A DNA stretch of 35,176 nt, from contig CP070770.1 of the NCBI GenBank assembly GCA_020345765.1, positions 2,241,023 to 2,276,198 on the forward strand, in the 5' to 3' direction. Below are positions 1 through 35,176 of this stretch, one piece after another. Below the pieces are notes generated by a model that was given only the letters and a program-made list of their open reading frames with translations, was not told the origin of the DNA and ran no database searches. Within the stretch, counting starts at the first letter, position 1; every line of letters starts with the position of its first letter. Made by a program: the position numbers and the translations under genes. The DNA comes from Deltaproteobacteria bacterium (GTDB lineage: Bacteria; Desulfobacterota; G020345765).

Positions 1-1
1 G

Positions 2-1534
2 TGGCAGGCTTGCGGTCTCGGGTTTGTGGTTGGGGGCAGTGGGAGCTACACGGTGGATGGGCAATGTACCGATACCTGTGGGAATATTTCACCTTTAGCT
101 TCCTCTACCTTCCCGGTGGATGTGGATCCTCCCACGGTGGATGTTGCTCCAATAACCTGTGATACGGACGGTGACGTGACGGTATCGGCAACCTGTGTGG
201 AGGTAGGCAGTAGTGGGCTTGCCTCTTGTGAAGTGAGTATTGATGGAGGGGCGAATTGGTATGACTCACCGCATGTTTATGTTGGTTTAGGCGATGGCAA
301 TTATACGGCGGATGGTCAGGCAGCGGACAACTGTGGTAACACGGCTTCGGACTTGACGCCGGAGACATTTGATGTGGATACCATCGATCCGACGGTAGCT
401 ATCATCCAGCCGACAACTGGTGAGGTTGTTGGGACTGATACGGTGGTGGTGAGGTTCACGGCTGATGATCTCGGAAGCGGCCCGGATACTGCCTCGGGTG
501 TAGTTACTCTCGCTCCCTATGGTTCCCAAGCGGCCACATACAGCGCCCCGACATTTACAGCAGTCTTCACCGGGGTGGCAATCGGCGGTTATACAGCAAC
601 TGCCTGCGTAGATGACCTCTGCGGCAATACAGGCTGTGCCTCGGTGGACTTCTCGGTTGGGTTTGCGATGAGCATAATGGCGCCGACCAATGGTGCAGTA
701 GTCGTCACGGTCAATGGGATCACTTACGGTTCGGTAATTGCCTCAATCCCGTTCGACCTTACCTGGGTGAATGGAATTTCTCCTTACGATACCTCAGGCC
801 TGACTGTTATGGCGGATGGTCTTACCACTACTCCAGACGGCCCGATTACTGACATGCTCAGTGTAACCAGCGCGACTACCGCCTCCGGGAGAATCCTGGT
901 TGCCTGCAATGGGTTGAGTGGAAGCTTCGGGACATTGACTAACGTAACCATTACCGCTTATGGGGTGAGTGATGCCGTCGGGCCGGCCGCGCCCGATTCG
1001 GTTACTGTCACCGTCCAGCTTGGTGAGGTTGGATTGGAGAGTGTAGTCATAGCGGATTCGGTGACCAGTTTCACAGTAGCGGTGAATGCTTATTATGATT
1101 CTTCTCTCGGTGACGCTCCCAAGACGATTGTGCTCAGTGTCGCTTTCACTCCGACCGTAGTTAAGGTAGGTGATGGTGTCTTAAATAACTGTATTGCCGA
1201 TAATCCGGTATCCGGGAGCAGCGGGGTATTTACATCTACAGAATTTAGTGCGGCACCGACCGTTTCTCTTTGCAGCAATACTCTCGGAGAGATCGAATTG
1301 AGTAGTGTCCAGACTGCAAGCACAACCAGCCCGGTGGGCTTCTTCAATGTCGGCAGTATTAACTTTGTCAGGGTCGGGGCGGTGGGTTCCTCTACGGAGC
1401 TTACGATAACTTTAATTGACTTCTGCAACACCAGCGATGGATGCTATGCCACTTTTGAAGTTCCTCTTGGTTATCCCTGGACGGTATGGCCGGCTTACAT
1501 TAAGGACGGGAGGGTGGATATAATATCACCATAG
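2..1534 (+). CDS. Secreted Ig-like/cohesin-like multidomain protein, 5' end cut by window edge
   Basis: The reading frame is open from base 2, so the protein begins outside the window and the GTG at 26 is not a real start. About 510 residues are visible. The first third (to about base 665) holds three Ig-like repeats with the recurring pattern GxGxYTxDGQ...CGN followed by DxxxPTVxV, and is rich in Cys pairs, as in extracellular bacterial Ig-like proteins. A middle beta-rich segment (about 670-1010) is followed by a C-terminal segment (about 1020-1470). The layout of that segment resembles a cohesin-type fold: VxLSVAFxPTVVKV early, and GFFNVGSINFxxVG then SSTELTI late. The protein ends with DGRVDIISP and has no anchor, sorting motif or dockerin that I can recognise. 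The role is probably adhesive or structural outside the cell; the substrate is unknown. Confidence 0.75.
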   Translation, partial: WQACGLGFVVGGSGSYTVDGQCTDTCGNISPLASSTFPVDVDPPTVDVAPITCDTDGDVTVSATCVEVGSSGLASCEVSIDGGANWYDSPHVYVGLGDGNYTADGQAADNCGNTASDLTPETFDVDTIDPTVAIIQPTTGEVVGTDTVVVRFTADDLGSGPDTASGVVTLAPYGSQAATYSAPTFTAVFTGVAIGGYTATACVDDLCGNTGCASVDFSVGFAMSIMAPTNGAVVVTVNGITYGSVIASIPFDLTWVNGISPYDTSGLTVMADGLTTTPDGPITDMLSVTSATTASGRILVACNGLSGSFGTLTNVTITAYGVSDAVGPAAPDSVTVTVQLGEVGLESVVIADSVTSFTVAVNAYYDSSLGDAPKTIVLSVAFTPTVVKVGDGVLNNCIADNPVSGSSGVFTSTEFSAAPTVSLCSNTLGEIELSSVQTASTTSPVGFFNVGSINFVRVGAVGSSTELTITLIDFCNTSDGCYATFEVPLGYPWTVWPAYIKDGRVDIISP

Positions 1535-1593
1535 ATACTGATTGGATGGATGTAAGGGTTGAATAACCCCTGGGGGATTTGTTAGAAGTTAGG

Positions 1594-1635
1594 TAGCCCC
1601 ATTCATAATCGAGTATCGAGTGGGGCTATTTTTTT
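1594..1635 (+). terminator. Intrinsic terminator of the Ig-like gene
   Basis: TAGCCCCA (1594-1601) pairs with TGGGGCTA (1621-1628) and is followed by seven Ts (1629-1635). On the minus strand there is no T-run after the stem, so it terminates plus-strand transcripts only. The hairpin overlaps the stop codon of the convergent minus-strand gene. Confidence 0.8.
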
Positions 1636-4600
1636 AGATTCTCAACGATAGTTCTGACCTCTTGGGAGAACTCGCTGTTAGGCTTCAGGCTTAAGAATTT
1701 TAGATAGTGGACGATGGCATCGGCCTTTTGCCCTTTGGCATAGTAAATACTGCCCAGGCCGAGGTGGGCTTCCGCATTATTGGGATTAATACTGACAGAG
1801 TTTTTCAGGGCGATGATTGCTTGGTCATCCCGGCCCAGGTCGAAAAGGACATTTCCCAAGTCGGCATAGACACTATCAGACCGGGGATTAAACTTCAATG
1901 CCTGTTGGTATTCTTGTGCCGCTGATTCTAAATTCCCCTTGGCATAGAATGATTTACCCAGGCTATGGTGGTGTTTTGCATTCTTGAGATTCTCATTGCC
2001 CTTAGTAGATTTCACCTTCTTCTTGGGAGCTTTGGCTACAGTCTTCGGTTTTTTTCTGGGAGTTGGTTTGGGGGGGGGCGGAGCCTGGGTAAGATTATCC
2101 AGGCGGTTTCTGGTATCCAGGAAATTGGGATCGAGCTTTACCACTTCTTGAAAATGGCTCTCGGCATTACCTTTCTGATTGAGCTCACTATAGATCCTTC
2201 CTAAATGATAATGAGCTTCCTTTGCCGGATTACTTCCCGGCGTAGATTTATCGAGAGCAATCTCCAGATTACTTCGGGCCCGACCATATTCCCGGTCCTG
2301 CTGATAGAGAATCTCAGACAAGCCTATTCGGGCCTGGATATGTTCCGGGTCAATATTGAGGGCCTGCTGGTAGGCCTCCTTTGCTTTGCCGAATTCCCTT
2401 GATTTAGCAAAGGCCAGACCAAGTGAGAAGTGGGCTGAGGAATTTTCGGGGCTGAGTTCGACCGCCCTTCTCAAATGGAGAAAGGAATTGCTGAGTTCAT
2501 TGGTTTCTAAAAGATTTACCCCCAGAGTGAGGTGGGCGATTGTTAGATCTGGCTTTAGCACGATCGATTTTCTTAGATTTTCCCTCCCCAGCTTCGCAGT
2601 TTGTGGGTTCTTTTGTAATATGCTGCCCAGGACATAATAGGCCTCACCCGCATCTGGCTTTTCTTTAATGATTTTGGTAATGATCTCTTTTGCCTCTTCA
2701 TTTTTTCCCAAATTTGCCTTGACCTCGGCCAGTGCAATCTTTGCAGAGGGTAGTTTACTTTTTTTAAGATTCTTCTCCGCCAGTTCCAGGGATTTTTGGA
2801 GCATCAGTTGATCCTGGGTCAGAAGTCCCCAGCGTGAATATATCTGAGCTAGGGCAGCCTGGGCGAGGGAATAATCCGGTGAGATCTCCAGGGCTCGGGC
2901 AAGGTTCTTTTCGGCTTCCCGGTATCCCGAAGGGGTGTGGAGAAATATACGGGTCTCCGCTTCTTGATAATATTTCTCAGCTGCCGGATCTATTTCGGCC
3001 GGGGCTGAGAAGGAAAAAATATTTTTTGGATGAAAGCCGGAAGGGAGCAGTTTGGAAAGGAAAAAGATAGAGGGGATTACGATTAAGATTACGAGAACGG
3101 AGGAGACCGTCAGGATTAACTTTTTTCTGTTAAGAAGAGGCTCTGGTTCCTTTGAGGACATGGATACTACTGCAGGCTCGGACGGTGTTGGAGGCTGCTC
3201 GGCAATTTGGAAGAGACTTTCAGAAGTTCTTGCTTGTTGCTTACGGGGGGGGCTTACAGGAGAAGGTTTTTCTACAAAGGAAATAAACTTATCTCCTGAC
3301 CAAAAATGGTCCTTACTCTTAGCTTTTATCTTTGGCTCTGTGGTAATAGCGGGAGGTTTTCGCTTAGGCCCCTTTTTTGCAACCTCAGCCGGCGGTGAAA
3401 GCATAAATTCTTTTATATAATCTTCCTCCCGAGGGGGCATGAGAAATGATTCCGGATCGGTGGTTAAAGGAGTAGGAGGTTTTTGCTCTTTAATTTCTCG
3501 TTTCGGGATTTCAATCTCTTCTTTAAGACTCAATGGCTGTCGTTCTTCCGGTGCAGGAGTAATTACCTCCAGGGAAGGGGGTTCTTCTTCCGGAGGAAGT
3601 GTGATTACTTCGAGGGAAGGGGGTTCTTCTTCCGGAGGAGGAGTGATTACTTCGAGGGAAGGGGGTTCTTCTTCCGGAGGAGGAGTGACCAATTCCAGGG
3701 AAGGGGATGTGTCTTCCGAAGATGGAGAAGCCTGTTCTACTATAACATGATCGACCTCTTCTTCCGAAGAGGGAGCAAAATGCTCGATGAGATATCCCTG
3801 GAAGTAGAGCTTAGAGATAGTCTTCAGGACCTCCATGTCGTCGTAGCCAGACTTATCCAGTACTTCCTGAATATTGGTTTTCCCGTCAAATTCTGCGAGG
3901 ATATCCTCAACTTTTGTCGGGAACTGCTGGGGGTGGTCTTTAAGGATCATCTGGGAGTCAATGATCAATATTGAATCCAAGGGTGGAAGTTCCTCCTGTA
4001 TTTTCCCTAACTCATCGATCCTTCTCATTCCTTCCATGACCAGAGATTGATTGCTTGTGCTGATTTTCTCATCGCGGTCAACCTCTTTAAAGTCAATCTT
4101 GAAAGTTCCATCAGTCCAGTTTAGCAAGCGATAGACTGCTTTTTCCCCGCTTAAAGTTCCTTGCTCGGCATCAATTATCTTCCCCCTTCGAAAATAGATG
4201 CATCCCCGATTATTGCCATTAATAAAATGTACTTCTCCACTTTTGTTCCCCAGTTCCAGAGTCTGGATTAGATCCACTGCTCCCATATCAGCAAGATTTC
4301 CAGTGAACTTGACCCCGGTAGTAGGGAGTTCCAGCCTTTCTTTTTCTTTCTTTTCCAGCAGGATCTTGACCCGGGTAATGACCTCCTTTATATAAATAGG
4401 CTTTGTCAAATAGTCGTCTACTCCTAATTCTAACCCCCTAATTTTATCATCTACCGACTTTTGGCGGGTTAGAAAGATGAAGGGGATGGAGGCAATTTTG
4501 GGGTCCTCCTTTAATTTTTTACAGAACTCGTAGCCGTCAATATTGGAAAGGGTAACGTCGGATATGACTAAGTCAGGGAAAAAGGTCTTTACCTTCTCCA

Positions 4601-4718
4601 AAGCGTCTTGGCCATCGGTGGAGGTAGTAACGATAAAGCCAGCCTTATTCAGACTCGTCTCCAATATCTTAAGGCTATTTTGGTCATTATCGACAACTAA
4701 TATTTTAGGTTTTGCCAT
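1626..4718 (-). CDS. Response regulator with PATAN (DUF4388) domain, one TM helix and TPR array
   Basis: About 1030 residues. A receiver domain comes first (residues 1-120), with the acidic pair early, phospho-acceptor D54 in VISD, T84 and K106 in LTKP. A PATAN/DUF4388 domain follows at about 139-212, then a short winged-helix-like stretch to about 315. Next is a Pro/Glu-rich linker holding four near-identical 14-residue repeats (346-389), one predicted transmembrane helix (533-555), and at least nine TPR-like units to the C-terminus, interrupted by a Pro/Lys-rich linker. The ATG at 4718 is chosen over an upstream TTG at 4742. That TTG lies at the predicted transcription start, while the ATG has AGGG six bases upstream. 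PATAN proteins are usually linked to surface motility or output signalling. Receiver and TPRs would lie on opposite sides of the membrane, which is unusual. The input kinase is not in the window. Confidence 0.85.
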   Translation of the reverse strand: MAKPKILVVDNDQNSLKILETSLNKAGFIVTTSTDGQDALEKVKTFFPDLVISDVTLSNIDGYEFCKKLKEDPKIASIPFIFLTRQKSVDDKIRGLELGVDDYLTKPIYIKEVITRVKILLEKKEKERLELPTTGVKFTGNLADMGAVDLIQTLELGNKSGEVHFINGNNRGCIYFRRGKIIDAEQGTLSGEKAVYRLLNWTDGTFKIDFKEVDRDEKISTSNQSLVMEGMRRIDELGKIQEELPPLDSILIIDSQMILKDHPQQFPTKVEDILAEFDGKTNIQEVLDKSGYDDMEVLKTISKLYFQGYLIEHFAPSSEEEVDHVIVEQASPSSEDTSPSLELVTPPPEEEPPSLEVITPPPEEEPPSLEVITLPPEEEPPSLEVITPAPEERQPLSLKEEIEIPKREIKEQKPPTPLTTDPESFLMPPREEDYIKEFMLSPPAEVAKKGPKRKPPAITTEPKIKAKSKDHFWSGDKFISFVEKPSPVSPPRKQQARTSESLFQIAEQPPTPSEPAVVSMSSKEPEPLLNRKKLILTVSSVLVILIVIPSIFFLSKLLPSGFHPKNIFSFSAPAEIDPAAEKYYQEAETRIFLHTPSGYREAEKNLARALEISPDYSLAQAALAQIYSRWGLLTQDQLMLQKSLELAEKNLKKSKLPSAKIALAEVKANLGKNEEAKEIITKIIKEKPDAGEAYYVLGSILQKNPQTAKLGRENLRKSIVLKPDLTIAHLTLGVNLLETNELSNSFLHLRRAVELSPENSSAHFSLGLAFAKSREFGKAKEAYQQALNIDPEHIQARIGLSEILYQQDREYGRARSNLEIALDKSTPGSNPAKEAHYHLGRIYSELNQKGNAESHFQEVVKLDPNFLDTRNRLDNLTQAPPPPKPTPRKKPKTVAKAPKKKVKSTKGNENLKNAKHHHSLGKSFYAKGNLESAAQEYQQALKFNPRSDSVYADLGNVLFDLGRDDQAIIALKNSVSINPNNAEAHLGLGSIYYAKGQKADAIVHYLKFLSLKPNSEFSQEVRTIVENLKK
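3565..3710 (-). repeat. 42-bp coding tandem repeat (Pro/Glu-rich linker)
   Basis: Three to four consecutive near-identical 42-bp units encode PPPEEEPPSLEVIT inside the response regulator linker. The units differ at only a few bases, pointing to recent expansion or homogenisation. The linker probably acts as a flexible spacer of variable length between the cytoplasmic domains and the membrane helix. Confidence 0.75.
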
Positions 4719-4747
4719 TTTTGCCCTGCTATTACTATCCAATATAA

Positions 4748-4776
4748 ATTATACAATATAATTGATAAAATTCAAA
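4748..4776 (-). promoter_or_regulatory. Promoter of the response regulator gene
   Basis: On the minus strand, TTTGAA (4776-4771) and a perfect TATAAT (4753-4748) are separated by 17 bases. The predicted start of transcription, near 4741, falls just upstream of the chosen ATG at 4718. Confidence 0.65.
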
Positions 4777-5057
4777 TATATCTCTAAATTAATAAGTAAT
4801 TAGGCAGAAAATTCGGCTTGAATTCCAGGTCTCACTATTTATTTCGTAACTGCTGGCGAAGGAACGCCAGTCTATTATTTAGTCAGTATTTACCGCTATT
4901 TTTAACTAAAAATTAAGGATTTTAGTAGTAAAGGAGAAGATACCGGCCCCTCCCGATAAATATTTTCTTAATTATTTCATATATTTATACTGTTTTGCCC
5001 TCTGTGGTGCTGCTGGAGTAAAGTATAGGAAGAAAGATAAAAAATAGTCGAAATATA
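4777..5057. other. AT-rich intergenic region between divergent transcription units
   Basis: No gene is visible between the response regulator promoter and the rpsU promoter. The one distinct structure is a short hairpin, CTGGCG (4853-4858) with CGCCAG (4865-4870) and a six-base loop. It has no T-run, so it is not a terminator. The rest is low-complexity AT-rich sequence. Confidence 0.5.
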
Positions 5058-5086
5058 TTGACAAATATAAAGAATGATGTTACATT
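5058..5086 (+). promoter_or_regulatory. Promoter of the rpsU operon
   Basis: A perfect TTGACA (5058-5063) lies 17 bases before TACATT (5081-5086), a four-of-six match to the -10 box. It sits 43 bases upstream of the rpsU start and is the best promoter in front of the operon. Confidence 0.7.
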
Positions 5087-5128
5087 ATGCAGTTACTTAA
5101 ATTTCTATTAGAAAGGAGGATGGAATGA

Positions 5129-5332
5129 ATGCCAGGTATTAAGGTCAGAGACAATGAATCCTTTGAAAGTGCTTTGAGGAGATTTAAAAAGCAGTGTGAA
5201 AGAACGGGGATCCTCTCGGAAATCAGAAGAAAAGAATACTATGAGAAACCGAGTGTGGAGAGGAAGAAAAAGACAATTGCGGCAAGAAAGCGCGCTTTGA
5301 GAAGGACAAGAAAAGAGCAGGGATATAGTTGA
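5129..5332 (+). CDS. rpsU: Small ribosomal subunit protein bS21
   Basis: 67 residues, the normal length for the family. It begins [20 protein letters not shown] and has a strongly basic C-terminal half ([17 protein letters not shown]). bS21 binds the 30S subunit near the anti-Shine-Dalgarno end of 16S rRNA and assists initiation. A strong AAAGGAGG ends nine bases before the ATG; two other nearby ATGs are out of frame or too close to that site. It is the first gene of a macromolecular-synthesis operon with dnaG and rpoD, the arrangement known from Escherichia coli, but with a yqeY-like gene inserted after it. Confidence 0.96.
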
Positions 5333-5334
5333 GG

Positions 5335-5805
5335 ATGTCTTTACAGGATCGTTTATTAGTAGAGATGAACCAAGCCGCCAAGGCAGGCGATCGACTAAAA
5401 CTGTCAACAATACGTCTGATAAGATCAGCGGTTAAAAATAAGGAGATTGAGAAAAAGAAGTCCTTAGAAGACGAAGAAGTTCTCAAAGTTATATCCAGCA
5501 TGATTCGACAAATGGGAGAGTCGATTGAGCAATTCCAGAAAGGTGGTAGGGATGATCTGGTAAAAAAGGAAGAAGCAGAGCTTAAGATCCTTCAATCATA
5601 CATGCCGGAACAGCTTTCTGAGGAACAGATAGAGAAGTTAATTAATGAAGCTCTGGAGGAGACAGGGGCTATTTCTTTTAAAGACATGGGTAAGGTTATG
5701 AAGGCACTGATGCCTAAGATTGCCGGGAGAGCAGACGGAGCTCAAGTAAACCGGATTGTCCGAGAAAAATTATCTAATCCTTCAACAAACTCAGAACAAG
5801 TTTAG
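5335..5805 (+). CDS. GatB/YqeY domain protein
   Basis: 156 residues, matching the usual size of stand-alone YqeY proteins (about 150). It begins MSLQDRLLVEMNQAAKAGD, and the helical pattern KLSTIRLIRSAVKNKEIE and LKILQSYMPEQLSEEQI is typical of the family. The domain is shared with the C-terminus of the GatB subunit of tRNA-dependent amidotransferase, where it contacts tRNA. The function of the free form is not settled. The ATG at 5335 is preferred; an in-frame TTG at 5329 would overlap the rpsU stop. Either way translation is probably coupled to rpsU. The stop codon lies inside the hairpin that precedes dnaG. Placement between rpsU and dnaG is common outside Gammaproteobacteria. Confidence 0.92.
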   Translation: MSLQDRLLVEMNQAAKAGDRLKLSTIRLIRSAVKNKEIEKKKSLEDEEVLKVISSMIRQMGESIEQFQKGGRDDLVKKEEAELKILQSYMPEQLSEEQIEKLINEALEETGAISFKDMGKVMKALMPKIAGRADGAQVNRIVREKLSNPSTNSEQV

Positions 5806-5832
5806 GGGGAGTAAAAATCCCCCTAAATTTTT
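5801..5832 (+). terminator. Terminator or attenuator between the yqeY-like gene and dnaG
   Basis: TTTAGGGGG (5801-5809) pairs perfectly with CCCCCTAAA (5819-5827) around a nine-base loop, and is followed by TTTTT (5828-5832). The hairpin overlaps the stop codon of the yqeY-like gene and lies 20 bases before the dnaG start. No separate strong promoter is evident in the 46-base gap, so partial readthrough would set the ratio of bS21 to primase. Confidence 0.75.
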
Positions 5833-5851
5833 ATCTGGGGGAAGAACAATC

Positions 5852-7648
5852 TTGGCTAATTTTATCTCTGAAGCGAAAATAAACGAGATAAAGGAGCAGA
5901 GCAGAATCCTTGAGGTGGCTTCCGAATATGTAACATTGAAGAAAGTTGGGAGAAATTACCAGGGTCTTTGTCCATTTCACTCGGAAAAAACTCCCTCCTT
6001 TACCGTCAATGAAGAGAAGGGGATATTCCACTGCTTTGGCTGTGGAGCAGGAGGTAACGTTTTTACATTCTTAATGAAAGCAGCTAATCTGTCTTTTCCT
6101 GAGGCTGCCCGTCAGTTAGCCAAGAAGGCGGGAGTTGAAATTCCCCGAGAGAGAAGGAACGAGGCCGAAAGGCAAAATCAGCAGGAGAAGGAGAAATTTT
6201 TCCAGGTAAACAAGCTCGCCTCTGATTATTTTCAGCATATTTTACTTAGTTCCCCTGAGGGGGAGAGAGCATTAAAATATCTTCGAGATCGAGGCTTAAA
6301 TAAAGACTTAATTCTTCAATACCATCTGGGCTATGCCCCCGATTCCTGGAATAAACTGCTGGTCTGGCTTAACAAAAGGAAAATCCCTCTTTCCCGAGCG
6401 GAGAGGGTGGGGCTGATTGTTTCCAGCTTAAAGAAAAAGGGAGATTACTACGACTATTTTCGGGGAAGAATAACCTTTCCTATCTTCGATCTCCAGGGGA
6501 GGATCCTCGGTTTCGGGGGAAGAATTCTCGGGAAGGGGCAGCCTAAATACTTAAATTCTCCTGAATCCCCGGTTTACCAAAAAAGTAAAAGCCTCTACGG
6601 ACTTTACCAGGCGAGGGAGTCCATCCAGCGAGAGAATGTAGTACTTCTGGTCGAGGGTTACTTCGATCTTTTAGTCCTCCATCGACATAAATTGATCAAT
6701 TCAGTTGCAACTTTAGGAACTGCCTTGACCCGGGAGCATATCGATATACTGAAGAGATATACCAAGGACTTTATCCTACTCTTTGATGCTGATGAAGGAG
6801 GAAAGAAGGCAGCCCAAAGAAGCCTGGGACTGTTCTTAGACAAGGAGCTGTCAGCCAGAGCGGTTGTTTTAGAACAAGGTTATGATCCTGATAGTTATTT
6901 GAGGGAGTTTGGGGCCGAAAGATTAATGAAAAAAGTGAAAGAAGCCCCCCTCCTGATTGACCTTTTCATCGAAGAGACGGCCAGAGATTTTGGTTCTTCT
7001 GTTCCCGGAAAGGTGGCGGCAGTGGATAAATTGGCTCCAATAATTACGGGGATAAAAAACTTGATTGAGCGCGATCTCTATATCAAGAAGATTGCCGAAA
7101 TGCTCGGATTAAAAGAGGACGCGGTCAGAAACAGCCTCAAACGGCCTCGGGGAGAGAGTGTTGAGAAGTATAAGAATAAGAAGTTTGCCGATAGTGCTCC
7201 CCGGGGAGCCGAGGAGGTTCTCCTGCAATTGATGTTAGAATTTCCTTCCCTTATTGACCGGGTCAGGGAAGAAGAGGTAATCGAGTTATTTCATGACCCG
7301 ATTTTTCGCAAGATTGGGATAAAGCTCTTAGAGGAACACGAAACGGTCGGGGAGATAGAGCCCACTAAGATAATTGACCTGCTTGAAGATGAGCAAGCAC
7401 AGGGAATACTCTCCCAACTTTATCTGCGGGAGGCTGACTTCAACCGCGAAAATTTCGAGAGAGTTTTCCAAGATTGTATTCTAAAAATCAAGCTGGATCA
7501 TTTAGATCTCCAGAAAAAAAACCTTTTAACAGGGATAAAAGAGGCGGAAAAGAAAAGGGATGATTCTCTTAGCAAGAACCTTTCTCTAAAGTGGCAGGAG
7601 GTTATATCCCTCCAGAAGAAATTGAGGAAAGAGGGTATCTCCAGTTGA
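5852..7648 (+). CDS. dnaG: DNA primase DnaG
   Basis: 598 residues from a TTG start; primases are usually 580-620. DnaG makes the RNA primers for lagging-strand replication. The N-terminal CHC2 zinc ribbon has C40, H43, C61 and C64 (LCPFHSEKTPSF...FHCFGCGAGG). The TOPRIM core carries the catalytic E268 (LLVEGYFD) and the DAD pair at 312/314 (LLFDADEGGKKA). A helical C-terminal domain follows that would bind the replicative helicase. An in-frame extension upstream of 5852 overlaps the previous gene and lacks family similarity. MANFISEAKINEIK from the TTG matches the normal primase N-terminus and has GGGGG about ten bases upstream. It is third in the rpsU operon, just downstream of a terminator-like hairpin. 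Confidence 0.95.
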   Translation: MANFISEAKINEIKEQSRILEVASEYVTLKKVGRNYQGLCPFHSEKTPSFTVNEEKGIFHCFGCGAGGNVFTFLMKAANLSFPEAARQLAKKAGVEIPRERRNEAERQNQQEKEKFFQVNKLASDYFQHILLSSPEGERALKYLRDRGLNKDLILQYHLGYAPDSWNKLLVWLNKRKIPLSRAERVGLIVSSLKKKGDYYDYFRGRITFPIFDLQGRILGFGGRILGKGQPKYLNSPESPVYQKSKSLYGLYQARESIQRENVVLLVEGYFDLLVLHRHKLINSVATLGTALTREHIDILKRYTKDFILLFDADEGGKKAAQRSLGLFLDKELSARAVVLEQGYDPDSYLREFGAERLMKKVKEAPLLIDLFIEETARDFGSSVPGKVAAVDKLAPIITGIKNLIERDLYIKKIAEMLGLKEDAVRNSLKRPRGESVEKYKNKKFADSAPRGAEEVLLQLMLEFPSLIDRVREEEVIELFHDPIFRKIGIKLLEEHETVGEIEPTKIIDLLEDEQAQGILSQLYLREADFNRENFERVFQDCILKIKLDHLDLQKKNLLTGIKEAEKKRDDSLSKNLSLKWQEVISLQKKLRKEGISS

Positions 7649-7666
7649 AAGAAGGAGGCTAAGTAG

Positions 7667-9418
7667 ATGTCTCGGAAGAAAAAGCTAAAAGAGGTAGAAA
7701 AGTTAATCTCATTAGGCAAGAAGAAAGGGTTTTTAACCTTTGATGAGGTTAACGATATCCTGCCCTCCGATATCGTCTCTTCGGAACAGATTGATGATAT
7801 GATGATGATGTTCGGAGAGATGGATATTGAGGTTGTTGATGATGCCCAGAGAATTAAGATCCAGAAACAGCAATCAGTGGAGGTCGAAGGAGAGGAAGAG
7901 GAAGACGAGTTAGATTCTTCTGCTCTGGGGAAAACAAACGACCCGGTACGCATGTATTTAAGAGAGATGGGATCAGTATCCTTGCTGACCAGGGACGGTG
8001 AGGTGGAGATTGCCAAGCGGATCGAAAGGGGGAAACGGGAGGTAACCCGAGCAATTTTGTGCTCACCAGTTGCTTTGAAAGAAATAGTAATGATCGGGGA
8101 AAAATTAGAAAAGGGCAGATTATTGCTCAAAGAGATTACCAGGGATTTTGAAGAGGAGGATAACGATACCGATGAAGAATTACACCAACAGAAGGTGTTA
8201 TGTTTGATTCAAGAGGCAAAGAAATTGGCGGGGGAAAAGCGAAGAGTACTCAAACGTTTTAACCAAGCTAAAATTGTTGATGCCCAGAAGAGGAGGTTGA
8301 AAGCAAAGATAAGGGAAATTGACAACGAAATTATTAATTTGCTCCAAGAAATAAATCTAAACGAAAAAGTGGTCGAAAAGATTATCTTGAGACTTAAAGA
8401 GTTAGTTGCTAAATTGGAGAACTTGGATAGCGAGATTACCGGTTATCTAAAAGAGGCACGGGCTTTCTGCACCACTAAATCCAAGGAGACGGAACTGAAG
8501 AGATTCTTACGGTCGGTAGATAAGAGTAACTGGAGGGAAAAGGCGAAGGTAAGGACTAAAAAGCTAAGGGAATTGGAGAAAAAAATCAAGAGTATTCAGG
8601 CGAAGGTCGCTCGTACTGATAGGGAAAACGAGACCACCGCTACCCAAATGAGACAAACCTTGCGAGCAGTGGAAATGGGTGAGTATGTTGCCCAGACTGC
8701 TAAAAGTGAGTTGGTTGAGGCCAACCTAAGATTGGTAGTAAGTATTGCCAAAAAATATACCAACAGAGGCCTCCAGTTCCTCGATCTCATCCAGGAGGGG
8801 AACATTGGTTTAATGAAGGCAGTAGATAAATTTGAATACCAACGGGGTTACAAGTTCAGTACTTATGCTACCTGGTGGATAAGACAGGCCATTACCCGGG
8901 CACTTGCTGATCAGGCACGAACTATCCGGATACCAGTACATATGATTGAGACGATTAATAAACTAATTCGTACCTCCCGTTTACTTGTCCAGGAGATCGG
9001 AAGAGAGCCTACTCCAGAAGAAATCGCCGAAAAGATGGAATTGCCTTTAGAGAAAGTAAGGAAGGTTCTTAAGATCGCCAAGGAACCAGTTTCCCTGGAG
9101 ACACCAATCGGAGAGGAAGAAGACAGTCATTTAGGAGATTTTATTGAAGATAAGGCAATTGCTTCTCCGACGGAGGCAGCGATTAACGTTTCCTTGGCAG
9201 AGCAGACTCGCAAAGTGTTGGCAACCTTAAGCCCTCGAGAGGAAAGGGTATTGAGGATGCGATTTGGGATTGGTGAAAGGTCGGATCACACCCTGGAAGA
9301 GGTTGGCCAGGACTTCGAGGTAACTCGGGAGAGGATCCGTCAGATTGAAGCGAAGGCACTGCGTAAGCTACGACATCCTAGCAGAGGCAAAGGGTTGAAG
9401 AGTTTTGTGGAAAACTAA
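7667..9418 (+). CDS. rpoD: Primary RNA polymerase sigma factor RpoD (sigma-70 group 1)
   Basis: 583 residues with all sigma-70 regions. Region 1.1-like helices occupy 8-58, followed by an acidic stretch (72-84). Region 1.2 ([11 protein letters not shown], 92-125) is followed by a long charged non-conserved segment (about 130-340). Region 2 (about 347-432) includes the -10-recognising [18 protein letters not shown]. Region 3 is at about 432-505, and region 4 includes the helix-turn-helix [20 protein letters not shown] (543-562) that reads the -35 box. AAGGAGG ends eight bases before the ATG. The presence of region 1.1 and the long spacer mark the housekeeping factor, consistent with the TTGACA/TATAAT-type promoters seen in this window. 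It follows dnaG by 18 bases and precedes a tRNA gene. Confidence 0.97.
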
Positions 9419-9427
9419 GCTGATAAC

Positions 9428-9500
9428 GGGCCCATAGCTCAATTGGAAGAGCCACCGGCTCATAACCGGTAGGTTCCTGGTTCGAGGCCAGGTGGGCCCA
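9428..9500 (+). tRNA. tRNA-Met (anticodon CAT)
   Basis: A complete 73-base cloverleaf. The acceptor stem is GGGCCCA with TGGGCCC, the D stem is GCTC with GAGC, and the anticodon stem is ACCGG with CCGGT around loop CTCATAA. The T stem is CCTGG with CCAGG, and the discriminator is A. CCA is not encoded; CTA follows instead. The fully paired first base pair and the lack of GGG:CCC pairs in the anticodon stem argue against initiator tRNA. Elongator Met is most likely, and Ile2 with a lysidine-modified CAT cannot be fully excluded. The gene lies nine bases after rpoD, within the operon. Confidence 0.93.
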
Positions 9501-9515
9501 CTAAGGAAAAAGGCT

Positions 9516-10223
9516 TTGCAAGAAAAGTTAGAGCTATTAAAGAGATTACAGGAAATTGATCTAAGGATCAGAAAAATCAGTATAAACATAGATGAATATC
9601 CCAGGAAGATCGCTGAAGTGGAGGAAAAGCTCTCCCAGAAGAGGATAGTATGTGAGCAGAGAAAAAAGACATTGGAAGAGCTGGAGAGAGACCGAAAAAA
9701 GAAGGAAGACAATCTAAGATTCGAGGAGGAGCGGGTTAAACAGTGGGAAGCCAGACTGAAGGAGATCAAAAACAACCGGGATTACCAGGCACTCCTGCGG
9801 GAAATTGCTGCGGCAAAGAGGGATAACTCTCTAATGGAGGAGGAAATCTTAAAAGAACTGGAAGAGATCGAAGAGATTAAAAAAGAATTGGAGCAGGATG
9901 AGCCTGAATATCGACATTTGGAAGAGGAATTCAATAACACGAATAGCGAGCTTAAAGACAAATTTGCCCAGGATGAGAAAGAATTAGGGGAACAGGCCCA
10001 GATTCGGGAAAAGATAGCCCGGGATATCAGCACCGATCTGCTAAAGAAGTATGATTTGATAAGAAAACAGAGGGCTGGTCTTGCTCTAGTTCCAGCCAAG
10101 AACAGTGCATGCCAGGGCTGCAATATGGATCTCCCCCCTCAGGTCTATAATGAAGTTCGGAGGAACAAAGAGATAATACTCTGTCCCAACTGTCAGCGCA
10201 TAATATACTGGGAAGAGGGCTAA
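9516..10223 (+). CDS. Coiled-coil protein with C-terminal C4 zinc ribbon (zf-RING_7 family)
   Basis: 235 residues from the TTG at 9516. A longer reading frame from GTG at 9492 would begin inside the tRNA and is unlikely. MQEKLELLKRLQEIDLRI is typical of the family N-terminus, and AAGGA lies upstream. Residues 1-180 form a long, highly charged helical hairpin. The end carries four zinc-binding cysteines: CQGC (199, 202) and CPNC (223, 226), followed by QRIIYWEEG. Family members are widespread and conserved. They are described as nucleic-acid-binding or Nif3-associated zinc-ribbon proteins, and the exact role is unknown. It is the last gene of the rpsU-rpoD operon, 15 bases after the tRNA. Confidence 0.9.
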   Translation: MQEKLELLKRLQEIDLRIRKISINIDEYPRKIAEVEEKLSQKRIVCEQRKKTLEELERDRKKKEDNLRFEEERVKQWEARLKEIKNNRDYQALLREIAAAKRDNSLMEEEILKELEEIEEIKKELEQDEPEYRHLEEEFNNTNSELKDKFAQDEKELGEQAQIREKIARDISTDLLKKYDLIRKQRAGLALVPAKNSACQGCNMDLPPQVYNEVRRNKEIILCPNCQRIIYWEEG

Positions 10224-10325
10224 AATTACTCTAATCAATCCTCTACCAGCTATTCCCCTTATGAACCAATCGATTTGCAGTCCCCGGCTTTGACCCTATT
10301 ATATCAGCATTTAGCCTCTTTAATT

Positions 10326-10354
10326 TTGACAAAAAAGGGTTTTTAAGATAAATT
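10326..10354 (+). promoter_or_regulatory. Probable promoter of the ispA operon
   Basis: A perfect TTGACA (10326-10331) lies 17 bases from TAAATT (10349-10354), a four-of-six match. The predicted leader before ispA is only a few bases long, so either the start is nearly leaderless or the -10 box is misplaced. Confidence 0.5.
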
Positions 10355-10364
10355 AAGGTGCTAA

Positions 10365-11240
10365 ATGAATATGACCAGATACTTGGCAGAGAAGAGAAAA
10401 ACCATTGAGAAAGCTTTAGATAGCTATCTTCCACCGGCTTCCCGGAAACCTACTACCATTCATCAGGCGATGAGATACAGTATCTTTGGGGGAGGGAAAC
10501 GAATCCGCCCGATCCTTACCTTAGCGTCAGCCGAGGCCGTGGGAGGGGAATCTGAGGTTGCTTTGCCGATTGCCTGTGCAATTGAGCTCATTCATACTTA
10601 TTCTCTGATTCATGATGATCTGCCGGCGATGGATAATGATGACCTCCGCCGAGGGAAGCCAACAGCCCACAAAGCCTTCGGTGAAGCCGTTGCTATCTTG
10701 GTCGGTGACGCCCTTCTGACCGAGGCATTCCGCTTAATTGCTACCAAGAACTTTCGGGCAAAGATAAAAGCGGGAACCGTTCTAAAGATAATTGGTGAGA
10801 TCGCTACTGCCTGCGGTTCTTCGGGAATGGTAGGAGGACAGGTAGTAGATATTGAGTCCACCGGGTTAAAGCTGAAGCCGGCTAAGCTTGAATATCTTCA
10901 TCTCCATAAGACCGCAGACCTTATCCGAGTTTCCGTAACCTCGGGGGGGAGAGTCGGCGGGGGAACTTCCCAGCATTTATCTGCTTTAAGCACATATGGA
11001 AGGACCGTAGGACTTGCATTCCAGATCACGGATGATATTCAGGACTTCGACAGCAAACAGGATATTGGGACTACTCTCGGAGAGAAAAAAGCATCTTACC
11101 CCGTTGTCTTGGGTATGAGTGAATCCAAGAGGAGAGCCACCGAGTTGATAGACCAAGCAATCTATTCCTTGCGAGGCTTTGATGAAAAAGCCGATCCGCT
11201 GCGAGGGATAGCCCGGTATATCAGAACTCGAAAGCAGTAA
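10365..11240 (+). CDS. ispA: Polyprenyl diphosphate synthase (farnesyl/geranylgeranyl type)
   Basis: 291 residues, a normal length for short-chain trans-prenyltransferases. It condenses isopentenyl diphosphate with allylic diphosphates to make C15 or C20 products. The first aspartate-rich motif is DDLPAMD (84-90), with the extra residues typical of bacterial enzymes. The second is DDIQD (223-227). FGGGKRIRP (41-49) binds diphosphate. GQVVDI and HKTADLI are also present, where most relatives have KTGAL. Two ATGs are possible, at 10365 and 10371; AAGGTG at 10355-10360 suits the second slightly better. It heads a compact operon with dxs, so its substrates come from the next gene's pathway. Product chain length cannot be decided from sequence alone. 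Confidence 0.93.
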   Translation: MNMTRYLAEKRKTIEKALDSYLPPASRKPTTIHQAMRYSIFGGGKRIRPILTLASAEAVGGESEVALPIACAIELIHTYSLIHDDLPAMDNDDLRRGKPTAHKAFGEAVAILVGDALLTEAFRLIATKNFRAKIKAGTVLKIIGEIATACGSSGMVGGQVVDIESTGLKLKPAKLEYLHLHKTADLIRVSVTSGGRVGGGTSQHLSALSTYGRTVGLAFQITDDIQDFDSKQDIGTTLGEKKASYPVVLGMSESKRRATELIDQAIYSLRGFDEKADPLRGIARYIRTRKQ

Positions 11241-11263
11241 ATTCCCTCATTTTTTAGGCTGAT

Positions 11264-13150
11264 ATGGGTGATCTATTAGATCGGATTGACAGTCCCCAGG
11301 ATCTGAAAAAGCTAAGCGTGGATGATTTATCCAGATTAGCTCAAGAGATCCGGGAGGAGATCATAAATACCGTGTCCCGGACCGGAGGGCACCTGGCATC
11401 CAGCCTGGGAGTAGTGGAGCTAACGATTGCGCTGCATTATGTTTTCAATGCCCCGGGAGACAAGCTGATCTGGGATGTAGGGCACCAGAGTTATGCCCAT
11501 AAGCTGCTTACCGGAAGAAGAAGAGAGTTCAAGACGCTCCGACAGTTCGGGGGGATCTCTGGTTTTCTTAAGAGAGAAGAGAGCCCATATGATACTTATG
11601 GCAGCGGTCACAGCAGTACCTCTATTTCGGCCTCTCTGGGTATTGCCGAGGCTCTCCGGTTCAAAGGAGAAAATAACAAAGTAATTGCGGTCATTGGAGA
11701 TGGCTCGCTGACTGCCGGTATCTCCTTTGAAGGGCTCAATCAGGTTGGAGATCGGCAACGCGATCTAATAGTAGTGCTGAACGATAATGCCGTGAGTATT
11801 GCCCCGAGTGTGGGTGCCCTCTCCTCTTTCCTTAGTCGCAAGCTCACCGGGAGATTCATTACCGGACTCAGAAGGGAACTGAAGAGCTTCCTCCAATCGA
11901 TCCCCAGTATCGGGGAAGATGTCTATAAGGTTTTAAGGAGGGCCGAGGATTCTTTAAAGAGCTTTATAACTCCGGGGATACTATTCGAGGGCTTGGGCTT
12001 CTATTATGTGGGCCCGATTCGAGGACACCGGATAGATATCCTGTTAGAGACCTTGGAAAACATAAAGAAATGGGAGAGGCCGATTTTGCTCCATGTCCTT
12101 ACCACCAAGGGGAAGGGTTACCTGCCGGCAGAGAGAGATCCGGCCAATTTTCACGGGGTAGGACCTTTCAAGATTGCCACCGGAAAACCAATATCCCAGA
12201 AAGGCCAACCTCGATCTTATACCGAAATATTTGGCCAGACGATGGTCTCTCTGGCCAAGAAAGATAAAAGGATCGTGGGAATTACCGCGGCCATGCCCGA
12301 GGGGACGGGCCTTGATCGGTTTGGGAAAGAATTTCCTGACCGATTCTACGATGTCGGTATCGCTGAGCAGCACGGGATCACCTTCGCGGCCGGAATGGCT
12401 GCCGAGGGATTCAAACCGGTTTCCGCAATCTACTCCACCTTTTTACAGCGGGCCTACGATCAGATCCTTCACGATGTCTGCCTGCAAAACCTGCCGGTGG
12501 TATTTGCCCTTGATCGGGGGGGGATTGTCGGAGAGGACGGACCTACCCATCATGGCCTTTTCGATCTCTCTTACTTACGTCATATGCCTAATATGATAGT
12601 TATGGCCCCCAAGGACGAGAATGAACTTCAGCATATGCTGAAGACCGCTCTGGAATATGGCCGTCCGGCTTCACTGCGCTATCCCCGGGGTAAGGGATGT
12701 GGTGTTTCGTTGGATACTGAGATAAAGTCTCTTCCTCTAGGGAAGGCCGAAGTTCTTCAGGAGGGGGCGGACCTGGCTATCGTAGGGATCGGTTCTACTG
12801 TTTACCCGGCCTGGGAGGCAGCCAGGAGATTAAGTCAGTCGGGGATTCAAGCGACCGTGGTCAACAGCCGTTTTGTTAAGCCTTTGGATACGGAGTTATT
12901 CTGCTCTTTGGCTAAGAAGGTGAAAAATATCATTACGGTAGAGGAGAATGTCCTGCAAGGAGGGTTTGGCAGTGCCGTGCTCGAACTTCTGGCAGAAAAC
13001 GGAGTCTCCGGGGTGAAGGTCAAGCGACTGGGTATTGATGACCGCTTTGTTGAACACGGACCGGTAGATCGGTTAAGGAAAGAGTGTGGGATTGATACCG
13101 AGGGGATTGAGAAAGCGGTCCAGGAGATGCTGGGAGATAAAGGAAAATAA
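11264..13150 (+). CDS. dxs: 1-deoxy-D-xylulose-5-phosphate synthase
   Basis: 628 residues, the standard length. It joins pyruvate and glyceraldehyde 3-phosphate in the first, rate-limiting step of the MEP isoprenoid pathway, using thiamine diphosphate. Visible motifs are GHQSYAHK and the ThDP-binding [16 protein letters not shown] in the N-terminal domain. The transketolase-like Pyr domain has [16 protein letters not shown] with the catalytic Glu, and [12 protein letters not shown]-terminal transketolase domain follows. It starts 24 bases after ispA with only a weak ribosome site, so it relies on the same transcript. The stop codon directly abuts the tlyA ATG. Confidence 0.97.
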
Positions 13151-13906
13151 ATGGAAGTAAGACTAAAGGAGCGCCTGGATCGGGTCCTGGTGGAAAAGGG
13201 ACTGGCAGGAAGTCGGCAGAGGGCACAGGCCCTGATTATGGCCGGCAGGGTTTTGGTTGAGGACAAAAGGATGGAGAAGGCGGGAGTAAAAGTTGATCCC
13301 GATGCAAATATTCGGATTAAGGGTGATGATATTCCTTATGTAAGCCGGGGAGGAATAAAATTAGAGAAAGCCCTAAGGGAGTTCCGGGTAGAGGTTGGGG
13401 AAAAGACCGTAATTGATGTAGGTGCCTCTACCGGAGGATTTACCGATTGCCTGCTTAAGCAGGGAGCGGCTAAGGTCTATGCGGTCGATGTAGGCTATGG
13501 GCAGCTTGCTTGGAAATTAAGAGAAGACCCTCGAGTAGTATGTCTGGATAAAACCAATATCCGCTATCTTTCTCCCCGGAAGATCGCCGGTCCAGTTGAC
13601 TTAGCGGTCATAGATACTTCCTTTATTTCTCTGGAGAAGGTCTTACCCAAGGTTAGCGAGTTACTCAGGGAGAACGGGGAGATTATTGCCCTGATCAAAC
13701 CCCAGTTCGAAGTGGGAAAGGGGCAAGTGAGGAAAGGAGGAATAGTCAGGGAGGCATTCAAGCAGCAGAAGGTAATCAGGCAGATCACCGGATTTGCCGA
13801 AAAGATCGGCCTGATTGCCGCCGGGGTAATTGAATCGCCAATAATGGGGCAGAAAGGGAATAGGGAGTTTTTTATTTACCTAAAGAAAGGAAAGGTTTTG
13901 TTATGA
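13151..13906 (+). CDS. tlyA: TlyA family rRNA 2'-O-methyltransferase
   Basis: 251 residues. An N-terminal S4 RNA-binding domain (about 3-65: LDRVLVEKGLAGSRQRAQAL, then VSRGGIKLEKAL) is followed by an FtsJ/RrmJ-like methyltransferase fold. The SAM-binding loop is DVGASTGGFTDCLL, followed by YAVDVGYGQL, DTSFISLEKVLP and ALIKPQFEVGKG. In mycobacteria TlyA methylates C1409 of 16S rRNA and C1920 of 23S rRNA; members with this longer N-terminus resemble the two-site type. The ATG is contiguous with the dxs stop, giving tight translational coupling. Association of tlyA with dxs/ispA is common in bacteria. Confidence 0.94.
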   Translation: MEVRLKERLDRVLVEKGLAGSRQRAQALIMAGRVLVEDKRMEKAGVKVDPDANIRIKGDDIPYVSRGGIKLEKALREFRVEVGEKTVIDVGASTGGFTDCLLKQGAAKVYAVDVGYGQLAWKLREDPRVVCLDKTNIRYLSPRKIAGPVDLAVIDTSFISLEKVLPKVSELLRENGEIIALIKPQFEVGKGQVRKGGIVREAFKQQKVIRQITGFAEKIGLIAAGVIESPIMGQKGNREFFIYLKKGKVLL

Positions 13907-14433
13907 AGGTATCGGTAAAACTATTGAACTTCCTCTTGCTAGGGGTACTTATCATCTCTTGCTCAAAGCAGGAGCAAGCTACTGAACCTCCGACTCAGGA
14001 GGGAATTACCGAAAAAGAGAGTAATATTGAAATCAGGGACATAAAGCCAGTTATTTTGGATCTTCCCCAGACCGTTAAGACTAAACTAAAGGGGAAAGTA
14101 GAGGACAAGGTTTATATCTATTTTGATTCCCTGAATATCATTGTATTTATTGATGAGTGGGATGTCAAAGCCAATATCAAACTGATGGCGGAGAGCTTTG
14201 CGGAACTTACGAAGTTCCCGGAATTCGAAGCCAGTGCCAAGTTCTGGACCATTCAGATCCAGCCGCCTTACGAACAGCAGAGGCCCGAGGTAATGGTTTT
14301 TTCTACCATCCCGGAGCAGGCTAATGAGTATGTCCGGAGTGGTGATCTCAAAAGGCTGCTGAGGAGCTCTTCCTACATGAATTTGAACGATAGGATCCTC
14401 GAGCCTGAGGAACGGATTGCCCTGCTTGAATGA
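13903..14433 (+). CDS. Lipoprotein of unknown function
   Basis: 176 residues. A signal peptide ends in the lipobox LIISC with the modifiable cysteine at position 20. A short Gln/Thr/Glu-rich tether follows, then a mixed alpha/beta domain of about 130 residues (for example KVYIYFDSLNIIVFIDEWDVKANIK). I recognise no family. ATGA overlaps join it to tlyA upstream and to the comF-like gene downstream, so it is an integral member of the operon. The domain should lie on the periplasmic or outer face of a membrane, which is odd among cytoplasmic neighbours. A link to lipid or cell-wall metabolism is possible but unproven. Confidence 0.8.
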   Translation: MKVSVKLLNFLLLGVLIISCSKQEQATEPPTQEGITEKESNIEIRDIKPVILDLPQTVKTKLKGKVEDKVYIYFDSLNIIVFIDEWDVKANIKLMAESFAELTKFPEFEASAKFWTIQIQPPYEQQRPEVMVFSTIPEQANEYVRSGDLKRLLRSSSYMNLNDRILEPEERIALLE

Positions 14434-15152
14434 ATCAATTACTTTCCGCCATTATCGACCTGATTTTTCCTCCCTGCTGCCCTATCTGTAAGCACTTGGG
14501 GGAAATTTCCTCCTCCCAAAGACTTTGCCCTCAATGCCAGGGTGATATTAAGTTAATCATAAGTCCACTCTGCACCATTTGTGGCCTGCCTTTTACTGCC
14601 AATGAGGGAGAGGATCATCTCTGCGGTAACTGTCTCACCGAAAAGCGCTATTTCACCGTGGCCCGCGCAGTGGGCGTCTACCAGGGGACACTTCAGAAGG
14701 CCATTCCTATGTTTAAATACCGGATGAATACGCCGCTAACCAAGACCTTGGGAGATATCCTGATTACTAACTGCGAGAAACTGCTAAACCCTTACGCTTA
14801 TGACCTCCTTATTCCTGTTCCCCTGCATAGATCCCGGCTCCGGGAGAGGGGGTTTAATCAGGCCCTAATTCTGGCCCGGGAGGTGGAAAATAAGATTCAT
14901 CTGCCTCTTGATTACCTCAATCTCCAGCGCATACGGGACACCCAGCCTCAGACGAGTCTGAAGGAAAAGGAGCGGAAGAAGAATGTCCGGGGGGCCTTTA
15001 GGCTTAGGGAAGAGCGGAAGGTGAAGGATAAGAGGATCCTCTTGGTGGATGATGTCTACACTACCGGCGCCACCGTAAATGAGTGTTCCCGGGTGCTTAA
15101 AAGGGCCGGTACCAAGAGGGTGGATGTCTTAACCCTTGCCCGGGCAGTGTGA
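14430..15152 (+). CDS. ComF family phosphoribosyltransferase-like protein
   Basis: 240 residues. The N-terminal double zinc-ribbon has four Cys pairs: C17/C20, C33/C36, C48/C51 and C65/C68. The phosphoribosyltransferase domain carries the PRPP loop LLVDDVYTTGATVNEC near residues 205-219, plus the family motifs LIPVPLHRSRLRERGFNQA and QTSLKEKERKKNVRGAF. ComF is needed for DNA uptake during transformation in Bacillus and Haemophilus, but relatives exist in many non-competent species and the substrate is not established. It overlaps the lipoprotein gene by four bases and ends ten bases from a convergent gene, closing the operon. Confidence 0.92.
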   Translation: MNQLLSAIIDLIFPPCCPICKHLGEISSSQRLCPQCQGDIKLIISPLCTICGLPFTANEGEDHLCGNCLTEKRYFTVARAVGVYQGTLQKAIPMFKYRMNTPLTKTLGDILITNCEKLLNPYAYDLLIPVPLHRSRLRERGFNQALILAREVENKIHLPLDYLNLQRIRDTQPQTSLKEKERKKNVRGAFRLREERKVKDKRILLVDDVYTTGATVNECSRVLKRAGTKRVDVLTLARAV

Positions 15153-15162
15153 TCCAATCTGA

Positions 15163-15834
15163 CTATTCCGGTGGTTTGCTAAAGTAACGGATATCCCAGC
15201 CCCGGTTCCGGGCTTCTTTTGCAAGAATGGGGTCGGGATTGACTATCCGGGGATGGCCGACTAGCTCCAGCAGGGGCAGATCGGTAATACTATCGGTATA
15301 GAAATAGCATTTTGACAGATTGAGGCCGTGATCCTGACAGAAGCGTTTGGCCCAGTAAACTTTGCCCTCACCGTAGCAGAGGGGCTCGAGTACCTTCCCG
15401 GTCAAGATTCCATCCTTAACCTCCAGATGGGTACAAATATATTTATTCAAGCCTAAATATTTACTTAATGGCTGCACGATATACTGGGTTCCACCGGAGA
15501 GTATGGCTACCAGGTCTCCGACCCGAGAATGGTTCTCTATTAAAGGTTTGGTCTCGGGGTAGATGTAATTTACTACCATCTCATCGAACCAGCGGTTGCA
15601 ACGTTTTATCATATCTTGCTCCCGGTCTCCCTTAACCGAGGTCAGAGTTTTTTTGATTATTGTCTCCAAATCGAAGAGGTTGGATCGGTACTGAAGATAC
15701 CAGAAGTAGCCCCGAAGGTTCATCCAGCGGCTAATCTTGCCGTTTCGACGCAGATATTTGAAGTAAAGGTTGCCGGAGTTCTCACTCAGGATCGTCTTGT
15801 CCATATCGAAGAAAGCCGCTCTTCCGTTATTCAT
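15163..15834 (-). CDS. HAD-IB family phosphatase (SerB-like)
   Basis: 223 residues. The HAD catalytic motifs are clear: motif I FFDMDKT with D10 and D12, motif II LSGG with S113, a motif III lysine near K158, and motif IV YTDSITDLPLLE with D181 and D185. An all-helical cap (about 20-100) places it in subfamily IB, like phosphoserine phosphatase and CicA-type proteins. The substrate could be phosphoserine, a lipid phosphate or lysophosphatidate; the sequence does not decide. It follows tatC with three bases between them and is the last gene of the tat operon. It is convergent with the comF-like gene. Confidence 0.88.
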   Translation of the reverse strand: MNNGRAAFFDMDKTILSENSGNLYFKYLRRNGKISRWMNLRGYFWYLQYRSNLFDLETIIKKTLTSVKGDREQDMIKRCNRWFDEMVVNYIYPETKPLIENHSRVGDLVAILSGGTQYIVQPLSKYLGLNKYICTHLEVKDGILTGKVLEPLCYGEGKVYWAKRFCQDHGLNLSKCYFYTDSITDLPLLELVGHPRIVNPDPILAKEARNRGWDIRYFSKPPE

Positions 15835-15837
15835 GGA

Positions 15838-16608
15838 TTATTCCTCGGTTTGCTCGTCCGCAATCGTCGGGACCGACTTCTTGCCAAAGAGTCGGGCTAC
15901 GATAATACCAATTTCATAGAGAACGATCAGCGGGCCGGCCATCATTAGCTGACTTATTACATCAGGAGGGGTAATGGTGGCAGCAGCGACAAAAATAATC
16001 AAGATGGCATATTTTCGTTGTCGGCTTAAGGCTTTGGCATCAACTACCCCAATCCGGGATAGGAAAAAAATAAAGAGCGGAAGCTCAAAGACTGTTCCGA
16101 AAGCCAGCAGGAGCTTGGTCGAAAAGGAGAGGTACTCTTTTATGGAGGGAAATGGCTTGATGAACTCGGTAGTGAAATTTTTAATAAAGAACTGGAAGCC
16201 AATGGGAAATACAATAAAGTAACCGAAAAGCGCTCCCCCCACAAAAAAGATAGTGGAGAGAAGAACGAAGGGCAGGACATATCTTTTTTCGTGCCGGTAT
16301 AATCCCGGTGCTATGAACTTCCAGAGCTCATAAAAAACTACCGGGGTGGCGAGAAATAACCCGGCAAGAAGAGCCACCTTCAGATAGGTTAAGAAGCCTT
16401 CGGCAAGGCCGGTGAAGATTAATGATGAACTCGGGGAGGAGTTTTCAACGGAGAGCACCTGGATAAGGGGCCTGGTTAATATCTGGAAGATCTTTTCGGC
16501 AAATCCGTAAGAAACCAAGAAACCGATGGCAATCGCGACAAAACAGATGATCAGGCGGCGGCGAAGCTCATCCAGGTGATCGGTGAAAGGAAGCTTTTCA
16601 TTGGCCAT
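15838..16608 (-). CDS. tatC: Sec-independent protein translocase TatC
   Basis: 256 residues, the usual size, with six predicted membrane helices. The hallmark N-terminal LPFTDHLDELRRRLIICF is present, as are FITGL-like and FYELWKFIAPGLYRHEKRYV loops. TatC recognises twin-arginine signal peptides and builds the export site for folded proteins together with TatA/B. It directly abuts tatA upstream and the HAD gene downstream, forming a three-gene operon. Only one TatA/B-type gene accompanies it, so this may be a minimal TatAC system. Confidence 0.96.
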   Translation of the reverse strand: MANEKLPFTDHLDELRRRLIICFVAIAIGFLVSYGFAEKIFQILTRPLIQVLSVENSSPSSSLIFTGLAEGFLTYLKVALLAGLFLATPVVFYELWKFIAPGLYRHEKRYVLPFVLLSTIFFVGGALFGYFIVFPIGFQFFIKNFTTEFIKPFPSIKEYLSFSTKLLLAFGTVFELPLFIFFLSRIGVVDAKALSRQRKYAILIIFVAAATITPPDVISQLMMAGPLIVLYEIGIIVARLFGKKSVPTIADEQTEE

Positions 16609-16839
16609 TTAGTCCCTTTCCTTATCACCCTCTTCCTTGGTCTTTTCCGGTTTATCGGAATCGCTTTCGGGAGCATTTAGGTCGGCTTCGATGGTCTCCT
16701 TTATCTCATCGGATGCCCTTCTGAATTCACCCAGGCTCTTACCTAAAGCCTTAGCGATATCAGGAAGTTTTTTCGGGCCGAGAATAATTAGGGCAATCGC
16801 CAGGATGAGCAGTAACTCTGACATTCCAATATTGAACAT
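16609..16839 (-). CDS. tatA: Twin-arginine translocase subunit TatA/TatB type
   Basis: 76 residues from ATG 16839, preceded by GGGAG at six bases. A longer frame beginning at 16950 uses the -35 hexamer of the promoter as its start and is rejected. The protein begins [20 protein letters not shown], one short membrane helix, followed by the hinge [15 protein letters not shown], an amphipathic helix and an acidic/basic tail. Lysines after GP favour TatA over TatB, though MFNIG is TatB-like. It forms the protein-conducting assembly with TatC. The stop codon is contiguous with the tatC start. Confidence 0.92.
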
Positions 16840-16921
16840 AATTGCTCCCGGTAATATCTTGGTAGTCGCTCCTCCATATTGTATGGATTTTCGAATCAGA
16901 GCCGAGTTTTGATCTATACCT

Positions 16922-16950
16922 AATATAAAACCTTTTCGACCGGGTGTCAA
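16922..16950 (-). promoter_or_regulatory. Promoter of the tatA-tatC-HAD operon
   Basis: On the minus strand, a perfect TTGACA (16950-16945) and TATATT (16927-16922, five of six) are separated by 17 bases. The predicted leader before tatA is about 75 bases. It is back to back with the uppS promoter. Confidence 0.8.
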
Positions 16951-16965
16951 GGAGGTTATGCTGGC

Positions 16966-16994
16966 TTGACATTCTTCTTGTTTTAGAATAACTT
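16966..16994 (+). promoter_or_regulatory. Probable promoter of the uppS operon
   Basis: TTGACA (16966-16971) is clear. At 17 bases the -10 candidate is TAACTT (16989-16994), a weak match. TAGAAT (16984-16989) looks better but sits only 12 bases away. It diverges from the tat promoter, with the two -35 boxes 15 bases apart. Confidence 0.5.
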
Positions 16995-17014
16995 ATAAAG
17001 CAGGTAAGTGTACC

Positions 17015-17749
17015 GTGGAGCGTTTAATTAAGGAAAGACTTCCCCGGCATGTTGCCGTAATAATGGACGGTAACGGCCGCTGGGCAGAGAAAAGATCTCT
17101 GAGCCGAATCGAGGGGCATAAGCAGGGAGTCAAGGCGATCCGGGATACCGTGGAAACAGCCCGCAGATTAGGGATAAATGTTCTGACCCTCTATGCCTTC
17201 TCCCGGGAGAACTGGAAGCGGCCCAAGAGAGAGGTGACGGCTCTGATGCGGCTGCTGAAGGAGTATCTTAAGCGTGAACTGCAAGAGATGCTCGATAATG
17301 ATATCCGCTTGGTGGCTATGGGCAACCTCGAAGACCTGCCACCGGATGTCCGGAAAACCTTGAGGGAAACCATCCATAAGACCAGGAGCAGAAACGGGAT
17401 GATCCTTAATCTGGCAGTGAGCTACAGCGGGAGAGCAGAGCTGTTACGGGCGGTGAAGAGGATTTGTCAGGACAATAGCAAGGGAAAGTTGCGGGCTCAG
17501 GAAATCACCAGCGAGGTTTTTTCCCGCTACCTCTTTACCAACGGGCTTCCCGATCCCGACCTGCTTATTCGAACCAGCGGGGAATTCCGGCTCAGTAACT
17601 TCCTGCTTTGGCAAATAGCGTATACGGAGATCTATGTTACCGATGTCCTCTGGCCCGACTTCCGAAAGAAGGATTTTATCAAGGCATTATTGGATTATCA
17701 AAAAAGAGAGAGGAGATTCGGACTAACCCGGAGGCAACTCACGGGTTAG
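17015..17749 (+). CDS. uppS: Isoprenyl transferase (undecaprenyl diphosphate synthase)
   Basis: 244 residues from a GTG start, normal for the cis-prenyltransferase family. It extends farnesyl diphosphate with isopentenyl units to the C55 carrier for cell-wall and polysaccharide synthesis. The catalytic loop is HVAVIMDGNGRWAEKR with D18. FSRENWKRP (62-70) and RTSGEFRLSNFLLWQIAYTE (186-205) complete the active site; the common form of the last is RTSGExRLSNFLLWQ. It starts the operon uppS-dxr-rseP-tsaB, so the MEP enzymes lie on both sides of the tat genes. Confidence 0.96.
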   Translation: MERLIKERLPRHVAVIMDGNGRWAEKRSLSRIEGHKQGVKAIRDTVETARRLGINVLTLYAFSRENWKRPKREVTALMRLLKEYLKRELQEMLDNDIRLVAMGNLEDLPPDVRKTLRETIHKTRSRNGMILNLAVSYSGRAELLRAVKRICQDNSKGKLRAQEITSEVFSRYLFTNGLPDPDLLIRTSGEFRLSNFLLWQIAYTEIYVTDVLWPDFRKKDFIKALLDYQKRERRFGLTRRQLTG

Positions 17750-17772
17750 TGATCACCTTGTAGGTAACTGGG

Positions 17773-18933
17773 GTGAAAAGGATAGCCATCTTAGGCTCAA
17801 CCGGTTCCATCGGGGTAAATACCCTTAAGTTGGTTGAGAGGTTTGCAGGGAGGTTCCTGGTTTCAGCGTTAGCCGCGGGGGAGAATGTTCAATTATTAAA
17901 GGAACAAATCCTTAAGTTTAAGCCGAGGATGGTATCGGTCGTCGACGAGGGTGCCGCCCGGGAGCTCCGGGAAGCTCTTCCCCGTTCTCAGGTAGAGATC
18001 GGCTACGGAGGAGAAGGGGTGAGGGCAGTTGCCACCCTGCCCGAGACCGAACTTGTAGTATCAGCAATTGTGGGGACGGCCGGGCTTGTTCCCACGGTTG
18101 CCGCCATCGAAGCGGGTAAAAATATTGCCCTCGCCAATAAGGAAACCCTGGTTGCTGCCGGCTCTCTGGTTTTGGCGACCGCGAAGCGGAGTGGGGTCAG
18201 GATTGTCCCTATCGATAGTGAACATAGCGCTATCTTTCAGGCACTTCAGGGGCACCGCCGCGAGGACATCCACCGGATTATCCTGACTGCCTCCGGAGGG
18301 CCTTTCCTTGACCGGCCACGGGAACACTTGGAGGAGGTAACTCCCCGAGAGGCTCTCGACCATCCCAATTGGCGAATGGGAGAAAAGATCAGTATCGACT
18401 CGGCTACCTTAATGAATAAGGGGTTAGAGGTGATTGAGGCGAGGTGGCTCTTTGATCTTCTTCCGGATAAGATAAAGGTTGTTATCCATCCCCAATCCAT
18501 TATCCATTCAATGGTGGAATATGTTGATGGTTCGGTGGTTGCCCAGCTAAGCGTTCCGGATATGCAGGGGCCAATCGCCTACGGCCTCGCATATCCGGAG
18601 AGATTAGAGGCAGTCCTGCCCTCGCTGGATTTTTGTGAGATTAAGGAGCTTACTTTCCTACCCACCGATGAACAGAGATTTCCCTCCCTCGGTCTTGCCT
18701 ACCGAGCCCTTGAAAATGGGGGAGCGATGCCGGCAGTTCTGAATGCGGCCAATGAGATTGCGGTGGGTGCATTCCTTAAGGAGAGGATTAAATTCACCGA
18801 TATCCCCAGGGCGACCGAAAAGACAATGGATATGTACCAGAGGCAGACGGCGGGAAGCCTCAGTGATATACTTGAGCTGGATCGCTGGGCCCGGATGAAG
18901 GCTGAGGAGTTGATTGAGCGCGGATTGACATAG
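17773..18933 (+). CDS. dxr: 1-deoxy-D-xylulose 5-phosphate reductoisomerase
   Basis: 386 residues from GTG. It converts DXP to MEP with NADPH, the committed step of the pathway fed by dxs in this window. The NADPH-binding GSTGSIG is at residues 8-14. Other signatures are LANKETLVAAG, the metal- and substrate-binding DSEHSAIFQ, ASGGPFLDR, TLMNKGLEVIEARWLFD and HPQSIIHSMVEY. It starts 23 bases after uppS, without a strong Shine-Dalgarno. It ends seven bases before rseP. Confidence 0.97.
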   Translation: MKRIAILGSTGSIGVNTLKLVERFAGRFLVSALAAGENVQLLKEQILKFKPRMVSVVDEGAARELREALPRSQVEIGYGGEGVRAVATLPETELVVSAIVGTAGLVPTVAAIEAGKNIALANKETLVAAGSLVLATAKRSGVRIVPIDSEHSAIFQALQGHRREDIHRIILTASGGPFLDRPREHLEEVTPREALDHPNWRMGEKISIDSATLMNKGLEVIEARWLFDLLPDKIKVVIHPQSIIHSMVEYVDGSVVAQLSVPDMQGPIAYGLAYPERLEAVLPSLDFCEIKELTFLPTDEQRFPSLGLAYRALENGGAMPAVLNAANEIAVGAFLKERIKFTDIPRATEKTMDMYQRQTAGSLSDILELDRWARMKAEELIERGLT

Positions 18934-18940
18934 GCTAAAA

Positions 18941-20275
18941 ATGACCACCTTTATTTCCTTTATATTCGTCCTCGGTATCTTGATCTTTATTCACGAGCTC
19001 GGCCATTTCCTGCTGGCCAAGAGGATAGGGGTTGAAGTAGAGAAATTCTCCCTCGGCTTTGGCCCCCGGCTGGTTGGCGTCCGCCGGGGGGAGACCGATT
19101 ATGTCATCTCCGCACTTCCCTTGGGGGGATATGTTAAGCTAAGAGGCGAGGATCCCGGAGAAGAGCTTACCAATGATCCCCGGGAACTGAACTCCCGCTC
19201 CATTGGAGAGAGACTGTGGATATTCGGTGCCGGTTCACTGATGAACCTGATTCTGCCTTTTATGCTGATGCCGATCGTCTATTTGATCGGGATCCAGATG
19301 CCATCCTATCTGGATAAGGAACCCCTGATTGGGTGGGTAATGGAGGACTCTCCGGCAGAAAACTCGGGCCTGCGTCCGGGAGATGAGATCATCTCAATCA
19401 ATGGAGAGGGGATAGAAACCTGGGAAGAACTCCGCACCACGATTATGGCAAATCCCGGTCAGGAGTTATTGATTGAATTAAAAAGGGGAAAGCAGGTTAT
19501 CCAAAGGAGCCTTGTCTCCGAGCGGGACCCGGAGAATGGAACCGGAAGTGTTGGGATTGTGCCCCCGATGAGACCGATAATCGGGGAGGTTTCCCCGGGT
19601 TATCCCGCAGAAGAAGCCGGGCTCAGAGAAGGCGATATGATAACCGCAATTGATGGTAGGCAGGTAAGCCACTGGGTCGAGATGTCCCAGATCATCAGGG
19701 GGAATCCGGATAAGGAGCTAAGCTTCCTAATAAGTAGAGGGGAGGGGCAATTTACCGCTGATATCAGGCCAAAATTTAATGAAGAGGCCGGGGTGGGCCT
19801 GATTGGGATCGCGCGATATCAAGAGACGACCCTGAAGAAGTATAAGCCCCTGCCCGCCGTTGTCGAAGGATGCAAGAGGGTCTTTGTTCTGTTTAAGCTT
19901 ACCTTTGTGGTCATCGGTAAGCTATTTACCCTTAACCTCTCGATTAAATCCCTCGGGGGCCCGATAATGATTGCCCAGGTGGCCAGTCAGGCGGCCCGAT
20001 CCGGATTCACGGATCTGCTGGCACTGATGGCCTTCCTCTCCCTGCAATTGGGCATACTAAACCTCCTCCCGATCCCGGTGCTCGATGGGGGGCATCTGCT
20101 CTTCCTGGGAATCGAATCGGTTCTGGGCAGGCCGGTCAGCATCAGGAGGAGAGAGATTGCTCAGCAGATAGGCGTTTTTCTCCTGATATCTCTTATGGCG
20201 GTGGTCTTCTATAACGATATCTTAAGAACCTGGGGAGAGGATATTTCCCGCCTCTTTGATAAGATATTCATGTAG
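18941..20275 (+). CDS. rseP: RIP site-2 zinc metalloprotease RseP
   Basis: 444 residues. The zinc motif HELGH (H18, E19, H22) lies in the first membrane helix. Two tandem PDZ domains span about 125-200 and 205-285, and the second metal-ligand motif is NLLPIPVLDGGH (374-385), with a final membrane helix after it. RseP cuts membrane-spanning regulators such as anti-sigma factors, and clears signal-peptide remnants. No anti-sigma gene is adjacent, so the target is not evident. The dxr-rseP order is widely conserved in bacteria. Confidence 0.95.
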   Translation: MTTFISFIFVLGILIFIHELGHFLLAKRIGVEVEKFSLGFGPRLVGVRRGETDYVISALPLGGYVKLRGEDPGEELTNDPRELNSRSIGERLWIFGAGSLMNLILPFMLMPIVYLIGIQMPSYLDKEPLIGWVMEDSPAENSGLRPGDEIISINGEGIETWEELRTTIMANPGQELLIELKRGKQVIQRSLVSERDPENGTGSVGIVPPMRPIIGEVSPGYPAEEAGLREGDMITAIDGRQVSHWVEMSQIIRGNPDKELSFLISRGEGQFTADIRPKFNEEAGVGLIGIARYQETTLKKYKPLPAVVEGCKRVFVLFKLTFVVIGKLFTLNLSIKSLGGPIMIAQVASQAARSGFTDLLALMAFLSLQLGILNLLPIPVLDGGHLLFLGIESVLGRPVSIRRREIAQQIGVFLLISLMAVVFYNDILRTWGEDISRLFDKIFM

Positions 20276-20286
20276 ATACAGCAGTG

Positions 20287-20976
20287 ATGAAGATCCTAAG
20301 CGTGGATACCTCGACAATGATGGGCAGTATTGCCCTGATCGAGGACGACCGGGTCATATCCGAGTTTTCCCTGAACCTTCCGGATACCCACGGCCAGAGG
20401 CTTTTGCCCATGATCGATCAACTTCTGGGGAGCTCCCATTGCCCGATCGAAGATATCGACGGATTTACCGTTGCTCTGGGTCCCGGCTCCTTTACTGGGC
20501 TGCGGATTGCGCTCAGCTCCGTTAAGGGGTTGGCAATGGCCTCGGGAAAGCCGGTAGTGGGGGTCTCAACCCTGGAGGCCCTGGCCTTAAACCTTCAGTT
20601 TTCCCGATATCTTGTCTGTCCTTTTCTGGATGCCCGAAAGGGGGAGGTTTATACCGCTTTATTCCAGTTCGATCAGGAAGGGAATCTAATTAAGATAATA
20701 GACGAAATGGTGACACCACCGGAGATAATACTTGCTGAGATTAAGCAGACCGCGGTTTTTCTGGGTGACGGAGCAGAAATTTATCGGGATTTGATCAGGG
20801 AAAGGTTGGGCAAAATGGCACTCTTTGCCCCGATGAACCTGCGCTATCCCCGGGCAGTAAATGTGGCCCGGCTGGCACTGCCCCGGCTGAAAAGAGGGGA
20901 GGCAATGGAGATTGACTCCCTTATTCCCACCTATCTCAGACGCTCCGAGGCCGAGCTGAAATTCTCGCCAAAGTAG
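20287..20976 (+). CDS. tsaB: tRNA threonylcarbamoyladenosine biosynthesis protein TsaB
   Basis: 229 residues from ATG 20287; a GTG lies immediately upstream at 20284. It has the ASKHA-fold N-terminus MKILSVDTST and the signature GPGSFTGLRIALSSVKGLA. It lacks the catalytic metal ligands of its paralogue TsaD, as expected. TsaB pairs with TsaD and TsaE to place threonylcarbamoyl on A37 of ANN-decoding tRNAs; both tRNAs in this window (CAT and CGT) decode such codons. It starts 11 bases after rseP and is the last gene of the operon. Confidence 0.93.
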   Translation: MKILSVDTSTMMGSIALIEDDRVISEFSLNLPDTHGQRLLPMIDQLLGSSHCPIEDIDGFTVALGPGSFTGLRIALSSVKGLAMASGKPVVGVSTLEALALNLQFSRYLVCPFLDARKGEVYTALFQFDQEGNLIKIIDEMVTPPEIILAEIKQTAVFLGDGAEIYRDLIRERLGKMALFAPMNLRYPRAVNVARLALPRLKRGEAMEIDSLIPTYLRRSEAELKFSPK

Positions 20977-21032
20977 GTTCCCCGAAAATCCTTCAATCTG
21001 TTTCTATCCACCTTATTCCCCTATTCCCTTAT

Positions 21033-21443
21033 TCAATCCCACACTAATGGCACCCCTCTCCAGTTATGCAACCTTTCATCCTTGGTCAACAGGGGGAATC
21101 CGAGTGCCAGAGCAGTCGCCGCAATAGCACGATCCGGCATGTCAGGCACTTGATCTCGGGGGATCTCGAATCCATGCCGAATTACCTGCTCATCTAATGC
21201 GGCTATCCGGTAGGAGCCATCCGGCCTTAATTGTTCAAGCAGTTGTTCAACCTGGCTTCTTGAAATTGGAGGGGTAGGTCGCTCGCTCAGATACACCATC
21301 TCAAAGAGGCTGATTGCCGGGATATGAACGATCACTTCCCCCCGGTCCGCCTTCTGTAAGGTCTTTTTAGCACCTTCCCCCAAAAGAGGATCTTGCGTTA
21401 GATGCCAGATCAGAGCATTGGTATCGGCTACAAACTGCTCCAT
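21033..21443 (-). CDS. PIN-domain toxin (VapC-like)
   Basis: 136 residues. The PIN nuclease acidic residues are visible: D7 in VADTNALIWHL, E48 in SLFEMVYL, D104 in MPDRAIAATAL and D122 in LLTKDERL. Such toxins cleave RNA, often tRNA or rRNA, when released from the antitoxin. It begins directly after the stop of the AbrB-type antitoxin gene. Its position at the end of the tsaB operon, facing it, suggests insertion as a module. Confidence 0.92.
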   Translation of the reverse strand: MEQFVADTNALIWHLTQDPLLGEGAKKTLQKADRGEVIVHIPAISLFEMVYLSERPTPPISRSQVEQLLEQLRPDGSYRIAALDEQVIRHGFEIPRDQVPDMPDRAIAATALALGFPLLTKDERLHNWRGVPLVWD

Positions 21444-21689
21444 TTACTTGCGGTAGGGGCGAAAGAACTCACTGCGCACCCGCATAATATCCTCCTCGGT
21501 TACCTTGGTCCCATTCCAGAGACCTCCGAGGGCAACAGGTTGAACCAGCGGGATCGGCTCCATAATCACCCGACCATTTTCAGCATGAACCTCTACTTCA
21601 CTATTGAGATTTATTCCTACCTCTCGAAGCAGGCTCAAAGGAAGGGTGATTCCTTGTGAATTGCCAATCTTTTGAATTTTTTTCTTCAT
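21444..21689 (-). CDS. AbrB/MazE-type antitoxin
   Basis: 81 residues. The N-terminal swapped-hairpin motif MKKKIQKIGNSQGITLPLSLLREVGI followed by NSEVEVHAENGRVIMEPI is standard for AbrB/SpoVT DNA-binding antitoxins. The C-terminal tail (VTEEDIMRVRSEFFRPYRK) should wrap the PIN toxin. Start and stop are adjacent to the promoter-operator and the toxin respectively. Conventional VapB partners of PIN toxins often have this fold. Confidence 0.92.
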   Translation of the reverse strand: MKKKIQKIGNSQGITLPLSLLREVGINLNSEVEVHAENGRVIMEPIPLVQPVALGGLWNGTKVTEEDIMRVRSEFFRPYRK

Positions 21690-21694
21690 ATTAT

Positions 21695-21725
21695 ATGTAA
21701 TAACATGTAATTACATCATTGTCAA
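21695..21725 (-). promoter_or_regulatory. Promoter-operator of the AbrB/PIN pair
   Basis: The minus strand has a perfect TTGACA (21725-21720). Downstream lies ATGTAATTACAT (21705-21716), a perfect 12-bp palindrome. A further half-site ATGTAAT (21695-21701) is ten bases away on the same face. The -10 box is ambiguous: TATTAC at 21702-21697 with 17-base spacing. Overlap of palindrome and promoter fits autorepression by the antitoxin. Confidence 0.65.
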
Positions 21726-21760
21726 GTAATATATCATGGAGTTACTGGCTGGATAACAGG

Positions 21761-21795
21761 CAAAAATAAAGGGGCAAGGTAATTCCTAACCCCTT
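21761..21795 (-). terminator. Terminator after the Yip1-like gene and tRNA-Thr
   Basis: On the minus strand AAGGGG (21795-21790) pairs with CCCCTT (21774-21769). A small inner AGG/CCT stem lies in the loop, and TATTTTTG follows. It begins nine bases after the tRNA 3' end. Confidence 0.65.
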
Positions 21796-21803
21796 GATTT
21801 TAC

Positions 21804-21878
21804 TGGAGCCGGCGGGGGGACTTGAACCCCCGACCTGCTGATTACGAATCAGCTGCTCTGCCACTGAGCTACACCGGC
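21804..21878 (-). tRNA. tRNA-Thr (anticodon CGT)
   Basis: A complete 75-base tRNA including encoded CCA. The acceptor stem is GCCGGTG with CGCCGGC, containing one T:G wobble. The D stem is GCTC/GAGC and the anticodon stem is GCTGA/TCAGC around TTCGTAA. The T arm is GGGGG TTCAAGT CCCCC, and the discriminator is T. It reads ACG. Its 5' end lies five bases downstream of the Yip1-like stop codon, so the two are probably cotranscribed. Confidence 0.96.
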
Positions 21879-21883
21879 ATATT

Positions 21884-22606
21884 TCATAAATTCAGGCCTT
21901 CGGGACTAAAGGCTTCGAAAACTGCGGTCCCGACAAAAAGAGCGACTAGGAGTATGATAAAAGCAACAAACAGAAAGAAGATAAATACCGGGAATAAGAT
22001 GGCGAAAACAGCTCTCCCGGTAGAGAAATCATGAACTTTCTTGAATCCAATGACCGTTAAAATCAGACCGTAGATTCCGCTTATCAGGCTGCCAACAAAT
22101 GGAATCGCCTGAAATACATTGGTTGATGCAGAGTAAGTCAACACGCGAAAGGTTGCTTCATAGCCCCCCCGACCACCCAGGATGAGAACACCCAGATGCA
22201 GAATTACCCCCATTATAAAATAATAGATCGAGATCCAGATCGGAGAAAAGAGTATTATTACGAGGGAAAGTATGAGAAAGCTGTCCGGACCACTCGGGAA
22301 AAAGAATGAGCCTTCTTCCAACATCGGCGCCTGGGTGATCATATTTGAAGGGAGACCTAAAATCAAACTGATAATCCCCAGAATGATGGCAAAACCCAGC
22401 GGGGTACCAATCCCACCGCTGATCGGCATTTGGGCAAAGAACTCCTGGGGAGAGAACATTACCTGGACCCAGGTTTGCCAGAGGGAGGAAAAAAATCCGA
22501 TATTTTTTCGGTCCTCCCAAGGGGTTCCTCCGGCCTTCTCGACGGTTTCGGCCGGGAGGAATACCGAAGAAAAAGGTTCCTGTGATTGTGAGTTTTCAGG
22601 GTCCAT
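21884..22606 (-). CDS. Yip1-family integral membrane protein
   Basis: 240 residues. A soluble N-terminal stretch (about 1-65) contains WQTWVQVMFSPQEFFAQMP, a conserved amphipathic lead-in of bacterial Yip1/YIP-like proteins. Five hydrophobic segments follow. The family pattern FRVLTYSASTNVFQAIPFVG, then IYGLILTVIGFKKVHDFSTGRA, is clear. The function of bacterial members is unknown. AAGGAAGG lies upstream of the ATG. It is followed at once by tRNA-Thr. Confidence 0.85.
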   Translation of the reverse strand: MDPENSQSQEPFSSVFLPAETVEKAGGTPWEDRKNIGFFSSLWQTWVQVMFSPQEFFAQMPISGGIGTPLGFAIILGIISLILGLPSNMITQAPMLEEGSFFFPSGPDSFLILSLVIILFSPIWISIYYFIMGVILHLGVLILGGRGGYEATFRVLTYSASTNVFQAIPFVGSLISGIYGLILTVIGFKKVHDFSTGRAVFAILFPVFIFFLFVAFIILLVALFVGTAVFEAFSPEGLNL

Positions 22607-22637
22607 TACATTCCTTCCTTTTAAAAAATCACTTTTA

Positions 22638-22666
22638 ATTATAGTGCCTTATCGGGAAAACTGCAA
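22638..22666 (-). promoter_or_regulatory. Promoter of the Yip1-like gene
   Basis: The minus strand has a perfect TATAAT (22643-22638), 17 bases after TTGCAG (22666-22661), a weak -35 box. It is divergent from the HEAT/HD-GYP promoter. Confidence 0.5.
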
Positions 22667-22701
22667 GTAAATTTCAGTAAAACTTAGCGGGGCCGTTCTG
22701 A

Positions 22702-22729
22702 TTGACAATATCTCCAGCTATGCTAAGAT
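22702..22729 (+). promoter_or_regulatory. Probable promoter of the HEAT/HD-GYP pair
   Basis: TTGACA (22702-22707) is followed after 16 bases by TAAGAT (22724-22729). A perfect TATAAT also occurs at 22750-22755 but has no good -35 box at the right distance. Either could serve the gene at 22785. Confidence 0.5.
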
Positions 22730-22784
22730 TATTAAAATTATACCAGTAGTATAATCCGGTTTCATTGATTCCCGAGTAATAATT

Positions 22785-24380
22785 ATGCCTGAAGATGCGA
22801 AGAAAGCTTCACGTCCGGGCCCTTCCGATCCGAAGATAGCTAAGGGGCTGGAAAATTTCCTCCTGGAGCTAAGCAAAGCGATAAAAGCAGTAGAGTTCTA
22901 CCCGACTCAACATCCTGCCCTGATGACAGTAGTGAAAAGGGTTCATGAGTTATTCAAGATAGCCTCTGCTTCTGTCAGGGGAATAGACCTCTCCATCAGT
23001 CGCCAGGGATTTCAATGGAAACAGAAACCTCTTGCCGAGCGGAATCAGTCTCTTCAGTTTCTGGCCAACAGACTCTTCCTCCGCAGAGTGAGCCGGATAA
23101 AGTTTTCCGACAAAGCTAACCTGGATGAATTCAGGATCCTATTGGTAGCCCTGACCATCAGCCCGGAAGAACTTCTCGGTATGGGGGGGGTAGACAAATT
23201 CCTTCGTAACGGGAAAGTGCTTAACATCGAGATCAGCGAGATCCGCTATGAACTTGTCCGGGAGAAGGTAGATGCGGCTCAGCCGGGGATTGAGTTGAGT
23301 CAGTTGGAAGAGGAAGATCCGTCGAAAGCTCCTCTGGAATCGGGTAAGCAGCTCTTGAGCGACGAAGAGAAATTGTTAGAGCTGCTCGAGCAACTGGAGA
23401 ATGAGGAGGAAGATGACCGGTTCCTGGAGCTTTTAAAGAAAATTGTGGAGTTGGTAGGGAGTCTTACCGAGAGGGGTGAATTCAATGTTCACTGTCAAAT
23501 CTTTCGGGCCCTGATGAGACTGCATCGGGCAATGGGCTACTCCCCGGCACAGAAAAGATATTGTCTGGATGCCCTGCGCAATCTGGGGAACAGAAAAGCC
23601 CTGGATTTTATCTTGAGTTGTCTCGGCCCGGGCGACCCGGTCTTCCGCAACGAATTGCGCGAGAGTCTCCTTACGATCGGAGAGGCAGCGATTAACCCTC
23701 TGATCCTGAGGATTCTTGAAAACAAGGTTCCGGAGAATCAGCGCTACCTGATCGACCTGCTTCACCAGTTCGGGAAAACAGCGGCACCCAGACTGGAAGC
23801 GATGCTTGCTGATGAGAATCCTTCTGTAGTACGTAAGGTGTTATCTTTTCTCGGAGAGATCGGAGCGGAGAACTCGATTGCTCCTCTCGGGGAATTACTC
23901 TACCACAAAAATAGCGGTGTTATAAAAGAGGTGGTGAAGATCCTCTCCCGGCTCAGAAGCGAAGAAGCCCGGGACCATCTTTTCACTGCTCTGTCCCAGG
24001 CCGATCCGGAGATCAAGATCCATATTGCCTCTACCCTGGGAGATGTCAAGGAGAGTTCCGCCGTCCCGGTATTGATGAAATTGGTTAAGAGGAAGGGTAG
24101 GGACCCGCAAACCTTATCCCTGAAGAAAGAGGCCATCAATTCATTGGGTAAGATAGGTTCCCCGGAAGCTTCCCCACTTCTGGCCAGAGTGCTCAAGAGA
24201 AAGATCCCGTTTGTCCGTAGAAGGATGAATGAGCTGCAGGTTGCTGCTGCCCTCAATCTGGGAGAGATCGGCGGAGAAGAGGCCTTTGTCGCCCTGGAAA
24301 GAGGAACCCGTTTCAGGCACAAGGAGCTGAGGGATGCCTGTTGGCAAGGGATAGGCATTATAAATGACAGGTTCGTATAA
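22785..24380 (+). CDS. HEAT-repeat protein with N-terminal module shared with the adjacent HD-GYP protein
   Basis: 531 residues, no signal peptide or membrane helix. Residues about 27-158 form a helical/beta module with VEFYPTQHPAL near the start and GGVDKFLRNGKVLNIEISEI near the end. The same layout occurs in residues 8-140 of the downstream protein. An acidic linker (about 165-210) is followed by about eight HEAT-like repeats to the C-terminus, such as ALDFILSCLGPGDPVFRNEL and AIAPLGELLYHKNSGVIKEV-type helices. HEAT arrays usually act as protein scaffolds. The stop and the next start overlap as TAATG, so the proteins are made together. I infer a scaffold or regulator for the HD-GYP enzyme. 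Confidence 0.85.
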   Translation: MPEDAKKASRPGPSDPKIAKGLENFLLELSKAIKAVEFYPTQHPALMTVVKRVHELFKIASASVRGIDLSISRQGFQWKQKPLAERNQSLQFLANRLFLRRVSRIKFSDKANLDEFRILLVALTISPEELLGMGGVDKFLRNGKVLNIEISEIRYELVREKVDAAQPGIELSQLEEEDPSKAPLESGKQLLSDEEKLLELLEQLENEEEDDRFLELLKKIVELVGSLTERGEFNVHCQIFRALMRLHRAMGYSPAQKRYCLDALRNLGNRKALDFILSCLGPGDPVFRNELRESLLTIGEAAINPLILRILENKVPENQRYLIDLLHQFGKTAAPRLEAMLADENPSVVRKVLSFLGEIGAENSIAPLGELLYHKNSGVIKEVVKILSRLRSEEARDHLFTALSQADPEIKIHIASTLGDVKESSAVPVLMKLVKRKGRDPQTLSLKKEAINSLGKIGSPEASPLLARVLKRKIPFVRRRMNELQVAAALNLGEIGGEEAFVALERGTRFRHKELRDACWQGIGIINDRFV

Positions 24381-25741
24381 TGCAGAAACGCTTAGAGCAG
24401 GCGATCAAGTATCTTGCCGGAACCCTGAAGAGTCTTAATTATTACCCTCCCGGACACCCCACCATCATTCAACCTGTGGAGAAGTCTTTAGAGGTTTTAG
24501 AACCCATCTTGGCCAAAAGAGGTCAGCTTGTTTTGGCGGTTCTGGATAAAACACTGGTTATCGAGCAGCAGCCTTTCTACCAGGCCCATCCTGCTATTGA
24601 AGAGTTAGTCCGGAGAATGGAAGAAAGGGTTATTCAGGGGTTTACCTTCAAGCATGGGATTACCAGCCAGGAGCTGATCCAGCTATTCCAGCTGTTGCTG
24701 GAAGACCCCCAGAGCCTGGAGAAGAAGGGAGGGATAGAGGCTGAGCTTCGAGCCCGCAGGATACTTCATATCGCCGTGAAGAAGATAGCCCTGACCGAAG
24801 AGGAGGTTGAGCAGAAGGCTAAAAAGGTATATACCGATGCCCGGGGGGTGATTCTGGATATTATGAAGCAGTCGCGGATGGGAACGGTTCCCCGGGCAAA
24901 AGAGGCAATTGAGATAGTGAAGTCGATGAGCGAGATCATCCTTACTGATAAGAATGCCCTGCTCGGGCTTACCATGATCCAGGATTACGATGAGTATACC
25001 TTTAACCACTGTGTCAATGTAGGAATACTTTCTTTGGCCCTGGGAGATACAGTAGGGCTTAAAGGTAAAGGTTTAAATGATGTGGGATTAGCCGGGTTTC
25101 TCCACGATGTCGGAAAGACCTACGTTCCGAAGGACATTATCACCAAACCCGGAAAGCTTAACGGGCAGGAGTGGGAGACAATGAAAAAACATCCACTCTA
25201 TAGCTCGGAGATTATCTGTCAGATGGAGGGTATGAGTGAGGAGACCATAAATAGTGTCCTCTATCATCATACCCGATACGATCTGAAAGGCTACCCACCT
25301 TTGACGGACGGGGAAAAGCAATCTCCGGGGAGTCAGATTGTTGCCCTGGCTGATTGCTACGATTCGATGACTACCCTGCGTCCCTACCAGAAGCGCTTTG
25401 ATCCCAAAGAGACTTTGGAGATAATGACGAAGAGGGTGGGGACGCATTTTGACCCTACCTACTTCAAGGCATTTATCAAGACACTGGGATTCTACCCGAT
25501 CGGCACCCTGGTGCGTCTTGATACCAACGAGATCGCCTTGGTGGTCAGGATTAATCCTGGTGATCCCAACCGTCCGGTAGTTAAGATTATTTATGATGCC
25601 GAGGGAAGGGAGCTTAAGGAGCCCCGGGAGGTAAGTCTGGCCGGACGGGATGCTTCCACCCGTTCCTACCAACGATCAATCGTAACTACCGTGGATGCCG
25701 TAACCCAGGGGCTGATCGATATATCTCCTTACTTCCAGTAG
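24380..25741 (+). CDS. HD-GYP domain phosphodiesterase with N-terminal YPxxHP module
   Basis: 453 residues. The N-terminal module (8-140, LNYYPPGHPTI at 19-29) resembles that of the upstream HEAT protein. The HD-GYP domain spans about 195-380 with its metal ligands in place: H210 (TFNHCVNVG), H242-D243 (FLHDVGK), H271 (KKHPLYS), H296-H297 (LYHHTRYDLKGYP) and D325 (VALADCYDSM). The usual HHExxDGxGYP reads HHTRYDLKGYP here, so the glutamate after HH is replaced by threonine, which may affect metal number. HD-GYP enzymes hydrolyse cyclic di-GMP to GMP or pGpG, or cGAMP in some bacteria. A C-terminal beta domain (about 385-440) follows. No GGDEF partner lies in the window. It is cytoplasmic, with no membrane segment. 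Confidence 0.93.
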   Translation: MQKRLEQAIKYLAGTLKSLNYYPPGHPTIIQPVEKSLEVLEPILAKRGQLVLAVLDKTLVIEQQPFYQAHPAIEELVRRMEERVIQGFTFKHGITSQELIQLFQLLLEDPQSLEKKGGIEAELRARRILHIAVKKIALTEEEVEQKAKKVYTDARGVILDIMKQSRMGTVPRAKEAIEIVKSMSEIILTDKNALLGLTMIQDYDEYTFNHCVNVGILSLALGDTVGLKGKGLNDVGLAGFLHDVGKTYVPKDIITKPGKLNGQEWETMKKHPLYSSEIICQMEGMSEETINSVLYHHTRYDLKGYPPLTDGEKQSPGSQIVALADCYDSMTTLRPYQKRFDPKETLEIMTKRVGTHFDPTYFKAFIKTLGFYPIGTLVRLDTNEIALVVRINPGDPNRPVVKIIYDAEGRELKEPREVSLAGRDASTRSYQRSIVTTVDAVTQGLIDISPYFQ

Positions 25742-25744
25742 CAG

Positions 25745-26311
25745 CTATACCTCTAGATCTCCCAGGGCCAGGGCTGCTCGGCTGCGGATCCGGGGCTCCG
25801 GGTGGGAGAGCAGAACCATTAGGGGTTTTTCTGCCTTATTATCCCCGATCTTCCCTAAGGCTCCGATCACGCTTTCCAGGAGATCGATATTCTTTTCTTT
25901 AAGTTGGGGCATCAAGAAATCAGTCACTCTTTTATCGGGAAAATTCCCCAGGGCCTCCACTGTTAGGATGCGAATAGTCAGGTTATCGTCGTCCAGTTTT
26001 TCTATCAGATTGCTTAGCGTTCCCGAGTCAGCGATCTCCCCTAAGGCCCTAACTGCCGCCGAGCGCACTTCCACCTCGGAGTCATTAAGGGCAGAGACCA
26101 GGGGTGCCAGGGCACCCGGTTTCCCAATCTTTCCCAGGGCGTAGGTGGCCCTCACGCGGGCAGTTTTATCTCCCTTTTTCATTATCTGAATCAGTTTTTC
26201 GAGTCCGGGTTTTTTTTCTAAATTTCCCAGGGCCTCGGCCGCCGATTTACGGACCTGTTCGTTTTTATCTTTGAGCAGCTTGATCAGGGCATCCTTCCGC
26301 TTATCCTTCAA
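25745..26311 (-). CDS. Small HEAT-like (PBS lyase-type) repeat protein
   Basis: 188 residues from a TTG start at 26311, two bases after the stop of the upstream peptidase gene and preceded by AAAGGA. A longer frame would run into the peptidase and shows no repeat pattern, so it is rejected. The protein is built almost wholly from about six 31-residue HEAT-like units, each with the pattern VRxxAAxALGxIxD (for example EVRSAAVRALGEIADSGTLS). This type of repeat is used as a binding scaffold. It is probably translated together with the P1-type peptidase. It ends three bases from the convergent HD-GYP gene. Confidence 0.85.
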   Translation of the reverse strand: MKDKRKDALIKLLKDKNEQVRKSAAEALGNLEKKPGLEKLIQIMKKGDKTARVRATYALGKIGKPGALAPLVSALNDSEVEVRSAAVRALGEIADSGTLSNLIEKLDDDNLTIRILTVEALGNFPDKRVTDFLMPQLKEKNIDLLESVIGALGKIGDNKAEKPLMVLLSHPEPRIRSRAALALGDLEV

Positions 26312-26313
26312 TG

Positions 26314-27303
26314 CTATTTTCCTTTCTTCAGATCCCGGTAAGCGGGGACAATCCCGAAACCGTCGGCCTCCCTTACTGCCCGCTGAATAGATTCTGCGAT
26401 TAGCTCCGCCCCCCAACGGCCAATGGTATTTACATCCGCATCCTTATTGCCGAGGGAAAGCGCGAAGGTAACATCCCCGTCGAATAAGGAGTGGGCGGGA
26501 TCAGTCGCTCTTGCGATCCCGTCCTGGGCCATCTGGGCAATCTTGGTAGCCTGCTCCTTGCTCAGCCGGCAATTGGTGGCAATCACTCCCAGGGTGGTGG
26601 ATTCACCGGGCAGAAACTCCCTTTGCACCCCCCCGTCCTTAATCCTTTCCGCGGAATTGACTAGCTCCCCGCTGTCCTCCGCAGCCCGGGCCCCGACAAT
26701 TATCTCCCCCTTACCGTCGATTACATCGCCGAAGGCATTGACTACCGCCAGGGCACCCACAACGGCACCATTGGGCAATCTCGCGCTGGCCGTTCCCACC
26801 CCCCCCTTCATTGCCTGCTTGGTTGTGAATAGCTTTCCTACGGTTGCCCCGGTTCCTACCCCGACACTTCCCTCGTCCACCTTTTCAGAGGAGCAGTTCA
26901 GACAGGCCTGGTAGCCCATCTCTTTATCGGGACGGACCTTGTTGTCCCCGAAGAAAATGTCAAATATTATCGCGGTAGGCACAATGGGAATCCTGACGGT
27001 CAAAATGTCTAAGCCCTTTCCTTGCTCTTCCAGGAACTTGACCACTCCTCCCCCGGCATCCAGTCCAAAGGCACTTCCTCCGGCAAGACAGACGGCGTGG
27101 ACTTCGTTTACTAGATGAAGAGGGTTTAAGGAATCGATCTGCCGGGTTCCGGCCGCGGTTCCCCGCACATCAACCCCGGCCACCGCCCCTTCTTCGCAGA
27201 GGATAACGGTACAGCCGGTCTTGGCCTCAAGATCACTGGCATGGCCGACCCTGATCCCCGGAACATCGGTAATCGCATTAAGCAACTTTTTTCCTCCAGC
27301 CAT
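26314..27303 (-). CDS. P1 (DmpA/BapA-like) family peptidase
   Basis: 329 residues, normal for the S58/P1 family. Family hallmarks are ITDVPGIRVGHASD near the start, AVCLAGGSAFGLDAGGGV, GSVGVGTGATVGK, GGVGTASARLPNGAVVGALAVVNAFGDV and GESTTLGVIATN. The Ser/Thr run at 235-237 is where these enzymes self-cleave to expose the nucleophile. Characterised members are aminopeptidases acting on N-terminal D-amino acids or beta-amino acids; others are uncharacterised. No export signal is visible. There is no Shine-Dalgarno, in keeping with the short leader predicted from the promoter. The downstream HEAT gene shares its transcript. Confidence 0.93.
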   Translation of the reverse strand: MAGGKKLLNAITDVPGIRVGHASDLEAKTGCTVILCEEGAVAGVDVRGTAAGTRQIDSLNPLHLVNEVHAVCLAGGSAFGLDAGGGVVKFLEEQGKGLDILTVRIPIVPTAIIFDIFFGDNKVRPDKEMGYQACLNCSSEKVDEGSVGVGTGATVGKLFTTKQAMKGGVGTASARLPNGAVVGALAVVNAFGDVIDGKGEIIVGARAAEDSGELVNSAERIKDGGVQREFLPGESTTLGVIATNCRLSKEQATKIAQMAQDGIARATDPAHSLFDGDVTFALSLGNKDADVNTIGRWGAELIAESIQRAVREADGFGIVPAYRDLKKGK

Positions 27304-27321
27304 AGAACTTAATTATCTTTA

Positions 27322-27350
27322 AATTTAGCCCGGATACCCTCCAAAGTCAA
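27322..27350 (-). promoter_or_regulatory. Promoter of the P1-type peptidase gene
   Basis: On the minus strand, TTGACT (27350-27345) and TAAATT (27327-27322) are 17 bases apart. The predicted leader is about 12 bases, which explains the missing ribosome site. Confidence 0.5.
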
Positions 27351-27667
27351 ATCAAATTTGCCCGGGGCTTCCTTGATATTTCGAGCCATTTCGGCTCAAT
27401 TTGCTTATTGAAACAGGAAAGGCGGGGCTGTTGAAAAACCATTTTAAAAGAAATTTTTCAATAAATCTCCCCTCCCTTGATGGGAGGGGACTAAGGGGAG
27501 GGTGATTTCATTAGGATTTTTTACTGAAATTGTTCACCCCCACCCAACCCTCCCCCATCAAAGGGGGAGGGGGAAGATACTTTTTAAACAATCCCATGGC
27601 TGGGGTTTTCTATCCGCCATTACTCAATATTTGGGATAATGCTTAAAGTAATAATCCGACGCCATTA
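27351..27667. repeat. Intergenic palindromic element
   Basis: The gap contains three hairpins. TTGAAAAA (27431-27438) pairs with TTTTTCAA (27454-27461). TCCCCTCCC (27468-27476) pairs with GGGAGGGGA (27482-27490). CCCTCCCCC (27548-27556) pairs with GGGGGAGGG (27563-27571). The second and third hairpins are imperfect inverted copies of each other: both have TTGATGGG-type loops and GGGTG or CACCC flanks. Together they look like a REP- or MITE-like element of about 110 bp. No gene is visible here. Confidence 0.65.
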
Positions 27668-28066
27668 TTATACGATCCCGGTGACTTTTTTCACAAAAAA
27701 AGCGGTAACTTCGTCCTTGGATGTAGTGCCTTCCACTACGCCGATGGTAAGATGCTCGAGCTCTTCGTTGGTGGCTGTCAGATGCATACCATTAATTAAC
27801 AAAAAGATTTCCGCCGCCGCTACCGCGGTCCGCTTGTTTCCGTCAACAAAGGGGTGGTTTTTGCAGATATGGAACAGGTAGGATGCGGCCATCGCGGGAA
27901 CTCCGCAGTGAAGGAATTCACCGCCGTAACGGGCGGCGGGCATGGTCACGGCAGACTCAAGCAGTCCGTAATCCCGTACTTCCGGAGCACCGCCGAACTC
28001 ATCTATCATGCGCCGGTGGATGGCAAGCACATGATCTACGGTCAAAAAAATGGGAAAGTCGCTCAT
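27668..28066 (-). CDS. Doc-family (death-on-curing) toxin
   Basis: 132 residues. The Fic/Doc core HPFVDGNKRTA is at 71-81, with the lysine in place of the glycine of AMP-transferring Fic proteins. This is the form found in Doc, which phosphorylates elongation factor Tu. FLTVDHVLAIHRRMIDEFGG at the start is typical of Doc. The start overlaps the end of the antitoxin gene by four bases. Confidence 0.94.
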   Translation of the reverse strand: MSDFPIFLTVDHVLAIHRRMIDEFGGAPEVRDYGLLESAVTMPAARYGGEFLHCGVPAMAASYLFHICKNHPFVDGNKRTAVAAAEIFLLINGMHLTATNEELEHLTIGVVEGTTSKDEVTAFFVKKVTGIV

Positions 28067-28293
28067 TCCGCAAGACGCTTGAGGAGCTCACGTCTTTCGG
28101 TAACTACCCGGCTCAAGCACTCCTCGAATCGCTTTTTGTCAACCGGCTTCGGCTGCGTCGGAGTTATGATGAGCGAGCCGTTGTGAACCTTAAGCTGCAC
28201 TTCTCCCCCTTCTTCGAGGCCGAGCAGTTCCAGGATTGCCCGGTCCAGAATTAAAGCGTTGCTGTTTCCTACTTTACGGAGTTGTTTAATCAT
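28063..28293 (-). CDS. AbrB/MazE-type antitoxin for the Doc toxin
   Basis: 76 residues. It has the AbrB hairpin MIKQLRKVGNSNALILDRAIL followed by GGEVQLKVHNGSLIITP, then a charged C-terminal helix (about 52-76) expected to bind Doc. AGGGT is seven bases upstream of the ATG. Phage P1 Doc pairs with Phd, a different fold, but AbrB-type partners are also known in bacterial genomes. Confidence 0.9.
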   Translation of the reverse strand: MIKQLRKVGNSNALILDRAILELLGLEEGGEVQLKVHNGSLIITPTQPKPVDKKRFEECLSRVVTERRELLKRLAE

Positions 28294-28307
28294 AAACTTA
28301 CCCTGGC

Positions 28308-28348
28308 TGTTATAACATTATTATAACATAACGTCCGTGATCTTTCAA
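28308..28348 (-). promoter_or_regulatory. Promoter-operator of the AbrB/Doc pair
   Basis: The minus strand has TTGAAA (28348-28343) and a perfect TATAAT (28325-28320) with 17-base spacing. TGTTATAACA (28308-28317) is a perfect palindrome just downstream of the -10. A second TTATAACA half-site (28321-28328) lies 11 bases away and covers the -10 itself, suiting autorepression. Confidence 0.7.
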
Positions 28349-29163
28349 TGCTTAATATAAAAAAGGACCCCGGAGGTTCGTCAAGGATTATTTTACTTAA
28401 ATTGTCAAAACTTTTAATACCAATTTAACCATGACATTTGTAATTCCTTCAGGTAGTTTTTTTATGTAAAAAAATATTAAAAAAACACTTGACAATCATG
28501 TTTTATCGGGATAAAAGTAGACTGCCAATGCCGTTAATCTGATTTGCGTGAATCTGTCCGGCAGCTTTGAATTGACCCCAAAAGATCAAAGATTAATGGC
28601 AACATACCTTTAAGTAACATAGCAGGTGGAAAAATGCTTGCTAAACTACAATACTTGCCGGGAAAACGATTGTTGCGTTCATTTTCATCCTTTACTATAT
28701 CCTTTTTCTTTCATGGACTTATGAAAATATGTCAGAATACTCCGTTCCCTGTCCTTAGCCCTACGATTTCACTCAGGATAAGCCTGTCGAAGGAGTAGGT
28801 ATTCAATTCCATATACCCTTCCTTTGGTAGTATGGGATAGGGGAGGATAGTGATCTTAAGGAGAAAAAATGAAAAAGCAGTAACTCTCCATAATGATTAT
28901 TTTTGAACTAATGGGTATTTTTTTCTATTGTTTTGAAACTATAAGCAAATAAAATGGCTGTAAATACTTGTAATTATTAGTTATTTACTTGACATCGTTT
29001 TTGGACTGTAGAACCGAATGGTAGTAACCGATCAAAAAGGATTTTGTGGAAAAACACGGCAATAAAATTCAATTTCCAAAAGAAATGAATGCAATGTTAC
29101 ATACCGATTAACTCAAGAGATTAAAAAGTTGTACCAATTAACTAAGAGTTTAAGGAGATTCTG
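28349..29163. other. AT-rich intergenic region, over 800 bp, with repeats and promoter-like sites
   Basis: No convincing gene is present. An AT palindrome (28457-28474, seven Ts and A around TG) lies 14 bases before TTGACA (28489-28494), whose -10 box is poor. Bases about 28745-28798 resemble a dispersed sequence often seen in bacterial genomes (CTCAGGATAAGCCTGTCGAA). A second TTGACA (28989-28994) is a candidate for the large downstream gene; its -10 is also weak. Bases 29102-29119 and 29132-29148 are imperfect 17-18-bp direct repeats 30 bases apart in the leader of that gene. Confidence 0.5.
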
Positions 29164-32100
29164 ATGATGTTGAAAACAAAAAGAACTTTACTTTTTTTAT
29201 GGCTCGCAATATTTTCCTTATTGCCTTTTGCTTCTTCAGTAGATTCTCACGATAGTGATCTTCAAAGTACCAAAGGTATTAAAAGTATTAAAAGACAAAA
29301 GGTTAATTCATGCCCCGGTGCAAAAGGTTATATTAAAATAGAGAAGGAAACAATTCAAAGCGATAGAGATAATCGAATACACTTACAAGTGGAGCCAACC
29401 AAGGCTAAGAAGAAATTGCAGATACAGAGAGAGCCTACCAAAGCTAAAAAGGTTCTACGACTCAAGGAAGAACTGACCAAGGAAAAGAAGGTTTTACAGA
29501 TTCGGGGAGACTCAACTAAAGCCAAGAAGGTTTTGCGGCTCCAGGGAGAACCAACCAAAACCGATGGGTTTCTATGGATTCAGAGAGAGCCCATCATGAC
29601 AATAGAGAGTCTACAAATCCAAAATGATCCAAGTAAGGCTATGAATATTTTACCTCAAAAAAATGAGCTAATAGGTAATAATGAATCCTTTAATAACATA
29701 AAAAATATTAATTCTGAAGACCCTTATGTTACCGGGAGAATAGTAGATGAATATGGCTATCCCATTCCTTATCCTTTTGTAATTTTTATTGATCCTTATA
29801 CCTTGGGCGAGTATTACGCCACTTCTTATTTTAATGGTACTTTCGAAATTTATTTACCATACACAGGAGATTATTATGTAACAATATGGGGGCTTAATTG
29901 CATGGCACAATATTGTGCAACAATTCACTATGATTGCAATGTGGGGGATGTTCTAGTGGATACCCACCCGAATATGACCGGTCGGGTAGTGGATGAGGGA
30001 GGCTTTCCTATTTCTAATGCTTTAGTAACTTTTATTTCTGATTATGGGATCAGGTATCAAACTAGTACTTATTCCGGTGGGTGGTTTGAAACAGCCGATT
30101 TACCTTATTGCGGGGAATATTATGTAATTGTCAGAGCAGAGGGCTGTGAACAATATTACACAGCAGAAATTTATGGAAGCGGACCTTTTGCTAATGATTT
30201 TGTATTCAACACCACCCCGCATATAACCGGTTGGGTGGTGGATGAGTATGGCTTTCCCATCTCTGATCTTGTAGTATATTTTATTTCTTATACCGGGAAC
30301 AAGTATTACGCCACTACTAATTCTGACGGGACATTTGGAATAACTTTACCTTATTGCGGGGACTATTATTTAGTTGTTGGAGAAAATGGGGGCTGTGAAC
30401 TATGTACCACTATAGATATTTATGGAAGTGGAACCTTTTGCGGAGGTATTGTGTTAGATACCGACCCGGACGTAACCGGTAGGCTGGTGGATGAGAATAA
30501 TTCTCCCATTTCTAATGCTGAAGTAATATTTATTGATAGTGCCGGGAGCCAGTATCCAGACACTACTAATTCCGGTGGGTGGTTTGAGTTAACTTTACCT
30601 CATTGCGGGGAGTATGATGTAATTGTTAGAGCATGGGGCTGTGAATATGCTTACACGGCAGATGTTTATGGAAGTGGATCCTCCGCAGAAGATGTGGTAT
30701 TCGATACTACTCCAGACGTAACCGGTCGGGTAGTGGATGAGAGTGGTTTTGCCATTCCTAATCCCATGGTAATTTTTGTTGATCCTGATACCTGGATCGA
30801 ATATCCTGCCACTTCTTATCCTGACGGGTCATTTGAAGTAACTTTACCTTATTGCAGGGAATATTACATATTCATTGAAGGAGAGGGCTGTAATTATTAT
30901 ATTGAAGCTACAGTATATAGTAGTGGTTCATATGGAGATATTACATTTAACACGCAACCTACTGTTACAGGGACGGTGGTCGATCAGGATTATGTGAGTT
31001 TCAGCACTGGTATAGTAGAGTTTATAAGCTGCAATAATCCAGGAATTATATTCTCTGGGAATATTGTTAATGGCGATTTCACAGTTAACTTAGGTGCCTG
31101 TGATGGATACGAGATATTTATCACTGTACCTTGTGGGACCTTCCAATTATTAATGGGGGATGGAGAAACTTGTTTTGATATTATTAGTGACACTAACCTC
31201 TCATTAATAGTTATTCAGTGTCCGCCGCCGCCAAGTGCACCAACCGGACTTATGGCCGAGCCGGGTCCCCTCAGCGGGGAGATAACAATATTCTGGGACG
31301 AGAGTCCCGACCCGGATATTGATGGCTATATTATTTATCGAGGTACCGTATCGGGGTTATATACCAAAAACTGGTTCGTTCTTCCATCGGCATATGCTGG
31401 TTATACCTTTCTGGACTTGGAAATAGGTCAGACTTACTATTTCGTGGTATCGGCGGTTGACTTGGACGTTGGAGAAAGTGAGCCCTCGGATGAGGCCTCG
31501 GCGACAGCCATAGAGGTTGGAGACTCCGAGCCACCTACAGACCCGAGCAATCTGACAATTAACGATCCCGGCACAGGTGAGCGGCTGGATCTTTCATGGT
31601 TACCATCTACTGACGATGTCGCGGTTTCCCATTATTTGATCTATCGGCTTACTAACGGTTCTAATGTAAGTGATCAAAATTATGATTCAGGTTTTCCACT
31701 GGAAAGGGGTGGAACAGATTTTACTGATTACGAGGTATGGGAAGGGAATACTTATTACTACGTGGTGTATGCAGTAGATACCTCGGGTAACATAAGTGGC
31801 CCGTCGAATGTGGAATCTGATGAGCCTACCGATTCTATTGCTCCTGATCCGCCTTACGGCCTCGATGCATTTGCGGGGGATGGAGAGGTGGACCTCTGGT
31901 GGATAGCTCCCGATTCTAATGAGAATGGCTCATGGCTGACAGACCTCGCTGGATATAATGTTTATCGGAGGCAGGAAGGTGGGGTATATGATTTTCCAAT
32001 AAATTTTTCTGAATATCCATCTTATCAAGATAGTGGCCTTATAAATGGGGAAACCTATTATTATGTCGTAACCGCTGTCGATGATTATGATCCATGGAAT

Positions 32101-34029
32101 GAAAGCTATTTTTCTGATGAAGTCTCGGCTACACCGGTAACAGTCAATCCACCCCCACCGCCGCCAACGAATGTCTCTATTATCGAACAGCCAGCTTCCA
32201 TTATTATTCAATGGGATGGTCCCAGCATCTCGGACCTGAGCGGGTTTAATATATACCGAAGAATTAATGGCAGCTACGGGTCAGTTCCCCTTAATCCCAT
32301 TCTTATTCCAGCCGAATACGAACAGTTTTATGATACAAACCCTGATCCTGTTCTGGAAAACTGCTATGTGGTGAGGTCAGTAGATACTATTAATCAGGAA
32401 AGTGGGAATAGTAATGAGGTTTGCGGCTTTGTGGGAGATGGGGTGTTATGGACTGTCTCGCCGACTGAATTGGATCCAGCAATAATAAGCTTCTATGGTC
32501 CAGTAGCGCCCTCGGTGAACATAATCTATTATTTGTTCGGGGATTATCTGGACTTGTTTGATGAAGGTGTTCAGATAAAATTAGAGATATTTAATACAGG
32601 AGGACCATCGGTTTATACTGAATGGGATGACAATCCCAGAGGTTCAGTGGACGGATATAATCCTATCTTCGTTTGGAATGGTAAGAATACAGATGATCTA
32701 CCAGTCCCAGAGGGCTATTATGATGTAAAAGTCTCTCTATATTATAACGGTGCTGAGATTTTGTGGAATAGACAATACGAGGCGATAATTGTTGCTGGGG
32801 TAAAGATATTAGAACCCAATGAAGTTCCGGTTACGGATAATAATTTTGTTTTCAACAATACTGCTCATCCTAATGCTATTGTTGAAATTATTGGCACTGC
32901 TATGTCTGGAATTGCTGAAGAAGACTCAAATCTTATTTGGTCTATCAGCAATTTTGATAGTAGGGCTCCGGTAAGTGGTGTCCCTATACCACCCCAAGGA
33001 TATAATTTTACTTACAAAACCTTACCCCTTTCAAATAATGCATTCGTAAATCAGAATGTTTTCCTGAACGTAGAGTATCCCGGATGCTCAGAATGCAAAG
33101 ATACTCAAAAGGTGGAAATATTCTTCCCCAGGGATGAAACAAACCATCCTGGTGCCGATTCTGGCCTTAGTCGTAATTGGTTTTATTATTGGAAGGAAGG
33201 AGGAGTTGTTCCGGACTTGAAAGATAAAAACTTTGAATACTTGAATCAGGGAGGTTTTGGTGGGTATGATCGATATAACGATATTCTATATGTACTAAAC
33301 GATGCACCTACTACTGATGAATGGGACATTTACTTGATAAATCAATATTACCAAACTTGTATTACATCAAGTACAGACGGTATTGCAAACACTACTGCCA
33401 CAGAAGATGACATTCAAGTAATCTACCCCGGGTTTGGGAAGCCACACGCAATTGCAGTCACTGCAGGTCCGAATGGCATATTGGATACAACTCCAACTCC
33501 TGATGATCATATTGATGGTAATACAATAACTACTGGGGCTGACGGTATTTGTAATACTACAAAATCAGGTGATGATGATCAGTTGATTGATGAGGGTAAT
33601 GGTGAACCACATTCGATCATTATAACTGCAGGCCCTGATAGTTTTATGCACTCGGGTAAATACTTAGGGGGTGATGATTGGGTTAAAGCCCCTCTGCAGT
33701 TCCCTTACAAAATTAAAAGTTCGGGAATTGATTGCTGTGCCGTGACCTGTACTCATGAACTAGAACACCAAAAAAACTATTATAATGGTGGGCGTAATCC
33801 TACTTTTGACTCAGATGATGATGGAGTAGCTGATATATACGAAGGTATAGCACCTTATTATTTAGATCCTACAAAACAAGACTCTTATGATATAGAACAC
33901 ACTATACACCCTGATTATGCTGATGTCGGGGATGATGAATTCTTAGCACGAATGGCTGAGAAAAGCCCCGGTCTAATATATCCAAACAAAGACTGGTCGG
34001 ATACAAACGGTAAACAATGGGAAAAATAG
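29164..34029 (+). CDS. Secreted 1621-residue multidomain protein with HELEH metallopeptidase-like C-terminus
   Basis: The signal peptide covers residues 1-28 (LLFLWLAIFSLLPFASS). Residues 75-165 hold seven 13-residue, mostly Lys-rich repeats (consensus QREPTKAKKVLRL). Six carboxypeptidase-regulatory-like beta domains follow (about 186-685, each starting VTGRVVDExGxPI). Then come four fibronectin type III domains (about 690-1090) and a FlgD-like Ig domain (about 1096-1215, IFVWNGKNTDDLPVPEGYYDVKV). After an unassigned region come Asp-rich, Ca-binding-like repeats with DGIxNTT (about 1405-1505). The end contains HELEH (1531-1535), a DSDDDG loop (1549-1554) and DEFLAR with E1592, which suggests a zinc peptidase. 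AAGGAG lies upstream of two adjacent ATGs. It is probably cell-surface or extracellular; no anchor is visible. Confidence 0.88.
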   Translation: MMLKTKRTLLFLWLAIFSLLPFASSVDSHDSDLQSTKGIKSIKRQKVNSCPGAKGYIKIEKETIQSDRDNRIHLQVEPTKAKKKLQIQREPTKAKKVLRLKEELTKEKKVLQIRGDSTKAKKVLRLQGEPTKTDGFLWIQREPIMTIESLQIQNDPSKAMNILPQKNELIGNNESFNNIKNINSEDPYVTGRIVDEYGYPIPYPFVIFIDPYTLGEYYATSYFNGTFEIYLPYTGDYYVTIWGLNCMAQYCATIHYDCNVGDVLVDTHPNMTGRVVDEGGFPISNALVTFISDYGIRYQTSTYSGGWFETADLPYCGEYYVIVRAEGCEQYYTAEIYGSGPFANDFVFNTTPHITGWVVDEYGFPISDLVVYFISYTGNKYYATTNSDGTFGITLPYCGDYYLVVGENGGCELCTTIDIYGSGTFCGGIVLDTDPDVTGRLVDENNSPISNAEVIFIDSAGSQYPDTTNSGGWFELTLPHCGEYDVIVRAWGCEYAYTADVYGSGSSAEDVVFDTTPDVTGRVVDESGFAIPNPMVIFVDPDTWIEYPATSYPDGSFEVTLPYCREYYIFIEGEGCNYYIEATVYSSGSYGDITFNTQPTVTGTVVDQDYVSFSTGIVEFISCNNPGIIFSGNIVNGDFTVNLGACDGYEIFITVPCGTFQLLMGDGETCFDIISDTNLSLIVIQCPPPPSAPTGLMAEPGPLSGEITIFWDESPDPDIDGYIIYRGTVSGLYTKNWFVLPSAYAGYTFLDLEIGQTYYFVVSAVDLDVGESEPSDEASATAIEVGDSEPPTDPSNLTINDPGTGERLDLSWLPSTDDVAVSHYLIYRLTNGSNVSDQNYDSGFPLERGGTDFTDYEVWEGNTYYYVVYAVDTSGNISGPSNVESDEPTDSIAPDPPYGLDAFAGDGEVDLWWIAPDSNENGSWLTDLAGYNVYRRQEGGVYDFPINFSEYPSYQDSGLINGETYYYVVTAVDDYDPWNESYFSDEVSATPVTVNPPPPPPTNVSIIEQPASIIIQWDGPSISDLSGFNIYRRINGSYGSVPLNPILIPAEYEQFYDTNPDPVLENCYVVRSVDTINQESGNSNEVCGFVGDGVLWTVSPTELDPAIISFYGPVAPSVNIIYYLFGDYLDLFDEGVQIKLEIFNTGGPSVYTEWDDNPRGSVDGYNPIFVWNGKNTDDLPVPEGYYDVKVSLYYNGAEILWNRQYEAIIVAGVKILEPNEVPVTDNNFVFNNTAHPNAIVEIIGTAMSGIAEEDSNLIWSISNFDSRAPVSGVPIPPQGYNFTYKTLPLSNNAFVNQNVFLNVEYPGCSECKDTQKVEIFFPRDETNHPGADSGLSRNWFYYWKEGGVVPDLKDKNFEYLNQGGFGGYDRYNDILYVLNDAPTTDEWDIYLINQYYQTCITSSTDGIANTTATEDDIQVIYPGFGKPHAIAVTAGPNGILDTTPTPDDHIDGNTITTGADGICNTTKSGDDDQLIDEGNGEPHSIIITAGPDSFMHSGKYLGGDDWVKAPLQFPYKIKSSGIDCCAVTCTHELEHQKNYYNGGRNPTFDSDDDGVADIYEGIAPYYLDPTKQDSYDIEHTIHPDYADVGDDEFLARMAEKSPGLIYPNKDWSDTNGKQWEK
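29386..29658 (+). repeat. 39-bp coding tandem repeats
   Basis: Seven consecutive 39-bp units encode 13-residue repeats. The first four are close to (Q/K)xEPTKAKKVLxL and strongly basic, while the last three have diverged. They lie between the signal peptide and the first beta domain. Confidence 0.75.
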
Positions 34030-34047
34030 AATAAGGAGGAATAAATA

Positions 34048-34965
34048 ATGAAAAAGTTCTTTGTTTTTGGGATAGTAGTTTGCTTGATATTTTCAGCAGT
34101 GAGTTATGGATACGCAAAAATGGGCAAAGAAGGGTTACGCTTGAGAGATGGGGAATTTGAGATACCGCCTGAAATTCAAAAGGCAGCCAGTGTTTCTGAA
34201 TTACGACCTTTCTTAGATAGTGAAGATCAATTTACCAGAATGGCTGCTGTAAGAAGATTAGGTGAAATAGAAAAGCGAAAAGCAGTTAGTTTACTTATCA
34301 ATCAATTTGAGAGAGAACCATATAGAGTTTTAATGGCTCCAGAGGGGGCTCCGCTCGTTAAATTAGAGATCATAAGGACACTAGAGAGGATTGGTGGAGA
34401 AGAAGCAAAATTTGCCTTACTCGGCATACTTAGGACTTATTGGGAACGAGGACCAAAGGTTAAAAATAGGAGGCAATTTAATTTTGATGGAGATTATACA
34501 ACTGTAGTTCCTTTAACCTTGAAAGCACTTTATAAATGGAGCCAGGATAAAGATGTCTTTGCAATAGCGAAAGAGATTGCTCTTAGTGAAGATGTAAAGA
34601 AATTCCACACCGAGGGCAAAATAGGAGAGAACTCGTGGAAGATTTATTTGAAGGGTAATATGATAGAGAAAGGAATTTTAGATGATAAAGATTCTGCAAG
34701 ATATTTGCTTGATCTTGTAGAGGATTTACTTGGAGCTGGTTGTGGAAAGATAGGATTAATGAAAGTTGAAGCGGCGAGAAATATTTTGGGAAATGAACTT
34801 AAAGAATCTGCTCTATCTTCTTTAAAGGAGGAGCTCGAAGAGGAATTCGCCAAAGAGCCCCGTGGTCCGAAAGGTAGTTTTACAAAGCGTCATAATAAAT
34901 TGAGAAATGAAATAAGTTACTTAAAAAGAATATTGAAGAGAAAAAACAAATACAAAAAGAATTAA
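34048..34965 (+). CDS. Secreted HEAT-like repeat protein
   Basis: 305 residues with an N-terminal signal peptide (MKKFFVFGIVVCLIFSAVSYGYA, cleavage near 23). Residues about 45-140 form HEAT-like helix pairs: LRPFLDSEDQFTRMAAVRRLGEI, then KAVSLLINQFE, then PLVKLEIIRTLERIGGEEAKFAL. The rest is charged and helical without an obvious family, ending in a Lys/Arg-rich tail. AAGGAGG ends eight bases before the ATG. Only 18 bases separate it from the large secreted protein, with no terminator, so both are likely exported together and may interact. Confidence 0.85.
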   Translation: MKKFFVFGIVVCLIFSAVSYGYAKMGKEGLRLRDGEFEIPPEIQKAASVSELRPFLDSEDQFTRMAAVRRLGEIEKRKAVSLLINQFEREPYRVLMAPEGAPLVKLEIIRTLERIGGEEAKFALLGILRTYWERGPKVKNRRQFNFDGDYTTVVPLTLKALYKWSQDKDVFAIAKEIALSEDVKKFHTEGKIGENSWKIYLKGNMIEKGILDDKDSARYLLDLVEDLLGAGCGKIGLMKVEAARNILGNELKESALSSLKEELEEEFAKEPRGPKGSFTKRHNKLRNEISYLKRILKRKNKYKKN

Positions 34966-35176
34966 AAGATTAAAGGAAGTGAGGGACTTTCATAAAGTAG
35001 AAGCAAATTTTTTAGAAACATTAAAATAGAGCATTCAAAACTTCCAAGGGGCTGTTTGAAAGTGTATTTGAACACAACTGTTTTTTCCCTGTCTATAAAA
35101 GTAACTATATACTATATATAGAATCCTAAAAAAGGAGGAAACTCAGGTTTTTTGGAAACTTAAAGAGGAGTAAAAG
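34966..35176 (+). other. AT-rich 3' flank
   Basis: No open reading frame of note. A TATAAA (35094-35099) and two AGGAG-like sites (near 35133 and 35166) suggest a promoter and start of another gene just beyond the window, but no start codon with an open frame is seen here. Confidence 0.35.

Follow-up and report, generated by a model that had tools for sequence, protein, structure and literature searches.

Two overlapping genes for a HEAT-repeat and an HD-GYP protein

The window, which is the whole stretch of 35,176 nucleotides that we analysed, contains two adjacent genes on the forward strand. Gene 1 (22785–24380, +) encodes a protein of 531 amino acids with an N-terminal module, an acidic linker and HEAT repeats. 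Gene 2 (24380–25741, +) encodes a protein of 453 amino acids in which an N-terminal module is followed by a helical linker, an HD-GYP domain and a C-terminal beta region. The stop codon of gene 1 and the start codon of gene 2 have one base in common within the sequence 5′-TAATG-3′ (24378–24382, +), an overlap that the first-pass annotation had already reported and that we could read directly from the sequence. Upstream of gene 1, a promoter-like site was found at 22702–22729 (+; TTGACA-16-TAAGAT with a TG before the −10), which is a consensus match only. The gene divergent from the pair (21884–22606, −) encodes a Yip1-domain membrane protein according to Pfam. By eye only, 21033–21443 and 21444–21689 (both −) appear to encode a PIN-domain toxin and AbrB-type antitoxin pair, and 27668–28066 (−) a Doc/Fic-like protein with the motif HPFVDGNKR, likely a toxin-antitoxin gene.

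In the gene 1 product, five stretches matched the Pfam family HEAT_2 (E=2.7e-37, above the curated cut-off), and matches to HEAT_2 and HEAT_PBS place the HEAT-repeat solenoid at approximately 23562–24359 (+). An orthologue is present in the sister genome. A phycobilin-lyase identity was rejected, as the NCBIfam scores were 14–46 with cut-offs of 200–600. A third gene (25745–26311, −; start inferred from relatives) follows immediately downstream, in convergent orientation to the HD-GYP gene, and encodes a small HEAT-repeat protein of about 188 amino acids (HEAT_2, E=2.2e-34, Pfam). Downstream sequence of 1.5 kb or more was available for 44 loci, and 24 of these carry a convergent orthologue of this gene at most 600 bases from the pair, often overlapping the HD-GYP stop codon by a few bases, and orthologues were also found at four more divergent loci. 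The small HEAT protein may be a third component of the system; alternatively, a regulatory role may fall to the convergent overlap. The earlier description of a compact signalling pair stands as far as the pair goes, but 'compact' has to be widened, since many of the loci include a third HEAT gene in convergent orientation.

The HD-GYP domain (24974–25459, +; residues 199–360) was delimited by Pfam (HD_5, E=7.6e-23, above the curated cut-off), by an alignment of 29 sequences and by alignment to 4mcw and 5z7c. Its set of metal ligands, H...HD...H...HH...D, which two-metal HD-GYP enzymes have in common, is complete (H210, H242-D243, H271, H296-H297 and D325) and invariant in the 29 aligned orthologues. 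The GYP motif lies at residues 304–306 (HHTRYDLKGYP) and is kept in nearly all members of the group. Where PmGH has the third-metal ligand Glu185, the protein has Tyr206, a tyrosine that is invariant at that column in the 29 sequences aligned to 4mcw and 5z7c, and the usual HHE motif reads HHx in this group. Trinuclear HD-GYPs use a glutamate equivalent to PmGH Glu185, and most HD-GYPs are dinuclear (PMC8177086). Because this glutamate is replaced by an invariant tyrosine, a two-metal site is expected. The C-terminal beta region (25493–25738, +), with the signature YPIGTLVRL.TNEI.LV, is conserved in the 29-sequence alignment and present in the AlphaFold2 model of the full-length protein (pLDDT 78.7), in which confidence is low past residue 415; a short HD-GYP variant of about 370–410 amino acids (e.g. 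at L127) does not contain it. The whole genome gave 8 GGDEF and 6 HD_5 matches, and cyclic di-GMP signalling is therefore present in this organism. An rpoB tree, with low support and several poorly selected reading frames, suggests no more than that the genome comes from a deltaproteobacterial-type lineage.

Taken together, the HD-GYP protein is probably an active phosphodiesterase for cyclic di-GMP or 3′,3′-cGAMP. Alternatively, it could have little or no activity on cyclic dinucleotides and function chiefly as a structural or binding partner, a role that has been suggested for the unconventional Bd1817; the exchange of the glutamate for tyrosine and the change from HHE to HHx would fit such a role. 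However, Bd1817 has lost the last Asp and the Tyr of GYP (PMC8177086), whereas the full ligand set and GYP are kept in nearly all members here, and the expected two-metal type is the commonest among HD-GYPs (PMC8177086). We therefore regard an inactive enzyme as improbable.

A common N-terminal module that matches no Pfam family

The module of the HEAT protein covers 22836–23243 (+; residues 18–153), as defined by BLASTP, hhalign and HMM matches, and that of the HD-GYP protein covers 24380–24787 (+; residues 1–136), as defined by BLASTP and the profile-profile match. Limits of 27–158 and 8–140 had been proposed before; they located the modules correctly, but their exact ends were shifted by between a few and about 10 residues. 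In BLASTP, the two segments aligned without gaps at 23% identity (E=1e-10). The local alignment of the two N-termini scored 117, whereas 2000 shuffles averaged 32 with an sd of 5 and reached 64 at most (z=16). Moreover, in a six-frame search of the whole genome with the HD-GYP protein as query, its HEAT neighbour was the sole non-HD match (E 4e-6). These results argue for homology and against chance similarity. Profile-profile comparison with hhalign, which the first-pass annotation had proposed as a check, was significant as well: the HEAT-side and HD-side profiles matched over 132 columns with 99.7% probability (E=3.4e-26). In both module types, the Y, P and H of a YPxxHP motif are invariant or nearly so. 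Judged from these comparisons, it is close to certain that the N-terminal modules of the two proteins are homologous and that chance is ruled out, which bears out the earlier observation, made by eye, that both proteins begin with one and the same module.

Neither Pfam nor NCBIfam matched anything in the N-terminal ~140 residues of the two proteins of the window; the NCBIfam check also took in the HD-side set. When 51 module sequences were compared to Pfam, no family was matched by more than one sequence (best E 0.002), and no Pfam profile match supported a GAF, PAS or receiver identity. A profile search of solved structures returned only a 44-residue stretch of Octarellin and one match at E 0.54; the former, Octarellin V.1, was set aside since it is an artificial protein. 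A phage origin was rejected, as the module had no match among the PHROGs phage families. A reading of the locus as a defence system was also rejected, because the PADLOC models gave only generic HEAT and HD superfamily matches.

AlphaFold2 predicted the HD-side module (24380–24814) as a compact alpha/beta domain (pLDDT 90.9, pTM 0.83), with a secondary structure identical to that in the full-length HD-GYP model. Foldseek comparison of this model to the PDB gave nothing at E<0.001; the weak top matches were GAF domains, with PelD first (best E 0.04, TM ~0.2 to at most about 0.3), a resemblance that we retain as no more than a weak lead. By Pfam, NCBIfam, PHROGs, PADLOC and the literature searched, the module is an undescribed domain of about 130 residues. 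In that literature, limited to non-subscription papers, we found no description of the pair when looking for HEAT repeats together with HD-GYP or in combination with PilZ and GGDEF.

Conserved pairing and other module architectures

An HD-side module search found the module in 75 of the 297 genomes of the phylum that were searched, and a profile built from both module types detected it in 156 of the 395 genomes sampled, representing 104 of 246 genera. At least two copies are held by most of the 156 genomes (about 130, by count of the table). The pairing counts rest on about 100 retrieved loci. At all 83 loci where both module types are present, the module-HD-GYP gene follows the module-HEAT gene on the same strand; these loci were chosen for holding the module, and some genomes contribute more than one, so that they are not 83 independent species. 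Across them, the HD module starts a median of 25 bases past the HEAT stop codon. Two more pairs (L274 and L288), in which the search pattern missed the HD motif, stand outside this count. One genome (G008) harbours three paralogous HEAT/HD-GYP pairs (L259, L260 and L261).

When genome contigs were searched with the single HD-GYP protein sequence, no relatives were recovered. With the HD-GYP alignment as query, most of the matches listed were ordinary HD-GYPs without the module, but among the matches listed the pair was also found on contigs of a Deltaproteobacteria MAG (L114), a Desulfuromonadaceae MAG (L127), an Elusimicrobia MAG (L117) and a Nitriliruptoraceae MAG (L116; HEAT_2 score under the curated cut-off). 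All five genomes searched with L117 carry at least two modules. On a Planctomycetota contig (L152), an HD-side module is preceded by an overlapping ORF that is only marginally module-like. Pairing of the two genes is thus close to certainly conserved beyond this locus, with the same order and strand and in several phyla, as expected for the dedicated pair that had been proposed. The partners are not absolutely obligate, because each module type occurs alone in some loci: the HEAT module has no module-HD-GYP neighbour at six loci (L072, L102, L103, L104, L105 and L293), where long module-HEAT proteins stand alone, and module-HD-GYP genes without a HEAT neighbour occur at L296 and L297.

In a tree of 194 modules, in which the placement of a few long branches is poor, the HEAT and HD labels change 5 times, compared to about 64 times at random, and the starred branches force only 1 change. 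Because the HEAT-type and HD-type modules are nearly separate on the tree, the simplest reading would be one ancient duplication, after which both paralogues were co-inherited as a pair.

Furthermore, a search for the module beside other HD-GYP, HEAT and GGDEF domains, another check proposed at the outset, recovered GGDEF and PilZ fusions in addition to the HD-GYP pairs. In GGDEF-AAA_16-module-module-HEAT proteins of about 1430 amino acids, two modules stand in tandem, and these modules do not contain the HP of YPxxHP. Such giant proteins were seen at L110:7896-12176, L110:3050-7393, L107 and L108, and in genome G134 two of them are encoded side by side. They may be the counterpart of the HD-GYP pair on the cyclase side. 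The module is also combined with HEAT repeats, a cNMP-binding domain and PilZ in single large proteins (L275:1223-4597 and L289:4014-8999), and it precedes PAS-HisKA-HATPase in an Elusimicrobia-group genome (L298:3326-5233). The gene for this last protein adjoins one for a small protein that looks PilZ-like by eye. The outputs that recur with the module thus include the synthesis (GGDEF), breakdown (HD-GYP) and sensing (PilZ) of cyclic di-GMP. Of the idea that the module is peculiar to the HEAT/HD-GYP pair, the pairing holds and the exclusivity does not: its presence in GGDEF, PilZ, cNMP-binding and histidine-kinase proteins marks it as a general signalling module.

Proposed function and comparison with known systems

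We favour, with moderate confidence, that the HEAT and HD-GYP genes form a co-translated and co-inherited signalling unit, in which the modules join a HEAT regulator to a probable cyclic-dinucleotide phosphodiesterase. Each protein would start with one copy of the same ~130-residue alpha/beta domain, and this domain would most likely serve to keep the two proteins attached to each other through (hetero)association of their modules. It is plausible that the modules dimerise the two proteins in the manner of dimerising input domains. The invariant YP..HP loop would perhaps read a cue common to both. The HEAT solenoid, as a scaffold or a regulatory arm, would either place the HD-GYP enzyme or control how it hydrolyses cyclic di-GMP (or 3′,3′-cGAMP) at a particular target. 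The physical complex, the direction of regulation, the substrate and catalysis are all points that we infer. The tandem modules inside single GGDEF proteins would be consistent with module-module contact, but they also count against it, because the HP of YPxxHP is absent there.

The main alternative is that the module is a ligand- or signal-sensing input domain, similar to cytoplasmic GAF or PAS domains, through which the two proteins answer one cue with no need for contact. This would agree with its location at the N-terminus, the usual position of sensors, also ahead of PAS-HisKA-HATPase in L298, with the nearly invariant YPxxHP loop, and with weak fold matches that are mostly to GAF domains, PelD first. 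However, these fold matches were non-significant (best E 0.04, TM no higher than about 0.3), and a common cue alone leaves the fixed order and adjacency in 83 of 83 loci unexplained. We consider this alternative possible but rather unlikely. Gene linkage could also stem from joint regulation without contact. That linkage carries no mechanism at all, with an old duplicated pair kept by translational coupling and functionally unrelated module copies, is very improbable: it would account for the TAATG overlap here and the short spacers elsewhere, but the pair is conserved over several phyla, a genome can hold as many as three paralogous pairs (G008), and the paralogous module types stay distinct; a linkage due to chance would have been broken.

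HD-GYPs are numerous, and how most of them are switched and localised is unknown; a conserved partner with a paralogous domain makes their regulation accessible to direct tests, in deltaproteobacterial-type lineages as well as in other poorly studied phyla. In addition, many 'hypothetical HEAT proteins' could be assigned to second-messenger signalling through a domain that Pfam does not contain and that repeatedly accompanies GGDEF, HD-GYP, PilZ and histidine-kinase outputs. More tentatively, and with slightly less than even confidence, we propose that cyclic-dinucleotide circuits have a widespread, undescribed signalling domain of their own in the YPxxHP module, which would link HD-GYP phosphodiesterases, GGDEF-AAA cyclases, PilZ receptors and HEAT scaffolds, and that the HEAT/HD-GYP pair and the convergent small HEAT gene form a distinct regulatory complex.

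With the PBS-lyase-type HEAT proteins (NblB, CpcE/F), the gene 1 product has the HEAT_PBS repeats in common, but it carries an extra N-terminal module. GAF domains, such as those of PelD, phytochromes and NifA, occupy a similar place in signalling proteins and were the top, non-significant, Foldseek matches, whereas the module has no significant structural or sequence match to them. The HD-GYP domain matched the fold of PmGH (4mcw), V-cGAP3 (5z7c), PA4781 (4r8z) and DvhD (9rbz) with a probability of 1.00 and keeps the ligands and GYP; in contrast to these proteins, its N-terminal module is not a GAF, PAS or receiver domain by Pfam, and a HEAT partner gene is fixed beside it. RpfG-type HD-GYPs of Xanthomonas have GGDEF and PilZ partners, and the enzyme is regulated through its protein partners. 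In the system described here there is no receiver domain, and the partner is instead a HEAT protein with a common N-terminal module.
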